Source: an uncultured Gammaproteobacteria bacterium
GTDB taxonomy: Bacteria; Pseudomonadota; Gammaproteobacteria; Arenicellales; JAANXG01
DNA length: 64,000 nucleotides
NCBI GenBank assembly: GCA_947258975.1
Contig: CAMYKK010000011.1
Coordinates: forward strand, 1 to 64,000
Direction: 5' to 3'
The notes under the pieces were generated by a model, which did no database searches, was not told the origin of the DNA, and saw only the letters and a list, made by a program, of their open reading frames with translations. This document shows positions 1-64,000 of the stretch, one piece after another. A program made the position numbers and the translations under genes. Position 1 is the stretch's first letter. The number at the start of each line of letters is the position of its first letter.

Positions 1-92
1 TGGCCATGTCCTGACACAACGCGCTTTGAATACGTATGATTGAAAATTATTGAACAAATATTTGTTAAAAACTTGACAGGTCAAAACATATC

Positions 93-130
93 AGCCCGCG
101 TATTGCACCAACTGGTGCAATACGCGGGCT
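93..130. repeat. Perfect 18-bp inverted repeat with 2-nt centre
   Basis: An 18-nt arm at 93-110 is followed by two bases and its exact reverse complement at 113-130. No T-run follows on the plus strand, so it is not a standard intrinsic terminator for that strand. A smaller palindrome (TTGAC-AG-GTCAA, 73-84) lies just before it. It could be a bidirectional terminator, the end of a lost element or an extrudable cruciform. No gene is recognised from 1 to 402 apart from these palindromes. Confidence 0.8.
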
Positions 131-402
131 TGCATGATTACTGCACCAAAGATTTCCCAGTTTAGCGGTGGGATCGGGTGCTTGGATATCGCGCCGGAAC
201 CGTGCACAAAGGGGGCGGAGTTCCCGATCCCGGTCTCGTGTTTCTTGCGGGCCAACACCGGAGTAGCCGCGCGCTATTGATGGCGATACACCGGGGGAAA
301 TCCGCGATGTCTTTTCTATGCAATGGCGACATTCCATTCCTCAAGCTGCTTGCGAAGAACGGGGGCTGGTCGCGTGGGCGCAATGCAGGGGCTACATCGT
401 CG

Positions 403-783
403 ATGATCTACCGCATGCTCGCTGACGTTACGTTCGTCGCTCATCTGTTATTCGTGATATTCGTTGTGTTTGGTGGATTATTGGTTCTGTTGTGGAAACG
501 TCTAGCGTGGTTGCATGTACCGGCTCTGATATGGGGTGTTTTGTTGGAGTGGAGCGCATGGATCTGCCCATTGACGCCACTGGAAAACTGGCTGTTGGAA
601 CGTGCTGGCGTTGCTGGCTATGGTGAGGGTTTCGTGGCGCACTATATCGTACCGATTATCTATCCTGATCAGCTTGGTCGCGAAATGCAGCTCGTCCTCG
701 GCACATTGCTGCTCGTGTTCAATATTTTGATCTATGTATGGGCTTTTCGGCACCGGCGTGTCGGGACTAACGAACAATCTTGA
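403..783 (+). CDS. DUF2784 family small membrane protein
   Basis: A 126-residue integral membrane protein of unknown function. From the ATG at 403 the sequence shows three to four hydrophobic segments: near residues 6-26, a Trp-rich segment around 30-50, and a C-terminal one around 90-115. The conserved-looking stretch EWSAWICPLTPLENWL matches what I know of DUF2784. The reading frame stays open upstream to 178, but that part is basic and low in hydrophobicity, so I start at the Met just before the first membrane segment. The 3' end overlaps the convergent M48 protease gene by 17 nt. The biochemical role is unknown. Confidence 0.72.
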   Translation: MIYRMLADVTFVAHLLFVIFVVFGGLLVLLWKRLAWLHVPALIWGVLLEWSAWICPLTPLENWLLERAGVAGYGEGFVAHYIVPIIYPDQLGREMQLVLGTLLLVFNILIYVWAFRHRRVGTNEQS

Positions 784-2236
784 TCAGCTGACCCGGCTTG
801 GGCTCGCCGCTGGGATACATATCGTTGAGCAGCCGAAGTTGGGCCTCGGCGTAATTGGTTAAATTGGAACTACGTGCCAGTTGTGCGAACGTATCGCCGG
901 GTCTGGCTCGCACCAACTGGATCCGTCTTGACTGTGCGAGACGATATTCGTTCGGATGCAACCGTCTGAAACTACGGACACTGTCAAAAAAGGGCCTGTT
1001 CACCAAGCCTTGTTTACTTACTGCGGCAAAGATGAACGCCCGGTTGCCGTGAAAGACGGTCGCAACCCGTGAGTACTTTTGTCCAATTGGTGTGTCTAGC
1101 CGCGCAATGCCTGCATAAGCGGGGAACGTCTCGGTGGCGAGCGCCTGCCCTTGCCGCAGCCCATCGAACTCATTGCGCAGGAACTGCTCCGGTGTCTGCC
1201 GGCGGTTGAGATCCCGTAGAGTTATCTGAATCGTAGAGTTGTTGTCCTTGGATATGGCCAACAATCGTTCGGGTTGGTTTTCGATCCGCCAGTTCGCAGG
1301 GAATTCAATGGCGAAGTCGAGTTTTCGGTGATAGAACTGATTCCCACGCAGCACGCCCTGATTTTCGCCCGGCCCGAACTCCATACCATCTATATGCTGC
1401 AAAAAACCATCCCGTTGATCGGATCTAGATCCCGCGTCGGGAAATTTCTTCGCCGCGCGGATGACTTCCTGTAAACGGCGATCGTTTGCAGGGTGGGTGG
1501 AGAACACGCCGTGGTAGGCGCTCGGTTCCCGGTTTTCCTCTTTAGCGCGCTGAAGTTCGAACTGTTCTTGAGACTTCAGGATACCGATCACACCGATCAT
1601 CTCGTCCGGTTCATAGCCGGTGTTCGCGAGATACTCCGCGCCCAGGCGATCGGCCTCCAGTTCCATTTTACGGCCATAACCGCGGATTAGCGCGGTGCCG
1701 AACATATTGGATAGATCCCCGACAGCGCGGCTGCCGGTACCGACGGTGGCCGCGGCCCCGAGGATCTGAATCAGCGTACCGGTGCTTTGTTGACGCACCG
1801 AATGGCGTGCGGTGACGTGGCCGATCTCGTGACCCAATACCCCTGCAAGGTGCGCCCCGGAATTCATATACGCAAGGATGCCGCGGGTGATATAGATGTA
1901 CCCGCCCGGCAGCGCGAAGGCATTCACCGTTGGTGAATCGAGGACCGTGAATCGATAAATCAAGTTGTCCCGGTGACTTTTCTGGGCAAGTTCTTGTCCG
2001 ATTCGGTTTACATAGGCCTGTAGTTCGGGATCTTCGTACACCGGCATCTGTTTCAGCACTTCTTGATGGTACTGGCGGCCCATTTCCAGCTCTTGATCCT
2101 CACTCATCAACACAAAATCCTTACCGCCGGACACTGGATTGGTGGCACAACCGGTGCTGAAGAAGACGATCGTCGATGCAACAAGTCCCAACGAAATATA
2201 CTTAGTCACAATATCCATAGTTTCACCATGATTCAT
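767..2236 (-). CDS. M48 family metalloprotease, lipoprotein (BepA/YfgC-like)
   Basis: A 489-residue zinc metalloprotease of the envelope. A hydrophobic leader ends in a lipobox (STGC, Cys30), so it is probably lipidated and periplasmic. The M48 core follows, with the zinc motif HEIGH at 136-140 and the third-ligand region MELEADRLG near 191-199. The C-terminal 50 residues resemble a LysM-type fold, with ARPGDTFAQLA and a closing GQLIKIVR, suggesting peptidoglycan binding. BepA/YfgC relatives act in outer-membrane protein quality control, but those usually carry TPRs at the C-terminus, which I do not see here. Translation may start at Met1 or at Met7 (2218), and neither has a strong ribosome binding site. 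The 3' end overlaps the DUF2784 gene tail to tail. Confidence 0.88.
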   Translation of the reverse strand: MNHGETMDIVTKYISLGLVASTIVFFSTGCATNPVSGGKDFVLMSEDQELEMGRQYHQEVLKQMPVYEDPELQAYVNRIGQELAQKSHRDNLIYRFTVLDSPTVNAFALPGGYIYITRGILAYMNSGAHLAGVLGHEIGHVTARHSVRQQSTGTLIQILGAAATVGTGSRAVGDLSNMFGTALIRGYGRKMELEADRLGAEYLANTGYEPDEMIGVIGILKSQEQFELQRAKEENREPSAYHGVFSTHPANDRRLQEVIRAAKKFPDAGSRSDQRDGFLQHIDGMEFGPGENQGVLRGNQFYHRKLDFAIEFPANWRIENQPERLLAISKDNNSTIQITLRDLNRRQTPEQFLRNEFDGLRQGQALATETFPAYAGIARLDTPIGQKYSRVATVFHGNRAFIFAAVSKQGLVNRPFFDSVRSFRRLHPNEYRLAQSRRIQLVRARPGDTFAQLARSSNLTNYAEAQLRLLNDMYPSGEPKPGQLIKIVR

Positions 2237-2785
2237 TCACATCTCGATCATAACTGTCTGTGCAACGTTGCCTCGACTGCATGCTCTGCCAAGCGCTGTT
2301 TTGTTGCGGATGGTCTGTAACCTGCCGGTATGTGCGCTCCTTTGCGCGGGGTTTACGGCGTTAATCCCCAGATGTTCCCTGGCTCCAACATTGGCCGTTT
2401 TTTCGGCGCCGCCGTAGTCGGCGTCTCCCTACATATCGATCCTGGTGGCCCTGGATGCACCCATTGCACCATTATGTCGCGCTTCCATGCCGCGTGTTGT
2501 CGATGCGCTTGAACCCACCGCCAGAACCCGCCACCTGGTGCCGATTCATTGCCGAAAATGTATACTGTCTTGCACGTCGAATGCGCTCTTTCCGGCCACG
2601 ACCCATGATGATGATGCGCCCAGCCGGTAGCCACTGGCAATAGCGATTTCATGATTGTTGCGTCAACGTTGGTCTCGGTGTTGTATTTGCGGATCATGCC
2701 GATGGCCATGCCAGATGGGGCGAGTACTGTATAACTGGAACGCTCTAATCTAAATGCATGCCTAACATTATCCACAGGTCCTGAC
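2237..2785. other. Intergenic stretch without recognised gene
   Basis: About 550 nt between the M48 protease gene (reading leftward) and the thioesterase gene (reading rightward). Open frames on both strands give low-complexity, Pro/His/Arg-rich translations with no family resemblance. It should hold both divergent promoters, but none could be placed with confidence. A single TTATCCACA, identical to the DnaA-box consensus, lies at 2768-2776. Confidence 0.5.
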
Positions 2786-3232
2786 GTGACGCAGTCGCTT
2801 GATCAATATCCGATAGTGATCAAGGTCCCGGTCCGATGGGGCGATATGGATGCGTTCCAACACGTAAACAATATCGTCTATTTTCAATACTTTGAAAGTG
2901 TCAGGATTGCGTACTTTGAGCGCATCCATACCATGAGCCACTGGCGCGAGACCGGGGTAGGACCGATTCTCGCCTCCACTCAATGTCGTTTCCGGTTTCC
3001 AGTGACTTATCCGGATACCTTGTTGGTGGGGGCGACAGTGACGCACCTGGGCGAAGATCGTTTTACTCATCAATATCTTGCAGTCAGCCGGCACCACGAA
3101 AAAATCGCCGCCGAAGGTGAGGGTGTGGTGGTGACGTTCAACTACGAGACCAACCAGAAAGCGCCTATTCCTGCCACAATTAGACAGCGAATATATGAGC
3201 TTGAGAACGGTCAAAAGGAAAACAATCGTTAA
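2786..3232 (+). CDS. Acyl-CoA thioesterase, 4HBT hot-dog family
   Basis: A 148-residue single hot-dog-fold thioesterase that should hydrolyse acyl-CoA or acyl-ACP thioesters in the cytoplasm. The diagnostic N-terminal motif RWGDMDAFQHVNN (residues 18-29) holds the catalytic Asp of the YbgC/4-hydroxybenzoyl-CoA thioesterase type and is followed by the usual YFQYFE helix. Length matches the family. The start is a GTG at 2786, since no ATG lies upstream in frame before the motif. It stands alone between two longer intergenic gaps, so its substrate cannot be read from context. Confidence 0.85.
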   Translation: MTQSLDQYPIVIKVPVRWGDMDAFQHVNNIVYFQYFESVRIAYFERIHTMSHWRETGVGPILASTQCRFRFPVTYPDTLLVGATVTHLGEDRFTHQYLAVSRHHEKIAAEGEGVVVTFNYETNQKAPIPATIRQRIYELENGQKENNR

Positions 3233-3402
3233 CTGAAATACGGATTTGATGGACCATTGGCGACAACCTTCATGTTGGTCGGTGTGCCGAGTATTACCAT
3301 TCTCTATCAAGGGTGTTAACCGGGGTGATCAAGCACTAAAATACGCGCGCAATATGGTCCATACTCATTTGGCATCGGTAACTTCGCAGACGTGGAAGTG
3401 AC

Positions 3403-4311
3403 ATGAGCGATCCGGCTGAACAGATTGAAAACGGAACTATTCGGAAAATATCCGATAAGCATTGCGTCTATTATGATGGTTACTGGATACGTTACTACGC
3501 ACCGCCTGAAGAGACTCTTGCCGAGAAAAAGAAATTAATAGAGTCCTTAACCCGCCGCACATTCCATCATACTGAACCCGGGATCAATACGCCGGGCGAG
3601 AGACTGGAATTAGCCAGACAGGCGTATCGCGAAGAGACCGATCCAGCCACAAAAAGAGTCAAAGGCGCAATGTTGGCCGGTGCGCTTTTCAACCGTGGAA
3701 CCGATATTTTCAACGCGGTTGTAACCCTCGCCTCTAAAGGAGTATTGATCAGTGAGGAAAACGAACTCATGAAAATGTGCGGGGAATGCCTCAAGGAAGC
3801 ATTAGACTATGGCAGGCTCGTCAAACATTACAGCGGTGAAGAGGGTATCGATGAATTGTGGGGTGAACCGTTCAAGGCCTTTTCCATGCCGATGGCGGCG
3901 TTTTACGAAAGCCGATACCTGAAGATCGCCCAGGCCATGCGTAATATTGATCATATTTCCGATTACATGGCGCGGATTTTCGAGGCGCAAACGCCATTCA
4001 AGGGCATTGGTCCGCGCCTCATGGAGTTGGCCGAGACCGCTAAACAAGAGGCGGAAACGATACGCAGCGATCAGGCGATATTCGATATATGGCCCCGTTT
4101 TGTTGCCGCACTGGAGGCGGTTGAGGCATTCGGACCGCGAATCCCTGCGGACATAGATGAATCTGGTCGAAACCATATTGAACATGGCAGGCGTCTATTG
4201 CGAGCAGGGAGCGATATCATCAATTATGTGGCCGGCGCGCGCGTACCGATGCCCAAGACTACCAAAGGGTACGTAGATCAGCTCGAAAACTACGTCCGTC
4301 ACACAACCTAG
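3403..4311 (+). CDS. Hypothetical protein, 302 aa, mostly helical
   Basis: I do not recognise a family. The product is soluble-looking, with no signal peptide or membrane span. It opens with a short charged segment containing YYDGYWIRYYAPP, followed by long amphipathic helices rich in Ala, Glu and Leu. There are two cysteines four residues apart (KMCGECLKEA, around 125-130) and scattered His, but no clear metal or nucleotide motif. Codon use resembles the neighbours and the ATG at 3403 opens the frame. The gene is monocistronic and convergent with the glutamate dehydrogenase gene across a repeat element. Confidence 0.6.
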   Translation: MSDPAEQIENGTIRKISDKHCVYYDGYWIRYYAPPEETLAEKKKLIESLTRRTFHHTEPGINTPGERLELARQAYREETDPATKRVKGAMLAGALFNRGTDIFNAVVTLASKGVLISEENELMKMCGECLKEALDYGRLVKHYSGEEGIDELWGEPFKAFSMPMAAFYESRYLKIAQAMRNIDHISDYMARIFEAQTPFKGIGPRLMELAETAKQEAETIRSDQAIFDIWPRFVAALEAVEAFGPRIPADIDESGRNHIEHGRRLLRAGSDIINYVAGARVPMPKTTKGYVDQLENYVRHTT

Positions 4312-4356
4312 CTCGTATGGTGCGTCAAGTATCCCGGGAGTCGGCGAGTTTTCTTC

Positions 4357-4432
4357 AGATCCTTCATCGTTCTACGCCTCAGGATGACGGGCGCTGTTGT
4401 CATCCCGAGGGAGCGCAGCGAGTGAAGTATGA
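4357..4432. repeat. MITE/REP-like palindromic element
   Basis: Two imperfect inverted arms (4357-4388 and 4399-4432) meet at a perfect 7-bp stem, GGATGAC/GTCATCC, with a 10-nt loop. The arms have the form known from widespread intergenic repeats that read CCTCAGGATGAC on one side and GTCATCCCGAGGGAGC on the other. It sits between two convergent genes and could also act as a transcription barrier for both. Confidence 0.55.
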
Positions 4433-4471
4433 TATGTCGGATTCGACTCAGTTTCAGATCGCAGGTTCCGG

Positions 4472-7400
4472 TTACTCCGCGAGAGCTTGAATGTCGCGGA
4501 TTGCCACCATGAGCATTGCAAGATCCCGCGTATTTTGTTCTTTCAGTTCTGAGACTGTCTTGTCGATGCGAACGATCTCTTGTTTGTAGTGGGACATCCA
4601 ATAATCAACATGTTTGGACTTGGCGCTACCTTCCACGACCTTGCTGCTGAGAAGGCGTTGATAACGATACAGATCGAGATACAAGCCGTCGGTGGCCATT
4701 CGCTGCCAGTGATGGCCCTGCGACAGACCTAATAACTGCTCTCGCATCCAATACATGGACAGCCTGCTCCCCAATTCGAAATAGATACGCACAACATCAT
4801 CCACATCGAAAGTCGAGCCTGCGGAAACCTCAACGATATCCAGAGCTGAGTAAAGCGCGCCCAAGCCACTGCATCTTTGCGCCAGTTCCAAAGGTACGCC
4901 AACGTCCAAATAAGCTTGTACGGCGAGGTCGAGTACGTCGCGATGGGCCGGTGTTACCCAGTCGTGAAGATGTTGTGCAACATGGTTGACGCCCTCGGCA
5001 AAGGTGTTGACAGAGCCTGCAATATCCAGCGGTTGTGGCTGATTCTGCAGCAGCCAAAAAGTCGCTCGCTCTATCAGTCGACGCATCTTGATCAGCATAT
5101 CGATCTGCGTGCCGGACGGAACCTCATTATCGAGAGCGTCCACATCCTCGCGATAAGACATCATGTCGAAGATGTCACGGGCGGCTACGTACGCTCGTGT
5201 TATATCCGCCGCAGAATATCCATACTGCTCCGTATACCGTGAGATCATCGTTAGATCGACGGAGTTGATCATACTGTTGGTGATATGGGTGGCGATGATC
5301 TCGCGCCGTAACGGATGGCTGTCCATGTGCGCGCGGTAGCCGCTCCGCAGTGGTGTTGGAAAATAACGCTGCAGGTCTTTGGAAACGTAAGGATCTTCCG
5401 GCACATCGGAACTCAGCAAGTCAGAAAATATGGCGATTTTGACGTAGGAAAACAGAATAGCGAGTTCCGGGCGGGTCAGTCCCATACCTCCGGAGCCGCG
5501 CTCGGTAATTTCGTCGTCACCGGGTAGGAACTCCAGGCGGCGTTTCAATCTGCCGTCCCGTTCCAGACGGCGAATTAACCGTGCGTGATCTTCCAGCCTT
5601 TCTGTGGATTGATGATTGGCAATGCTTATTGCTTGGGTCTGCTGATAGTTGTGCGTGAGCACCAGATCGACCACCTCTTCGGTCATACCGGCGAGCAGGC
5701 GATTACGCTCTTCCAAGCTTAACTCCCCGCCGGCAACCGGGCCGGCGAGCAGTATCTTTATATTGACCTCATGGTCCGAGCTGTCTACACCTCCGGAGTT
5801 GTCGATGGAATCCGTGATAACGTATCCACCCTGTTTTGCAAATTCGACGCGGGCGAGTTGAGTCAAACCCAGATTCCCTCCTTCGCCCACCGCCTTGCAT
5901 CGTAGCTCGTTCGCGTTAATGCGAATCGCGTCGTTGACTCGGTCACCAGCGTCGGCGTGACTTTCGAAGCTGGACTTGACGAAGGTCCCAATTCCTCCGT
6001 TCCAGAGCAGGTCGACACGGGCCATGAGAATTAAGCGAATCAATTCATCGGGATTCAGAGCTTCGGCGTTCGTTACGAGGAGCTCTCTCATTTGCGCGCT
6101 CAGCGGTATTGACTTTGATGCCCGGGAGAATACTCCGCCGCCTGGTGTGATCAACTCCTTGTCGTATTCGAGCCAGGTTGAACGTGGTAGTTCAAATAAG
6201 CGTTTTCGTTCTTGGAAACTGATCTGGGGATCGGGATCAGGATCGATGAAGATGTGCAAGTGATTGAATGCCGCGACAAGCCGGATGCAAGTTGACAACA
6301 GCATCCCATTCCCAAATACATCCCCCCCCATGTCGCCTATCCCGACGACGGTGAAAGGTGTGGTCTGGATATCTGTATCCAACTCGCGGAAATGCCGCTT
6401 AACGGACTCCCAGGCGCCACGCGCGGTGATCCCCATTTTCTTGTGGTCGTAACCTGCGGATCCACCGGATGCAAATGCATCACCCAACCAGAATTGATTA
6501 TCTATCGCAATGCTGTTAGCACTATCGGAGAATGTGGCTGTACCCTTGTCGGCAGCAACGACCAGGTACGGATCCGCATCGTCATAACATACCGTGTTCG
6601 CCGGCACGGCCGTTTTCCCCTCGACGAGATTGTCGGTGACGTCCAACAAACCCTGAATAAATGTGCGATAGCATTGCTGAACGTCGTCCTTCAGTCGTTC
6701 ACCATCGGTTGTTGTGTTCCGGAGGACGAAGCCCCCCTTGGCCCCTACCGGTACGATGACTGAATTTTTGACCATTTGCGCCTTCATTAAGCCCAAAATT
6801 TCGGTACGAAAGTCTTCACGCCGATCTGACCAACGGATACCGCCGCGCGCAACTTTGCCACCGCGTAAATGAACGCCCTCAAACTGCGGCGAATAAACGA
6901 AGATTTCGAATTTCGGCCTGGGCTCCGGGGTGGCTTCGATTTTCTCAGGATTTATCTTTAAGGTCAGATAGGGCTTTGGCTCTTCATCAGCGGAAATCTG
7001 AAAGTAATTGGTACGAAGCGTCGCTTGTAATGCTGCTAAGTAAAGCCTCAGTATACGATCTTCGTCCAAACTAGAGACCTCATGAATCCGCTTCATGATA
7101 TCTTGCGCATAGCTCTCCAAGAGCACGGAGCGATCACGCAGGGTGGGGTCAAACCGAGTATTAAAGTAGTCAATGAGCAGCATTGCTATCTCGGTGTTGG
7201 AGACCAGCGTTTTTTCCATATACGCCTGACTGAAAGGAACACGCAACTGCAGCAAATAACGGCAATAGGCGCGCAACACCACCGCCTCTCGCCAATTCAA
7301 TTTGGCGCCTAATATCAATTGGTTGAACCCATCATTTTCCGCTTCACCTTCCCAAGTTCGCACGAAAGCTTCTTGGAAGTTTGCGCGCGTGCCCTGAAGC

Positions 7401-9274
7401 GAGAGCCGTCTTTTCTCGGCATGGACCGTGCCAAAATCGTGCATCCAAACGATGCTGCCGTCACCGCGTGTGATGCGGTTAGGACGCTCGGTCTTGACGA
7501 ACAGGGCAAGATTCTCCAGCACCGGTATTACTTCCGACAACGGAATTGGGTCACCGACGTGGTAGAGCTTGAGCCGTAGGGTATCCGGAGAGTCGTCGCT
7601 AAGCCGGTATGTTTGGATTCTTAAATCGTCGCCTTTGTCTAGCGCTTCCATGTGTTCAATATCTTGCGCCCCTTCGGTAGCGGGGGAAGTATCCTGATAC
7701 CCGATGGGAAACGCATCCCGGTAGCGTCGCGCAAGAACGACCGACGAACGGCTCGTGTGTTTCGTACCCAGCGCGCCCGCGAGCTGCTCACTCCAGGTTC
7801 GTCCCGCATCGGCTAGTTTGCGCTCCAATTCGGAGTGATCTACCTCGCTCAAGCGTCCGGGAGTGCCCCTGATTACAAAGTGCAGCCGCGCCAGTACCGA
7901 TTCACTCAATAGGACATTGCACTCGACATTATCGCCACTGAATGCGTCGAGCAGGATTTTCTCGAAACGATGACGCAGTTTCGTGTCGTAGCGATCCCGG
8001 GCGACAAAAACCAAACAGGACACGAACCGAGCATAGGGGTCTCGACGCATAAATAGACGAACTCGCTGGCGATCGTGCAATCGCACAATTCCCATCGCAA
8101 TCTCAAATAAAAGTTCCTGGGGAATTTGAAATAGTTCGTCTCTTGGATAGGTCTGGAGTATGGTTTGTAGCGATTTTTCCGCGTGACTGCCGTTTTCATA
8201 TCCCGAGAGAGCGATGATGTGCTCAAGTTTTCGACGCACAATAGGTATTTCGTAAGGATCACAACGGTACGCGACAGACGTGTACAGACCTAACAATCGA
8301 TACTCACCGGTTACTTGGCCACTCTCGTCGAAGCGTTTTATTCCGACATAGTCGATATAAGTCGGAAGATGAACGGTCGAACGGGAATTTCCTTTGGTTA
8401 ATATGATTAACTGCGGCTCACGTGCGCGTTTACGGACCTCGGAAGGCAATACTGAAAAGGCGCTGGACACTTTTTCATCCTCACGTTCCCGCAGTATGCC
8501 GAGACCGGTGCCCGGCAAGATTCGCAGGATATCCTCCCCATCCTTTTCGACGAGTTCGTACTCTCGATAGCCCAAAAAAGTAAAGTGATCATCCACCAGC
8601 CACTGTAAAAAGCATTGCGTCTCTTCCACGGCCTCTTGCTCAATAGGCAGCTTCCTTTGGCTGATTGATTCTCTAATTGTCTGGATCTTGTGCCGCATGG
8701 GTTGCCAGTCCTCAACTGCGGCCCTCACGTCGGATAACGTCGCCCGCACGGCGTTTTCGACTTCGGATATTGGCTCGACCGATGAATCACTAGACGCCTC
8801 AAGATAGAGATAGGATTCAGAAAACGCGTTTTCATTCTTCCCGCTGTCGTTATCCAATACCTCCATCAGGTTTCCAGATGAATCTCTCACAACTCTCGTC
8901 ACCGGATGGAGAGTGCGATCAATATTGAGCCCCCTTTGATTTATCGCGATACGTACCGAGTCGACCAAAAAGGGCATATTGTCCGTTACCACTTGAACGA
9001 CACACTGATTGAGGGAAATGTCGCCGTCAGGGTTTCGTGGATGCACCACCCGGACGAGTGGACTTCCAGGTTTGCGGTAGCGCGCGAAATTGAGATGTCC
9101 CAATGCAATATCGGCGAGACTATCGACATCGCGATCTAGCAGCTCATCGGGAGCGACATCAGCATAAAATCTTTGTAGAAAACTATCCGCACCTGGACAC
9201 GGTGAGCGATCGCCAGCCTTGGCCACGAGCTGAGACATCAATCGATCAACCTGTTGACGCAATGCCTCTCTCAT
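4472..9274 (-). CDS. gdhB: NAD-specific glutamate dehydrogenase, large (180-kDa) class
   Basis: A 1600-residue NAD-dependent glutamate dehydrogenase that converts glutamate to 2-oxoglutarate and ammonium, a catabolic cytoplasmic enzyme. Length fits the L-GDH180 class. The N-terminal third is the long ACT-rich regulatory region (for example YLYLEASSD and FLGYREYEL). The catalytic core lies around residues 800-1200, with GGKVARGGIRWSDR and KAQMVKNSVIVPVGAKGGF, which carry the active-site lysines, then the dinucleotide-binding region with GIGDMGGDVFGNGML. I start at the ATG at 9274, which has AAGGA five bases upstream, rather than at a TTG 30 nt further out. The frame is intact. No regulator is adjacent. 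Confidence 0.93.
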   Translation of the reverse strand: MREALRQQVDRLMSQLVAKAGDRSPCPGADSFLQRFYADVAPDELLDRDVDSLADIALGHLNFARYRKPGSPLVRVVHPRNPDGDISLNQCVVQVVTDNMPFLVDSVRIAINQRGLNIDRTLHPVTRVVRDSSGNLMEVLDNDSGKNENAFSESYLYLEASSDSSVEPISEVENAVRATLSDVRAAVEDWQPMRHKIQTIRESISQRKLPIEQEAVEETQCFLQWLVDDHFTFLGYREYELVEKDGEDILRILPGTGLGILREREDEKVSSAFSVLPSEVRKRAREPQLIILTKGNSRSTVHLPTYIDYVGIKRFDESGQVTGEYRLLGLYTSVAYRCDPYEIPIVRRKLEHIIALSGYENGSHAEKSLQTILQTYPRDELFQIPQELLFEIAMGIVRLHDRQRVRLFMRRDPYARFVSCLVFVARDRYDTKLRHRFEKILLDAFSGDNVECNVLLSESVLARLHFVIRGTPGRLSEVDHSELERKLADAGRTWSEQLAGALGTKHTSRSSVVLARRYRDAFPIGYQDTSPATEGAQDIEHMEALDKGDDLRIQTYRLSDDSPDTLRLKLYHVGDPIPLSEVIPVLENLALFVKTERPNRITRGDGSIVWMHDFGTVHAEKRRLSLQGTRANFQEAFVRTWEGEAENDGFNQLILGAKLNWREAVVLRAYCRYLLQLRVPFSQAYMEKTLVSNTEIAMLLIDYFNTRFDPTLRDRSVLLESYAQDIMKRIHEVSSLDEDRILRLYLAALQATLRTNYFQISADEEPKPYLTLKINPEKIEATPEPRPKFEIFVYSPQFEGVHLRGGKVARGGIRWSDRREDFRTEILGLMKAQMVKNSVIVPVGAKGGFVLRNTTTDGERLKDDVQQCYRTFIQGLLDVTDNLVEGKTAVPANTVCYDDADPYLVVAADKGTATFSDSANSIAIDNQFWLGDAFASGGSAGYDHKKMGITARGAWESVKRHFRELDTDIQTTPFTVVGIGDMGGDVFGNGMLLSTCIRLVAAFNHLHIFIDPDPDPQISFQERKRLFELPRSTWLEYDKELITPGGGVFSRASKSIPLSAQMRELLVTNAEALNPDELIRLILMARVDLLWNGGIGTFVKSSFESHADAGDRVNDAIRINANELRCKAVGEGGNLGLTQLARVEFAKQGGYVITDSIDNSGGVDSSDHEVNIKILLAGPVAGGELSLEERNRLLAGMTEEVVDLVLTHNYQQTQAISIANHQSTERLEDHARLIRRLERDGRLKRRLEFLPGDDEITERGSGGMGLTRPELAILFSYVKIAIFSDLLSSDVPEDPYVSKDLQRYFPTPLRSGYRAHMDSHPLRREIIATHITNSMINSVDLTMISRYTEQYGYSAADITRAYVAARDIFDMMSYREDVDALDNEVPSGTQIDMLIKMRRLIERATFWLLQNQPQPLDIAGSVNTFAEGVNHVAQHLHDWVTPAHRDVLDLAVQAYLDVGVPLELAQRCSGLGALYSALDIVEVSAGSTFDVDDVVRIYFELGSRLSMYWMREQLLGLSQGHHWQRMATDGLYLDLYRYQRLLSSKVVEGSAKSKHVDYWMSHYKQEIVRIDKTVSELKEQNTRDLAMLMVAIRDIQALAE

Positions 9275-9534
9275 ACTTTCCTTCTTGTTGTGTTCAGCCG
9301 CCAAGGGATGTTGACGCCGCGTAATAATGCCACAAATGACGTGTCACCGTGGCAAAATAAGCGCATCCGCCGACGATTAGCCGCATTGATGCCTTTGGTT
9401 GCAAAAGGCTTTTCCTGTCAACACCGATGTGGATACCGCGCCGCTGCGGCTGGACCCGCTTTTGTGCTAAACCCCGCAGCTACCAGTTTGTTGCAGTGCG
9501 CGTGAACGGTGGCCGGTCCATATCTGCGATGCCA

Positions 9535-9561
9535 TTAGCAGCAAAAGAGCCCGAGTGCTAA
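9535..9561. promoter_or_regulatory. CIRCE-like inverted repeat
   Basis: TTAGCAGCA (9535-9543), nine bases, then GAGTGCTAA (9553-9561). The HrcA operator CIRCE is TTAGCACTC-N9-GAGTGCTAA, so the right half is exact, the left half matches at six of nine positions and the spacer length is exact. It lies just upstream of the candidate -10. A chance partial match cannot be ruled out. Confidence 0.35.
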
Positions 9562-9584
9562 CTTTCGCTTATCTGTGCAGCGAC

Positions 9585-9590
9585 TATAAT
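9585..9590 (+). promoter_or_regulatory. Candidate -10 hexamer for the unknown gene pair
   Basis: An exact TATAAT lies about 80 nt before the start of the gene at 9673, with only a weak -35 (CTTTCG) at the right distance upstream. It could drive the two-gene unit 9673-10962. Confidence 0.35.
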
Positions 9591-9672
9591 TTGAATTAAG
9601 GGGGTGTATCTTTTGGCGTCTCTGGAGTTGTAACTGACCGGCACTAATAGTATTGGAGGTCACGGCGGGTTG

Positions 9673-10305
9673 ATGGTAATACCACCTAAAAATATGGAAT
9701 TAATCACAACAAGTGATGTAAAGACGTTTTTTCACGATTCCTTGGTGTGCGCAATGGCTAATCAAAATTTACATGCGCGTGATGATACGGTCGCATACGT
9801 CGTTAATATGTTAGCTGGCTTTACGCGGACCGATCACTTATACGAATGGAACCACGATGGTTACTCGTTGAAACCTTTAGCGCTCTTGTTTGGAGAAGCG
9901 GTTGAGGCACCAACTACCAAGCATCGTCAGCATGCCTTGCGCCGGCTTGGTGACGTCGCCCTGTTCATCGCGGGACTGTTTGCAGACAGCTTGAATCGGA
10001 AGGTGGTGGACGTGGACTACTATGTCTCCATGGGTGGCGCCGCCTACGGCTGTCTGTCCGAGGCGATCCGTTCCTCAAAGGTAATGCATGAGGGTGGCGC
10101 GGTTTTCGAAGAGCTTTCCGAGAATTTCACCGGTTTTGTTGAAGCTCTTGAAGAGGTTGTCGACAACTCCCGAGTCGCTGATGACGCTGACGTTATTCGT
10201 TGGTATGAAGTCTGGGCTCGCACCGGCAGCAATAGGGCCGCACGTGTATTGCAGCGCCACGGCATCCATATGTTGGACAAACCAGAAGGCCGTTCAAGGC
10301 ACTAG
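9673..10305 (+). CDS. Hypothetical protein, first of a linked pair
   Basis: A 210-residue soluble protein with no signal peptide and no recognised domain. It is mostly helical, with aromatic-rich motifs such as HLYEWNHDGYSLKPLALLFGE near residues 55-75 and KHRQHALRRLGDVALFIAGLF near 84-104. I use the ATG at 9673. A TTG immediately upstream (9670) is better spaced from the GGAGG at 9655-9659 and is a real alternative. The next gene starts 12 nt after its stop and is also of unknown function, so the two are probably co-transcribed. My impression that such pairs recur in Gammaproteobacteria is not checked. Confidence 0.62.
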   Translation: MVIPPKNMELITTSDVKTFFHDSLVCAMANQNLHARDDTVAYVVNMLAGFTRTDHLYEWNHDGYSLKPLALLFGEAVEAPTTKHRQHALRRLGDVALFIAGLFADSLNRKVVDVDYYVSMGGAAYGCLSEAIRSSKVMHEGGAVFEELSENFTGFVEALEEVVDNSRVADDADVIRWYEVWARTGSNRAARVLQRHGIHMLDKPEGRSRH

Positions 10306-10317
10306 CCGGTTGTTGCC

Positions 10318-10962
10318 ATGCAGCTGCACGTGTTACAAAAACAGCTGCAAGCAATATATGAAGTGGCTGTCGATCACAACGTTGATGATTTTTTGATTAC
10401 CGACGCCGCCGTTGCCCATGCTCTGGATACCAGTATCAACCCGAGAGACGTTGGCGAAAAACTCTTGGTCCGTGAGAGTGACACGGATCTTCAACTTTCT
10501 CTTTATGTGGATCGGGACGTGTTGAAACCCCTCGCACAAGACAATCCGCTTACCAATCTAAGCAACGATAACCTGACCGAGTATTGCATTGCCGTTGAAG
10601 GCGTGAGTCATTTTTTATATCTGACCTGGAATGCGGGGTATAAGCGCAGTGTGACACTCATGGAATTAGAGTTACAAGCGGAAGTAGATAAATATGTTGG
10701 TCTGTCCAGTTTGTTGCGTGAGCAGAACTGTTATATGCCTGATGGTTTACATCAATGGCTGTTTGAAAAGATAAACTTCGACAGTCGGTTGAATAGTGAG
10801 CAACTAGAGCGATATCGATGCGCCAATCATTATGCCGCTAAATATTGTCGGTGGCTGGAGCAGCGTTATGTGTGTGAACACCCGGAGATGTTCCAAGAAT
10901 TGCGGCGATTCTACCGCAAGAACCAAACCGACAAGCTTAGAACGATTAACCACTATGGCTGA
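10318..10962 (+). CDS. Hypothetical protein, second of a linked pair
   Basis: A 214-residue soluble protein with no signal peptide. The middle holds an acidic beta-rich stretch (LQLSLYVDRDVLKPLAQ) and a segment IAVEGVSHFLYLTWNAGYKR. The C-terminal part is helical and aromatic, with a Tyr/Arg-rich end. No family is recognised. The segment around VEGVSHFLYL could suggest a scaffold or regulatory protein, but nothing catalytic is visible. It lies 12 nt after the gene at 9673 and ends 4 nt before the convergent hydrolase stop. Confidence 0.62.
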   Translation: MQLHVLQKQLQAIYEVAVDHNVDDFLITDAAVAHALDTSINPRDVGEKLLVRESDTDLQLSLYVDRDVLKPLAQDNPLTNLSNDNLTEYCIAVEGVSHFLYLTWNAGYKRSVTLMELELQAEVDKYVGLSSLLREQNCYMPDGLHQWLFEKINFDSRLNSEQLERYRCANHYAAKYCRWLEQRYVCEHPEMFQELRRFYRKNQTDKLRTINHYG

Positions 10963-10966
10963 CCGT

Positions 10967-11752
10967 CTAAGGATTATTGGCTAGAAACTCGTCCAGCGTG
11001 CGATTGAACGCTTCTGGCTGATCAATGGAAGACATATGCCGCGAGTGTTTGATGACAGCGACGTCGGCACTTGAAATCGCAGCGGCATAAGCGTGTTTGT
11101 AGGCGACTGGAGTGTAGTCCTGGTCGGCACTTACGATCAGCGTGGGGCAGCGAATGCTGTGGATACGGTCAGCGACACTCCATCCAATCAGAGCACGCAG
11201 CGAGTTGAGGTAGGCCTTTCGATCGTTCTCAGCCCAGCGATCGATGAATGTCTTGTGTAAGTCCCGCTGATGTGATTCCGGTAACAGAGTATCTGCCAAT
11301 ACTTTCCCCATCTTACGCATGCCGAACAACCGGACAATCCATTCGCGCTTCTTGAAGCTCAGCTTGAGTTTCAAGGTATTCAGAATCAACGCAGGGCCGC
11401 TATTGACTATGGTTAGGGTGTGAACCAGGGAGGGTTGATCTACGGCGAGCTGGAAAGCGATCATCCCCCCCATGGATAGACCCACGACATGCATTGGCCC
11501 GAGATCCAATACTTGATGAAGCGCCACGATGTCGCGTGTGAATAGATCGATGGTGTATGGCCCCGGAGGCTTACCGGAACGGCCGTGACCACGCGTATCC
11601 ACGGTGATCACTTGGTATCGGTCCGAGAAATAATTCGTTTGCAGCTCCCAGTCCCGGCTGCTGGAGCCGAGGCCGTGAAGAAACAACAATGGTTCTCCAT
11701 CGCCAAGACGATCGTAATACATATGCATGTCGTTGATTAGGATGGTGGGCAT
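10967..11752 (-). CDS. Alpha/beta hydrolase
   Basis: A 261-residue cytoplasmic alpha/beta-fold hydrolase. Visible signatures are the oxyanion region FLHGLGSSSRDW (24-35), the strand VDTRGHGRSG (51-60), the nucleophile elbow GLSMGG with Ser93, the acid region SADQD (208-212) and the catalytic His around KHSRHMSS (His239). It resembles 3-oxoadipate enol-lactonase and related esterases, but no aromatic-degradation genes are nearby, so the substrate is unknown. It converges tightly with the preceding unknown gene, separated by 4 nt. Confidence 0.85.
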   Translation of the reverse strand: MPTILINDMHMYYDRLGDGEPLLFLHGLGSSSRDWELQTNYFSDRYQVITVDTRGHGRSGKPPGPYTIDLFTRDIVALHQVLDLGPMHVVGLSMGGMIAFQLAVDQPSLVHTLTIVNSGPALILNTLKLKLSFKKREWIVRLFGMRKMGKVLADTLLPESHQRDLHKTFIDRWAENDRKAYLNSLRALIGWSVADRIHSIRCPTLIVSADQDYTPVAYKHAYAAAISSADVAVIKHSRHMSSIDQPEAFNRTLDEFLANNP

Positions 11753-12020
11753 GCCTAGTACATTATAGGCGGCTCGCCTGATCGAGCAGCGTCGAGCCTG
11801 ATTTGGATAAGGCTATGTTTCCGGGTTCTTTCTGTTTTCAAGATCAAGGACGGTTTTGGGTGTATTTATAGCGGGAAGTCGGGACCCCAGGTTACAAAAA
11901 TTTAATCTCCACGAAACCGATTCGTAAACTCGCGCTGTTTAACATCGTACTCAGTGTATTCGAGGTAGGTTGAGTGTACCTCCCATCCTGTAACGATTCA
12001 TCTATGGAGCGTGACTAAAG

Positions 12021-13523
12021 ATGCAGAATCAACGATTGAAACCATTTGCGACTCGACAACGGCGTATTGCCGGTGCCGTCAGCGCGGCTTTGACGGTCGC
12101 ACTGCTGGTTCAACCCATTACCCAGGCGATGGCTAAGCCTGCCCCAGCCCACAAAACAATACCGGCCACGAGTATCATTGAGAAGCCCGCGAGCTTTGCG
12201 GATGTGGTGGAGGCGGTGAATCCTGCGGTGGTGAATATTTCCACCACCGGTACGTCTCCGCATCGAGGTTTGGAGCGGGGTCCTCATTTTCGGTTCCCCC
12301 CCAATTCTCCGTTTCAGGAGTATTTCGATCGGCCGGAACGTTTTGCGAAGCCCAGTGAGCGAGTGCATGCGGTGGGATCCGGGTTTGTGATTGATCCCGA
12401 TGGATATGTGGTAACCAATCATCACGTAATTAAGGGAGCGGCGGAGATCGCCGTTGTCACCCATACCGGCAAACGATATCCGGCCAAGCTGGAAGGCCAT
12501 GACGCGAAGACTGACTTGGCGGTGTTGAAAATTGAAGCAGATCAACCGTTGCCATACGTGGTTTTCGGTGATTCGGGAAGTGCCCGGGTGGGGGATTGGG
12601 TGGTCGCCATCGGCAATCCATTCGGTCTGGGCGGTACCGCCACCACCGGCATCATCTCGGCCCGTGGGCGCGACATTCGGTCGGGACCGTTAGACGACTT
12701 TTTGCAGATCGATGCGCCGATTAACCAAGGCAATTCGGGTGGTCCCTTGTTCACCGCGGATGGCACCGTGGTAGGTGTGAATACCGCTATCTTCTCTCCG
12801 AACGGCGGTAATGTAGGCATCGGGTTTGCGATTCCAGCCAGCGTCGCAGCACCGGTTATAGACCAACTCATACAAACCGGCCGCGTCAATCGTGGATGGC
12901 TTGGTGTCCAGATCCAATCGGTGACCGAGGACATCGCGAACACGCTTGATTTAGATGACCAAAACGGCGCGCTGGTGGCCAGCGTCATGGACGATAGTCC
13001 CGCGGAAAAAGCTGGTATCAAGACCGGTGATGTGATCCGTGAGTTCGATGGAGAAGCGGTAGAGCGCATGCGGGAACTGCCGAGATTGGTGGCTAACGTG
13101 CCCGCTGACCGAAAGGTCGAGATCAAGATATGGCGCGCCGGTGACTTACGCACGCTGCGCGTGAAGATCGGCCCGAGCCCGGAGCAGGACGCGACGGTGG
13201 CGGATGCCGGCGATGTGCCTGATGGCGAGCGACCGAAACTCGGTTTGGCATTGGCACCGCTGACTTCGGAGACGCGGCGTCAGTTTCAAGTTTCGAGCGC
13301 CACCGAGGGCGTGCTCGTCACTGAAGTGATGCCTGGCAGTCCGGCGGCGCGTAAGGGATTTTCTCCGGGCGATGTGATCAAAATGATCGGCGGACGGAAA
13401 GTAAACATGCCGATCGATGTAGCGAACGCGGTTGACCAAGCCGTAAAGTCCGCACGGTTATCGGTGTTGATCTTGGTCGAGCGGCGCGGTAGCGATCGCT
13501 TCGTGGCGGTGAGATTCGCCTAA
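12021..13523 (+). CDS. degQ: Do-type periplasmic serine endoprotease (DegP/DegQ family)
   Basis: A 500-residue trypsin-like protease-chaperone. A basic N-terminus plus a hydrophobic core (about 14-37) forms a signal peptide. The protease domain has the triad His135 (TNHH), Asp165 (KTDLAVL) and Ser239 (GNSGGP). Two PDZ domains follow, around 285-375 (beginning GWLGVQIQSV) and 400-490. It degrades or refolds damaged envelope proteins. The symbol marks the family; DegP, DegQ and MucD are not separable from sequence alone here. The two-component genes start 117 nt downstream on the same strand, suggesting envelope stress sensing. About 270 nt upstream (11753-12020) is non-coding and should hold its promoter. 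Confidence 0.92.
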   Translation: MQNQRLKPFATRQRRIAGAVSAALTVALLVQPITQAMAKPAPAHKTIPATSIIEKPASFADVVEAVNPAVVNISTTGTSPHRGLERGPHFRFPPNSPFQEYFDRPERFAKPSERVHAVGSGFVIDPDGYVVTNHHVIKGAAEIAVVTHTGKRYPAKLEGHDAKTDLAVLKIEADQPLPYVVFGDSGSARVGDWVVAIGNPFGLGGTATTGIISARGRDIRSGPLDDFLQIDAPINQGNSGGPLFTADGTVVGVNTAIFSPNGGNVGIGFAIPASVAAPVIDQLIQTGRVNRGWLGVQIQSVTEDIANTLDLDDQNGALVASVMDDSPAEKAGIKTGDVIREFDGEAVERMRELPRLVANVPADRKVEIKIWRAGDLRTLRVKIGPSPEQDATVADAGDVPDGERPKLGLALAPLTSETRRQFQVSSATEGVLVTEVMPGSPAARKGFSPGDVIKMIGGRKVNMPIDVANAVDQAVKSARLSVLILVERRGSDRFVAVRFA

Positions 13524-13640
13524 ATGCGAGCTCAGATCCGAGCAATCCCGGGGTCGATGGGCGATGGCCCCGGGTATTCGGCCAACCGGAGATCGCGATC
13601 CGGCATTGACGAACGTTTGGTAACAGCTGAACATAGAACG

Positions 13641-14315
13641 ATGCGGGTGCTGGTAATTGAAGACGATCACGATACTGCCGCTTACGTCGTCAAAGGCCTC
13701 AAAGAGCAGGGCCATGTGGCAGATCACGCCGCAGATGGCGAGGCGGGATTACACCTGGCGACTGGGGAATCCTATGATGTCCTCGTCGTCGACAGGATGT
13801 TGCCTAAATTGGACGGCCTGTCAATCATCAAATCCTTACGTCTCGCGAATAACCAGACTCCGGCGTTGATACTCAGTGCTCTCGGAGAGGTCGATGACCG
13901 GGTGCAGGGCCTTCAGGCCGGCGGCGACGATTACCTGGTAAAGCCATTCGCATTTTCAGAGTTGCTGGCGCGTCTGGAGGCGTTGGTGAGGCGCACCGAT
14001 TTCGAAGCGCCGACCACAATACTGCAGGTGGCCGATTTGGAAATGGATCTACTGTCGCGGCAAGTCAAACGCGGCGGCAAGATTATTGAATTGCAGCCGC
14101 GGGAATTCCGCCTACTTGAATTTTTGATGCGCCACAGCGGACAAGTGGTGACCCGCACCATGTTGTTGGAAAAGGTTTGGGAATATCATTTTGATCCCCA
14201 AACAAATGTCATCGACGTCCACATCAGCCGGTTGAGAAGCAAGATCGACAAAGAATTTTCGCAGCCCTTGCTGCACACAGTACGCGGCGCCGGTTACGTG
14301 CTCCGTGCTTCGTAA
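13641..14315 (+). CDS. OmpR/PhoB-family response regulator
   Basis: A 224-residue two-component response regulator. The receiver domain (1-115) has the acidic pair Glu8-Asp9, the phosphoacceptor Asp51 in VVDRMLP, and Lys101 in LVKPF. The winged-helix DNA-binding domain follows, with QPREFRLLEFLMRHSGQVVTR and the terminal VRGAGYVLR. The frame is open back to 13524, but the receiver begins exactly at the ATG at 13641. The gene overlaps the histidine kinase gene by 11 nt, so translation of the two is coupled. The target genes are not shown; the degQ-like gene upstream is the obvious candidate. Confidence 0.93.
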   Translation: MRVLVIEDDHDTAAYVVKGLKEQGHVADHAADGEAGLHLATGESYDVLVVDRMLPKLDGLSIIKSLRLANNQTPALILSALGEVDDRVQGLQAGGDDYLVKPFAFSELLARLEALVRRTDFEAPTTILQVADLEMDLLSRQVKRGGKIIELQPREFRLLEFLMRHSGQVVTRTMLLEKVWEYHFDPQTNVIDVHISRLRSKIDKEFSQPLLHTVRGAGYVLRAS

Positions 14316-15666
14316 TAAGCTTTTTAGAAGCTCAACATTTCGTCTTGCACTGATTTATATGGTGTTGTTCAGCGCCTCGGTGCTGACCCTGCTCGGATTC
14401 ATCTACTGGTCAACGGCCGGTTACATGTCACGGCAGGCGGATGAAACCATCAAAGCCGAGATAAAGGGCCTCGCTGAACGCTACGAGACCGACGGTATCG
14501 GGGGCCTGACCGCGCAGATCGCTGATCGGTTGACGGCCCAACAACCGGGCGATTCTTCGATTTATCTACTAGCGGATCGCCAGCTCAATCCGCTGGTGGG
14601 CAATATCGATCGCTGGCCGAGGGTCCGAGAGGATGAACAGGGATGGTTCAACTTCCAGCTGGGCGGATCTGCAACCAAGCGTATTCATCGAGCGCGGGCA
14701 CGGGCGTTTGTACTGAAAGGCAATTTTTATCTGCTCGTGGGCCGCGACATGTTTGAACTAGAGGATACGCAGAAACTGATCATACGTACCTTGAGTTGGG
14801 GTATGGCCATTACGCTGGCGTTTGCCCTATTGGGCGGTGTGATGATGAGTCGCAGCATGATGCGTCGGATTGAAATGATCAACCGCACCAGCCGGGAAAT
14901 AATGTCCGGTGACCTGACCAAGCGGATTCCGACCAACCATTCCGAAGATGATTTCGATGCGCTGGCGGATAATCTTAATCGCATGCTCGATCAAATAGAG
15001 TTGCTGATGGATGGCGTCCGCCGAGTCTCTGACAACATCGCTCACGACCTTAGGACGCCTCTCGCCCGCCTACGGCGTGGATTGGAAAGCTTGCGAATGT
15101 CGGATGTGAAAGATGAATCGCGGCAGGACCTCATCGACAATGCGGTCAACGAAGCAGACGGATTACTTACCACGTTCAATGCGCTTTTGCGGATTGCTCG
15201 TATCGAATCTGAAGCCAGACGAGAGGGGTTTGACCGGATTGAATTGCAGCCCCTGCTGCGTGATGTCGGAGATCTTTACGGTCCGGTGGCTGAGGAGAAG
15301 GGGCTCGTATTTACTCTCGCGTGCCAGTCATCGATGACACTTTTTGGCGACCGCGATTTGTTGTTTCAAGCCCTCGCCAATCTGCTCGACAACGCGATCA
15401 AATACACGCCGGCAGGAGGTAACATCGCGATTGGCCTGGAAGAGGGATCGCGCCGTGTCACGATTTGTGACACTGGTCCCGGTGTGCCGGAATCAGAATG
15501 GGATAAGGTTTTTCAAAGATTCTACCGCTTGGACCACAGTCGCACCACAGCGGGCAGCGGACTCGGCCTAAGCCTTGTGTCGGCGGTGGCAAAACTGCAC
15601 GGCATTGAACTCAGCCTGGGCAGCAACGACCCCGGTTTATGCGTCACCCTGCAGATGCCCGCTTGA
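14305..15666 (+). CDS. Sensor histidine kinase
   Basis: A 453-residue membrane kinase paired with the preceding regulator. Transmembrane helices lie near 13-35 and 164-183, enclosing a periplasmic sensor of about 128 residues. A HAMP domain (184-237) follows, then the dimerisation box VSDNIAHDLRTPLARLR with the phosphoacceptor His247. The ATPase domain has an N box (NLLDNAIKYTP), a G1 box (DTGPGVPE) and a G2 box (GSGLGLSLV). The start is a GTG at 14305 within the end of the regulator gene. No ligand-binding signature is recognisable in the sensor region. Confidence 0.92.
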   Translation: MLRNKLFRSSTFRLALIYMVLFSASVLTLLGFIYWSTAGYMSRQADETIKAEIKGLAERYETDGIGGLTAQIADRLTAQQPGDSSIYLLADRQLNPLVGNIDRWPRVREDEQGWFNFQLGGSATKRIHRARARAFVLKGNFYLLVGRDMFELEDTQKLIIRTLSWGMAITLAFALLGGVMMSRSMMRRIEMINRTSREIMSGDLTKRIPTNHSEDDFDALADNLNRMLDQIELLMDGVRRVSDNIAHDLRTPLARLRRGLESLRMSDVKDESRQDLIDNAVNEADGLLTTFNALLRIARIESEARREGFDRIELQPLLRDVGDLYGPVAEEKGLVFTLACQSSMTLFGDRDLLFQALANLLDNAIKYTPAGGNIAIGLEEGSRRVTICDTGPGVPESEWDKVFQRFYRLDHSRTTAGSGLGLSLVSAVAKLHGIELSLGSNDPGLCVTLQMPA

Positions 15667-15792
15667 TCTCGCATGCCAGAGAAGTCTGTTGGACTCCGGC
15701 CTCTCGTTGAAATGGTCCGGTTCGAAACCGAGCGGCTCGATCCCGTCGTCATCATCCGCCACCTTTGGTTGTGCTTTGATTGTAATATGCAG

Positions 15793-17679
15793 TTAGCGCC
15801 ACGAGCCCCTCAATTCGGTGACGATGTCCTGCAACTGTGGCGCGGATACTGCCTCCGGCGCTAGTGGCGTCCCGCCGGCGATGACGATTTTGGACCACAA
15901 CCTTGTGGGCCACCTGGACATTGCCCGACCGTCCTTACGGCTGAAAAACGTGCCCCACATGCCTCGCAATGCGAGGGGAACAACGGTTACCGGTGTGCGC
16001 CGCACAATATGTTCAACACCTTTTTTAAAACTGTTGATCTCGCCGGTTTTGGTGATTTCGCCTTCGGGGAATATGCATACGAGTTCGCCGCGGCGAAGAG
16101 TATCGGCAATCGAGTCGTAAGCACTTTTTAAGATCGATGGATCAGTTTGCGCCGGAGCAATGGGTATCGCTCGTGCAGTGCGGAACACGAAATTGAGAAT
16201 CGGCAGATTAAAGATTTGATGGTGCATGACAAATCGGATCGGGCGGGGGCAAGCTGCGGCAATAATCAGCGCATCCACGAAACTTACATGATTACTAACC
16301 AACAACGCAGGCCCAGTCAATGGAATGTGGTGTAAATCACGGCGCTCAATACGATAAATCGAATGTACCAACAGCCACATTATCGTTCGCATCATAAACT
16401 CAGGCACTTCGATGAAAATGAACATCGCAACAACCGCATTCATTAACGCTACCACCAGGAACAGTTGCGGGATGGTCAGTCCCGCCTTGAGAAGTCCGAT
16501 GGACATCAATGCAGCCAGAACCATAAACGCTGCATTGATGATGTTATTACCGGCAATTATTCTTGAGCGATGACGAGGTTCGCTTCGATTTTGTACGAGT
16601 GCATAGAGAGGCACGATATAAAAACCACTGAACAGGGAAATCAAACCCAGATCCATCAGTACCCGCCAATTGGCCCAGTTTGCAAGAAACAGCCGCGCAT
16701 CGAGCAGCTGTCCGCTCGTAGAGCCGGTGTGGGCGAACGCCAGGTCAATGGCAAATATGGTCATGCCGAAAGCTCCAAAAGGCACCAAGCCAGGTTCTAT
16801 GTGCCGAGCCGAGAGTCTCTCGCAAAGCAGTGAACCAGCGCCTATGCCAACGGAGAAAAAGGTGAGCAGCAGGGTCGCCACGGTGCCGTCACCACCCAGA
16901 GTGACTTTCGTGTAACTCGGAAATTGGGTGAGAAACACCGAACCGTAGAACCAGAACCACGAGATACCAAGAATTGATAAGAACACCGTATGATCGTGTA
17001 CCGTAAATTTTGCGATGCGCACGGTCTCGGCGCCGATGTTGAAATTGACCTTGAGTTCCGGATCCGGCGGCACGGCGGTAGGTATGAATTGGCTGCACCA
17101 ACGGCCGATGACTGCCACAAGGACGATTAGGATGCATGCGATGTGCCGTCCGATGTCACCGAGAGCAATGAGCACTCCTCCAAGCAGCGTGCCCAGCAGT
17201 ATCGCAAGGAAGGTGCCGGTCTCCACCAGTCCGTTTCCGCCGATCAGTTCCTGCTCTTTGAGATGCTGTGGCAGGATGCCATATTTGGCGGGTCCAAAAA
17301 ACGTGGATTGGGTCCCCATGAGAAACAATATGCTCAGCAGCAATGGTACGTTCTCGAAATATATGCCCACGGCGCCGAGTAGCATAATAATGATTTCAAT
17401 CGTCTTGACGTGACGCATGAGGATCGCCTTGTCGAATTTGTCAGCCAATTGACCGGCGGTGGCAGAAAATATAAAGAACGGCAGAATAAATAGACCTGCG
17501 CTGACATTTACGAGAACATGGATCTCTAAGCTCGAGGCGAGATGGAAAGTGAGCAGAATAATGAGCGCATTTTTGAATAGATTGTCATTAAAAGCGCCGC
17601 AAAACTGGGTCATGAAAAACGGTAGAAAGCGCCGCTGTTTGAGCAGAGCGAATTGACTGGACTGCGCGTTGGGCTGCAC
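15793..17679 (-). CDS. MFS lysophospholipid transporter fused to PlsC acyltransferase
   Basis: A 628-residue fusion. Residues 1-425 form an LplT-type major facilitator domain (FCGAFNDNLFKNA at 27-39, then about 12 membrane spans). Residues 430-628 form a PlsC/glycerophospholipid acyltransferase domain with NHVSFVD (463-469) and FPEG (537-540). The likely job is to flip lysophospholipids inward across the inner membrane and re-acylate them. The related three-part proteins carry an acyl-ACP synthetase (AMP-binding) domain at the C-terminus. Here the protein ends cleanly after PlsC and no AMP-binding gene is adjacent, so acyl-CoA or acyl-ACP must come from elsewhere. The start is a GTG at 17679. 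Confidence 0.9.
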   Translation of the reverse strand: MQPNAQSSQFALLKQRRFLPFFMTQFCGAFNDNLFKNALIILLTFHLASSLEIHVLVNVSAGLFILPFFIFSATAGQLADKFDKAILMRHVKTIEIIIMLLGAVGIYFENVPLLLSILFLMGTQSTFFGPAKYGILPQHLKEQELIGGNGLVETGTFLAILLGTLLGGVLIALGDIGRHIACILIVLVAVIGRWCSQFIPTAVPPDPELKVNFNIGAETVRIAKFTVHDHTVFLSILGISWFWFYGSVFLTQFPSYTKVTLGGDGTVATLLLTFFSVGIGAGSLLCERLSARHIEPGLVPFGAFGMTIFAIDLAFAHTGSTSGQLLDARLFLANWANWRVLMDLGLISLFSGFYIVPLYALVQNRSEPRHRSRIIAGNNIINAAFMVLAALMSIGLLKAGLTIPQLFLVVALMNAVVAMFIFIEVPEFMMRTIMWLLVHSIYRIERRDLHHIPLTGPALLVSNHVSFVDALIIAAACPRPIRFVMHHQIFNLPILNFVFRTARAIPIAPAQTDPSILKSAYDSIADTLRRGELVCIFPEGEITKTGEINSFKKGVEHIVRRTPVTVVPLALRGMWGTFFSRKDGRAMSRWPTRLWSKIVIAGGTPLAPEAVSAPQLQDIVTELRGSWR

Positions 17680-17717
17680 GGTGAGAGGCGCTGAAAACTA
17701 GATGTGGAATACGAAGC

Positions 17718-18200
17718 TTAAGGATTCAGGACTTTTTGCTGGATGGTGCGTTTTAGTGTCAAGATGTGACCAAGATTTGCGCCAAAATCCGCGCGCCCGG
17801 TACGGGATTTAGCGCTAACGTATAAGCTGCTTTTCTCGTCTGCTTTTGCCATCACGCGAATCTTCATGTCATCCTTGAAACCGAGCAGTGCGCTCGTAAC
17901 AATCACGTGCATGCCTATTCGGCTATGATCAATACTTTCTATGTGCCAGTCCAGGTCGATTGCTGCTTCGCGCACGATGTCGAACAGGCGTTCAACAGAA
18001 ACCGGGTACAGGTCCGGCCGGAGTTCCTGCAGCGCGCTGTCTGGGTCGGTTTCCGCTGAATTTTTCGTCAAATAGATGACCAGACGCGTTTTCCATCCCG
18101 GTGGATCGAGAATCGGCACCTGGTTCAGCAGTACCGCGCCACTCGACAGTCCAATTGCCGTGATGATTACTACGATTACAAGATTGATTATGATTTTCAT
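17718..18200 (-). CDS. DUF1499 family protein
   Basis: A 160-residue protein with an N-terminal hydrophobic anchor or signal (residues 4-26). The remainder resembles DUF1499, with the core VERLFDIVREAAIDLDW followed by IRVMAKADEKSSLYVSAKS and RADFGANLGHI. Function is unknown; the predicted location is the periplasmic face of the inner membrane. It starts 46 nt from the divergent TPR/FG-GAP gene and lies 38 nt upstream of the MFS-PlsC gene on the same strand, with which it may be co-transcribed. Confidence 0.75.
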   Translation of the reverse strand: MKIIINLVIVVIITAIGLSSGAVLLNQVPILDPPGWKTRLVIYLTKNSAETDPDSALQELRPDLYPVSVERLFDIVREAAIDLDWHIESIDHSRIGMHVIVTSALLGFKDDMKIRVMAKADEKSSLYVSAKSRTGRADFGANLGHILTLKRTIQQKVLNP

Positions 18201-18246
18201 GTTACGCGTCGATAGTTTTCGGAAATATTACTATAAAGCTTGAGCC

Positions 18247-20859
18247 GTGACCTGGTTTATGTTTCCGCATACTTTCGACACATCGGTGTGTCGAGTCATT
18301 TGTGTTGCGCTCCTGATCTTGTCCGGGTGTGCGCCTGGGGCGCTGGTAACTCCGCGGGATTATGAGCAGTCCATAACGATATCGCGCCAACTGATGCAAA
18401 CCGGGCGGCTGCGTGCGGCTCGTGTGAGGCTCAGTGAGTTGTGGAAAGCCGAACCGTCACGTCCGGATGCGGGCCATTTATTGGGGGAGTGCTTGTTCCG
18501 ACTGCGTATGTTGCCGGAGGCGGTTTCCCAGTATGAAAAGGTGTTGGCACGCCATCCCGAGTTCCATGCCTCGCGCCATCGCCGGTGGACCGCGATGATC
18601 GCCATTGACGCGGAAAACAGGCACCAGGTCAAGACGGAGGTTGACGCCTTCGCCATCAGCCACGCAGGTTCGGCAGAGGCGATGTATAGCGCATATCGGG
18701 GGTACCAAATCCTGTCTCAGGAACGGGAAAACCTGAATCTTTTGAAGTGGTTGGCATTGGAAGTCGAATCCGATGGGCTACGCAACCGTGTCGCAGTGCA
18801 ACTGCAAGAGTTCATCATTGGAACACGGGAACCCGGCACCAGTCGGGCGCTTGCAGAAATATATCTGAAACGTTTTCCGGATCAAATTGGGGCGCGGCTG
18901 ATCAGCCGGGTTTATTTGCGCACATTCATGCAGCGAATCGGCCGGGAAGAGGCAAGCTCCATCCTGGCACGTTTCCCTTCCAGCCGTCATCTCAGGCAGG
19001 GGTTGGCCGCACGGCTAATCGATCAGGAGGAAGGGCTCGACACGGCCGAAGATTGGCTGCGGCAGCACTTGTCCGACTGGTCGCGGGAAGGCGCTCGCCA
19101 GGGACCCCGCGTCGGGAACGATGATGCGTGGCGATTACAACACGGCTGGGAGGGAGCTGAATCGTATTATTGGCTCGGGGTGTTGCGTCAGCGTCAAGGA
19201 CGCAAGGTCGAGGCGTACGACTTATTCAAACAGGCGTTGGAAAATCACGCACAGCCGTGGCGTGTATATCGACAATTAGCTGTGCTGGCCGCGGACGAGG
19301 GAGAGGTCGATCAGGAAATTGACTATTTGACGCAATCCCTGAGTACCGGTAATCGCCTCCCAAAAGACCTGGACCGCCTCAGTCAATTGTTAATGAAGCG
19401 TTATGATTATCGAGGTTCACCCCATCGCTTTGTCGCCGCACAACGCGGTATTGTGACATTTACCGATGTCACGACATCAGGTCTTCGCGGCATCCGGTCG
19501 CAGCGGGTTGCCTGGGGCGACTACGACAACGACGGCTATGACGATCTGTTATTGGACGGCCCCCGTCTGCTCCGGAACGAAAATGGCACGGGGTTTAAAG
19601 ACGAAACCGCATTGCTTGGTCAAGGTGTCATTCACGGCAGCCACGGTGGAAGCTGGGCTGATATCAACAATGACGGTTTCCTCGATTTGTTTGTAGCGCA
19701 TCGCAATGGCAACCGACTATATGTTAATCAGGACGGCCGCGAATTTCGCGACGTCAGCACCCAGACGCCGAGTTTAGTACGCAACGCGCCGATCCAAACC
19801 GAGGCTTCGGCGTGGGGCGATTTCGATAACGACGGCTGGCTGGATTTGTATCTTGCCAACTACGAGAGCCGGGGTGTGGCACGCGGATTTTGTGATCCCG
19901 ATCAGCTACTGCGCAATCAAGGTGACGGTACCTTTGTGGATGCGAGCGATTACGCCGGGATGGTAGTGGAAGAGCCACTTTGTGGACGTGGGGTGGTCTG
20001 GAGTGACCTCAACGAGGATGGTGCTCAAGACATCGTGGTGTTTAATTATCGCCTGCATCCCAATCTGGTTTGGTTGAACACCGGATCCGGCAGCTTCCGT
20101 GAAGTGGGCGCGGCATCATTGCTGCGGGGCGTATTACGGCATGGCGCATTTGGGCACAGTATCGGTGGTGCGATCGGAGATATCGATAATGACGATGACC
20201 TCGACATGTATATGACGAACCTTGCCCACCCCCGCTATCTGCACTATTCCGACCGCAGTAAGCTATTGGTCAATACATTGCAACCCGGAAATACGAATTC
20301 CTATAGACAAGTCGAGTCGGGAATACGATTCGAAGAGACCAACGCGGACCCGGTGTTTGCCGATATCGATAATGATGGCGACCTTGATCTATTTGTCACG
20401 AGCGTCTATCGCGGCCGTTTTAGCCACTTGTATTTAAATAATGGTGACGGTTGGTTTACAGACGTAACCTGGTTGAGTGGTGTTGCGATAGAGAATAGTT
20501 GGAGCACCGCGGTCTCTGACTACGATCGCGACGGTGATGTGGATCTGGTAGTCGGGAGCAGTGATGGTGTGAGATTGCTGCGCAACGATGGCAATACGAA
20601 TCACTGGTTGGAAGTTAGACTCAGCCATATCGAGTGTAATGTGTTTGGTATCGGGAGCCGCATCAGCCTGACTTATCGAGACCGTGCGCAACTACGTGAA
20701 GTCAGCGCGGGGCGCGGCACTGGATCACAGGATTCTGTGGTCGCCCACTTCGGGCTTGGGGACCACCAAGGCGAAATAAGTTTGAGTATTCAGGATTTAT
20801 GTGGAACGAAGACGCATACAATCTTGTCAGAAGTTGATCGTATCGTGGAAATCGACTAG
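18247..20859 (+). CDS. TPR and FG-GAP/VCBS-repeat lipoprotein with ASPIC/UnbV end
   Basis: An 870-residue exported protein. A lipobox (LILSGC, Cys28) follows the N-terminal hydrophobic segment. Residues 40-390 are TPR-like helical repeats. Residues 400-780 hold several FG-GAP/VCBS calcium-binding repeats of the form WGDYDNDGYDDL, WADINNDGFLDL, WGDFDNDGWLDL, GDIDNDDDLDMY and ADIDNDGDLDLF, which should fold as a beta-propeller. The last 80 residues match the ASPIC/UnbV (CRTAC1-like) module with ISLTYRDRAQLREVSAGRG. The start is a GTG at 18247. It is probably a surface or periplasmic binding protein; no ligand can be named. Confidence 0.85.
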   Translation: MTWFMFPHTFDTSVCRVICVALLILSGCAPGALVTPRDYEQSITISRQLMQTGRLRAARVRLSELWKAEPSRPDAGHLLGECLFRLRMLPEAVSQYEKVLARHPEFHASRHRRWTAMIAIDAENRHQVKTEVDAFAISHAGSAEAMYSAYRGYQILSQERENLNLLKWLALEVESDGLRNRVAVQLQEFIIGTREPGTSRALAEIYLKRFPDQIGARLISRVYLRTFMQRIGREEASSILARFPSSRHLRQGLAARLIDQEEGLDTAEDWLRQHLSDWSREGARQGPRVGNDDAWRLQHGWEGAESYYWLGVLRQRQGRKVEAYDLFKQALENHAQPWRVYRQLAVLAADEGEVDQEIDYLTQSLSTGNRLPKDLDRLSQLLMKRYDYRGSPHRFVAAQRGIVTFTDVTTSGLRGIRSQRVAWGDYDNDGYDDLLLDGPRLLRNENGTGFKDETALLGQGVIHGSHGGSWADINNDGFLDLFVAHRNGNRLYVNQDGREFRDVSTQTPSLVRNAPIQTEASAWGDFDNDGWLDLYLANYESRGVARGFCDPDQLLRNQGDGTFVDASDYAGMVVEEPLCGRGVVWSDLNEDGAQDIVVFNYRLHPNLVWLNTGSGSFREVGAASLLRGVLRHGAFGHSIGGAIGDIDNDDDLDMYMTNLAHPRYLHYSDRSKLLVNTLQPGNTNSYRQVESGIRFEETNADPVFADIDNDGDLDLFVTSVYRGRFSHLYLNNGDGWFTDVTWLSGVAIENSWSTAVSDYDRDGDVDLVVGSSDGVRLLRNDGNTNHWLEVRLSHIECNVFGIGSRISLTYRDRAQLREVSAGRGTGSQDSVVAHFGLGDHQGEISLSIQDLCGTKTHTILSEVDRIVEID

Positions 20860-21042
20860 CCCATATATTGCGTCATGGCACACCGCCCCTGTTCATGGTT
20901 ATACACCGCTGAGACCCGCGAGGTCTGTTCCAGTGAATTGGAAACATTCGATGTCCTCGCTAATGCGGCAACAATAGGGACGGGACTTTGCCGGAATCTT
21001 TGACGCAGGTTGCGCCGCGCTGGCTGGCCTGGTGACCACGCG

Positions 21043-21714
21043 ATGTCCAGCCAACTTGATAAACTCGTGCTGTTGGTAATCTGCTGGATAGTGTATTTCA
21101 CGATCCACTCGGTTCTCGCGGGAATTACCGTGAAACGCTGGGTGGCTCGGCGTGTACCGCATTTCATGCCTTTTTACCGCCTGAGCTACAACGCGATTGC
21201 GTTGGTGTTACTCGTGGTTCCGGTGACACTGATGTATCAGATCAACGGTGAAAATTGGTGGCGATGGACTGGGGCGATGTGGTGGATTGCGAACGGCACA
21301 TCGCTACTGGCGTTTGCGGCATTTGTATGGTCGTTGCGTTACTACGATGGTCAGAGCTTTATCGGGTGGCGGCAATTGAGGCATGGTATATCGCGCGCGG
21401 AAGATCCGGGACCCTTACAATTATCGCCATTTCATCGCGTCGTCAGGCATCCCTGGTATTTTCTTGTCCTGGTAATATTGTGGACACGGGACATGAACAC
21501 GCCGTTTCTGCTGTCGGCCGTTGCTGCAACGTCGTATCTGTGGGTTGGATCCCGGCTCGAAGAACGCAAGTTGGTCTATTATTATGGCGAGGCGTATCGT
21601 GAATACCGCCAGCGCGTGCCCGGATTGATGCCTCTGCCGGGCCGGACAATCAGCGCAAAGGATGCCGCCAGGTTGATGCGATGTTCATTGGAGTCAAATG
21701 AGTCGCGCACATGA
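21043..21714 (+). CDS. Integral-membrane methyltransferase (ICMT/PEMT-like)
   Basis: A 223-residue membrane protein with about five to six membrane spans. The C-terminal half carries the isoprenylcysteine/phospholipid methyltransferase-like signature, with RVVRHPWYFLVLVILW and the downstream EERKLVYYYGEAYREYRQRVP that closes the SAM pocket in this family. The substrate is unknown. I start at the ATG at 21043, since the TTG at 21010 adds only a short basic stretch. It lies between the FG-GAP gene and the transglycosylase gene on the same strand. Confidence 0.8.
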   Translation: MSSQLDKLVLLVICWIVYFTIHSVLAGITVKRWVARRVPHFMPFYRLSYNAIALVLLVVPVTLMYQINGENWWRWTGAMWWIANGTSLLAFAAFVWSLRYYDGQSFIGWRQLRHGISRAEDPGPLQLSPFHRVVRHPWYFLVLVILWTRDMNTPFLLSAVAATSYLWVGSRLEERKLVYYYGEAYREYRQRVPGLMPLPGRTISAKDAARLMRCSLESNESRT

Positions 21715-21822
21715 CCATGGATGTACGCCAGTTTGACCGGTTGTTCGCAGTCGGCATATCGGGTAGTTTCCCAGTTCCATCGATCATCGCGGAAGCGCTA
21801 TTTAAGAGGCCCGTCGGTTTAC

Positions 21823-23952
21823 ATGCACGATAGAAAGCTCACAAAGTATTTTTGCGCCTTGTTGCTGGGGGCCTGGGTCTTTCCCGGGCACTCTCTCGCG
21901 GTCCCCAAGGTCGAACGTCATCCCCTCGCGTGCGGTGACGTATTTCCCTGCCCTCCGGAGATACGGCGCCGGGTGGATTTTTGGATTAAGGTGTTTCGGA
22001 CTTGGGAAACGAAGCAGATTGTCTTTCACGATACTTTGCGGCCTGAACGGGTGTACTCGGTAAAGACCACTGATTCTCGTTGCAGTCGGAAGCGGCCGGG
22101 CCGGAACGTGACCCGGGAAAAGCGGCGCATCCGGTGGAATTTGCAACAGATCGCAGCAAAGCTCGAGGGTGGTGGTAAGAAGTGGACACGTGAGCAGAGA
22201 GAGTTGTTGACTTTATTTCCGGACCGGGACCCGAAGGAAGTCCGCCGCGCGTCAAATAATATTCGTTGTCAGCAGGGCAACCGGGACCGTTTCGCTGATG
22301 CCTTAAGGCGTTACGGCCGTTATCGGGATCATGTTGTTCATGTGTTGCGGGATCATGGCTTGTCGGAGGACATCCAGTATCTGCCGTTCGTGGAATCCGC
22401 CTACAATCCGCGGGCCTACTCCCCGGCCGGCGCAGCGGGCATGTGGCAGATTATGCCGCGCACCGCGCGCAACTTGGGACTACAACTGAATGCCACCATA
22501 GACGAACGCTTCGATCCAGATGCGGCTACTTGGGGTGCGGCGCGTTATTTATCGAATGCAACGAAGAAATTGCGCAGCGTCGCCGAAGAAAAGACCGGCG
22601 AATCGGTGACGACGTCGCAGATTAATCCATTCGTGATCACCTCTTACAATTATGGGGTGACAGGAATGCGACGGGCGATCAGAAAGTTCGGCCCGGATTA
22701 CGTAACCGTGTTGCGCAAATACAAATCGCGCACGTTTCGTACTGCCGTGCGTAACTTTTATGCAAGTTTTCTTGCCGCGCGGCACGTCGCGAAAAACGCC
22801 GATAAATACTTTGGGGATTTTAATTCTGACGGCGCTGCGCGCTACACGCTGGTGTCATTGAAGCATCCCACTTCGGTTAAACGGGTCAAGAAAATATTTC
22901 GCATCTCGGACAAGAAATTGAAGGACTTGAATCCTGCACTGACTCGTTATGTATGGCGCGGCTGGCGCCTGATACCGGAGGGCTATGCATTGCGATTGCC
23001 GTACCGGAAGGACGGATGGACCAAAATTATCGCCAAGCTCGAGAAACTACCGCCCGAGCAGCCTCAGCTCAGCGGACGCAAATATATCGTTCAACGCGGG
23101 GATACCGCCTGTGCAATCGCGTCAGCATTCAATGTGAAATGCCGGGATTTGATCCAAGTCAACGGGTTGGGACGGCGGGCATTGATTCGCGTGGGGCAGA
23201 AGCTCAACATCCCGGGCAAACCGCGGCGACCGTCAAAGACGATAGTCGCGAAGGCGCCAGCCGCTACCCAGGTGCGTGACACCCGGGTAGTCTCTATGGC
23301 GCAGACGGGCGACCAGCGGTCGGTGATCAGCGACGGATCCGCGACCGAGAAAACAGCGGACACGGCAAATACCGCCACGCCGCAGGCGAAGCCCGTGCAA
23401 CCTGTGATCGCAATGGCACCTGCGCAAGCCAGTATACCGGCGGCCAGGGGGCGGTTGGTTGAACCTCTGATACGAGCTCTGGATCTGAATGTGGTGATTC
23501 GTCAGCACAACGGAAAGAAGTTGTTCAGTATCCGCGTGGAGCCCGAAGAGACACTTGGGCACTATGCCGACTGGTTGGGTATAGGTTTCACCCGCAAGCT
23601 GCGGAAGCTGAATCACATCAAACCGGGTACTCAGATGCGTGTCGGCCGTCGGATTAATTTGCCCGTTAAATCGATCGATGCAAAAGAAGCGTTTGAGAAA
23701 AAACGCGAGGAGTATCATCGCACGCTGGTTGACGAGTTCCGGCAGCACTACGAAATTGTCGGCCTCGATGCGCACAAGGTCAGAAAAGGTGACAGCTTGT
23801 GGCGCGTCGCTCGCGAGTACGAGTTACCGTATTGGCTATTAACGCGCTACAATGCTGATAACTTATCGCCCAATATCGGTGAGCGTATCGTCGTTCCATC
23901 GGTCAAAGCCAAGAAGCCTCAAAAAGAACCACCGCTGACGCAAGCAAGTTAA
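21823..23952 (+). CDS. mltD: MltD-like lytic transglycosylase with LysM domains
   Basis: A 709-residue murein lytic transglycosylase. From the ATG at 21823 (AAGAGG upstream) a signal peptide covers about residues 1-26. The SLT domain is centred on residues 175-330, with the catalytic Glu191 in LPFVESAYNPRA, then GAAGMWQIMP and the YNYGVTGM region. Three LysM-type modules follow: YIVQRGDTACAIA near 440, a divergent one (RVEPEETLGHYADWLG) near 590, and HKVRKGDSLWRVA near 660. It cleaves peptidoglycan glycan strands to anhydromuropeptides. The domain order matches MltD although the protein is longer, with a long low-complexity linker between LysM 1 and 2. The frame extends 102 nt upstream without a signal sequence. 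Confidence 0.88.
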   Translation: MHDRKLTKYFCALLLGAWVFPGHSLAVPKVERHPLACGDVFPCPPEIRRRVDFWIKVFRTWETKQIVFHDTLRPERVYSVKTTDSRCSRKRPGRNVTREKRRIRWNLQQIAAKLEGGGKKWTREQRELLTLFPDRDPKEVRRASNNIRCQQGNRDRFADALRRYGRYRDHVVHVLRDHGLSEDIQYLPFVESAYNPRAYSPAGAAGMWQIMPRTARNLGLQLNATIDERFDPDAATWGAARYLSNATKKLRSVAEEKTGESVTTSQINPFVITSYNYGVTGMRRAIRKFGPDYVTVLRKYKSRTFRTAVRNFYASFLAARHVAKNADKYFGDFNSDGAARYTLVSLKHPTSVKRVKKIFRISDKKLKDLNPALTRYVWRGWRLIPEGYALRLPYRKDGWTKIIAKLEKLPPEQPQLSGRKYIVQRGDTACAIASAFNVKCRDLIQVNGLGRRALIRVGQKLNIPGKPRRPSKTIVAKAPAATQVRDTRVVSMAQTGDQRSVISDGSATEKTADTANTATPQAKPVQPVIAMAPAQASIPAARGRLVEPLIRALDLNVVIRQHNGKKLFSIRVEPEETLGHYADWLGIGFTRKLRKLNHIKPGTQMRVGRRINLPVKSIDAKEAFEKKREEYHRTLVDEFRQHYEIVGLDAHKVRKGDSLWRVAREYELPYWLLTRYNADNLSPNIGERIVVPSVKAKKPQKEPPLTQAS

Positions 23953-24129
23953 CCCGCATATCGTTCTACCGCACCGAAGACCGAAGTAATGGGATCGGAA
24001 TTCTACCCGCGATGACTCCGTCATCCTGGCCGGCACGCCGCCCGTAAGCCCTGGTGTCAATATTGCCGGCGAACAGCATAGTGATTATGCTTCTTATCCA
24101 TCTTGTAGACGGGGCGATATTACTATTTA

Positions 24130-24171
24130 ATGCAGTAAAGTGCCCACTTTATGCAGTAAAGTGCCCACTTT
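24130..24171. repeat. Exact 21-bp tandem duplication at the ppk2 stop
   Basis: The unit atgcagtaaagtgcccactt plus one more t occurs twice in direct succession (24130-24150 and 24151-24171). Each unit contains the palindrome AAAGTG-CC-CACTTT. The gene-proximal copy encodes the last residues and the stop codon of PPK2. Palindromic AAAGTGnnCACTTT motifs in tandem recall, from memory only, the multiple terminal repeats of IS21-family elements. Confidence 0.85.
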
Positions 24172-25060
24172 CGATGCGTTGCGCTTCCATCAACTCCAGT
24201 TCCCTTGCGCCGGACACAACTACTTTTGAATCTGCCGAAAATTCCAATGAGTTGTCGAGCCGCTCGTAAGGTACCGCGTTGAGGATCACTTTGATGGCAT
24301 TCAGACGTGCCTGGTGCTTACCATTGGAGCGGATCACGGTCCACGGACAGTCGATCGTATGAGTGCGTTTGAGCATTTCGTACTTAACGCCGGTGAACTC
24401 ATCCCAACGATCTTGCGCCTGTAAATCCACCTCACTCAATTTCCATTGTCTTAAGGGATCGGTTCTGCGCCTCTCAAAACGGCGCGCCTGCTCATCTTTG
24501 GTAACACTGAAATATAGCTTTAACAAGGTGGTGCCGTTACGCACTAAATCTTTCTCAAAGCCTTTTACCCCCTGCATAAAATGCTCGTACTCTTCCGAAG
24601 TACAGAAACCGAATACTTTCTCCACCATGGCGCGGTTATACCAACTGCGGTCAAACAGCACCACTTCACCACCGCGGGGGAACTGCGAGACGTATTTTTG
24701 AAAATACCATTGAGTACGCTGATCTTCCGTTGGTTTTCCCAAGGCTACAATGCGATAGTGCTTTTCATTCATATAACGTGTGACACGGCGGATTGTACCG
24801 CCTTTCCCGGCGGCGTCGCGTCCCTCGAAGACGATGATCATGCGCTTGTTATTGTCTTCCAGGTAACGTTGCATTCTGATCAATTCGGCTTGAAACGGCT
24901 TTAGCTCTTCATCCTGACTATGCTTGCGTTGTGCCTTATCTTCCACATCATTATATTTCCCTTGCTCTGCTGCCAGTCCTTGATAACGTTGCAGTAATTC
25001 ATCTACGGTAATTTGTTTACCATCCAGCTCTACCACCACACTTTTGTTTCCATTACTCAT
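24149..25060 (-). CDS. ppk2: Polyphosphate kinase 2
   Basis: A 303-residue PPK2-family enzyme that transfers phosphate between polyphosphate and nucleotides. Walker A is GRDAAGKGG (80-88), Walker B includes DRSWYNRA (137-144), and the family pattern YFQKYVSQFPRGGEVVLFDR is intact, as is the lid region RRTDPLRQWKLSEVD. Length is normal for class I, one-domain PPK2. The stop codon lies at the edge of a 21-bp tandem duplication. It converges with the transglycosylase gene across about 200 nt without a gene. Together with the ppx and ppk1 genes elsewhere in the window it indicates active polyphosphate use. Confidence 0.93.
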   Translation of the reverse strand: MSNGNKSVVVELDGKQITVDELLQRYQGLAAEQGKYNDVEDKAQRKHSQDEELKPFQAELIRMQRYLEDNNKRMIIVFEGRDAAGKGGTIRRVTRYMNEKHYRIVALGKPTEDQRTQWYFQKYVSQFPRGGEVVLFDRSWYNRAMVEKVFGFCTSEEYEHFMQGVKGFEKDLVRNGTTLLKLYFSVTKDEQARRFERRRTDPLRQWKLSEVDLQAQDRWDEFTGVKYEMLKRTHTIDCPWTVIRSNGKHQARLNAIKVILNAVPYERLDNSLEFSADSKVVVSGARELELMEAQRIESGHFTA

Positions 25061-25340
25061 GAATTGACGCTCTCTTCACCGACTGTTCTCTACTCAACTA
25101 CGAGGTTGCTGTAGATGCCGTCGCTCCGGTAATAGCCCTGCTCATGACAGCACAATGCGCGTGCCAGATTCGCCGTATCCAACGCTTAACGTTGATTATC
25201 CAGTCCACACTGCATCGGGCACCGTGGCCGCGGCCGAAATCAGCAATGAACCTATCAGAATACGGACTCATGTCAACGAGTTCAGCTGAAAAATCACTTA
25301 TCGTCGACTCGCGCGCCTGCGAATGTCCGTGAGCGGAGTA

Positions 25341-25430
25341 CTCCAAGACCCAGAAAAGTCGGAATGTTGCCGTGATCGCGATGCGGAAATCACAGGCGAC
25401 GATGGCGGGCGCGTGGTGATGCACGAACAT
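25341..25430 (-). pseudogene. Integrase-core transposase fragment (decayed)
   Basis: On the minus strand a 30-residue stretch reads HHAPAIVACDFRIAITATFR and continues LFWVLE. It resembles the region around the first catalytic Asp of rve-type transposases, where I recall NHA-x-x-x-x-x-DFF-x-x-x-x-TATFR followed by LYVF. The frame stays open beyond it, but the similarity ends, so the gene has been broken by indels or rearrangement. The hairpin repeat lies 50 nt upstream of this fragment. Confidence 0.5.
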
Positions 25431-25479
25431 ACGCTGGCCGCCCTGGTATCGAAACCGCGGGTTAAGCTCACCCGCTTCC

Positions 25480-25525
25480 ATGGGGTCGGAGTGCATTTTT
25501 TTAATGCACCCCGACCCCATTACTC
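25480..25525 (+). repeat. 46-nt hairpin repeat, copy 1
   Basis: An 18-bp stem with one G-T wobble and a five-T loop: atggggtcggagtgcatt pairs with aatgcaccccgaccccat, followed by tactc. It is identical over 46 nt, and in the same orientation, to the copy at 29127-29172. It could work as a terminator-like hairpin, but its exact repetition points to a REP-type or transposase-mobilised element. Confidence 0.85.
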
Positions 25526-25830
25526 TTTGCTGATGACTGCACGGAGTCAGTTCGTAACCTGAGCTTAACGTCTTCCGAAAAATTGAGCAGTTGCGGCAGA
25601 ATCACAACTAGCGGATGTCTATCTCGTTCAGTCCTGAGACTGCCGCAATTATTAAGAACTAACAGCCAAATGGAATTAACCACTCATTCACTGAGTTGTT
25701 GCACGAATCTTTAAGGCGGAGAATGCAAGCCAGAGTTTGCGATATCGACGCAAACGGCACCACTTTTCTACCCTGTGTAAGCTTGAGACACTCGGTCGAA
25801 TCCGCAGACAAGAACGTCCAGGAGGAACCT

Positions 25831-25857
25831 ATGGTGTTTAGGGAGGGGGCGCTATGA
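25831..25857 (+). CDS. Possible 8-codon leader peptide overlapping the LuxR-type gene
   Basis: The ATG at 25831 has a strong Shine-Dalgarno (GGAGG, 25821-25825, 5-nt spacer). It opens an 8-residue frame (MVFREGAL) whose TGA overlaps the ATG of the next gene as ATGA. The purine-rich stretch in its second half also serves as the ribosome binding site of the regulator gene. This layout suggests translational coupling, but it could be fortuitous. Confidence 0.35.
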   Translation: MVFREGAL

Positions 25858-26444
25858 CTCACCTCTATATCGTGGCAAGCACGATCGAGCCCGCAGTTGG
25901 CGTTGACGCAAAAGGGACGATTCTTGACTGGAACGAAGGCGCGGAGCAGTTGTTCGGTTACCAAAAGGCCCGAGTCTTGGGGAAACGGTGCTGGGAAGTG
26001 CTTTCAGGCCGTGACTTATTTGGCAACGAATACTGCAGCGAGGAATGTCCCCTGATCAGGATGGCAAAGCACCACGATGCCATCAGCCGTTGCGAACTCT
26101 GTTTTCGCACTGCCTCAATCGATTGCATACACGTGCGCGTTTCCACCATGGCCTTCCCGGGGCAGGACGACTCGGAATTGACGATCGTACATCTGTTTAC
26201 GTCACTCGGGTCGGAGCCGACATCCTCACGAGAGATTATGAGCAACCCGCTGACTAGGCGGGAAATCGACGTGCTGAGGTTGCTAAGCTTCGGAAAGCGG
26301 ACGCCGGACATCGCCGACGTGCTGACCATCAGTGAGCCCACTGTGCGCAACCACACGCATCAGATCCTACGCAAACTCAAGGCCCACAACAGGCTGGAAG
26401 CGGTTTGCGTGGCCTGGCGAACGGGTCTGATCGAGCATGTGTAG
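25854..26444 (+). CDS. PAS-domain LuxR-type transcriptional regulator
   Basis: A 196-residue regulator. A PAS domain (about 8-115) begins VGVDAKGTILDWNEGAEQLFGY and carries six cysteines at 46, 61, 65, 80, 83 and 91. Several are in spaced pairs (YCSEEC and CELC), which might bind a metal or sense redox state. The C-terminal domain (131-190) is a LuxR/NarL helix-turn-helix with LTRREIDVLRLLSFGK and ISEPTVRNHTHQILRKL. No receiver domain is present, so it is not a two-component regulator. The ribosome binding site is a run of AGGGAGGGGG. It lies within the segment bounded by the hairpin repeats and is convergent with the hydrolase gene, its likeliest target by proximity. Confidence 0.85.
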   Translation: MTHLYIVASTIEPAVGVDAKGTILDWNEGAEQLFGYQKARVLGKRCWEVLSGRDLFGNEYCSEECPLIRMAKHHDAISRCELCFRTASIDCIHVRVSTMAFPGQDDSELTIVHLFTSLGSEPTSSREIMSNPLTRREIDVLRLLSFGKRTPDIADVLTISEPTVRNHTHQILRKLKAHNRLEAVCVAWRTGLIEHV

Positions 26445-26765
26445 GACGGAGCCGATCGGTAACCTCCTATACGGCGTCCGCCGGACGGCCGTTGCCGTCA
26501 GTTCCGTTCTTATCGCGGCTGAATTGATTAACCGTCGTGGCGGTAATTCCGAAAACAGGCGGTTTGATCCAGAAAAATAGAACCAAACAGTTCATGTACT
26601 TTCCCCAGGCGGCCTGTCAGAGATCCAGCTTGGCGCAGAACCTGACGACGTCCTTGTATCGGCTCAAACGGAATCCCCGGCGTTGACACCGAGGTACCCA
26701 CCGCCGAGGTGTGCGACGCCGGAGATGTTGTCACTCTCACTTAGTCAGCGTGTGACCGCATTAGC
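26445..26765. other. Intergenic stretch between two convergent genes
   Basis: About 320 nt between the stops of the LuxR-type regulator and the oligomer hydrolase. It has a short GTCCG/CGGAC palindrome near 26475, but no convincing terminator and no supported gene. Confidence 0.45.
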
Positions 26766-28976
26766 CTATTCCGGAATGTACACCACGCCATTGTGGAAAA
26801 TGATCGCAGCATCTACGGCCGGAACGATATCGATATCGGGCAGGTTTGCAGCGCTCAACGGCGGTACCGCACCATCGAGGATACCCCGCGGCACTGTGCG
26901 GACTACCTGGCTCGCGGGCAGCACGCTACCTTCGGTTAGGTGCGCGTACATGAGATTGTGCGCCTGTACGAAGTAGTAGTGAAGCGGAACGAAGAGCGCC
27001 CCGACCTCCGGAAAACCGTTGAACGCATCACCGTGTTGCGCATTCGTGACCTCGACATACGATAGTTGGCTTCTGCTGCCCTCAACCTGTCGATTCAGGC
27101 CGAAATAAGCCCGGCTCGCGTGATTGGGCGCAATCACGGAATCGGATCGCCCGGTGACGAGGATAGCCGGCGTTCCGCGAAGGTTCCCCGATGCCTGAAT
27201 CTGGCGAATACTCGCCCGCAGTCGATTGCTCAGGGCCCGCATGCGCCCGAAGAGCGGAGCGCCTGTCGTCTCGTCTCGACCGGTCCACAGACTGCGCAGA
27301 CATAGCGCGCCGTCGAGATTTTGATCGGGAATACCATCGTTGCTCAACGAGGCAATGTTCAGCCGCGGTCCGCCGAGCGAGCGATCGTTGATGATTTCGA
27401 TGCTGCCGCCGGGGATCGGCGCGCCGAAACTCGTCGGTGCTGATCCTGCCGCCACGCCGAAGAGCAGCTGCGAAGGCACCGGGTCGAGTGGGATGGGCAC
27501 ACCGGACTCGTGGGTAGCCGCGAAACTATAGCCGCACAAACCGTCCTCCACGCCGGCACGCGTGTAGGCGTTTGCAGTACTCACACTGCCGGATTGGATG
27601 AACTGCAATGCCCAGGTGGCTGGACCCAGTGGGTTCTGCTCAGGAAGGAAACCGTAATCGTTGATGATCGCTTGAGCCTCCAACGCCTGCTGCGCCGGCG
27701 TTTCCGTCATCAATAGCCCCTTGGCGCGCAGTGAAGCACACACAAACTGGCCGAGCTGCGGAGGGGTAAGGTTCAACAGCACGCCGAAGGGATAGGCGAT
27801 GTTGGCGCAACCCTGATAGACGTTCCGCAGGGTAGTGTAATCGTAGGAGGCTTTGCCGGGCTCGGTGAATGCCGGGCCGTTGCCCTGCTGAATGGTGAGG
27901 CGCCGCCGCAGGCGCGGATTGACGTTTGGCTCAGAGCCCGCCAATCCGTCGATGAGCCGGGCGTCATCTGCTTCGACCGCGAGCAGACTCGCGCCGGAAC
28001 CGTTCGAGATGCTCGAGGCGATGACCACCGTATTGTCAGGCCGCAAACGACGCAACAACCCGATATCATCCTGGTTCAGGACCGCAAACGCGAAGCGGAT
28101 GGATTTCAGCACGTCACGCCCCCAGCGCGCCTCGGAATTGCGCCTTGTATGCATGAATTTGAACGCGAATCGATTCGGCGACTCCTCGTTAAACTGCTGG
28201 CGTCTCGCCTCGCTCAGAGGCGCGGTGAAGTTTGAAAATCGCCCGGCCACTGTGGCGTCCTCGCGCAGGCCGTTGATAAGGCTGACGGTGTTGTTCTGAA
28301 TGTCGTGGATGCCGTTGCCCGCCCCTTTGTCGGTGTAAGCTACCGCGCAACCCTGTTTCAGACCCCATGCACCGCTGGTCCCGATCGCGCCGTAAATCCC
28401 TCTAAGACCTGACGCTGGCCCAGCCACGATGCATGGCGCGTCCTCGTCGAAATTGTTCGGCACGTGGACCATCATGGTCACGTTGGCCCGGCCGGACCGG
28501 GGGGTGGCGTACGCGAGGCACTCCCAGCCCGCAATGCGTCCGTCGGTCGCCGAATTGAAGCCCGGCAGACCATCGTTGCTTACTGTTGGCCCGAAGAAAG
28601 TGCCGAATCCACCTCCGGGGGCAGTGTCAATGATCCCGCGGTAGTTCGAGTAAATAGCAAGCCGGCGAAGTTCCGCGGCGGTCGGATCAAAAGGGTTTGC
28701 CGGAAGTGGCGGCGTCGGATTGGCGATCCCGGTCGCACCCAGTCCGCCAGTCAGCAGGTCGTCGGTATTCCCATCATAGAAGTTGCACACCACGTTCGAT
28801 ACACGTTCACCGAGGTTTTCTTCGACTTCCGATGCTTCATGATCTCCCACCGCGAAGAGGGTTCCGCTACCTCCCAACAGAAAGAGAGCCGCAAGAAGAC
28901 GGCAACCGTAACTCAACTTGCCGCTCTGTGAGCGGGCAATCGCTTGTTGTTGATGCTGGTTTGGTGTTCGGTGCAT
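26766..28976 (-). CDS. D-(-)-3-hydroxybutyrate oligomer hydrolase
   Basis: A 736-residue secreted esterase of the 3HBOH family, which splits oligomers of 3-hydroxybutyrate released by PHB depolymerases. An N-terminal signal peptide (about 20-42, CRLLAALFLLGGSGTLFA) is followed by a mature protein of the usual size. The putative nucleophile lies in SSISNGSGASLLAVEAD, and other conserved stretches are AYTDKGAGNGIHD and GCANIAYPFGVLLNL. A strong GGAGGG precedes the ATG. The gene appears more GC-rich than its neighbours and sits in the repeat-bounded segment, with no PHB synthase or depolymerase near, consistent with acquisition by transfer. Confidence 0.88.
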   Translation of the reverse strand: MHRTPNQHQQQAIARSQSGKLSYGCRLLAALFLLGGSGTLFAVGDHEASEVEENLGERVSNVVCNFYDGNTDDLLTGGLGATGIANPTPPLPANPFDPTAAELRRLAIYSNYRGIIDTAPGGGFGTFFGPTVSNDGLPGFNSATDGRIAGWECLAYATPRSGRANVTMMVHVPNNFDEDAPCIVAGPASGLRGIYGAIGTSGAWGLKQGCAVAYTDKGAGNGIHDIQNNTVSLINGLREDATVAGRFSNFTAPLSEARRQQFNEESPNRFAFKFMHTRRNSEARWGRDVLKSIRFAFAVLNQDDIGLLRRLRPDNTVVIASSISNGSGASLLAVEADDARLIDGLAGSEPNVNPRLRRRLTIQQGNGPAFTEPGKASYDYTTLRNVYQGCANIAYPFGVLLNLTPPQLGQFVCASLRAKGLLMTETPAQQALEAQAIINDYGFLPEQNPLGPATWALQFIQSGSVSTANAYTRAGVEDGLCGYSFAATHESGVPIPLDPVPSQLLFGVAAGSAPTSFGAPIPGGSIEIINDRSLGGPRLNIASLSNDGIPDQNLDGALCLRSLWTGRDETTGAPLFGRMRALSNRLRASIRQIQASGNLRGTPAILVTGRSDSVIAPNHASRAYFGLNRQVEGSRSQLSYVEVTNAQHGDAFNGFPEVGALFVPLHYYFVQAHNLMYAHLTEGSVLPASQVVRTVPRGILDGAVPPLSAANLPDIDIVPAVDAAIIFHNGVVYIPE

Positions 28977-29126
28977 CTTGATTCCCTCCTTATCAAGTGG
29001 CTTCGGATACTGAAGCAGTCGCTGGGGTCGTTGGCAAATCGATACGTTAGCTCCCCGCTCGGAAAAAGTATATGAACGATTTGATTCATTTGTTCTAGAT
29101 CAAATTCGCTTAAATTTGTGCAGCTA

Positions 29127-29172
29127 ATGGGGTCGGAGTGCATTTTTTTAATGCACCCCGACCCCATTACTC
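29127..29172 (+). repeat. 46-nt hairpin repeat, copy 2
   Basis: Identical in sequence and orientation to the copy at 25480-25525. The two copies bracket a 3.6-kb segment holding the LuxR-type regulator and the oligomer hydrolase. This copy ends 14 nt before the stop of the GGDEF/EAL gene. Confidence 0.85.
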
Positions 29173-29186
29173 ACATTACTCACTCC

Positions 29187-32100
29187 TCAGTCGCAAAGAA
29201 TGAGCGCGCGGGATTCGGTTAGATCGAGTCGGCCTCCTTGACGCAGAAGATCGGTGAACTCGGCAGCGGGGATTGGCCGGCTGAAGTAGTAGCCCTGAAC
29301 CTCGTCGCAGTGGTGCAAACGTAAAAAGGACAGTTGCGGCAGGGTCTCCACGCCTTCCGCCACGACCTTGCAGCCCAGAAGGTGCGCCATCGAAATAATA
29401 GTGCGTGCGATAACCGCGTCGTCGCTGTCCGAGGGGATGTCTTTCACAAAGGTTCGGTCGATCTTGACGCGGTCGATCGGGAAGCGTTTCAGATGGGCCA
29501 GGTTGGAGTAGCCAGTGCCGAAATCGTCAATGGACAGTCCGACGCCCACTGCCTTGATCGCGTTGAATGTGTTGATGGCCTTCTCGGGGCTTTCCAGGAT
29601 CACACTTTCCGTCAACTCGAGATCGAGCGAGGACGCATCTAACTCCCATCTTTTCAACGCGTCGGCCACCAGGGACGCGATGTCCTGCTGGCGGAACTGA
29701 CGCGGTGATACGTTGACTGAGACGCGTCGTGCGCCAAGACCCTCGTCGAGCCAGGCCCTGATCTGCGCGCACGCGGTGTGCAGAACCCACTCGCCAATGT
29801 GTCCGATGATGGCTGATTCTTCCGCTAAGGGGATGAACCTGTCGGGTGGCACGAGGCCGAGTTCCGGATGCTGCCAGCGAACTAACGCTTCCGCTCCGCT
29901 GATCTCACCGGTGCCGAGATCAACCTGCGGTTGGTAGTACAGCACCAGCTCCTCACGTTCCAGCACCCGGCGCAGGTCGCGACGCAGCGACATGTTCTCA
30001 GGCGGGCCGACTTCCATCTCCTCGGCATAGAAGACGAAGCTGTTTCGGCCCAGCTCCTTAGCACGGTACATCGCGATGTCGGCGCACCTGACCAGACTCT
30101 CAGCGTCTTCCCCGTCATCAGGATATGTGCTGACACCGATGCTGCAGGTGATCTCGAGCCGCTCGTCTCCCAGTTCGATGGGCTCTTGTACGGCGTTAAT
30201 GATCTTGTGCACAATACGGTTTACGTCCAGGCGTTCCCGGACTTCACAAATCACTGCCGCAAACTCGTCGCCACCATGCCGAGCGACCGTGTCGCCCGCG
30301 CGTAGTACCGTTGCAATACGTTGCCCGATGATCTTAAGGACCGTGTCGCCGACGTTGTGGCCAAAGTTGTCATTGACAAGCTTGAAGTGATCGAGGTCGA
30401 TAAAGAGTACTCCAGCCCGACACTCGTGGCGTGCGGCATAAATGACAGCCTGCTGCATGCGGTCCTGGAACAGGTTGTGATTCGGCAGGTCCGTGAGTGC
30501 ATCGTGGGTTGCAAGGTGAAGCAGCTGGTTCTCATAATTGCGTTGTTGTGTGATGTCGCGGTACAACATCAGGTGTCCAACGCCACCGAGCTCCACGGCG
30601 TAAGACTCGATCACGACGCCGTCAGACCGGGATAGGGTCATGATTTTACTCGGATCGGCGTTGCGCAGCTGATCGTCATAATCGAGGAGCAGCCGATCGA
30701 TATCCTGCGAGTTATGGGTCCCGTTGGCGCACTGCGCCCGAAGGACCGTTTCCAGCGTAGGTCGGCCGTCCAACAACTCTCGCGGCAACTTCCACAACGT
30801 GGCGTACCGCTGGTTGTAGAAGATTGCTGCCTTTTTCTCGTCGAGCACGATGAGGGCGTTATCCGTGTTGTCGACGACCGAACGCAGCAAAGCCTGGTTA
30901 TTACGCATCGTCTCGTCGTCGTGTTTGCGCTTGGTGATGTCTTCCTTGATGGCGATGAAGTGGGTGATCTCGGCGCGCTCGTCCTTCACCGGTGCGATAA
31001 CCTGCCATTCCCAGTAGAACTCACCATTTTTCTTCCTGTTGACAATCTCTCCGCGCCATACCTGGCCGGCGTTAATTGTGCTCCAGAGTTCCCGATAGGT
31101 CTGTTCCGAGGTCTGACCAGACTGCAGCATTCTGGGGTTGCGGCCGATGAGTTCGTCGGGCGCGTATCCCGTTACGCGGGTAAATTTCGGGTTGACGTAG
31201 ACTATGGTACCGTCGATCTGCGTAATCATAATCGATGCCGGTCCCTGCTCCACCGCACGCGATAGCTGTCGAACCTGCTCATCGGCCCGGTGCCGCTCGA
31301 TGACACCCGCAAGGGTGTCAGCGATCACACGCAGAAATGATTCCTCGTCGGCGTTGCGCTCGTGGCCCTGGTCGACATAACATGTGAGCACGCCCAAGAG
31401 GCGCTCGCCCCCAGCGACCAATGGCACACAGTAGTGGCCGTGGGACCCCATAACCGGGTTTCTACGCACGTGGCGGGCGTCGACGCGGTCAACGAAGACT
31501 AGTTCACGGTACAGCGCGGCCCGTCCGCACAAACATTCTCCCACCTTCACCGTGCGGCAGGTTTGACACAGCTCGCTCGGCAATCCTTTTTGCGCCACCA
31601 TGTCGAGCTCATCGCCGGAAGCACCGAGCACGAAGATAGCACCGCGGGACTGAAAGCCGAGCCAGGGCAGCGAGAGCACCAGTTCGAGGATGCGCTCGAG
31701 CTTTTGCGTCAGCGGTTGCGACTGTAAAGCCAGCTTCTGGGCCGTAGACACAGCGCTGTGTATATCCACGTCGCGGTTCATTCGCGCGTGAGCTCGCTGG
31801 CGTTCGGTGATGTCGCGAACCAGCCCCACCGCGTGCCACGTCCCTTCGATCTGCACCGCGGACACGGATAGCTCGACGGGGAACTCCTCGCCGCCCCGGC
31901 GCAGCGCAGTGAACTCCACGGTGTGGTCGATTATCGCCCCTTTCCCGTCCGCAGCGAACCGCGCGAGGTTACGCTCGAAGCACCCACGGTAATTCTCGGA
32001 GGAGAGCAGCTCATGCAGAGACTTACCCATTACCTCGTCGGCGCCATAATCGAATATACGCTGTGCGGCATCGTTCCAGTAGGTGATCCGCCCTGTATCG

Positions 32101-33053
32101 TCCATCATGATTATGGCGTCCTTTGCCGACACCGCAATACTGCGGAACTTCTCCTCACTCTCCCGCAAAGAGGTGTTTGCACGTTTTAGATCGGTGGTTC
32201 TTTCCTCCACGCGCTGCTCGAGGCCTGCGCGAGCGGCTTCGATGGCAAGCAGGTGCTGCTCGCGTTCCCCATCGTATTGCCGTAGCCTGTGGTCAGCATG
32301 CCGGATCACCAAATAGAGCGCTGCGTATAGAGTAGTGAGAACCGCCACCAGCATGGCAGCGTGTTGCGTCGCCTCGGTACGGGCTGATGCGAAGCGCGCG
32401 CTGACGTCGAGATAGACCTCCATGACTCCGACCACACCGCCCCCTTCCTGCCGCACTGGTACGTAGGTCTCAACGAGGACATGGGTATCAGCCTGCACAT
32501 TGCCGGAACCAGCGTCGGAGGCGACTTCGCTGAACACGCCACCGGAGAGTGCGGTCGTCAGCGGAGCGATCATGGGCTGGCGGGTGCCGATCTCTTCTCG
32601 CACGGTGGAATAGACGGTGACACCCGAGCGATCAAACAGCTTGACCTTGAATGCATCCGTGCGTGACAGCAAATCCTGCACGATCGCATCCCACTCGTAT
32701 ACGTGTTCCTCCTGCAGCCCGGTGTCGGCGTCCGCCTCATCAGGGGCGGAATGTTCAGGCTCGTGTGGTGGCGGCTTACGTGCTGCGTCGATGGGCGAAA
32801 ACATCGGTCCGATGTGATGCCATAGGGCCGACGCCAGGGCCCGTGTCAGCATCACGTTCTCCTGTTCCCCGCTATGGGTATGGGACTCCATGGCCGAATG
32901 GTAGTGCATGAAGGAGGTCACCAGCGAGGCAAGGCCGATGGAGAACAGACTGGCGAGCGAGTAATACCGCATCAGCCGGAAGGGCTTGCGTCGGGCCTGA
33001 CGATGTGAGGCCTGCAGTGATTGCTTGAACGTGTTCCTCACACCAATAATCAT
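29187..33053 (-). CDS. Membrane PAS/GAF sensor with GGDEF and EAL domains
   Basis: A 1288-residue cyclic-di-GMP enzyme. Order: membrane helix 29-49, periplasmic sensor 50-231, helix 232-250, coiled coil 262-300, PAS 300-420, GAF 427-592, PAS 597-712, PAS 715-838, GGDEF 843-1010, EAL 1020-1280. The cyclase motif GGDEF (927-931) is intact and preceded by an inhibitory RxxD site (Arg918-Asp921). The EAL motif (1055-1057) and DDFGTGYS (1176-1183) are also intact, so both synthesis and hydrolysis of c-di-GMP are possible. The GAF domain carries a Cys cluster, CQTC (496-499) and CLC (507-509), of unknown use. The ATG at 33053 has only a weak ribosome binding site. Confidence 0.93.
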   Translation of the reverse strand: MIIGVRNTFKQSLQASHRQARRKPFRLMRYYSLASLFSIGLASLVTSFMHYHSAMESHTHSGEQENVMLTRALASALWHHIGPMFSPIDAARKPPPHEPEHSAPDEADADTGLQEEHVYEWDAIVQDLLSRTDAFKVKLFDRSGVTVYSTVREEIGTRQPMIAPLTTALSGGVFSEVASDAGSGNVQADTHVLVETYVPVRQEGGGVVGVMEVYLDVSARFASARTEATQHAAMLVAVLTTLYAALYLVIRHADHRLRQYDGEREQHLLAIEAARAGLEQRVEERTTDLKRANTSLRESEEKFRSIAVSAKDAIIMMDDTGRITYWNDAAQRIFDYGADEVMGKSLHELLSSENYRGCFERNLARFAADGKGAIIDHTVEFTALRRGGEEFPVELSVSAVQIEGTWHAVGLVRDITERQRAHARMNRDVDIHSAVSTAQKLALQSQPLTQKLERILELVLSLPWLGFQSRGAIFVLGASGDELDMVAQKGLPSELCQTCRTVKVGECLCGRAALYRELVFVDRVDARHVRRNPVMGSHGHYCVPLVAGGERLLGVLTCYVDQGHERNADEESFLRVIADTLAGVIERHRADEQVRQLSRAVEQGPASIMITQIDGTIVYVNPKFTRVTGYAPDELIGRNPRMLQSGQTSEQTYRELWSTINAGQVWRGEIVNRKKNGEFYWEWQVIAPVKDERAEITHFIAIKEDITKRKHDDETMRNNQALLRSVVDNTDNALIVLDEKKAAIFYNQRYATLWKLPRELLDGRPTLETVLRAQCANGTHNSQDIDRLLLDYDDQLRNADPSKIMTLSRSDGVVIESYAVELGGVGHLMLYRDITQQRNYENQLLHLATHDALTDLPNHNLFQDRMQQAVIYAARHECRAGVLFIDLDHFKLVNDNFGHNVGDTVLKIIGQRIATVLRAGDTVARHGGDEFAAVICEVRERLDVNRIVHKIINAVQEPIELGDERLEITCSIGVSTYPDDGEDAESLVRCADIAMYRAKELGRNSFVFYAEEMEVGPPENMSLRRDLRRVLEREELVLYYQPQVDLGTGEISGAEALVRWQHPELGLVPPDRFIPLAEESAIIGHIGEWVLHTACAQIRAWLDEGLGARRVSVNVSPRQFRQQDIASLVADALKRWELDASSLDLELTESVILESPEKAINTFNAIKAVGVGLSIDDFGTGYSNLAHLKRFPIDRVKIDRTFVKDIPSDSDDAVIARTIISMAHLLGCKVVAEGVETLPQLSFLRLHHCDEVQGYYFSRPIPAAEFTDLLRQGGRLDLTESRALILCD

Positions 33054-33228
33054 CGGCCGGGGAGCGCGATTCCTTTAGACTGCTCCGGGAGCACTCGCCA
33101 TGGTGTCCACGTCGGCAACGAGCCCGGTGACGCAGCCCTACCATCGCCTAGCGCGCTAATCGTCACCCGGCATGCCTGGCGCCGGGGCGCTTGCGAGCGG
33201 TTATTCGAAAGTGCATGCCGTCAACAAG

Positions 33229-33256
33229 ATCGCGGCTAAAAGCCGCTCCAACAAGG
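33229..33256. repeat. REP-like hairpin element
   Basis: The stem GCGGCT-AAA-AGCCGC (33232-33246) is followed by TCCAACAAG. The pattern atcgcggct...agccgctcc...acaag is that of REP elements common in Xanthomonadales and Pseudomonas genomes. On the minus strand it translates to the tell-tale VGAAFSRD string often misannotated as protein. Confidence 0.65.
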
Positions 33257-33867
33257 GATATATCGAATCTGTGAGAGAGCCTTTCAGACGCGAACAAATA
33301 ATCGCGGCTCTTGTCCCCGCATAGCAGGGGAGCGAGCTTCTCGATCATCTCGAACAACCGACCAGGTTCGACCAACCGCTGCTGCACTCAGTCCGAGGGC
33401 CGCCGCCAGCGCCTTCACTGGATCGACCGTAATTTCAATGACCAACGCAGGGAAGCGATGACCGGCCAAGCCATCGCGCGGCCGTACTCGTGACCAACAA
33501 CGAACAATCCCTCCCTGAGGCGCCCGCGGACCCGTAACGGGTCGTTTGTGTGCGCCGCGCATTTAAAAGATTCTCCCCCACATGACCCTGCCAACCTCGC
33601 AGCATGGTGGCCGTGAGCACTATGCCGGCCACCGGCATAGCGGGGGTTATGATTCCTATCCGTCGCTACCCACGGTCCATACAACGAAGCACAGATGGCT
33701 CAATCAAGAACGATCGAGCGCCTCTCTAGATCTTTACTGTTTTGATGTGTTGATTTGTTCGTCATGTTGCTGTAAACGATAACCGACATCCGTCAGTAGA
33801 TAAGGATGGAGGATGAGGGATATATCCCTGGAGTTTTGGGCGCGCTCGGTACCTGTGATCGGGAAGA

Positions 33868-33890
33868 CTCGCGGTTTCCTCAACCGCGAG
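33868..33890. repeat. Perfect 9-bp hairpin in the peptide-cluster upstream region
   Basis: CTCGCGGTT (33868-33876), a 5-nt loop, then AACCGCGAG (33882-33890). No T-run follows on the plus strand. It lies about 350 nt before the precursor gene and might be a terminator for upstream transcription, an operator or part of a structured leader RNA. Confidence 0.6.
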
Positions 33891-34238
33891 GCGTGTCGGT
33901 TGTGTGCAATGTGGTTGTTTGCGAAACAACCCCCACTTCACTGGGTCGCAATCTAGGGTGACCCAAGTTTCTACCAACCCGGTTCACGGCTCGTCGAGAT
34001 ATGTTCGCTTTGCATCTGTCGGGCAATTCATGCCGTCTCACCGCGCTCATTCGAGCGGCAGGCATCGCGGACTGGGAATAGGCAACGAGTGGGTTGTACT
34101 GGGTGCTGACCGAAACGTCGTCGTAAGGAAGCGGAATTCAGCGGATGTCCATGCCCTTACCGCAAGGCGCATCGGCGTGCCGCCGGTTGCTACGTCGATG
34201 AATCATCCACTAAAAACGTCGATCAAGAGGAAACTTCC

Positions 34239-34487
34239 ATGGTCAAGAAAGCTAGCTATAAAACCGTAAACAGAAAGCTCGTTTTGAAGGTTTTGACGGA
34301 CGCCGGGTTTCGTAGGCAACTCAAGGCAAATCCTGCCAAGGCGCTTGGTAAGAAGCGGCTGTCGGCGATCGAACGTAAAGAGGTTGACCTGGTATTGGCG
34401 GTGGTCAAGGGGATCGACCGTCAGATCGGCGGTCTTGCCGACGAGTTGCTGTGCGCCAATGGCGGCGGAGGTTGCGGTATTGCTTGA
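34239..34487 (+). CDS. Putative RiPP precursor peptide, Gly/Cys-rich C-terminus
   Basis: An 82-residue basic peptide with an apparent leader and core. The leader contains VLKVLTDAGFRRQLKANPAKAL, here residues 15-36, close to the D-x-x-F-R-x-x-L-x-x-x-P-x-x-A-L pattern of nitrile-hydratase-like (NHLP) leader peptides, then an amphipathic helix to about residue 68. The presumed core is CANGGGGCGIA (72-82), with only two cysteines (72 and 79) bracketing four glycines. A clear AAGAGG ribosome binding site lies 8 nt before the ATG. Directly downstream are three radical SAM enzymes. No GG-type protease site is obvious. Family assignment is inference and the core boundary is not established. Confidence 0.7.
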   Translation: MVKKASYKTVNRKLVLKVLTDAGFRRQLKANPAKALGKKRLSAIERKEVDLVLAVVKGIDRQIGGLADELLCANGGGGCGIA

Positions 34488-35580
34488 GGTCGATGACCTG
34501 CCGAATGCTGAAGTACTAGTCGCTACGACTTGGCAATGCAATCTGAGGTGTAGTTATTGCTTCGTCAAGGATCAGACGCTGAAGGAACACCGCCCGCGCA
34601 TGTCGGCTGCGACGGCGAGACGTTTGATCGATACCCTGGATGTCGGTATGCGCCACGTCGAGTCGATCTGCGTCCACCTGTATGGCGGAGAGCCGTTAAC
34701 GAATATGCCGGCCCTTAAGGCGATGGTAGAAAGGGCCGAGCAGAAACACGCAGGCCGCTTTACGTTCGCAATTACCACTAACGGTACATTAATGTCTGAC
34801 AAGATCATCGAAATGTTGGACCGGGGGCGGTTCCAAGTGATTCTGAGTATTGACGGACCGCCGCAGGTGCATAACGCCTGTCGTCGGAGCGTGGGTGCCG
34901 CTCCGACGCACCACAAGGTGATGGCTTTTCTTGATGCCGTAAAGTCCCGAACCCGATGCTGGGTACGGGGGTCGGCCGTAGTGCGCAGGGGCTGGCGACT
35001 GCGGGACGCTGAACTTTATCTACGCAGCTTGCCGGTCGACTCCATCAAGGCGCAGGCGGTTCGAGTCTCGGCATCGGATCCATTTGCTCTGTCCGCCACA
35101 GAAAAACAGGATTATCTGCACGACCTGGATGAAGTCGGAAGCTTAGTGATCTCTGACCTCGAGGCGGGCAGGCGGCCTGTGGATGACCGGTTCGCCAACC
35201 GGGTGCTTCAGATCCTCAAAGGGGATGTACGCGACAGCTTCTGCGGCGCTGGAAATACCACTTTCGGTTTCATGCCCGACGGTTCGGTTACACCCTGCGT
35301 GCTGCTTGAAGGTGAAGATCAAGGGCTCGGGCATATCGACGATGACCCCGACACCTGGATCACCGCCGGGAGTCGCTGGAAGAAGACAAACGGGGTCCGG
35401 AAAGACTGCCTGGATTGCCCCGCTAAACCGCTATGCGGTGGGGGATGCCCCGCCATCCTGCCGATTTGCGGCGCCAACGAATGCGACATCATCCGCAAGA
35501 ATTGTGACGTCGCCCGAGGAATTTATCGACACTTCGCGGAGCGGCCGGAAATGCTCTTGCCCCTTGCCGGACTGGCGTAA
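34480..35580 (+). CDS. Radical SAM/SPASM peptide maturase 1
   Basis: A 366-residue radical SAM enzyme. The [4Fe-4S]-SAM motif is CNLRCSYC (Cys20, 24, 27), followed by YGGEP and the SIDGPPQVHN region. The C-terminal SPASM domain shows a full set of cysteines: CGAGNTTFGFMPDGSVTPC, then CLDCPAKPLCGGGC and a late Cys, enough for two auxiliary clusters. Such enzymes form thioether or C-C bonds on peptides. I favour a TTG start at 34480, 8 nt after GGAGG (34467-34471), overlapping the precursor stop. An ATG at 34459, inside the precursor gene, is the alternative. No N-terminal RRE-like recognition domain is visible. It is translationally coupled to the precursor. Confidence 0.85.
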   Translation: MLEVDDLPNAEVLVATTWQCNLRCSYCFVKDQTLKEHRPRMSAATARRLIDTLDVGMRHVESICVHLYGGEPLTNMPALKAMVERAEQKHAGRFTFAITTNGTLMSDKIIEMLDRGRFQVILSIDGPPQVHNACRRSVGAAPTHHKVMAFLDAVKSRTRCWVRGSAVVRRGWRLRDAELYLRSLPVDSIKAQAVRVSASDPFALSATEKQDYLHDLDEVGSLVISDLEAGRRPVDDRFANRVLQILKGDVRDSFCGAGNTTFGFMPDGSVTPCVLLEGEDQGLGHIDDDPDTWITAGSRWKKTNGVRKDCLDCPAKPLCGGGCPAILPICGANECDIIRKNCDVARGIYRHFAERPEMLLPLAGLA

Positions 35581-35584
35581 AGCC

Positions 35585-36778
35585 ATGGACGTTAACCGGG
35601 CTCCTGACGGCTTCGATCCAGAGGACATCGCGCCGCCGGCGATGCGCGAGAGGAACTGGCCGATCAACTCGCTGGCGCTCGACCTTTCCGGACGCTGCAA
35701 CATAGCTTGCCGTTATTGCGCGGAATCCGCCACCCAGCCCAAGCACCGGCGTCGCATGAGTGAGGCCGTGTTGGAGGCCGCGCTGGAACAGCTTGCCTGC
35801 GAGTCGGATTTTGATCAGTTCAAAAGTATCAGGCTGGGAAGCGGCGAACCGCTGCTGGCCAAGCCCCTTGCGCGCCATCTCGACCGTCGTCTCAAGGAAC
35901 TGGCCAAAGAAGGACGCGCCGTACCTCAGGTATTCGTTACCACAAATGGTACGCGACTAGACCGCGAGACCCGTGAATGGCTGATCGAAACAGGTTGGCA
36001 CGTAAAGATCAGCCTTGACGGGCCGGCGCATGTGCATGATCGATGGCGAGTCACTGCCAAGGGGGGACCCACTTACGATCAGATTGCAGAAGTCGCTACT
36101 GAGCTTGCACGGCGTATCCCCGATCGTTTCAGCGTCACAGCAGTGTTATGCCGAGGTAGCGATCCGCAGGAGGTGTTCAGCGCCATTGCCGCGATCGGTG
36201 TACGTCGCATCGAAATGGTCCCTGTCGCCCATCACAATCCGGACATCCTGCCTGACGAGACGGACATTGCGCATTACCAGGGTTTCGTCTCGGAATATGC
36301 AAAGGCTTATGCGTCACGCGTCGACACGCAGCCGGAACTCGTGCGCGTGATCAATGCGGCCCGTCGGGTGATGGGATACGATGTGAAAACCGTCACCTGC
36401 GGCGCGGGCCGCAATTTTCTAGGAGTCGGTCCGGACGGCGGTTTGTATCCGTGCTTTCGTTTTATCGGGCTGGATGGATTTCTTGTGGGTGATGTCATCC
36501 GGGGATCTTCTGCAGACGCCTTGCGTGCTTTTCAGTCGTACGCCGGGCGTTCCTACGAATGCCGCGAACAATGTCGTTGTTGTTGGGCGGCTCCGTTGTG
36601 CGGCGGCCCTTGTTTTGCGGAGGCCGAATTGTTCGGAGCCGGCGAGGGCGCGCCTTTCGCGGTGCATTGTCATTACATCAAGGCCGATTCGATCGCAGCC
36701 ATCAACTTGGTCGAAGAATTACGCAAGACAAATCCGGAACGCTTATTAGACTTTCTAGCCGGTGTTGTCGAATTTTGA
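35585..36778 (+). CDS. Radical SAM/SPASM peptide maturase 2
   Basis: A 397-residue radical SAM enzyme whose ATG lies 4 nt after the previous stop. The catalytic motif is CNIACRYC (Cys38, 42, 45). Downstream come GSGEPLL, VTTNGT and the SLDGPAHVHDRW signature, and the SPASM region has CGAGRNFLGVGPDGGLYPC and CRCCWAAPLCGGPC plus a final CHY. It is clearly related to maturase 1 but diverged, so the two may act on different residues or as a complex. The frame is open 400 nt upstream through maturase 1, but that stretch is only out-of-frame sequence. No RRE domain is visible. Confidence 0.87.
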   Translation: MDVNRAPDGFDPEDIAPPAMRERNWPINSLALDLSGRCNIACRYCAESATQPKHRRRMSEAVLEAALEQLACESDFDQFKSIRLGSGEPLLAKPLARHLDRRLKELAKEGRAVPQVFVTTNGTRLDRETREWLIETGWHVKISLDGPAHVHDRWRVTAKGGPTYDQIAEVATELARRIPDRFSVTAVLCRGSDPQEVFSAIAAIGVRRIEMVPVAHHNPDILPDETDIAHYQGFVSEYAKAYASRVDTQPELVRVINAARRVMGYDVKTVTCGAGRNFLGVGPDGGLYPCFRFIGLDGFLVGDVIRGSSADALRAFQSYAGRSYECREQCRCCWAAPLCGGPCFAEAELFGAGEGAPFAVHCHYIKADSIAAINLVEELRKTNPERLLDFLAGVVEF

Positions 36779-36783
36779 CCTGT

Positions 36784-38055
36784 ATGCGGCCGGTCGTTGT
36801 TCTCGTTAAACCCCCGGAGCAATCCCGCTTCAATTTTGGGACCTTCAGTTTGGGCGTGCTTGCCGCATCAGTCAGGGATCTGGCGGTGATCCACATCCTC
36901 GATGCCACCGATCTCACGTTGGACGCGACGGTGGACCACATCGATGCGCTCGAGCCTGACTGGGTGGGCATCACGACGATGGCGCTGTCGTCTTTGTCCC
37001 CCGCAACCAAGTTGATCAAGTCTCTCAAACCACGCGTGCCGCAAGCCTGGATCATTGTAGGGGGGCATGGTGCGTCGATGCTGCCCCGGATACCCCTGGA
37101 GGCCGGTGCCGATGCGGTGGTCACGGGGGAGGGCGAGGTTGCATTCAGGCGGTTGATGGAAAAGGGCATCGAACTCGATTCCCCCGGCGTGGGGCAACTG
37201 ATCGATGGCGCTCTGCGAACCGCTCCGAAGCCGCCCCCGATCAGGCCGTTGGATAAGCTGTTACCGCCCGCCCGGGACCTGATGCCAAAGCCGGAAAATC
37301 AGGTGCATTTGATGGAAACCAGCCGGGGGTGTCCGCACGATTGCCGCTTCTGCGAGACCACCCGCTTCTATGGCAGGCGATGGCGCTATCACTCGCCACA
37401 AAGGGTGGCGGACGAAGTACGGCACCTGGTAAGCGACGTGGGTGCGTGGATCATAGAGATCACCGATGACAATTTCGGCGCCAGCCGCCGGCGCGTGCTA
37501 CAGATATGCGAGCGCTTGACCAACCAAGCGCTGCCTGCGGTTTTCTTGCTCTCGGCGCGCGCCGACGATTTGCTGGCGCGCCCGGAGCTACTTCCGGCCA
37601 TGGCGCGAGCGCGTATGCTGCGTATCTCAGTGGGTGTGGAGACCTTGTCGCCCAAGCTAGCCCGTTCAGCGGGTAAGTTCATCGCCCTGGACATCTACCG
37701 GGAACTATTCAACAAAATGCGGAATTTAGGCATGTTCTCGGTGGCCTCCTTCATCGTCGGTCTGCCGGGCGAAACATCCGCGGAACGTGAGCGGACCTTA
37801 AGATTGGCCCTATCCGCTGGACCCGATTCCGCTCAGTTTGTCCCGTTTTATCCTTTTCCCGGCGTACCCTTGGCCGAGGGATACTCCGGTTGCGACCCTT
37901 CGCCTGATGCAATTGCGGCGGCAGCGCGGCTCACTGCCGAATTTTACAACGCCGACGAAGTTAGAAACCGGCTGCTTCGCGCTGCGCAGGGCGGAGACGT
38001 TCGTGCTTCCCTCGCGCAGGGTACTCTTGAAAAATATGCCGTTGCGAGATGTTAA
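36784..38055 (+). CDS. B12-binding-type radical SAM enzyme
   Basis: A 423-residue class B radical SAM protein starting 5 nt after maturase 2. Residues 1-145 form a Rossmann-like cobalamin-binding domain with VGGHGASMLPR and AVVTGEGEVAF; the DxHxxG cobalamin-ligand motif is not seen, as in several subgroups. The radical SAM motif is CPHDCRFC (Cys183, 187, 190), followed by EITDDNFGASRRR and VGVETLSPK. Such enzymes often methylate unactivated carbon or sulfur, and in RiPP pathways they methylate core residues. The clear ribosome spacing and position make it the last gene of the four-gene unit. The exact reaction cannot be told from sequence. Confidence 0.87.
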   Translation: MRPVVVLVKPPEQSRFNFGTFSLGVLAASVRDLAVIHILDATDLTLDATVDHIDALEPDWVGITTMALSSLSPATKLIKSLKPRVPQAWIIVGGHGASMLPRIPLEAGADAVVTGEGEVAFRRLMEKGIELDSPGVGQLIDGALRTAPKPPPIRPLDKLLPPARDLMPKPENQVHLMETSRGCPHDCRFCETTRFYGRRWRYHSPQRVADEVRHLVSDVGAWIIEITDDNFGASRRRVLQICERLTNQALPAVFLLSARADDLLARPELLPAMARARMLRISVGVETLSPKLARSAGKFIALDIYRELFNKMRNLGMFSVASFIVGLPGETSAERERTLRLALSAGPDSAQFVPFYPFPGVPLAEGYSGCDPSPDAIAAAARLTAEFYNADEVRNRLLRAAQGGDVRASLAQGTLEKYAVARC

Positions 38056-38181
38056 CGCCGTCCCGATTGCAGTCCCGCATCCAAACAGCGCAGTGATCCG
38101 GTTTGGTCTTCGTCAGTCAATCCATAGCTACGCCTATGCACTTCGCTCCAGCGCGGCGGCCTGTGCGTATCGAATTCCTAA

Positions 38182-38442
38182 TCACGTAGCCATCGGCAAC
38201 TGGACGAGTCCGCGACAATGCGATTCCCAACGAAAGTCATCGAGTTTAACTTGTTCTCTAATGGAGTCACCGCGGACTTCAGCCGGGGTTTTGCCATCAA
38301 GCGATGCATGAACACGTCTCTGGTTGTAATAATACCGGAGCTCTCGGAGCTTCCTCTCCAGATCAACCGAGTTCCAGAAAATAATGTGATCAAGGAATTC
38401 ACGGCGAACCGTTCCTATTCGGCGTTCAACAAAAAGGGCGGG
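38182..38442 (-). pseudogene. 3' end of an integrase-core transposase
   Basis: On the minus strand an uninterrupted 86-residue C-terminal fragment ends at a stop at 38182-38184. It reads FVERRIGTVRREFLDHIIFW, then DLERKLRELRYYYNQRRVHA, and closes with DDFRWESHCRGLVQLPMAT. This is the end of an rve-type DDE transposase, including the Glu of the third catalytic position (VERRIG). A stop codon precedes it and the msrB gene begins just upstream, so the 5' two thirds are gone. It lies 127 nt after the radical SAM cluster. Confidence 0.82.
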
Positions 38443-38458
38443 TTAGCGGCCTGTCGGG

Positions 38459-38863
38459 CTAGGTCTCCTTGTCCTCATCCAAATCCAGGGACACGGAATT
38501 GATGCAGTAGCGCAAGCCAGTTGGCTGTGGTCCGTCTTCGAACACATGCCCCAAGTGGGCGTCGCAGCGTGCACAGACTACTTCGGTCCGATGCATACTG
38601 TGACTGGTGTCCACTTCAGTGTGGATATGTTCCGGATCCATCGGGGCATAAAAGCTCGGCCAACCGGTGCCGGAGTCGAACTTGGTCTCGGAGCTAAAGA
38701 GCGGCTCGCCGCAACACGCACAGCTGTATACCCCCGGTTCCTTGGAATCGTGATACTTGCCGGAAAACGGCCGCTCGGTGCCCTTGTCACGACACACATG
38801 GAACTGCTCAACGGTGAGTTCATTCAGCCATTCATCGGCGGTCTTGGTAATCTTCTCTTTCAT
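38459..38863 (-). CDS. msrB: Peptide-methionine (R)-S-oxide reductase
   Basis: A 134-residue MsrB, a thioredoxin-dependent repair enzyme for the R form of methionine sulfoxide in proteins. Zinc cysteines are at Cys48/51 (SCACCG) and Cys97/100 (CARC), and the catalytic Cys120 lies in [13 protein letters not shown] and the HLGHVF motif are intact. I start at the ATG at 38863, which has GAGG 8 nt upstream; the frame is open 78 nt further, but that part has no MsrB features. The tail is acidic. A dead transposase lies at its 3' end. Confidence 0.93.
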
Positions 38864-39026
38864 TCGCTCACCTCGCAAAGATTTGCAGTGATAACCGTAG
38901 CACGAATGCCGGTCGATGATAAATGCAGGCAAGTCACGCAACGGTCCTCCGTCGCGCGGATAAATCGCCCGGGCGTGCTCGCATCGCTATCCAAGTGTCG
39001 AACCCATGAATGCGACGATGCGTCGG

Positions 39027-40457
39027 TCAGTCAACGGACAGTACGCGAATCAGGTCGGTGCTTCCCGCTTGATGAGAGCTGCCGGCGGTCGCGATCACAA
39101 TATCTTCGGGGTGAACGCAGCCCAGTTGTTTGGCGCGATGTGTTGCGAATTGAAGCTTTTCTTCATCCGAGCCTTGACCTTGATAGTGCATCGCACGCAC
39201 TCCCCAGTTCATCGCCAGCCGTCGCACGACACGTGCCGATGAGGTCACCGCTAAGATAGGGCAGCCTGGACGATATTTGGAGATCAACCGTGACGTGAAT
39301 CCGGTTTCGGTAAGCGCGATGATCGCGGCGGCTTTGAGATGCGCCGCCATGGTAATTGATGCCTGCGCCACCGCTTCGGTTACCTCATTAGATGGGTGCG
39401 GTAGTATCTGCTGTAGATAACCGTATTCCTCCAAACCCGCCTCTGCTTCGAGGGCGAGGCTGACCATCGTGTGCACCGCGTCGACTGGATACGCACCCGC
39501 CGCCGTCTCGCCGGATAGCATCACCGCCGATGTCCCGTCCAGAATGGCGTTTGCTACGTCGCTCACCTCCGCTCGCGTGGGCCGCGGATTTCTCTCCATG
39601 GAATCGAGCATCTGCGTAGCAGTTATGACTGGTTTTCCATTGGTGACCGTAGTGCGAATAATCTTTTTTTGGATGGCCGGGCCCTGTGCCAGGTCCAGCT
39701 CCACGCCAAGATCGCCGCGGGCGACCATCGTGCCATCGGCGGTCGCCACGATTTCATCAAGATTGCTTACGCCGCGGCGGTTCTCGATCTTGGCAATAAT
39801 GGGGATGTCGGCATCCAGCGCTTCGAGGCGCGAGCGGATACGGTCTACGTCATCCGCGCTGCGAATGAACGAAGCCGCGAGATATTCAACATCATGTTGG
39901 ACGGCAAATTCGAGCTCCCCTTTATCGTCAAGCTCCAATGCATCGAAGGCGCCGGGATTGTCGGGCAGGTTCACACCTTTGTTGCTGCGCAGTGTGCCGC
40001 CGCATTCAACGCGGCAATGTACGGCGTCGTCCGCAACCCTTGTCACCACAAAACCAATGGTGCCGTCGTCGACCAAAATCCTGTCATGAGGCTTAACATG
40101 TTCATGCAATGCAGCTAATGAAAGCGATATCCCCTGTGTCGTTCCTACGCGATTGTCGTTATAGAGTACAAATTTCTGACCGCGTTTGAGTTCCACGGCC
40201 CCGCCTTCGACTTTTCCCAAACGTACTTCACGGCCGCGCGTGTCCACCATGACCGCAACGTTGGCCTCTACGGCTGCGGCGGCGCTACGGACCTTCGTCA
40301 GCCGTTCAGCTTGTGCGTCCAGGCTGCCATGAGAGAGATTGAGACGCGCCACGTTCATGCCTGCCTTAATCATCTCTTTGAGCGTGGCCGCGTCGTCGCA
40401 TGCTGGGCCTATTGTGGCGATGATCTTGGTCCTTCTAAATTGATATTGTGTGTTCAG
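39027..40457 (-). CDS. pyk: Pyruvate kinase, apparent non-ATG start
   Basis: A pyruvate kinase (phosphoenolpyruvate plus ADP to pyruvate plus ATP). The first ATG (40373) gives 448 residues and lacks the conserved N-terminal strand. Upstream in the same frame the sequence encodes RRTKIIATIGPACDDAATLK, the standard start of the fold, and an in-frame stop lies just before it. The only candidate initiators between stop and motif are CTG at 40457 (AGGAG with a 9-nt spacer) and ATT at 40460. From CTG the product is 476 residues, the normal length. Further motifs include LSHG and the active-site IIAKIENRRG. The reading is strong; the precise start codon is not. Confidence 0.92.
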   Translation of the reverse strand: MNTQYQFRRTKIIATIGPACDDAATLKEMIKAGMNVARLNLSHGSLDAQAERLTKVRSAAAAVEANVAVMVDTRGREVRLGKVEGGAVELKRGQKFVLYNDNRVGTTQGISLSLAALHEHVKPHDRILVDDGTIGFVVTRVADDAVHCRVECGGTLRSNKGVNLPDNPGAFDALELDDKGELEFAVQHDVEYLAASFIRSADDVDRIRSRLEALDADIPIIAKIENRRGVSNLDEIVATADGTMVARGDLGVELDLAQGPAIQKKIIRTTVTNGKPVITATQMLDSMERNPRPTRAEVSDVANAILDGTSAVMLSGETAAGAYPVDAVHTMVSLALEAEAGLEEYGYLQQILPHPSNEVTEAVAQASITMAAHLKAAAIIALTETGFTSRLISKYRPGCPILAVTSSARVVRRLAMNWGVRAMHYQGQGSDEEKLQFATHRAKQLGCVHPEDIVIATAGSSHQAGSTDLIRVLSVD

Positions 40458-40835
40458 AATTCAAGTCTCCTGAAGATCAAATCTGGTTGATAATCCTATC
40501 CCGCCGGAATATCCCGTCGCGGCACCCTGCGCTTATTCTTGAGACGCGGCCTGAGGAGTCGAATGTTACCACTACTTGCAATATACGCTGCGTGCTTATC
40601 CGCTGCGGACAATCTACAGACGCGAGCCTATAACCGGTGCCGGGTCGGTCGTGAACGCCGGCGCTACCCGCTAATGACTTGAGCTGCGGTGCTCAGCGTA
40701 CAAACAGCCGGGCGGCGTGATCGTGCGCGATTTACGCCGCCATATCCCAGGGGAGTCGGCGCAGCCAATCGCGGTGGTGTTTCCGGACCACGGTTTCGCC
40801 GCGCACTTGTTCACGACACCCAGTGTGGGTGACGG
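40458..40835. other. Intergenic region between pyk and the DUF2207 gene
   Basis: About 380 nt. It holds a GC-rich hairpin at 40711-40741 (GGCGGCGT and ACGCCGCC, 15-nt loop), which may end transcription of the leftward DUF2207 operon, and by position the pyk promoter. No additional gene is supported. Confidence 0.5.
40711..40741. terminator. Possible terminator hairpin after the DUF2207 gene
   Basis: GGCGGCGT (40711-40718) pairs with ACGCCGCC (40734-40741). No U-run follows on either strand, so an intrinsic terminator is only a weak reading. Confidence 0.3.
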
Positions 40836-42689
40836 CTACCAGCCGCCGCCCCCGCCACCGCCACCGCCGCCGCCGGAAGATCCACCGCTGCCGGAACTGG
40901 AGCCCGGCGCTTGTGCGGAGCTATTCACAGCGCTGGTCAACGACGATGACAGCAACGACGAGAAGCGGGTGATGTCCGAACTCCTCCAACTCGTTCCGGA
41001 ATACCATTTGGCCCGGTAACCGGACGCGCTGCTGGTGGTCCGTTGCAGGGTCTCGGCGAACCGTTCAGACCATTCCTGGTCGACACCGAGCGCCAAGGCA
41101 TAGGGGAGATATTTTTCGAACAACGCGGGTGTCTGTTCGGGTGGGTTGAGGGTGTTGAGGCGCTCCTTTTCGGCGACCGACAAATAAAGCCTGAACCCCT
41201 CTATGGCGTCCATGAGTTTCCGTCCGCTCTGGGTCGGAGCCTTGATCAGGTAGAAAAAGGCGACGTTGATGAGCAACAAAATAACCAATAACCCGGTAAT
41301 CCAAAATGACGCAATTTCGGTGGCGAGCATCACCAAGGCGCCGACCTCGAATGCAGCGAATATGATGGCCATCAGATACTGACTCTGGTTGACCAGAACG
41401 TAGACAGTGAACGTCCATCCGGTCAACCATATGATCATGAAAAGTAGGCCGGCTTTGTCTTGTATGCTGCCGTAACCACTCACAAAAATCGTTGCCGCAG
41501 CGATGAGGATGCCGGGAATCAGATATTTGCCGTTGGTGCGGAAATAGACACGGTGGTATTCGCTTCGCAGTGCGTTTTTCAGCGCCTTGATGGAACCGCG
41601 GATGGACTTGTGATTGGCGCGCTTCAAGATCGCGGTCTTGCCACCCCGAAATAGTTTTGCCGCCAATCTCCGCTCTCCCGGTGATAACACGCCCGCGTCG
41701 ACACTGCGGTCGCGAGTGAGGACATATTCGTCATCGTCGTCGGAAATACTGAGATAGCCCTTGACCGCGAGGTTGATCACCGCTGCGGAATAGGCCTTGT
41801 TGTCGAAACCCATCTTGAAGATATAGCGTACCGCGGCCGGAGACAGATCCAGGGGTGGTTCGAATAACGGAACAATGACTCCCGGGTCGGGATCGCGACC
41901 TACCCGCGACCACACCACGAAGAAATACATCAGCAGGATGCCGACACCTAGCACACCGAAAAAGACATCGCGGTTGTCGCGTGCGAAATAGGCCCAATGC
42001 TCGCCGGTGCTGGGTTCACGCACGTGCCCCTTGGGCCACGTCACGACGATGGTCAGTCCCTCGTTTTGCCGCAGTTTACGGGTGGCGGCGAATGTCGCGA
42101 CTCCGAATACGTCGACATTTGCCTCGTATTCTGCGCCGGTTTCGCCACGTCGTCCGACATAGGCGTCGGTGTTGATCTGCTCCGGAGAGAGGGTATTGGG
42201 CAACGTCACCCGCGCCTCGGCGCGGTCGATGGGAAACGTCCACCGGTCACCGGTGACGTTCCAATATAGTTCGTCATGATCTTCAAAAAAACCGAGCTGG
42301 CGGTGGGTACGATATGTAAGACTGTACGTGTAGACACCGGGGTCCAGATACCTCTCGCTTGTTCCGATATACACGCGCAGGTCGTCGCCCCGTGATTTGA
42401 CGTGGTAAGACTCCGGTGCGCCGTCGCGTCGGACCGCGACAACCTCGAAATCCACGCGATAACGGCGGCCGGCAGGGGTGGTGTAGCGCACAGGGAAATC
42501 ACGATAGACGCCGCGTTTGATCTTTTTGGCTTCTGCGCGCACGGTGATGGTGTCGCGTACCGTGACCCAGCCGTCGGCGTTCACCGTAATATCGCTCGCG
42601 AAGGACAGGATGCGCTCATCTGCCGATACCGGCGCGATCACCAGCGTCAGCAGTACAAGTCTCCAGTTGAATCGCTGCCTAAAAGACAT
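40836..42689 (-). CDS. DUF2207 membrane protein with polyglycine tail
   Basis: A 617-residue predicted membrane protein. A signal peptide (about 1-24) leads a beta-rich extracytoplasmic DUF2207 domain (25-235, for example [20 protein letters not shown]). Five or so membrane helices follow: 236-258, 380-400, 405-427 and two more near 430-480. The last 30 residues are almost only Gly and Ser ([11 protein letters not shown] and a run of Gly before Trp). Similar Gly-rich ends occur in proteins of this type, which are often coupled to LemA. It lies 14 nt downstream of lemA. Function is unknown. Confidence 0.85.
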
Positions 42690-42703
42690 GGTTGACCGTG
42701 TGT

Positions 42704-43252
42704 CTAGAATTTCACCTCCGGCACTGCACGTGCCCCTGCGGCATCCAATTCAAAGAACTCCGCAACACGAAAACCGAACACCTTGGCAATGAGGTTACTG
42801 GGAAAGGACTCGACGAGGATATTGAGATCGCGCACCGCGCCGTTATAATAGCGCCGCGCTTGCTGAATTTCGGTCTCTATCTGATCCAGATTGTCCTGCA
42901 GATCGAGGAAGTTCCGGCTGGCCTTGAGGTCGGGATACTGCTCAGCCACGGCCAGCAGATTTCGAATCGCCTGCGAAATCTGCGTCTCTTGTTTGCCACG
43001 CTCGACGGCTCCTTGTGATCCGGTGCGCAGTTCGGTCAGTTCGGTGAGCACTTTTTTCTCGTGTCCACCATAACCCTTTACTGTCGCGACTAAGTTGGGG
43101 ATCAGATTGTGGCGGCGTTTCAACTGCACATCGATACCGCTCCATGCTTCCATGACTACGTTCTGGCGTTTAATAAAACGGTTGTAAATCAAGATCGCAC
43201 CGAGCACGATCAATCCGAGCACACCCAGCACGATCATTGTTCCGGACATCAT
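42704..43252 (-). CDS. lemA: LemA family protein
   Basis: A 182-residue LemA protein: an N-terminal membrane helix (5-25), a short YNRFIKRQN region, then long antiparallel helices with the conserved [30 protein letters not shown] and [19 protein letters not shown]. Function is unknown, possibly envelope-related. It is 14 nt upstream of the DUF2207 gene and 15 nt downstream of a thioesterase gene, forming a three-gene leftward unit. LemA-DUF2207 pairs are common across bacteria. Confidence 0.92.
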
Positions 43253-43267
43253 TGTTTCTCCATTGCG

Positions 43268-43741
43268 CTATGAAACGGTATACGCGCCGGTGCCTACCGC
43301 GATGAGTGTGTCGTGTTCATTGTGCAACTCCATCCGGGTGACCGCGACTTTGTTGCCGGTGCGCAGAATAAATCCGGTAGCTATAAAATGATTGCCGCGT
43401 CCCGGGCGCAGGTAATCGATGCGCAGATCGATGGTCCCAAGCTTGGCAAAGCGGGCGAATTTCTCCTCCCGCGACAACTCATCGAGTTTTTCCATTAAGT
43501 TCAAAAACGCCACCAGACCACCGGTCACATCCAATACCGCCGCGGTAACCCCGCCGTGCAGGGTCTTGTGGATGAAATTCCCCACCAGGTCATCGCGCAT
43601 GTCTATCTCCACAGTTGGTTGGGCCGGATCCAGCGAACCGACCCGCAAGCCGAGCAGTTTGTTGTATGGGATGCGTTCGCTGAACAGGATTGAAATGACT
43701 TGCTGGATGTCGTTGATTTTTAGCAGTTCCTTCATCAACAA
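43268..43741 (-). CDS. PaaI-like hot-dog thioesterase
   Basis: A 157-residue hot-dog thioesterase. The conserved HGG motif sits in [18 protein letters not shown] (residues 59-76), followed by [11 protein letters not shown] and a closing [11 protein letters not shown]. It probably hydrolyses acyl-CoA. It heads a leftward unit with lemA and the DUF2207 gene at 15-nt spacing, so a role in maintaining membrane lipids would fit but is inference. The start at 43741 precedes the core by the usual length. Confidence 0.87.
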
Positions 43742-43802
43742 CAGGATACACGCTCAACTGCGCGTTATCCATGTGGTGCGATCTTCCCACCGGTCCAATT
43801 TA

Positions 43803-46800
43803 ATGGTTAACTCTCACCCTGTGTTCAAGTCCTTTCATCCTGCGGTCTCCAACTGGTTGCAGGCCACGTTCGACAGGCCCACGCCGTGCCAGATCCATGC
43901 CTGGCCGGCCATCCGCGCCCACACACACACCCTGGTGGCGGCGCCAACCGGTTCCGGCAAAACCCTCGCCGCGTTCCTGTGCGCTATCGATGATCTGGTG
44001 CAGCAGGGCCTGTCGGGCGGTGGGTTACCGGACGCTACCCAAGTGCTGTATGTATCTCCGCTCAAGGCACTGTCCAACGATATCAAGAAAAATCTCGAGA
44101 TGCCGCTGCAAGGCGTTCGTGATCAGTTATTGGAGTTGGGCTTGGGAGATGTCGACGTGCAGGCTTGGGTGCGAACCGGCGATACCCCTCAGTCCGAGCG
44201 CGACCGCATGCGCCGTCAACCACCCCACATCTTGGTGACCACGCCCGAATCTCTATTCATCATGTTGACATCGAATTCCGGCCGCTCGATGTTGTCCGCG
44301 GTGCGCACGGTGATTGTGGATGAAATTCACGCGCTGGCCGGTAACAAGCGTGGGGCGCACCTGGCGTTGTCGTTGGAACGGTTGACGGCGCTCACAGAAC
44401 ATCCCGTGACGCGCATCGGCTTATCCGCGACGCAAAAACCCGTGCGCGAGATCGCCAACTATCTGATTGGCGTGGCAGAGCAGCCATGCAAGATCGTGGA
44501 TATGGGGCACGTGCGCGAGCGCGACTTGGCTATGGAGGTGAGTGGCATACCGCTGGAGGCAGTTATGTCCACCGAGGCCTGGGCCCAGGTTTACGCACGA
44601 CTGGCCGAACTAGTTCGGGTGCATCGGACCACGTTGATATTCGTGAACACCCGCCGCATGGCGGAACGCACTGCGCGCCACCTGGCGGAACATTTGGGCG
44701 ATGAGGCGGTAACCGCTCATCACGGGAGTCTGGCCCGGGAACAACGGTTACGGGCGGAACAGCGTTTGAAGGCCGGTGAGTTGCAGGCGTTGGTGGCCAC
44801 CGCGTCGCTGGAATTGGGCATCGACATCGGTGAAGTCGATTTGGTATGTCAAATCGGTTCGCCGCGATCGATTTCCACGTTCCTGCAACGCGCGGGTCGA
44901 TCCGGGCACGCCCTGGGAGCGATATCCAAAGGCCGCATGTTCCCTGTTTCCCGCGACGACCTGGTGGAGTGTGCCGCATTGCTGGATGCGGTACAGCGCG
45001 ATGAGCTCGAGGCATTGGCGATTCCGTCCGCACCCTTGGATGTGTTGGCGCAACAAATTGTGGCCGAGGTCGCGAGCCGTGAGTGGGAGTGTGCGGCCCT
45101 GTTCCAACAGTTGACCCGCGCGTGGCCCTACCGGTTGCTCACCCGCGAACAGTTCGACGATGTCATTGCCATGCTCGCCGACGGATTTTCTACCCGGCGT
45201 GGCAGGAGAAGTGCATATCTGCATTACGATGCGGTCAATCGCCGCTTGCGGGCGCGGCGCGGCGCGCGTTTGACCGCGCTCACTAACGGTGGTGCGATCC
45301 CGGATCAATTCGATTACGACGTCGTGTTGGAACCCGACGAGCAACAAATCGGTACCCTGAACGAAGACTTCGCGTTTGAAAGCCTGCCGGGCGATATCTT
45401 TCAACTCGGCAACACCTCCTATCGCATCCTCAGAATCGAGCAGGGAAAGGTGCGCGTCGAGGATGCCAAGGGCCAGCCGCCGAACATTCCGTTCTGGTTC
45501 GGGGAGGCGCCGGGGCGCAGCGTTGAATTGTCGCACGCGGTGGCTCGCTTCCGTAAAGAGTTTGCATCGAATTTTTCGCGGCGTGGCGAGGAAGGGGTAC
45601 GCGAATGGCTGCGTCGGCGTGGATTGGCCGAGGCGGTGTCGTGCCAGATAGTTGATTACCTGGCTGCCGGACATGCGGCGCTGGGCTGCCTGCCGACCCA
45701 AGACACCATCGTGTTGGAGCGATTCTTCGACGAGTCGGGCGACACCCATCTAGTGGTACATTCATCGTTTGGATCCCGTTTGAATCGTGCTTGGGGATTG
45801 TCGCTGCGCAAACGTTTTTGCAGAAAGTTCAATTTTGAGCTTCAGGCGGCGGCACTAGAGGATACGATCGTACTTTCTTTGAGTAACACCCATAGTTTCC
45901 CGTTGGAAGACGTCCGGCATTATCTACGTGCCGATAACGTAAAGGAGATTTTGATCCAGGCGCTGTTGGCGGCGCCGGTATTCATCACCCGCTGGCGCTG
46001 GGTCTGCAATATCGGCCTTGCCGTGCGGCGTAACCGTAACGGCAAGGGAATACCCGCACAGCTGCAACGCATGGACTCCGAGGATCTGATCGCGGTGGTT
46101 TTTCCGGACCAGCTGGCGTGCCAGGAAAACATCGTCGGGCAAAGAGAGGTTCCCGACCATCCGCTGGTCGATCAGACCCTTCGTGATTGTCTGCACGACG
46201 CGATGGATGTCGACGGCTTGCAACGCCTGTTGTCGCGGATCGAGCGGGGCGAAGTCGAGATCGTGGCCCGCGATCTGACGGGGCCGTCTCCGCTTGCGCA
46301 GGAGATCCTCACTGCCCGCCCGTACGCATTCCTGGATGATGCCCCGGCCGAGGAACGGCGCACCCGTGCGGTCCAGGCCCGCGGGTTCATGGACCCGCAA
46401 TCGGCGGCGGATCTGGGGCGGCTCGATCCGTTGGCCATCGAGCAGGTGTGTCAGGAAGCGTGGCCCCAGGCGCACAACGCCGACGAGTTGCATGATGCGT
46501 TGCTGATATATGGTTTTGTCACCGTCGAGGAGGGTGCGCGTGGAAATGCACAGGGGCGGACGGATCACGCTGTCACCGCGTTGGATTTCGGGTGGCGGCA
46601 TCTGTTCGATTCCCTGGTTACACAACAACGCGCGACGAGCGTACAGCGCAGCGCAGGGTCCGATTTGTGGGTGGCGGTGGAGCGTCTGCCACAAATGACT
46701 ATGCTCTATCCCGATGCGAGCATTGTGCCGCCGATTCCGCCGGTAGCGACCAAAAACCATTGTTCAGCATCAGCCAGTGATGCGCTGCGTGAATTGTTAC

Positions 46801-48167
46801 GCAGCCGCTTGGAGGGACTGGGTCCGGTGACCACCGAGTCCCTTAGCGCGGCGTTTGCGCTGCCCGCATCAATGATCGCGGCCGCATTGTGCGCGCTGGA
46901 AGCGGAAGGCTTCGTCATGCGCGGGAATTTAGAGGGCAACGGTGTCGAACAATGGTGTGAGCGGCGCCTGCTTGCACGGATTCACCGTTACACGATCAAG
47001 ACACTACGCAAACAGGTCGAACCGGTGACCTGTGCCGACTTTATGCGTTTCTTGTTCGATTGGCAGCGGGTGTCAGTCCATCAGCGCGGTGAGGGCGATC
47101 AGGCGCTGTTGTCGGTGGTCGAACAACTGGCGGGTTTTGAAGGTGCCGCGGCGGCATGGGAAGGGGAGATCCTGGCGTCACGGGTGGCTGATTATGCCCC
47201 GGACACTCTGGACCGCCTGTGTCTGGCGGGACGGGTACAATGGTTGCGGTTGGGTGCCGCCAAACTCGATCAACCGCGCGGCGGCGCGGTGCGTACGACG
47301 CCCATTACCCTGGTGCCGAGAAAACAGCGCCGCAACTGGGAGCAGGTCGCCGGCGCCAAGGATGGGTCGGAACGGGTCATTTCGGCCAGCGCAGAACGAA
47401 TTACCGAAATCTTGGCGCGGCGCGGCGCGTTGTTCTTTGACGAATTGGTCGATTTTTCCGGGATGCTGCGCTCGCAGGTCGAACAGGCGTTGGGTGAATT
47501 GGTGGCCTGCGGGATGGTAACGTCGGACGGTTTCAGCGGGTTGCGCGCGTTGATGGTACCCAGCGACCGCCGCCGTCCTTTTGGGAACCGTCGGCGGCGG
47601 CGCGCCGCGGCGTTCGGCATCGAGGAAGCCGGCCGTTGGACGTTGATCTGTTATCCGGAAGCGTTATCGGTGGACGATCAAGAACCGGCTGAAGCGCTCG
47701 GCGAAATCGCTTGGACATTGCTGCGCCGATACGGTGTGATGTGCCGGCGGTTGTTGGACCGTGAAGCGGCGTGGATGCCGCCATGGCGCTTGTTGTTGCC
47801 GGAGTTCAGGCGCTTGGAGGCGCGCGGGGAGATCCGCGGTGGCCGCTTTGTGGCCGCTCTTTCCGGCGAACAATTTGCACTCATCGAGGCGGTGGGGTTG
47901 CTGCGTGAAGTGCGCCGCCGAGCAAACGACGGCGTGATGGTGTCGGTCAGCGGCGCCGATCCACTCAACCTGACCGGCATCGTGGTACCGGGACCGCGGG
48001 TCCCGGCGTTGGCCGGCAACCACGTATTGTTCCGCGACGGCGTGGCGATCGCCTCCCAAGTGGGAAAGCAGGTCAGTTATCGATTGGAACTCGATGATGC
48101 GGCGCGCTGGGATGCGCATAACTCCTTAGTCAAACGCTCGCCGGGCACCCATCTGCGTGCGCATTGA
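43803..48167 (+). CDS. lhr: Lhr-type large superfamily 2 DEAD/H helicase
   Basis: A 1454-residue 3'-5' DNA translocase and helicase of the Lhr family, in the cytoplasm. Motif I is APTGSGKT (51-58), motif Ia SPLKALSND, motif II DEIH, motif III SATQ, and later motifs include [13 protein letters not shown]. The large Lhr C-terminal region is present, with a winged-helix domain and a long beta-rich extension, close to the full bacterial length. It is thought to act in DNA repair. The start is the ATG at 43803, whose ribosome binding site is weak; the open frame extends 384 nt further upstream over the opposite-strand thioesterase gene, and that part looks spurious. The shared divergent spacer is about 60 nt. 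Confidence 0.92.
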
Positions 48168-48245
48168 CGAGATTGTGCCAGGGGGACCTGCGTGCGCGCC
48201 GTTCGCGATCGCGCCAGATCCGGGATCCTGGTGAGAAATGCCGGG

Positions 48246-48590
48246 TTAGGGGTTTTGCGTCTTCGGCGCAGCCAATCCCTTCTGACTGTAGAAATAGGCC
48301 GCCAGATCCTTCATGTCCTGCTCTGACAGATTGGCGACGAAGCCTTTCATAATGGCATTTTCACGTTCGCCGGATTTGTAGTCTTTCAGTGCGCGCACGA
48401 TATAGTCCTGGTATTGACCCGCGATAATCGGAAAGTTGGGTTGCGGGCTGTTTCCGTCGGGGCCGTGACAGCTTGCACACACCGCGGACTTGGTCTTGCC
48501 GGTGGCGATATCGCCGGCGGCGTGGACACAGGGTCCGGTGGACAGCATGGCGGTGGCGATCAAGATGCCAAGTATGCGAGGGGGGGTCAT
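48246..48590 (-). CDS. Small periplasmic cytochrome c
   Basis: A 114-residue class I cytochrome c. The signal peptide (about 1-24) ends near VHAAGD. The haem site is CASCH (residues 37-41) and a Met ligand probably lies in KGF or NAIMKGF near 80-83. The start is the ATG at 48590 with AGGAG seven bases before; an upstream ATG at 48608 contains that site. It is followed on the same strand, 27 nt upstream, by a second small cytochrome, and both resemble the c4/c5-like single-haem type. The partner enzyme is not visible nearby. Confidence 0.88.
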   Translation of the reverse strand: MTPPRILGILIATAMLSTGPCVHAAGDIATGKTKSAVCASCHGPDGNSPQPNFPIIAGQYQDYIVRALKDYKSGERENAIMKGFVANLSEQDMKDLAAYFYSQKGLAAPKTQNP

Positions 48591-48617
48591 AGTTGTTCTC
48601 CTAAACATCGCTGCGAA

Positions 48618-48947
48618 TCATTTTCCGGACTTGGACATGGCGGAGAAATATGCCGCGATGTCTGCGATATCTTCGTCAGTGAGGGTGGCGGCCTGGGCTC
48701 GCATGGTGGGATGGGCGCGCAGTCCCGCGCGATATCCCTTCAAGGCATCCGCCAGGTACGGGGCATGCTGGCCCCCGAGTTTCGGTACGCGATAACCGGG
48801 GTATGCATTTCGCATCCCGGGCGCGCCGTGGCAGCCCATGCAGGTCGCGGCCTTCAACCTGCCACGCTCCGCATCTCCCGCGGCCACTGCATTGACGCTT
48901 ACACCGGCAATGATCGCGAATATGGCCGTGTAGACGGTCAGTTTCAT
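48618..48947 (-). CDS. Small periplasmic cytochrome c
   Basis: A 109-residue monohaem cytochrome c. A signal peptide (1-22) is followed by a mature protein with the haem motif CMGCH (36-40) and Met ligand candidates near 75-83. The start is the ATG at 48947 with GGGAG upstream. The open frame upstream of this is only opposite-frame sequence of the methyltransferase gene. It is transcribed with the next cytochrome, 27 nt apart. Both may feed electrons between complexes or from a periplasmic dehydrogenase, a role that would fit a sulfur oxidiser, but this is inference. Confidence 0.88.
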   Translation of the reverse strand: MKLTVYTAIFAIIAGVSVNAVAAGDAERGRLKAATCMGCHGAPGMRNAYPGYRVPKLGGQHAPYLADALKGYRAGLRAHPTMRAQAATLTDEDIADIAAYFSAMSKSGK

Positions 48948-49044
48948 GGATTTTGTCTCCCGACGGAAATAAGGCGCAATGTAAGGAACTTGCGCCTTGT
49001 GTGCAAGCCGGAACACCGCGGTAAAGTGAGGAACCCGGGCGGAA

Positions 49045-49644
49045 TCACGGTTGCCGGCGACGGAGGACGTAACCCAGCTCACGAATTCCGGATCCGTGGG
49101 GGACCGGCACTGGCGGCGTCGCGTCCCATTGCCAGTGGGCGGTGCCGAAAAGTTCGCGCATAGCGGTGATGTCGCAGTGATAGGGCGGTCCGCCCGGCTG
49201 TCCGGTTTGCATGAACAGGACGAAGAGCAAACCGCCCGGGCGCAGCCATTCGCCCAGCAGACGGCTGTATTCGCGCCATACCGGGGGCGCCATGGCGCAC
49301 AAACAAGTCTGTTCATAGATCGCGTCGAATTCACGTTCGGGTTCCCATTCCAGCAAATCAGCACAAATCACCTCGGCCGTCACACGGGTCTCTGCAAGGT
49401 GCCTTTCAAGACTGGCCACCGCGGCGGGTGCGGTGTCGATCCCCACCACTTCGAATCCACGCTGCGCCAGTTCCACCACTTCGTACCCCCGTCCACATCC
49501 TGGTACCAGAATCCGGCCGACCCGCAACGCGCCTGTTGCCAGCCAATGCCGCAGCGCTGGACTCGGCTCGCCGCGATCCCAAGGGGTGTTCTCGTCTCGA
49601 TAGCGCTGTTCCCAAAATTCTATGATGTGGTCGGGTATCGGCAT
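49045..49644 (-). CDS. TPMT-family SAM-dependent methyltransferase
   Basis: A 199-residue class I methyltransferase of the thiopurine/thiol S-methyltransferase type. The N-terminal FWEQRYRDENTPWDRGEPS is the family start and substrate-side motif, ILVPGCGRGYEVVELAQRG (45-63) is SAM motif I, and DAIYEQTCLCAMAP is the conserved central motif. It may methylate thiols or, in other TPMT members, selenium or tellurium oxyanions. It follows the HExxH gene by 6 nt, suggesting co-transcription. Confidence 0.87.
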   Translation of the reverse strand: MPIPDHIIEFWEQRYRDENTPWDRGEPSPALRHWLATGALRVGRILVPGCGRGYEVVELAQRGFEVVGIDTAPAAVASLERHLAETRVTAEVICADLLEWEPEREFDAIYEQTCLCAMAPPVWREYSRLLGEWLRPGGLLFVLFMQTGQPGGPPYHCDITAMRELFGTAHWQWDATPPVPVPHGSGIRELGYVLRRRQP

Positions 49645-49650
49645 GGCTTG

Positions 49651-50184
49651 CTATAGATTGAGCTCTTGCTGTTCCGGTTCGGGGCTGTTTCCGGTCAGCG
49701 CATAAAAAAGGCTTGATTCGCGCTTGTAAAAGCCCTCGGTGTGAAAAGAATCGTGAAACCGAAAGTGTTCAAAGTCCAGATGATGACATAATTCGTGCAG
49801 CACGGTCCGCAGGAACGTTCGAAACGCGACCACCTGGCGCCGTTTTGCGGTGCGCATCCAAACCGTGATATGCGCGGGTGTGCGTCCTTCAGCAGGTTCG
49901 TACAGGCCGTGCAATTCGCCCCATGAGTTGTTCGGCCGGGCCGACAGGACCGTAACCCGGACCGGCGGCGCACGTAATTGTTGCGCGATATGTCGAACAA
50001 TCTCGGCGCACAATCGTTGGACTGCGGCCCGGTCGTTGCGTTCGAGCGCGGCCGGTAACGCCGCGATTGAATCTCTCACCATCGCCGGTTCTGACAGCGC
50101 AATGGTTGCGACGCGATCGCTCTGCCGGTAGATCTGCTTCTGCCGGCTGTTGAGGCGATGATAGTAATCGAAAACCACGATCAA
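49651..50184 (-). CDS. Putative zinc-metallopeptidase-like protein (HELCH)
   Basis: A 177-residue protein of no named family that I recognise. It contains a HExxH motif, HELCH (130-134), with a downstream HTEGFYKRES (148-157) that could supply the third zinc ligand, as in SprT-like folds. The N-terminal region is helical and Arg-rich. The frame begins with TTG at 50184, close to the stop of the upstream hydrolase gene (translational coupling likely); a GTG at 50178 is the alternative. Cytoplasmic. Whether it is active is unknown. Confidence 0.65.
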   Translation of the reverse strand: MIVVFDYYHRLNSRQKQIYRQSDRVATIALSEPAMVRDSIAALPAALERNDRAAVQRLCAEIVRHIAQQLRAPPVRVTVLSARPNNSWGELHGLYEPAEGRTPAHITVWMRTAKRRQVVAFRTFLRTVLHELCHHLDFEHFRFHDSFHTEGFYKRESSLFYALTGNSPEPEQQELNL

Positions 50185-50187
50185 AGA

Positions 50188-51000
50188 TCAGCGAAGCGAA
50201 GCGACAAACTGCCGCAGGCCATCCACATAAGCATCTCCACTCACCACAAATCCTTCATTGTGCCCGCCGCGCAGCTCCAGGAAATATTTCGGTGGATGGG
50301 CCGCGGCGTGGAGGTTGTGTGCGTGGTGGAAGCCTACGATGCGGTCATCTCGGCTATGGGCGATGAGCACGGGCGTCGACACTGCCGATAAGTGGACCCG
50401 GGTGTCGTATTGGTATCGGGACAGCCAATGCACGGGTAGAAACCAATAATGATCGGCTCCCAGATCGGGCAATGATGTGAACGTCGATTCCAATATCACT
50501 CCCCTTGGGTGTACTTGCGCTGCCAGCCAGGCCGCCACCGCGCCTCCCAGTGAACGGCCGAATATAATGATGTCCTCCGGGTGTATCTGTTTTTCTTTTC
50601 GCAGATGCTCCCAGGCAGCCAAGGCGTCTTGGTAGGTGCCGTTTTCGTCTGGCGATCCTTCGCTGTTACCATATCCGCGGTAGTCGATGATGAACGTGCT
50701 TAATCCTAATCGGTGAAATATCGCCAAGGATTCTAGGCGATGTGAGATGTTGCCTGCATTGCCATGGAGAAACAAAACCGTGATGGCGGTTTCCGCCGCG
50801 GGAACATACCAGCCATGAAGCCGCACCCCGTCACGGGTATCGAAGCTTACATCATCATACGGTAGGCCGACCTGGGTCGGGACCATCTGTAATCGTGGTT
50901 CCGGGAAATACACCAATCGTGGTTGCAGCACGAAAGCCGCGCCCAGCAACAACACATAACACGCGGCGGCGAAGGCCAAGGTTCCCAGGATTGCGTTCAT
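50188..51000 (-). CDS. Alpha/beta hydrolase, BEM46/YfhR-like
   Basis: A 270-residue membrane-anchored hydrolase. An N-terminal hydrophobic segment (about 4-24) is followed by the core: FLHGNAGNISHRLES, DYRGYGNSEG, nucleophile elbow GRSLGGAV, acid HSRDDRIV and the terminal catalytic region RGGHNEG. This arrangement fits the BEM46/serine aminopeptidase-like S33 subgroup. I start at the ATG at 51000; an alternative at 51024 adds eight residues. The substrate is unknown. Confidence 0.87.
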   Translation of the reverse strand: MNAILGTLAFAAACYVLLLGAAFVLQPRLVYFPEPRLQMVPTQVGLPYDDVSFDTRDGVRLHGWYVPAAETAITVLFLHGNAGNISHRLESLAIFHRLGLSTFIIDYRGYGNSEGSPDENGTYQDALAAWEHLRKEKQIHPEDIIIFGRSLGGAVAAWLAAQVHPRGVILESTFTSLPDLGADHYWFLPVHWLSRYQYDTRVHLSAVSTPVLIAHSRDDRIVGFHHAHNLHAAAHPPKYFLELRGGHNEGFVVSGDAYVDGLRQFVASLR

Positions 51001-51104
51001 GGGCTTGTTTACATTCCGGTACATTTGCTGCGTAGATTGCCGGGGGCCCGGTAACCGGTTAGGCTTGCGGCATCGTGGTCGATTTCAACGTAGCAGAGCA
51101 TGTT

Positions 51105-51290
51105 ATGACCGATACGATCAATTATCTCAACGACATACTACAGGGGATCGATACCCTGGACACCCGGGAAGCAGTCCACAAACAGCTTGATAACGTCGAG
51201 TTCTTATATGAAGCAGTGGATCCGGAGATGCAAGAACTTGTCGAGCAAGTAATAACCCGACTAACCGAACGTCTGCAGTCGTTGACCTGA
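51105..51290 (+). CDS. Small acidic hypothetical protein, 61 aa
   Basis: A short, helical, acidic protein (YLNDILQGIDTLDTREAV and VDPEMQELVEQVITRLT are its conserved-looking parts). No domain is recognised. I use the ATG at 51105; a GTG at 51075 in the same frame would add 10 residues, and neither has a strong ribosome binding site. It lies 5 nt before the next gene, also unknown, so the two are probably co-transcribed. Confidence 0.5.
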   Translation: MTDTINYLNDILQGIDTLDTREAVHKQLDNVEFLYEAVDPEMQELVEQVITRLTERLQSLT

Positions 51291-51295
51291 CCGCC

Positions 51296-52240
51296 TTGTC
51301 TGAAGTTGCGTGTTTTAGCGTGCGCCGCCTATCCCCGTTCCGCGGTACCTTGCACATGATCAAGACCGACGATGGCCGGGCAGTGACCAGCGACGGTGTG
51401 AACTGGCAGGTTCAACTTTGGCGGGAGCACCAATCAATAACGTGGGGTGGGATGGGGAGACCGGAAACTCGCTGGGGATATCTGGTGGCTGGCGTGTGGA
51501 GCATTGCCGCCGGCTTTGAGCGATTTCCGATAGATCCAATGCTCGATGTCGCTGCGATCGAAGTACCCTCGCAAAGGTTGATCACACGCATTGCGCAGCA
51601 TTGTGACGGCCTTCCGTTCGCACCCATGGACAGCCTCGAACTGTGGTTGTTGGACCATGATTCGCGCTTGCCTTTGGCATTGTTGGCATCGACCGGCGAG
51701 CGTGAAAACTGTGAGCGGGTGTCGGACGCACGCTGGCGGGCGAGCGTACCAAGCGATCGTTCGTTCGTCTCCGATACGCTTCTGCAACACGGGGATTTCG
51801 CGCGACGACTGCACCGTGGAAGTGCATTTCATCGCGACGCGATCGCCGCATTCGTAAACGACACGGCCGGTAAACCACCGATGGCACAGTGGATTGAGCG
51901 CGGTCCTGGGGGGGGCGGAAACGGCCTGGGTGGCATCCGCCTCGATGCGTCCCTCGTGGGTCGATGCTTGTCCCCAGAGATGTTTCCGGAATTGCTCGTA
52001 CGGGAGCATTGGCCGGACCCGCGTGCGCAAGCGTTGGTGCATGATTTTCACCTCTGGCAAGCGCCGTTGTTGTTGACCTTGACGCAAATAAGCCGCTCTA
52101 CAAGGGCTTTTTGGGAGACTTTGGCCAGTTCCCAGGCCGAGGTGGTGGCACGGCTCCACCGGTTGTATCCGGAGATTGTGAATGAAGACGTGGTCAACGC
52201 CACTCTGGTGGAGGCGGCCATCCGCCGAGGGGCCCGGTGA
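51296..52240 (+). CDS. Hypothetical protein, 314 aa
   Basis: A soluble protein with no signal peptide. The N-terminal part contains SVRRLSPFRGTLHMIKTDDG and VQLWREHQSITWGG, and the end is helical with LTLTQISRSTRAFWETLA. A glycine-rich segment (RGPGGGGNGLGGIRLD) is at about 205-220. No catalytic motif was recognised. The frame begins with TTG at 51296; the ATG at 51356 is an alternative. My impression is that it is a conserved gammaproteobacterial unknown. Confidence 0.6.
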   Translation: MSEVACFSVRRLSPFRGTLHMIKTDDGRAVTSDGVNWQVQLWREHQSITWGGMGRPETRWGYLVAGVWSIAAGFERFPIDPMLDVAAIEVPSQRLITRIAQHCDGLPFAPMDSLELWLLDHDSRLPLALLASTGERENCERVSDARWRASVPSDRSFVSDTLLQHGDFARRLHRGSAFHRDAIAAFVNDTAGKPPMAQWIERGPGGGGNGLGGIRLDASLVGRCLSPEMFPELLVREHWPDPRAQALVHDFHLWQAPLLLTLTQISRSTRAFWETLASSQAEVVARLHRLYPEIVNEDVVNATLVEAAIRRGAR

Positions 52241-52351
52241 GCTGTTTATCGCCGGGTGGGATTTGTCACGTTGTTTGGTATTATTGGCACATGAGGCCCG
52301 GTGGCGCCGGGCAACCGCTCATAACGCATATCGATAAATGAAGAGGTTGAC

Positions 52352-52903
52352 TTGAAATACGCCCTCACCGTTACTGCTGCCTTGGTCGCTCTGGCGGTGA
52401 TTAGCCTGGATTCGGGAGTGAATGCCCGGTTGCTCTCCGCACCGTACACGATTCCCGAGTTCACTCATCGCAACCCCGACGATTGGATCAACTCACGACC
52501 GCTGGCGCGTGGCGATCTGGAGGGGAAAGTGGTGCTAATAGACTTTTGGACCTTCGGTTGTGTAAATTGCTACAAATCCTTCCCCTGGTTGAAGAGTATT
52601 GAAAACAAGTATGAACAACGCGAATTCGCGGTGTTGGGTGTGCATACCCCGGAATTCGACCACGAAAAAGATCGCCGCAAAGTAGCGGACAAGGTCAAAG
52701 AGTTCGGTATCGAGCACGCAGTGATGATCGATAACGATTTCTCATACTGGAAGGCGCTAGACAATCGATATTGGCCGTCGTTTTACCTGATTGACAAGAC
52801 CGGTATGGTGCGTGCTGTGTATGTCGGAGAAATGCGTGAGGGTGGGGATCAAGCGAATCGCGTTGAAGCGCAAATTGAAGCCTTACTCTCCGAATTGGGC
52901 TGA
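52352..52903 (+). CDS. TlpA-like periplasmic thioredoxin
   Basis: A 183-residue exported thioredoxin-fold protein. The first 25 residues form a signal peptide or anchor. The redoxin domain carries the active site FGCVNC (Cys70 and Cys73) after VVLIDFW, and the cis-Pro loop WPSFYLID near residues 143-150. The CVNC pair differs from the usual CPPC/CGPC, as in DipZ/TlpA-like proteins with CxxC variants. It probably reduces or exchanges disulfides in the periplasm. The start is a TTG at 52352 with AGAGG in front. Confidence 0.82.
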   Translation: MKYALTVTAALVALAVISLDSGVNARLLSAPYTIPEFTHRNPDDWINSRPLARGDLEGKVVLIDFWTFGCVNCYKSFPWLKSIENKYEQREFAVLGVHTPEFDHEKDRRKVADKVKEFGIEHAVMIDNDFSYWKALDNRYWPSFYLIDKTGMVRAVYVGEMREGGDQANRVEAQIEALLSELG

Positions 52904-52980
52904 GTTTTCTCACGGTAGGTTTTCCTGCAAAAACTTTTTTGTTAGTCTAGACCACATCGAATTATTACTCGCCAATTTCC

Positions 52981-54492
52981 TTGTTCGCATTCAACCGAGT
53001 CAAAAGCACCTTCAAGTCCGTGGCTGCGGTTGACCTCGGTTCCAATAGCTTTCACTTAATCGTTGCCCAGCTGAACCACCAAGAACTCTCCGTCATAGAC
53101 CGATTACGTGAGAGCGTTCGTCTTGGCGCCGGATTAGACGAAAACAAGCACCTCACAGCCGAGGCTCAAGAGCGCGCCCTGGCATGCCTGGAACGGTTCG
53201 GCCAGCGGGTCGGTAAACTGCCTGTTGGGAGCGTGCGGGTAGTCGGAACCAATGCGCTACGACAAGCGCGAAACGCGGATCAATTCTTGATCAAAGCCGA
53301 GGCGGCCCTTGGACATCCGGTGGAAATCATCGCCGGCCGGGAGGAGGCGAGACTCATCTACCTTGGTGTTGCCCATGGATTGGAGGCGGGTGAGGAACGC
53401 CGACTGGTTATTGATATCGGCGGTGGCAGCACAGAAATCATCGCCGGGACCGGGTTTGAAACCATTCACCGTGAGAGCCTGCATGTAGGCTGTGTCAGTT
53501 TGACCCGGTCATGCTTTGCGGATGGTCGCATCAAGAAAAAGCGCATGCGCCAGGCAGAGCTTCAGGCTGGGTTGGAGATTCAACCGGTGGTCGCCATGTT
53601 TCGAAAAGAATCCTGGGATCGTGCGGTAGGCTGCTCGGGCACAGTGCGAGCCATCCGCGACGCGGTGCAAAATCAAGGATGGTGCAAACGGGGCATCACC
53701 CGCAGCGCATTGGAGAAGCTACGTGGTATGTTGGTGGATTGTGCTCACGTCGATGAGTTGCGGTCATTGGGTTTGAGCGAGGATCGTCTGGCGATCTTTC
53801 CGGGCGGGGTCGCTGTATTGTGGGGAGTGTTCGATCTGCTTGATATTCCCCGGATTGATGTGTCCAGCCAAGCGTTGCGCGAAGGTGTGTTATACGATTT
53901 GGTCGGCCGGATTGAGCATACCGATGTTCGTGGCCGCGCGGTCAAAGCAGTGGGGACCCGCTGGGCGGTGGACAATGGGCACGCGGAGCGGGTGGCGAAA
54001 ACCGCTCTGGCGCTGTTAGCGCAAGTACAAGGAACTTGGGAGTTGGAGGCCGATGACCATCGGCAAATTCTTTATTGGGCGGCGTTACTGCATGAGATCG
54101 GATTGCTGATTTCCCATAGCCAGTATCAAAAACATGGTGCGTACGTGGTGGGAAATTCTGATTTGCCTGGTTTTTCACGCCGCGAACAAGCAGTGTTGGC
54201 GGTATTGGTGCGTGGTCACCGTCGCAAGTTTCCGCTTCAAGAATTCGACGCGTTGCACAAGACAGTTACGAAAACGGGCGTGAAATTGTGTGTCCTGCTG
54301 CGCCTCGCGGTGCTACTACATAGAAGTCGCGACCCGTCTGAAATTCCCGCGATGGATATAAGAATAAACGGACCTGAGCTACACCTGCAGTTCGCCGAAC
54401 AATGGCTCGACCAGCATCCGCTGACGGTCGCCGATCTCCGTCGCGAGCAAAGTTATCTTGAACCGGTGGCCTTAAACCTTAGTTTTCAATAA
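52981..54492 (+). CDS. ppx: Exopolyphosphatase, Ppx/GppA family
   Basis: A 503-residue phosphatase of the ASKHA fold, releasing phosphate from polyphosphate ends. The N-terminal motif AAVDLGSNSFHL (15-26) and the VIDIGGGSTEII motif (around 143-154) form the ATPase-like active site. REEARLIYLG and the HD-like C-terminal domain with WAALLHEIGLLISH are present, giving the length of a Ppx/GppA with its extra C-terminal domain. It could also have guanosine pentaphosphatase activity. The frame starts with TTG at 52981; a GTG at 53020 is closer to the motif and also possible. It converges with ppk1. Confidence 0.92.
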   Translation: MFAFNRVKSTFKSVAAVDLGSNSFHLIVAQLNHQELSVIDRLRESVRLGAGLDENKHLTAEAQERALACLERFGQRVGKLPVGSVRVVGTNALRQARNADQFLIKAEAALGHPVEIIAGREEARLIYLGVAHGLEAGEERRLVIDIGGGSTEIIAGTGFETIHRESLHVGCVSLTRSCFADGRIKKKRMRQAELQAGLEIQPVVAMFRKESWDRAVGCSGTVRAIRDAVQNQGWCKRGITRSALEKLRGMLVDCAHVDELRSLGLSEDRLAIFPGGVAVLWGVFDLLDIPRIDVSSQALREGVLYDLVGRIEHTDVRGRAVKAVGTRWAVDNGHAERVAKTALALLAQVQGTWELEADDHRQILYWAALLHEIGLLISHSQYQKHGAYVVGNSDLPGFSRREQAVLAVLVRGHRRKFPLQEFDALHKTVTKTGVKLCVLLRLAVLLHRSRDPSEIPAMDIRINGPELHLQFAEQWLDQHPLTVADLRREQSYLEPVALNLSFQ

Positions 54493-54542
54493 CCGCAGAT
54501 CAAATGTCCCCGCACTTCGTGACTTCAGCCGTAGGGTTGATG

Positions 54543-56639
54543 TTACTGGGCGAGGTCCTCCAGCAGAGTTTGTTGTGCAGAGATGGGTTGTTCGGTGCTC
54601 GGAAACTGCACGCGCACGTATGAGCCATCGCTCTGCATGATCCATGCCTGGGTGTTGTCTCGCAAATACAGCTCCAAATCGTCTATCACACGCCGTTTGA
54701 GCTTTTTGTCCCCGATTGGAAAGCATTGCTCTACGCGCTGCACCAGATTCCGGGGCATCCAGTCTGCGCTGGCGCACAGCACTTCAGAGTTACCGTCATT
54801 ATGGAAGAAATACACCCGAGTATGTTCGAGGAAGCGGCCGATAATCGAGCACACGCTGATGTTCTCGGACACACCAGGAATCCCCGGACGCAGGCAGCAC
54901 ACTCCGCGCACGATCAGTTGAATCTGCACCCCTGCTTGAGACGCCGTGTATAGCGCTTGGATTACCGGCGCGCTTACCAAACCATTGATCTTGGCGATGA
55001 TCCGGGATTTCTTTCCGGCCTTGGCGTTTTCCGCTTCCCGTTCAATGCGGTCGAGAAGCCCCGTCTGAAGGGTAAACGGCGACTGCAACAATTTGTTCAG
55101 TCCCGATGTCCGGGTCTGGGTTGTCAACTGCATGAATAAGTTATGCACATCTTCACCGATCTTCTGATCACAGGTGAAAAACCCATAATCGGTGTACAAA
55201 CGAGCGGTGCGGTCGTGATAGTTCCCGGTCCCCAGATGTACGTAGCGACGCAGTTTGTCGGCCTCACGGCGAACCACCATAAGCATCTTGGCATGGGTTT
55301 TGTAACCCACCACGCCATAGACCACTTGAACACCGGTCTCCTGAAGCTTGTTTGCGATACCGATATTGGTGGCTTCGTCAAATCGGGCGCGCAGCTCCAC
55401 CACCACGGTGACCTCCTTACCGGCGCGTGCCGCATCCAACAGGGATTCCACGAGCACCGAATCCAAGCCGGTGCGATAAAGCGTCTGTTTGATGGCCAGC
55501 ACGTTGGGATCAGCGGCTGCCTGCCGGATAAATTCGACTACCGGTATAAATGACTGGAAAGGATGATGCAGCAGAATATCCTTGGTCGCGATTGCCTTGA
55601 ACAGATTGGTGGTCTGCGGCAATCGCGGCGGCAACCCCGGCGTAAAACTGGGGTATTTCAAATCCGGTCGTTCCACGATGTCCGGTAACGCAATCAACCG
55701 GTTGAGATTTACCGGACCGCTGACTTGATACAGGTCCTCTTGATTCAGCTCAAACCGGCGCAGCAGAAAGTTGGCCACCTCTTCGGGACAGTTATCAGCA
55801 GCCTCCAGGCGGACTGCGTCACCGTACCGGCGCGATGGCAATTCGCCTTCCAGGGCGCGTTTGAGGTCGTCCACCTCTTCGGTGTCGACGAACAAATCAC
55901 TATTCCGGGTGACGCGGAATTGGTAGCAGCCGCTGACCTTCATCCCGGGAAACAACTCCCCTATGTAGGTGTGCAGCACCGACGAGAGGAACACAAATTC
56001 GTTCGGACCTTTGGCGATTTCTATGGGTAGGCGAATCAAGCGCGGTAAAGAACGCGGTGCCGGCACCACCGCCATGCCCCCCTTGTTGCCATACGCGTCC
56101 TTCCCTTCAAGGGACACGATGAAATGCAAACTCTTATTCATGGTGCGGGGAAAAGGATGCGCCGGATCGAGGCGAATAGGACTAATCACCGGAAGCAATT
56201 CGTTGCTGAAGTACGTCTTCAGCCATTCCATTTGCTTCCCATTCCACTCCTCGCGCCGCAAGAATCGAATGCCTTCCGTCGCCATAGCCGGTAACAGTCG
56301 ATCATTGAGGAACTGATATTGGTCCTGGACCAGAGTATGAGCTTGTTGACTTACCCGGCGCAGGATCTCGCTCGGCGTTAATCCGTCGGCGCCGGTTTGG
56401 GTGCTGCCGTACTCCGCTTGCTGCTTGAGGCCTGCCACACGTACTTCAAAGAATTCGTCCAGGTTGGAACTGGTGATACACAGAAAGCGCAACCGCTCGA
56501 GCAGTGGGACATTGGGGTCTACGGACTGTTCAAACACCCGACGGTTGAATGCCAGCAGACTGAGTTCCCGGTTGATGTACAGCTCGGGCCGCTGTAGGTC
56601 CTGTTGCGGTAAAATCGCCTCTTTGATAGGTGCTACCAT
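54543..56639 (-). CDS. ppk1: Polyphosphate kinase 1
   Basis: A 698-residue PPK1 synthesising polyphosphate from ATP. The N-terminal ELSLLAFNRRV motif marks the start of the fold. The two PLD-like modules are visible: KTHAKM with His449, the position of the phosphorylated His in E. coli PPK, and the second His in FLEHTRVYFFHND. YHDRTARLYTDYG is intact. Length is typical. It lies tail to tail with ppx, 50 nt apart, and divergent from the DAHP synthase gene. Together these give a synthesis/degradation pair, with PPK2 elsewhere in the window. Confidence 0.94.
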   Translation of the reverse strand: MVAPIKEAILPQQDLQRPELYINRELSLLAFNRRVFEQSVDPNVPLLERLRFLCITSSNLDEFFEVRVAGLKQQAEYGSTQTGADGLTPSEILRRVSQQAHTLVQDQYQFLNDRLLPAMATEGIRFLRREEWNGKQMEWLKTYFSNELLPVISPIRLDPAHPFPRTMNKSLHFIVSLEGKDAYGNKGGMAVVPAPRSLPRLIRLPIEIAKGPNEFVFLSSVLHTYIGELFPGMKVSGCYQFRVTRNSDLFVDTEEVDDLKRALEGELPSRRYGDAVRLEAADNCPEEVANFLLRRFELNQEDLYQVSGPVNLNRLIALPDIVERPDLKYPSFTPGLPPRLPQTTNLFKAIATKDILLHHPFQSFIPVVEFIRQAAADPNVLAIKQTLYRTGLDSVLVESLLDAARAGKEVTVVVELRARFDEATNIGIANKLQETGVQVVYGVVGYKTHAKMLMVVRREADKLRRYVHLGTGNYHDRTARLYTDYGFFTCDQKIGEDVHNLFMQLTTQTRTSGLNKLLQSPFTLQTGLLDRIEREAENAKAGKKSRIIAKINGLVSAPVIQALYTASQAGVQIQLIVRGVCCLRPGIPGVSENISVCSIIGRFLEHTRVYFFHNDGNSEVLCASADWMPRNLVQRVEQCFPIGDKKLKRRVIDDLELYLRDNTQAWIMQSDGSYVRVQFPSTEQPISAQQTLLEDLAQ

Positions 56640-56799
56640 AATCGGTGGTCAGTAATCACATAAGTTCAAAGTGTACACGATAGTAGAGCGCAAGGTGTCT
56701 GCACGTTCGGACGCCGCCATGGTCAGCGTCGGAACTCGAACTAACCATGGTATTTCGAGTAGAATCATCAAAATAATCCGACAGTTAGACTGGTCCTCC

Positions 56800-57876
56800 A
56801 TGAAGTATAGAACCGACGATTTGCGCATCCGGGAAACCAAGGAACTGATTTCGCCGGCCCAGGTCCATGAACAGCATCCGATAACGGATCGGGCGGCGGC
56901 GGTAGTTTACACCACTCGCCAGGCCATCCATGAGATCCTCCAGGGCCATGACGATCGATTGCTAGTGGTGGTCGGTCCGTGCTCGATCCACGACGTAGCC
57001 GCCGCGCGGGACTATGCCAATCGCTTGGCAGCGGCGCGTGATCGGCTCGTGGATGACCTGCTCATCGTGATGCGCGTGTATTTCGAGAAACCCCGCACCA
57101 TAGTGGGTTGGAAGGGGTTGATCAACGATCCTGATCTGGATGAAAGCTTTCATATAAACAAAGGCTTACGCCTTGCCCGCGAACTGCTGTTGTCTCTCAA
57201 TGAATTGGGCGTGCCGGCGGGCACCGAATATCTGGATCTCATCTCACCGCAGTATGTGGCGGATCTTGTGAGCTGGGGTGCGATCGGCGCTCGCACCACG
57301 GAAAGCCAGGGTCACCGTGAGTTGTCGTCCGGTTTGTCCTGTCCGGTGGGGTTTAAAAATGGCACCGACGGCACGCTAAAGATTGCGATAGATGCGGTCG
57401 CAGCGGCGATGCGGCCGCATCATTTTCTGTCGGTCACGAAGGAAGGCCGCACCGCGATTTTTTCCACCACCGGAAATAACGATTGCCATGTCATCCTGCG
57501 TGGCGGCGCGGAGCCGAACTACGATGCAAGCCATGTCCAGCACGCGGTGCGGGACATTGAGGCCGCTGGACTCCCTGCGAACATCATGGTCGATTTCAGC
57601 CATGCGAACAGCCGTAAGCGGCCGCCACGACAGCGGGAAGTCGCCGGGGATGTGGCGGCACAGATTGCCGAAGGAGAACGCCGCATCATAGGGGCGATGA
57701 TCGAAAGCCATTTGCTTGAAGGCCGTCAAGATGTGATCCCGGGGCGGCCGTTGACCTATGGGAAGAGCATTACCGACGCGTGTATCGGTTGGGATGATAC
57801 GGTGCCAATCCTGGAACAGCTGGCGGCGGCAGTGCGCCGGCGCCGGGAGACGCAACCAGCCGCGGCCTGCTCGTGA
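56800..57876 (+). CDS. aroG: DAHP synthase, class I (phospho-2-dehydro-3-deoxyheptonate aldolase)
   Basis: A 358-residue enzyme that joins phosphoenolpyruvate and erythrose 4-phosphate in the first step of aromatic amino acid synthesis. The sequence is collinear with E. coli AroG: YRTDDLRIRETKELI at the start, VVGPCSIHD, RVYFEKPRT, GWKGLINDP, GARTTESQ and VDFSHANS. I start at the ATG at 56800; the open frame continues 129 nt upstream without similarity. The feedback type (Phe, Tyr or Trp) cannot be told. It is divergent from ppk1, with a 160-nt spacer holding both promoters. Confidence 0.93.
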   Translation: MKYRTDDLRIRETKELISPAQVHEQHPITDRAAAVVYTTRQAIHEILQGHDDRLLVVVGPCSIHDVAAARDYANRLAAARDRLVDDLLIVMRVYFEKPRTIVGWKGLINDPDLDESFHINKGLRLARELLLSLNELGVPAGTEYLDLISPQYVADLVSWGAIGARTTESQGHRELSSGLSCPVGFKNGTDGTLKIAIDAVAAAMRPHHFLSVTKEGRTAIFSTTGNNDCHVILRGGAEPNYDASHVQHAVRDIEAAGLPANIMVDFSHANSRKRPPRQREVAGDVAAQIAEGERRIIGAMIESHLLEGRQDVIPGRPLTYGKSITDACIGWDDTVPILEQLAAAVRRRRETQPAAACS

Positions 57877-58030
57877 AATCTTGCGCGTACCAATAATTCT
57901 TATCCAAGAATCAGATATTTTAGTGCCGCTGTCCTGTTGCCGGCGGGCATTGTGCGGTATTTTGACCCGCCCCTTGCATCCGCAGGACTAAACCCACATT
58001 TCGATGAAATGGCGTAGGAGGAAAGCAGGC

Positions 58031-59221
58031 ATGATCAAGCCCCATGGTTCCGATTCTCTTAATCCCTTGTTTGTCTACGATTCGGAACAGCACCGCGCGC
58101 TGGCACAAGAATCAATCAATCTACCGTCGCTGCTGGTAAATTCGGCGGCCTCATCCAACGCGGTGATGCTGGGCGCCGGCTATTTCAATCCGCTCACGGG
58201 ATATATGAATAAGGCCGATGCATTGTCTGTGTGTGAGACCATGCGTACCGTCGATGGCTTGTTTTGGCCGGTGCCGGTTCTCAACCTGACCAATAACATC
58301 GATGGGATAAAAGACGCCAAGCGTATCGCATTGCGTGATCCAAACGTCGAAGAACATCCAGTTTTAGCGGTCATGGACATCGCGGCCATTGAGGAATTTT
58401 CCGACGACGAGATTCAATTGATGGCGGAAAAGATCTTCGCCACAACAGATCCAGAGCACCCCGGGTTGGCGACTTTCGTATCGCTGGGCAAGTATTGTAT
58501 CTCCGGGGCGATTCAGGTGTTGAACTTCAGCTATTTTCAGAGTGAATTTCCAGACACCTTCCGCACCGCGGTAGAAATCCGCAACGAGATTCAAGAACAT
58601 AGCTGGGAAAGGGTGGTTGCCTTTCAGACCCGTAATCCCATGCATCGCGCACATGAGGAACTGTGTAAGATGGCCATGGACGCCGTGGATGCCGACGGTG
58701 TCGTGATCCACATGTTACTCGGCAAGCTCAAGCCCGGTGATATTCCGGCGCCGGTGCGGGACGCCGCAATCCGCAAGATGGTCGAGGTCTATTTCCCCCC
58801 AAACACGGTAATGATCAGCGGCTACGGATTTGACATGTTGTATGCTGGGCCGCGGGAAGCGGTATTGCACGCCGTGTTCCGTCAGAACATGGGCGCCACA
58901 CATTTCATTATCGGCCGTGATCATGCGGGGGTTGGTGATTACTATGGTGCTTTCGATGCGCAGACCGTTTTCGATGCCGAAGTGCCTAAAGGCGCATTGC
59001 AGATCGAAATCTTTCGCGCCGATCACACCGCCTACTCGCGAAAGTTGAATAAGGTAGTGATGATGCGTGATGCGCCCGATCATTCCAAGGAAGATTTTGT
59101 CCTGCTGTCGGGCACCAAGGTGCGGGAGATGTTGGGACAGGGTGTCGCACCGCCGCCCGAGTTCTCACGCCCCGAAGTTGCAGACATTTTGATGGATTAC
59201 TATCGCGGCCAAGCAGCGTAG
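58031..59221 (+). CDS. sat: Sulfate adenylyltransferase (ATP sulfurylase)
   Basis: A 396-residue single-chain ATP sulfurylase, interconverting sulfate plus ATP and APS plus pyrophosphate. The QTRNPMHRAHE motif with the HxxH pair (His205, His208) is intact and IGRDHAGVGDYYG follows. Length and chain type match the homomeric Sat of sulfur-oxidising and sulfate-reducing bacteria rather than CysDN, so it may run towards ATP formation from APS, which is an inference because no aprAB, dsr or sox genes are in the window. The ATG at 58031 has AGGAGG nine bases before, better than the ATG at 58004. Confidence 0.93.
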   Translation: MIKPHGSDSLNPLFVYDSEQHRALAQESINLPSLLVNSAASSNAVMLGAGYFNPLTGYMNKADALSVCETMRTVDGLFWPVPVLNLTNNIDGIKDAKRIALRDPNVEEHPVLAVMDIAAIEEFSDDEIQLMAEKIFATTDPEHPGLATFVSLGKYCISGAIQVLNFSYFQSEFPDTFRTAVEIRNEIQEHSWERVVAFQTRNPMHRAHEELCKMAMDAVDADGVVIHMLLGKLKPGDIPAPVRDAAIRKMVEVYFPPNTVMISGYGFDMLYAGPREAVLHAVFRQNMGATHFIIGRDHAGVGDYYGAFDAQTVFDAEVPKGALQIEIFRADHTAYSRKLNKVVMMRDAPDHSKEDFVLLSGTKVREMLGQGVAPPPEFSRPEVADILMDYYRGQAA

Positions 59222-59260
59222 CCACCGCCGCGGTTGCGCGTACCGCGCCCATGACCGGTC

Positions 59261-59752
59261 TCAACTGTCCGTCCGGCAGTGGCCGCAGATCCCATGGATC
59301 TCAACGGTATGGTAATCCGCATGGAATCCGAGTCGTTTGGCGTTACCGTCAAGGTTGCGTGCAACCGAGAGGTCATGGATTTCTGCCACCGAGTCGCAGT
59401 AGTCGCAGATGAAGAATTGCCCGCGGTGTCTGGGCATCGGGTCGCCACAGCCCACGTACGCATTCATAGATTCTATGCGGTGCACCAATCCTGCATTCTG
59501 CAAGAACTCCAAGGCGCGGTACGCTGTTGGCGGCCCCGGCCGGTGCCCCTTGTCGCGGAGACCCTCGAGGATGTCATAGGCACGCACCGGAGTGTGGGTG
59601 TCCCACACCAATGCCAAGACCTGACGGCGAAGCCGGGTCAATCGGAGGCCCTTTTGCGCGCACATGGCTTCCGCCTTCTCCAGGGCCTGTTCGAGACATC
59701 TTCTGTGATCATGCTTACCGTGGAAACGGGCGATTACCCTGCGTTGCGCCAC
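59261..59752 (-). CDS. zur: Fur-family regulator, Zur-like
   Basis: A 163-residue Fur-family repressor. The winged helix (RLTRLRRQVLALVWDTHTPV, then PPTAYRALEFLQNAGLVHRI) is followed by the dimer domain with the structural zinc pairs CDYC and CGHC. Both CxxC pairs and the HRGQFFICDYCDSVAEI context point to Zur, which represses zinc-uptake genes when zinc is bound. I use the GTG at 59752, with GGGAG at 8 nt; a TTG at 59791 in frame lies inside the candidate operator. Its stop is 40 nt from sat (convergent). No zinc-uptake genes are in the window. Confidence 0.85.
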   Translation of the reverse strand: MAQRRVIARFHGKHDHRRCLEQALEKAEAMCAQKGLRLTRLRRQVLALVWDTHTPVRAYDILEGLRDKGHRPGPPTAYRALEFLQNAGLVHRIESMNAYVGCGDPMPRHRGQFFICDYCDSVAEIHDLSVARNLDGNAKRLGFHADYHTVEIHGICGHCRTDS

Positions 59753-59776
59753 TGACTTTGCTCCCGATTTAGAACC

Positions 59777-59790
59777 GTTACAGTATAACA
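59777..59790. promoter_or_regulatory. Candidate Zur box upstream of zur
   Basis: GTTACAGTATAAC (59777-59789) matches the Zur core GTTATAnTATAAC at all but one position. It lies 25-37 nt upstream of the GTG start of zur, where a repressor would block transcription, consistent with autoregulation. The match is to a recalled consensus, so chance remains possible. Confidence 0.5.
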
Positions 59791-59881
59791 ACTGACCACG
59801 CCGGCGGGCGACGCTCTGGCCGGTTGTCGCAGCCTCGAACCGTCACGTCGGCAATCGATGGCTACTGGATTTCTACATTGT

Positions 59882-59887
59882 TATAAT
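59882..59887 (+). promoter_or_regulatory. Candidate -10 for the gene at 59947
   Basis: An exact TATAAT lies 60 nt before the start of the 91-residue gene, with a weak -35 (TGGCTA) 17 nt upstream. It could be the promoter of that gene, in the divergent spacer with zur. Confidence 0.4.
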
Positions 59888-59946
59888 CGGAGAAATACTG
59901 ACAAAAGGGACACTATCGGGCGGGGTGCACGACGGAGATTGGTGCA

Positions 59947-60222
59947 ATGTTGACCTACACAGACTGTTTGGAGATGTGTGATTTCACCAAGGATGAAATC
60001 AACGTGATTGCCGATCACGAACATATTTCGGGCATGGCCGCGATTCTGCTCGCAGAAGAACTGTTGCAGAAAAAAGGTGGCATGGTGACGATTCAGTGCA
60101 TGATCATGGACGACATCGAGGACGCTCTGGAAAAGCACGATTCCGGGCGCGCAGGCCGGCTCAAGGACGTGCTGTATCACTTCATAGAGTCCCATCCTAA
60201 TACCTTGCATTTCGATCGGTAA
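59947..60222 (+). CDS. Small hypothetical protein, 91 aa
   Basis: A short soluble protein with a CLEMCDFTKDEINVIADHEHI opening (two cysteines four residues apart and a His pair) and a helical, acidic rest with GGMVTIQCMIMDDIEDALE. The N-terminal Cys/His residues could bind a metal. No family is named. A GGAG ribosome binding site lies 9 nt before the ATG at 59947. It is divergent from zur and shares the intergenic region that carries the candidate Zur box. Confidence 0.6.
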   Translation: MLTYTDCLEMCDFTKDEINVIADHEHISGMAAILLAEELLQKKGGMVTIQCMIMDDIEDALEKHDSGRAGRLKDVLYHFIESHPNTLHFDR

Positions 60223-60637
60223 CTGCGTTTTCACGCATCCCGGCCCGAGCATGCTGCCGGGCTTAGGAGATATCCGCTGCTGCGTCAGGGCAGTCCCGCC
60301 TCTCTTCGCGTGTGTGCGGGACAGGGAACGCGGAGCATCTTCTTCATGAAATCGCACATTCGAATCTCCACCGTGCGCGGCAAGCTATAGCGCCGGGGCG
60401 CCTGGGGAGGACGGTGGGCTATTGACCTGCCCGCAGGGTGTGTGTCCGCAGAAACCTGTCTGTTGTTCGATTTATCAGGAGAAGAGATAATCCGCAGTGA
60501 GGCGTTTTTTGAAATATTCCACACACAGTCGATTTTGATTACGTCTTAAGCGGGGGTTACAAAACCGAACCAAGCTTTCAGCGCTTTGTTTCGGAGCGCG
60601 CCGAATACAATCGCGAGTAGAGAAAGGACGTTAATAC
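60223..60637. other. Intergenic stretch before the transporter gene
   Basis: About 415 nt between the 91-residue gene and the MFS gene. There is a GC-rich inverted stretch near 60240-60265 (CCGGC...GCCGG with an internal AGCATGCT) that may end the upstream transcript. No gene is supported and no clear promoter was found. Confidence 0.45.
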
Positions 60638-61864
60638 TTGGAAATGAGAGAATCATCCATGCCGGTGGTTTTGTTTTCGTGCCTCGGTCATCTGTATATC
60701 CATTTGTGTATGGCATTTTATTTCGTGATCATACTCGCCTTGGAGGTGGATTGGCGGATGCCGTATCACGAACTCCTGGAGCTGTGGACCTTGGGTGCAC
60801 TGCTGATTGGTGTGGCGGCGCTGCCTGCTGGTTTATTGGGTGATCGCATTGGCGCCGCGGCGATGATGGTGGTGTTTTTTATCGGCATGGGAATATGCTC
60901 CATACTCGCCGGATTTGCCGATTCGCGCTTCACGCTGTTTCTGGCGCTCACCGGTATCGGCGTGTTCGCTTCTATTTATCATCCGGTTGGCATTCCCTGG
61001 CTGGTGCGCAGCGCAGGGGCCAAAAAGGGCAAGGCCCTGGGTTTTAATGGTATTTTTGGTTCCCTTGGGACCGCGATGGCCGGTATGACCGCCGGCGCGT
61101 TGATCGATCTCTTCAGCTGGCGGGCGGCGTTCATCGTTCCCGGTGTGTTGTGCGCGGGAACCGGGGTCGCACTGCTGTGGTACATTGGGGGTAGAAGTCT
61201 CGATGATGAGCTCGGTGATGAAGACGCGGTCGAACAACCCCGACGTGAAGACCGCGTGCGTGTTTTCGTCGTGCTGTTGATTACTATGTTCTTTGCCTCG
61301 TTGATTTATAACGGTACCCAAACCGCACTACCGAAAACATTCGAATTGCGTCACGACGGGTTGGTTGGCGATGGGGCATTTGGGATTGGTATGTTGGTGG
61401 CGGTGGTGTATGCCGCCGCGGGGTTGATGCAGTTGCTAGGGGGGCATCTAGCCGACCGCCACCCCCTCAAATACGTGTACGTGGGCGCGTTGCTCTTGCA
61501 GATTCCCTTGTTGTGGCTGGCCGCCAGTCAGGGGGGAGTTCCCTTGATTGTCGTTGCCATGTTTATGGTAATGGCCAATGTCGGTGCGTTGCCGGCGGAA
61601 AATATGTTACTTGCTGCCTATACGCCAGTCCAGCGGCACGGCCTGGTGTTTGGATTGAAATTTGTGCTCGCCTTCGGTGTTGCGCCGCTCGCGATTCAGT
61701 TGGTCGCGTTTGTGGCACAGAGCACAGGGGAGTTTTACTGGCTGTATGTGTCGTTGTCGATATGCGCGTTGCTGGCGCTCAGCGCCGCGGCCTGGTTGCC
61801 GCGACCACGCGCGGCGGAAATTGCAGGGCGCATGAGCGAGGCGCGGACTCACGGCCTACAGTAA
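60638..61864 (+). CDS. Major facilitator superfamily transporter
   Basis: A 408-residue membrane transporter with about 12 hydrophobic spans. MFS signatures are GLLGDRIGAAAM after helix 2 and the second-half GGHLADRHPLKYVYVG. A charged central loop (about 190-215, DDELGDEDAVEQPRRED) separates the halves. The substrate is unknown. The frame starts at TTG 60638, 10 nt after AAGG; ATG codons at 60644 and 60659 are alternatives. Its 3' end overlaps the convergent SPOR-domain gene by 16 nt. Confidence 0.85.
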   Translation: MEMRESSMPVVLFSCLGHLYIHLCMAFYFVIILALEVDWRMPYHELLELWTLGALLIGVAALPAGLLGDRIGAAAMMVVFFIGMGICSILAGFADSRFTLFLALTGIGVFASIYHPVGIPWLVRSAGAKKGKALGFNGIFGSLGTAMAGMTAGALIDLFSWRAAFIVPGVLCAGTGVALLWYIGGRSLDDELGDEDAVEQPRREDRVRVFVVLLITMFFASLIYNGTQTALPKTFELRHDGLVGDGAFGIGMLVAVVYAAAGLMQLLGGHLADRHPLKYVYVGALLLQIPLLWLAASQGGVPLIVVAMFMVMANVGALPAENMLLAAYTPVQRHGLVFGLKFVLAFGVAPLAIQLVAFVAQSTGEFYWLYVSLSICALLALSAAAWLPRPRAAEIAGRMSEARTHGLQ

Positions 61865-63987
61865 AAGGTTAGCGCTTCGGACACGCCGACGGGCAGCTGA
61901 TTCGCGACCTGGCATTGTTTCTTCTGTATCGCGTCGAACTGCCGAATCCACACCGAGCCGGAGGCCACGGGTAGTGCCTTGGTGGCTTGTTTGGCGGAAT
62001 CCAAGTCGGAGTGCGATCCGTAGATCGCAAAATACCAGTCTTTCCGCTCACGCCGGGTTGTATAGTAGATCGCCTTCTCCTGAAGTTTATTGTCGTGCAG
62101 AAAGCGCTCAAGTTGTGATACATCCGGTACGCTGATGAGCTGCACGGTGTAATAATCCTCGGGTTGAGCGAACAACCAGGCGTTGTCATCGTGCCGCAAT
62201 CCGGCGCCAGTGGTTTCCGTGTCGCCTGCGGCTACGAACGATCCCGGGGTCATCATCGTTATTTTCGGCGCCGGTTGTAGTGCCGTCGGCACGGTGGGTG
62301 GTGGCGGTGCCGTCACGCTGGGTTGCTCAACGGATGCCGCCGATTGCGCGAGCGTTTGGCGCTTACCGGATTCCAACCATTCCTGCGGCCGTGGTCCTGT
62401 CGCGGGGATGCGCACGCGTGGCCCGTCACAAAACGCGGTGAGTCCGGTAGCCGACAAGTTCTTACAGCGGTTTTCCTGCAGCGTGCCAAAGCGCCGGATC
62501 CATATGCCGGTTTGCGCAACGGATGACGCAGCGGCGGCGGCGTTGGCCTGCTGGACATTGCGGAAGCTTCCAGACAGCAGGTACCACCACGGTACGCCGC
62601 GAACTTGCGTACGCAACAGCCTGATGCTCGTGAGTCTATTTTGACGGATGAATGCCTCCACCGTTGCCCGGCGGGGCGCACTGATCAATTGCAGGGTGTA
62701 GAAGTCCGGTGGTTGTGTGAACAACCATTGATCGTTGTCGGCGAGGGATGCCGGTGACGCTGTCCAAATCGCTTGCTCTGGCGCTGTTGTTGTCGCGATC
62801 GGCGGGGATGCTGAATCCAGCCTGCCGACGGCCTCGGCGTCCGGCGCCAACGGCTCACTATCTGGTGCGTGGGCCTGAGGCTGGAGTATGGTGTTGCTGT
62901 ACGCTTGAGTTTCGCTCTGCGAACGCGTTAGCGGCGCGGCCGCCTCGGTATTCTGTTCCGGCGTCGCGCTGAGTTGATCCTGCTTGGCCGTGGCCATAGC
63001 GCCCGTCAACTCGCTCGGGTTCATCGGTTGTTGGTCCCCTGGTGGCCGATCGCGTCTAGAGTTTGAAGAATCCGTCTGCGGTTCACGCGACGCGGTCCGC
63101 TGTTCACCGTCGGTCTTGGCAGTCGTTGGCTCCGGAAGCGGCGCGTTGGTTTTGTGATCATCCTCCTGTTCCACTGTCGATTCCAGCGGCTCTCTCTGCA
63201 GCGGTCGCGTAACAGGCTGGAGAGCGGCAGGTTCCCGATTGTCTGATGCGTGCTGCTGGCCGGCAGAGTCGGGCTCCGGTGTTGACGCTGCCGTAGTGGC
63301 GTGGTGGCGCGCCGGGGGGGTGGTTTGGCCCGCTTCCGGCGGCGGTATGTCTGGTAATCCGGAATCATCCGGCATGGGCTGCTGTGAGGCCATCTTCGGT
63401 GTAGACCCGACGGTTCGTTCGATGGTGGCAAGCATTTTTTTGGCCCGCATATCGCCGCCCTTCGCGGCCTCGCGAAACCAGCGCAGCGCTTCTTGTTGAT
63501 TCTTACTGACGCCAATGCCCTTGTAGTAGGCGTAGGCCAGATATTGTTGCGCCAAAATGTGCCCGCGCTGGGCTGCCTGCCGCCACCAATGGGTCGCTTT
63601 CACCGGGTTTTTGTCGACGCCATGGCCATCCAAATACAGGTGTGCCAGGTTGTATTGGGCGCCGGTGTGGCCTTGTTCCGCGCCCTTTCCATACCAGAAC
63701 GCGGCCTGTCGATAATCGATCGGAATGCCTTTACCCTCACTGTAGAGCAGACCAAGCTTGAATTGCGCCTCGGCATCCCCCTCTAGCGCCAGGAGCATCC
63801 AATTTTCGAATGCCTCGCTGTACTGGGCAGGTTGCTGCTCAGTAGCTTCGATGGGCTCGTCTTGAGCGCTGACCGGGAGGATTAGAAACGCGATGACGAT
63901 CGTGAACGACATCACTTCGCGGCCGACAACTTGAAGAATCGGGAACAAGCTAAGGAAAAAGTGCCTGTGGTCAGGCCTTCGACTCAT
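61849..63987 (-). CDS. Sel1-repeat protein with two SPOR domains
   Basis: A 712-residue exported protein. A hydrophobic N-terminal signal is followed by three or four Sel1-like TPR repeats (about 60-195), for example AQFKLGLLYSEGKGIPIDYR. A long Pro/Gln/Ser/Thr-rich linker (about 200-400) leads to two SPOR-type peptidoglycan-binding domains near 425-500 and 620-700, each opening with a YT(L/V)QLIS strand. It probably binds denuded glycan at the septum or envelope. Start: Met1 at 63987 or Met26 at 63912, the latter giving a cleaner signal peptide. Confidence 0.85.
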   Translation of the reverse strand: MSRRPDHRHFFLSLFPILQVVGREVMSFTIVIAFLILPVSAQDEPIEATEQQPAQYSEAFENWMLLALEGDAEAQFKLGLLYSEGKGIPIDYRQAAFWYGKGAEQGHTGAQYNLAHLYLDGHGVDKNPVKATHWWRQAAQRGHILAQQYLAYAYYKGIGVSKNQQEALRWFREAAKGGDMRAKKMLATIERTVGSTPKMASQQPMPDDSGLPDIPPPEAGQTTPPARHHATTAASTPEPDSAGQQHASDNREPAALQPVTRPLQREPLESTVEQEDDHKTNAPLPEPTTAKTDGEQRTASREPQTDSSNSRRDRPPGDQQPMNPSELTGAMATAKQDQLSATPEQNTEAAAPLTRSQSETQAYSNTILQPQAHAPDSEPLAPDAEAVGRLDSASPPIATTTAPEQAIWTASPASLADNDQWLFTQPPDFYTLQLISAPRRATVEAFIRQNRLTSIRLLRTQVRGVPWWYLLSGSFRNVQQANAAAAASSVAQTGIWIRRFGTLQENRCKNLSATGLTAFCDGPRVRIPATGPRPQEWLESGKRQTLAQSAASVEQPSVTAPPPPTVPTALQPAPKITMMTPGSFVAAGDTETTGAGLRHDDNAWLFAQPEDYYTVQLISVPDVSQLERFLHDNKLQEKAIYYTTRRERKDWYFAIYGSHSDLDSAKQATKALPVASGSVWIRQFDAIQKKQCQVANQLPVGVSEALTFYCRP

Positions 63988-64000
63988 GGTGACGGTGTCG

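Follow-up and report, generated by a model that had tools for sequence, protein, structure and literature searches.

A candidate RiPP maturation cassette with an NHLP/Os1348-type precursor, two SPASM radical SAM enzymes and a B12-binding radical SAM enzyme

Precursors of the NHLP/Os1348 (PosA) type (models NF038399, TIGR04509 and TIGR03793) have a leader of ~50–60 aa within a total of 82–85 aa, similarity to the alpha subunit of nitrile hydratase, a short C-terminal core and maturation genes adjoining, and peptide A of the locus described here is like them in each of these respects. Os1348 itself, from Pseudomonas sp. Os17, is a precursor of 85 aa (PMC7726476), and its cluster uses HEXXH and nitroreductase-type chemistry; the Pseudomonas Os1348-type clusters hold HEXXH and nitroreductase-type enzymes and no radical SAM enzyme (PMC12636437), unlike the present cassette of genes A, B, C and D. 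Moreover, A differs from these precursors in lying below all of their curated cut-offs and in its tail, LLC..CGIA. On the enzyme side, PapB and the SCIFF maturase CteB are, like B and C, radical SAM proteins with a SPASM domain that carries the Cys for two auxiliary clusters. The N-terminal region of CteB is a recognition domain, whereas B and C in the window are compact and have none; furthermore, the present locus has two paralogues per cluster, and the core of A shows neither the CX3D nor the six-Cys pattern. In the thuricin CD pathway, two radical SAM enzymes, TrnC and TrnD, form one tight complex and make thioethers (PMC12093266). By this description they resemble B and C in being two different radical SAM enzymes of one pathway, although thuricin CD has two precursors and no described B12 radical SAM enzyme, unlike the A–D cassette. 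Finally, ApyD and the TIGR03975 family share with D a B12-binding domain followed by a radical SAM domain, and act on peptide or protein substrates, but their model lengths are 606–645 compared with the 423 aa of D; MgmA (the MCR glutamine C-methylase, 9ccb) is similar to D in size and among the closest in length.

Layout and distribution of the cassette

In the window, by which we mean the whole 64,000-nt stretch of DNA that was analysed, the four genes lie in tandem, head-to-tail and tightly packed on the + strand in <4 kb. Gene A (34239–34487) encodes an 82-aa putative RiPP precursor, MVKKASYKTVNRKLVLKVLTDAGFRRQLKANPAKALGKKRLSAIERKEVDLVLAVVKGIDRQIGGLADELLCANGGGGCGIA, with an NHLP/Os1348-type leader at approximately residues 10–60 and a C-terminal core LLCANGGGGCGIA; this assignment draws on the ORF, a sub-cut-off match to NF038399, a profile match to 4ob1, the orthologues and dN/dS. 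Genes B (34459–35580) and C (35585–36778) encode SPASM radical SAM enzymes 1 and 2, of ~370 aa and ~397 aa (PF04055 at 9.1e-15 and 2.3e-16), and gene D (36784–38055) encodes a B12-binding radical SAM enzyme (PF02310 at 4.8e-14, PF04055 at 4.1e-20). The spacing is 4 nt between B and C and 5 nt between C and D, with A and B overlapping; the positions and tight spacing given for the four genes in an earlier note on this DNA were all recovered. The A/B overlap is 29 nt with the ATG at 34459 as the start of B and 8 nt with the TTG at 34480. We consider the TTG the more likely start; a GGAGG within the Gly codons of A (34467–34471, +), 8 nt before this TTG and kept in three genomes (window, G030 and G585), is its probable ribosome-binding site. 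The probable ribosome-binding site of A is AAGAGGAAA (34225–34233, +), with AGAGGAAA also kept in G030. The G+C content of the cassette is 58.8%, compared with 55.9% for the window.

The complete set A-B-C-D was present in identical order in five genomes from three phyla, several of these genomes being drafts. Apart from that of the window, they are a congener (G030), which carries the whole cassette with identities of 93, 86, 80 and 84% for A, B, C and D, a member of another family of the same class as the window (G585; 61–65%), and two genomes that surfaced from a scan of ~85,000 species genomes with an alignment of C, namely Chlorobium ferrooxidans DSM 13031 (L008) and a MAG of the Myxococcota (L009) (43–61%). 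Protein identity beyond the genus thus spans 43–65%. By kinship, a Magnetococcales genome shares the phylum of the window, which accordingly belongs to Pseudomonadota, and this brings the phyla with the cassette to three. The earlier note had proposed comparing homologous neighbourhoods, and in each of the five orthologous enzyme sets the radical SAM genes were preceded by a short gene coding for this shared tail.

Occurrence was sporadic: the cassette was seen in 2 of the 6 sampled members of the genus, in 1 of 81 genomes of the Chlorobium family sample, and in 1 of 148 and 1 of 284 genomes of the phylum samples. No further gene, be it for an exporter, protease, partner enzyme or immunity function, was shared across the loci; the matches between flanks came from kinase or regulator paralogues or were brief segments that the two congeners have in common. 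A dedicated peptidase (PqqF- or MftE-like) or partner enzyme was not seen beside the cassette either, and a C39 peptidase was undetected in four of the five cassette genomes, some of which are drafts. A sporadic pattern without common flanks would be consistent with a self-sufficient unit that has spread horizontally, as far as the sequences can tell. Since searches of plasmid, phage and IMG/VR sequences returned distant radical SAM relatives only, with no orthologue and no matching core, the cassette is not evidently plasmid- or phage-borne.

The precursor and its three enzymes

Against the Os1348 NHLP-clan model NF038399, A scored 28 bits (1.7e-6; cut-off 40) and its Chlorobium orthologue 31.1 bits, and the orthologues of A that were scanned likewise remained below threshold; against the full NHLP leader model TIGR03793, A scored 18.5 bits, below the cut-off of 50.9. 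A profile of the five precursors matched the alpha subunit of cobalt nitrile hydratase (4ob1_A) at 2.4e-5 over residues 13–60. On the basis of the sub-threshold Os1348 score and this profile match, we assign the leader to the nitrile hydratase-derived clan and place A outside every curated family.

The tail of A (residues 67–82; 34437–34484, +) contains C72 (34452–34454), C79 (34473–34475), a GG and the terminal CGIA. It reads LLC-AN-GGGG-CGIA in the window, G030 and G585, LLC-VT-GGGGG-CGIA in Chlorobium and LLC-NN-GGT-CGIA in the Myxococcota genome, with the consensus LLC-x(n)-GG-x(n)-CGIA and both Cys invariant in the five sequences. The five-sequence alignment has 30 invariant columns, 11 of the 17 in the tail compared with 19 of the 68 elsewhere (Fisher p = 0.006), and conservation is lower in the leader than in the tail. 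In the comparison with the congener, dN/dS was 0.059 for A, 0.104 for B, 0.175 for C and 0.157 for D; A is the most constrained gene of the cassette and is under strong purifying selection. Because gene order, the peptide tail and the reading frames are kept across three phyla and A has this low dN/dS, we regard the cassette as not due to chance. The Gly/Cys candidate precursor of the earlier note is encoded by a real and selected gene with an invariant pair of Cys in its tail, and an accidental ORF is disfavoured, since all five sets keep A under selection. In the Myxococcota set, A and B do not overlap, the start of B lying beyond the end of A, and CGIA is nevertheless kept, so its conservation is not owed to an overlap with gene B. 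The tail has no aromatic residue; the groups available in it are carbons of Asn/Thr, Gly, Ile and Ala and two thiols. What the sequences show are the genes, their order, conservation, selection and families; the chemistry and role of the product are inferred. Such a near-invariant tail would imply a single conserved product and not a diversifying toxin, and because the tail hardly varies, the role of the product is probably single and fixed; whether this conserved role is a non-antibiotic one we place at even odds.

B and C are 28% identical to each other. The radical SAM Cys are C27, C31 and C34 in B and C38, C42 and C45 in C, and the SPASM Cys are C262, C280, C317, C320, C326, C330 and C349 in B and C272, C290, C330, C333, C339, C343 and C362 in C; the CX3CX2C site and the seven-Cys SPASM set are invariant in all five B and all five C proteins. 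The CxxxCxxC sites of B, C and D, described as intact in the earlier note, were indeed intact and also invariant across the five orthologous sets. The top families for B and C were the PapB, quinohemoprotein-amine-dehydrogenase-type, Nif11-peptide and SCIFF maturases, with scores that came to roughly half of the respective cut-offs at most: the PapB family (NF047865) gave 143.6 bits for B (8.3e-42) and 172.5 bits for C (1.4e-50), below the cut-off of 340, and the SCIFF maturase (TIGR03974) gave 119.1 and 127.8 bits, below the cut-off of 425. The nearest PDB sequence to B was CteB (SCIFF thioether maturase, 5wgg; 6.1e-37). CteB was also the best match to the predicted fold of B, with anSME, TigE and ChlB also near, in an AlphaFold model of moderate quality (pLDDT 64, compared with 77 for D; the alignments were shallow). 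A tree that included 23 other relatives recovered B and C each as a supported clade, and the two clades were mutual sisters within this set; wherever orthologues of B or C were seen, homologues of both co-occurred.

The radical SAM Cys of D are C183, C187 and C190, and its placement in class B, the B12 radical SAM enzymes, is a domain assignment from PF02310 and PF04055, both above gathering scores. The top NCBIfam scores of D, ApyD (2.3e-38; 132 bits, cut-off 750) and BchE (3.8e-35), were far below cut-off, and TIGR03975 gave 53.2 bits, below 281.85. The profile relatives of solved structure were AprD4, CysS, MgmA, TokK, OxsB and TsrM, and the predicted fold matched the same set. Because the relatives of D include both methylases and non-methylases (AprD4, OxsB and BchE), and because crosslinking in biphenomycin-type pathways is the work of a B12 radical SAM enzyme (PMC12257519) and ThnL reportedly makes a thioether (PMC13331322), methylation by D is somewhat favoured by analogy yet not secure. 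If D is a methylase, C-methylation would be more likely than S-methylation, judged from these relatives. No score of B, C or D reached the cut-off of any named NCBIfam enzyme family, which speaks against a named non-RiPP pathway, the outcome that the earlier note had singled out as contrary to its reading.

Proposed maturation and rival readings

Our overall explanation, to which we give a probability of about 0.6, is a self-contained RiPP maturation cassette in which the leader docks the enzymes, B and C act on the tail and D adds a cobalamin step. A would be translated as a leader–core peptide, and its folded NHLP/Os1348-type leader would dock the enzymes directly; B and C are too compact to accommodate a recognition domain at the N terminus. 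B and C, two old paralogues, may then act jointly on the LLC-x(n)-GG-x(n)-CGIA tail and cooperate as TrnC and TrnD do in thuricin CD, and by this analogy a B–C complex is probable. They would abstract hydrogen from carbons of NGG or CGIA and link these to Cys72 and/or Cys79 as thioethers, a chemistry of the sacti-/ranthipeptide type, and the two invariant Cys are compatible with a thioether from Cys sulfur to carbon. D may put a carbon-bound methyl, or another cobalamin-dependent change, onto the tail before or after the action of B and C, while leader removal and export, if any, would fall to host proteins coded elsewhere. The parts of this explanation differ in strength: RiPP maturation as such is very probable, Cys as the target is likely, and the thioether, the most likely product bond and argued from analogy, falls slightly short of an even chance. 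The reading of the locus as a RiPP cluster, put forward in the earlier note, is supported by the upstream short gene conserved in all five sets, by the NHLP/Os1348-type leader, which that note did not mention, and by enzymes that reach no named NCBIfam cut-off. The chemistry that the note proposed, a thioether or C–C bond at Cys72/Cys79 and methylation by the third enzyme, is a plausible model in view of the homology of B to CteB and ChlB and of D to MgmA, TsrM and TokK. We found no published pathway with this gene set in a literature search of incomplete coverage; as far as checked, the RiPP parts of the cassette are of known kinds, and their combination, the core and a pair without recognition domains appear to be new.

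The same radical chemistry could serve another function, with a product that is cut from CxNGG..CGIA and works as a small cofactor, metal-binding agent or signal, by a logic like that of PQQ or mycofactocin, and not as a secreted antimicrobial. This would agree with a tail near-invariant across three phyla beside a diverging leader, with flanks that share no exporter or immunity gene, with the C39 peptidase undetected in four of the five genomes and with two spaced Cys that could bind metal; however, no PqqF/MftE-like peptidase or partner enzyme adjoins, and an occurrence as sporadic as 1/81 in the Chlorobium family sample and 2/6 in the genus is unusual for a core cofactor, and we regard this function as possible but tentative. 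Modified A might also stay full length as a small redox or metal-binding protein with the leader as part of the functional molecule, but the leader shows less conservation than the tail, and NHLP leaders are removed in characterised proteusins. We consider this unlikely, even with a leader that is related to part of the alpha subunit of nitrile hydratase, with no protease found, and with the Os1348 precursor having been seen full-length in cells (PMC7726476; PMC12636437). If, on the other hand, the GG were a double-glycine protease motif in the NHLP style, the core would be only GGCGIA and Cys72 would belong to the leader. Many NHLP leaders finish with GG, and E(-8) and L(-7) fit three of the five sequences. 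Two sequences, however, have Q or K at position -8, a large hydrophobic residue is missing at position -4, Cys72 never varies, and we reject a C39 double-glycine peptidase route for the four genomes where no such peptidase was detected, all of which makes this motif improbable.

With regard to the bond itself, B and C may oxidise, cleave or C–C crosslink the tail instead of forming a thioether, by anSME-like Cys oxidation (conversion of Cys to formylglycine), cyclophane-like or backbone chemistry. The anSME and ChlB folds are about as close to B as that of CteB, and B and C are below every enzyme-family cut-off; yet the best functional matches include CteB/SCIFF and PapB, and the tail lacks Trp, Tyr, His and Phe, which are the usual cyclophane targets, and we hold such chemistry to be doubtful. 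A non-RiPP system, with an unrelated small molecule as the substrate of B, C and D and with A as a subunit or an accidental ORF, could point to the small-molecule enzymes BchE, AprD4 and OxsB among the B12 radical SAM relatives. It is highly improbable in view of the precursor-type leader of A, the conservation and selection of A in five sets, and the fact that the top scores of the two SPASM enzymes are to maturases of peptides or proteins.

Going beyond the preferred reading of a leader-docked maturation cassette, a more novel proposal is that a mutually dependent SPASM pair and a cobalamin radical SAM enzyme, docked by an NHLP leader instead of a recognition domain, would make a structurally fixed Cys-Gly-core peptide with a CGIA end, and that this product would be a new class of RiPP-derived cofactor or metal-binding agent spread horizontally between phyla, which we rate as rather unlikely. 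Radical SAM peptide editing is a major source of new chemistry, and a compact set with five natural variants makes direct expression and solution feasible; this could reveal the division of labour in a SPASM pair, the reading of an NHLP leader without a recognition domain and a product kept across three phyla.

Related loci and surrounding sequence

An orthologue of the B–C pair with N-terminal extensions is present in an unclassified genome, bacterium DP16D_bin.2 (L010, 124–5443). As in the cassette, the pair is accompanied by an Os1348-type small peptide and a B12 radical SAM gene, but the 71-aa peptide comes after C and has a different core, ending GVGARGVGVSIRIRF, and the B12 enzyme is a member of TIGR03975, the RiPP C-methyltransferases. 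Because the B homologue of this locus aligns to CteB from residue 8, it carries the CteB-type N-terminal region that is absent from B of the window. We regard the locus as a second candidate RiPP cluster, and with its gene set the combination of SPASM pair, NHLP-clan peptide and B12 radical SAM enzyme occurs in two architectures with different B12 enzymes. Orthologues of B and C also form a tandem SPASM pair at L007:3-1870, on a Magnetococcales contig that also carries L011; it is ended by the contig edge, and no B12 radical SAM gene was seen following C there.

Approximately 350 nt 5' of A, a non-coding block (33731–33889, strand unassigned) is ~80% identical to its counterpart in the congener, has almost no other match in either genome, and may be a promoter/operator region. 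It holds the GGGATATATCCC and CTCGCGGTT..AACCGCGAG palindromes and is a possible regulatory site. An Rfam scan around the cassette, including this block, gave zero matches, and a promoter/terminator scan showed no excess above shuffles, with the sigma-70 consensus not found. Downstream of D, a frame at 38180–38443 (-) in the window, chosen after a weak match to a transposase-like ORF close to the cassette of G030, had stops throughout in the frame read and was taken no further. Further downstream, a 1582-aa open frame (43419–48167, +) is opposed by sizeable frames at 44748–45749 and 45924–46760. A REP/MITE-like near-palindrome, ATGGGGTCGGAGTGCAT..ATGCACCCCGACCCCAT, occurs in two identical 46-nt copies (25480–25525 and 29127–29172) that flank a 3HB-oligomer hydrolase gene. 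Genes for polyphosphate kinase 2 and this hydrolase lie close to each other at 24149–25060 and 26766–28976 (-), which suggests storage-polymer metabolism beside the cassette.
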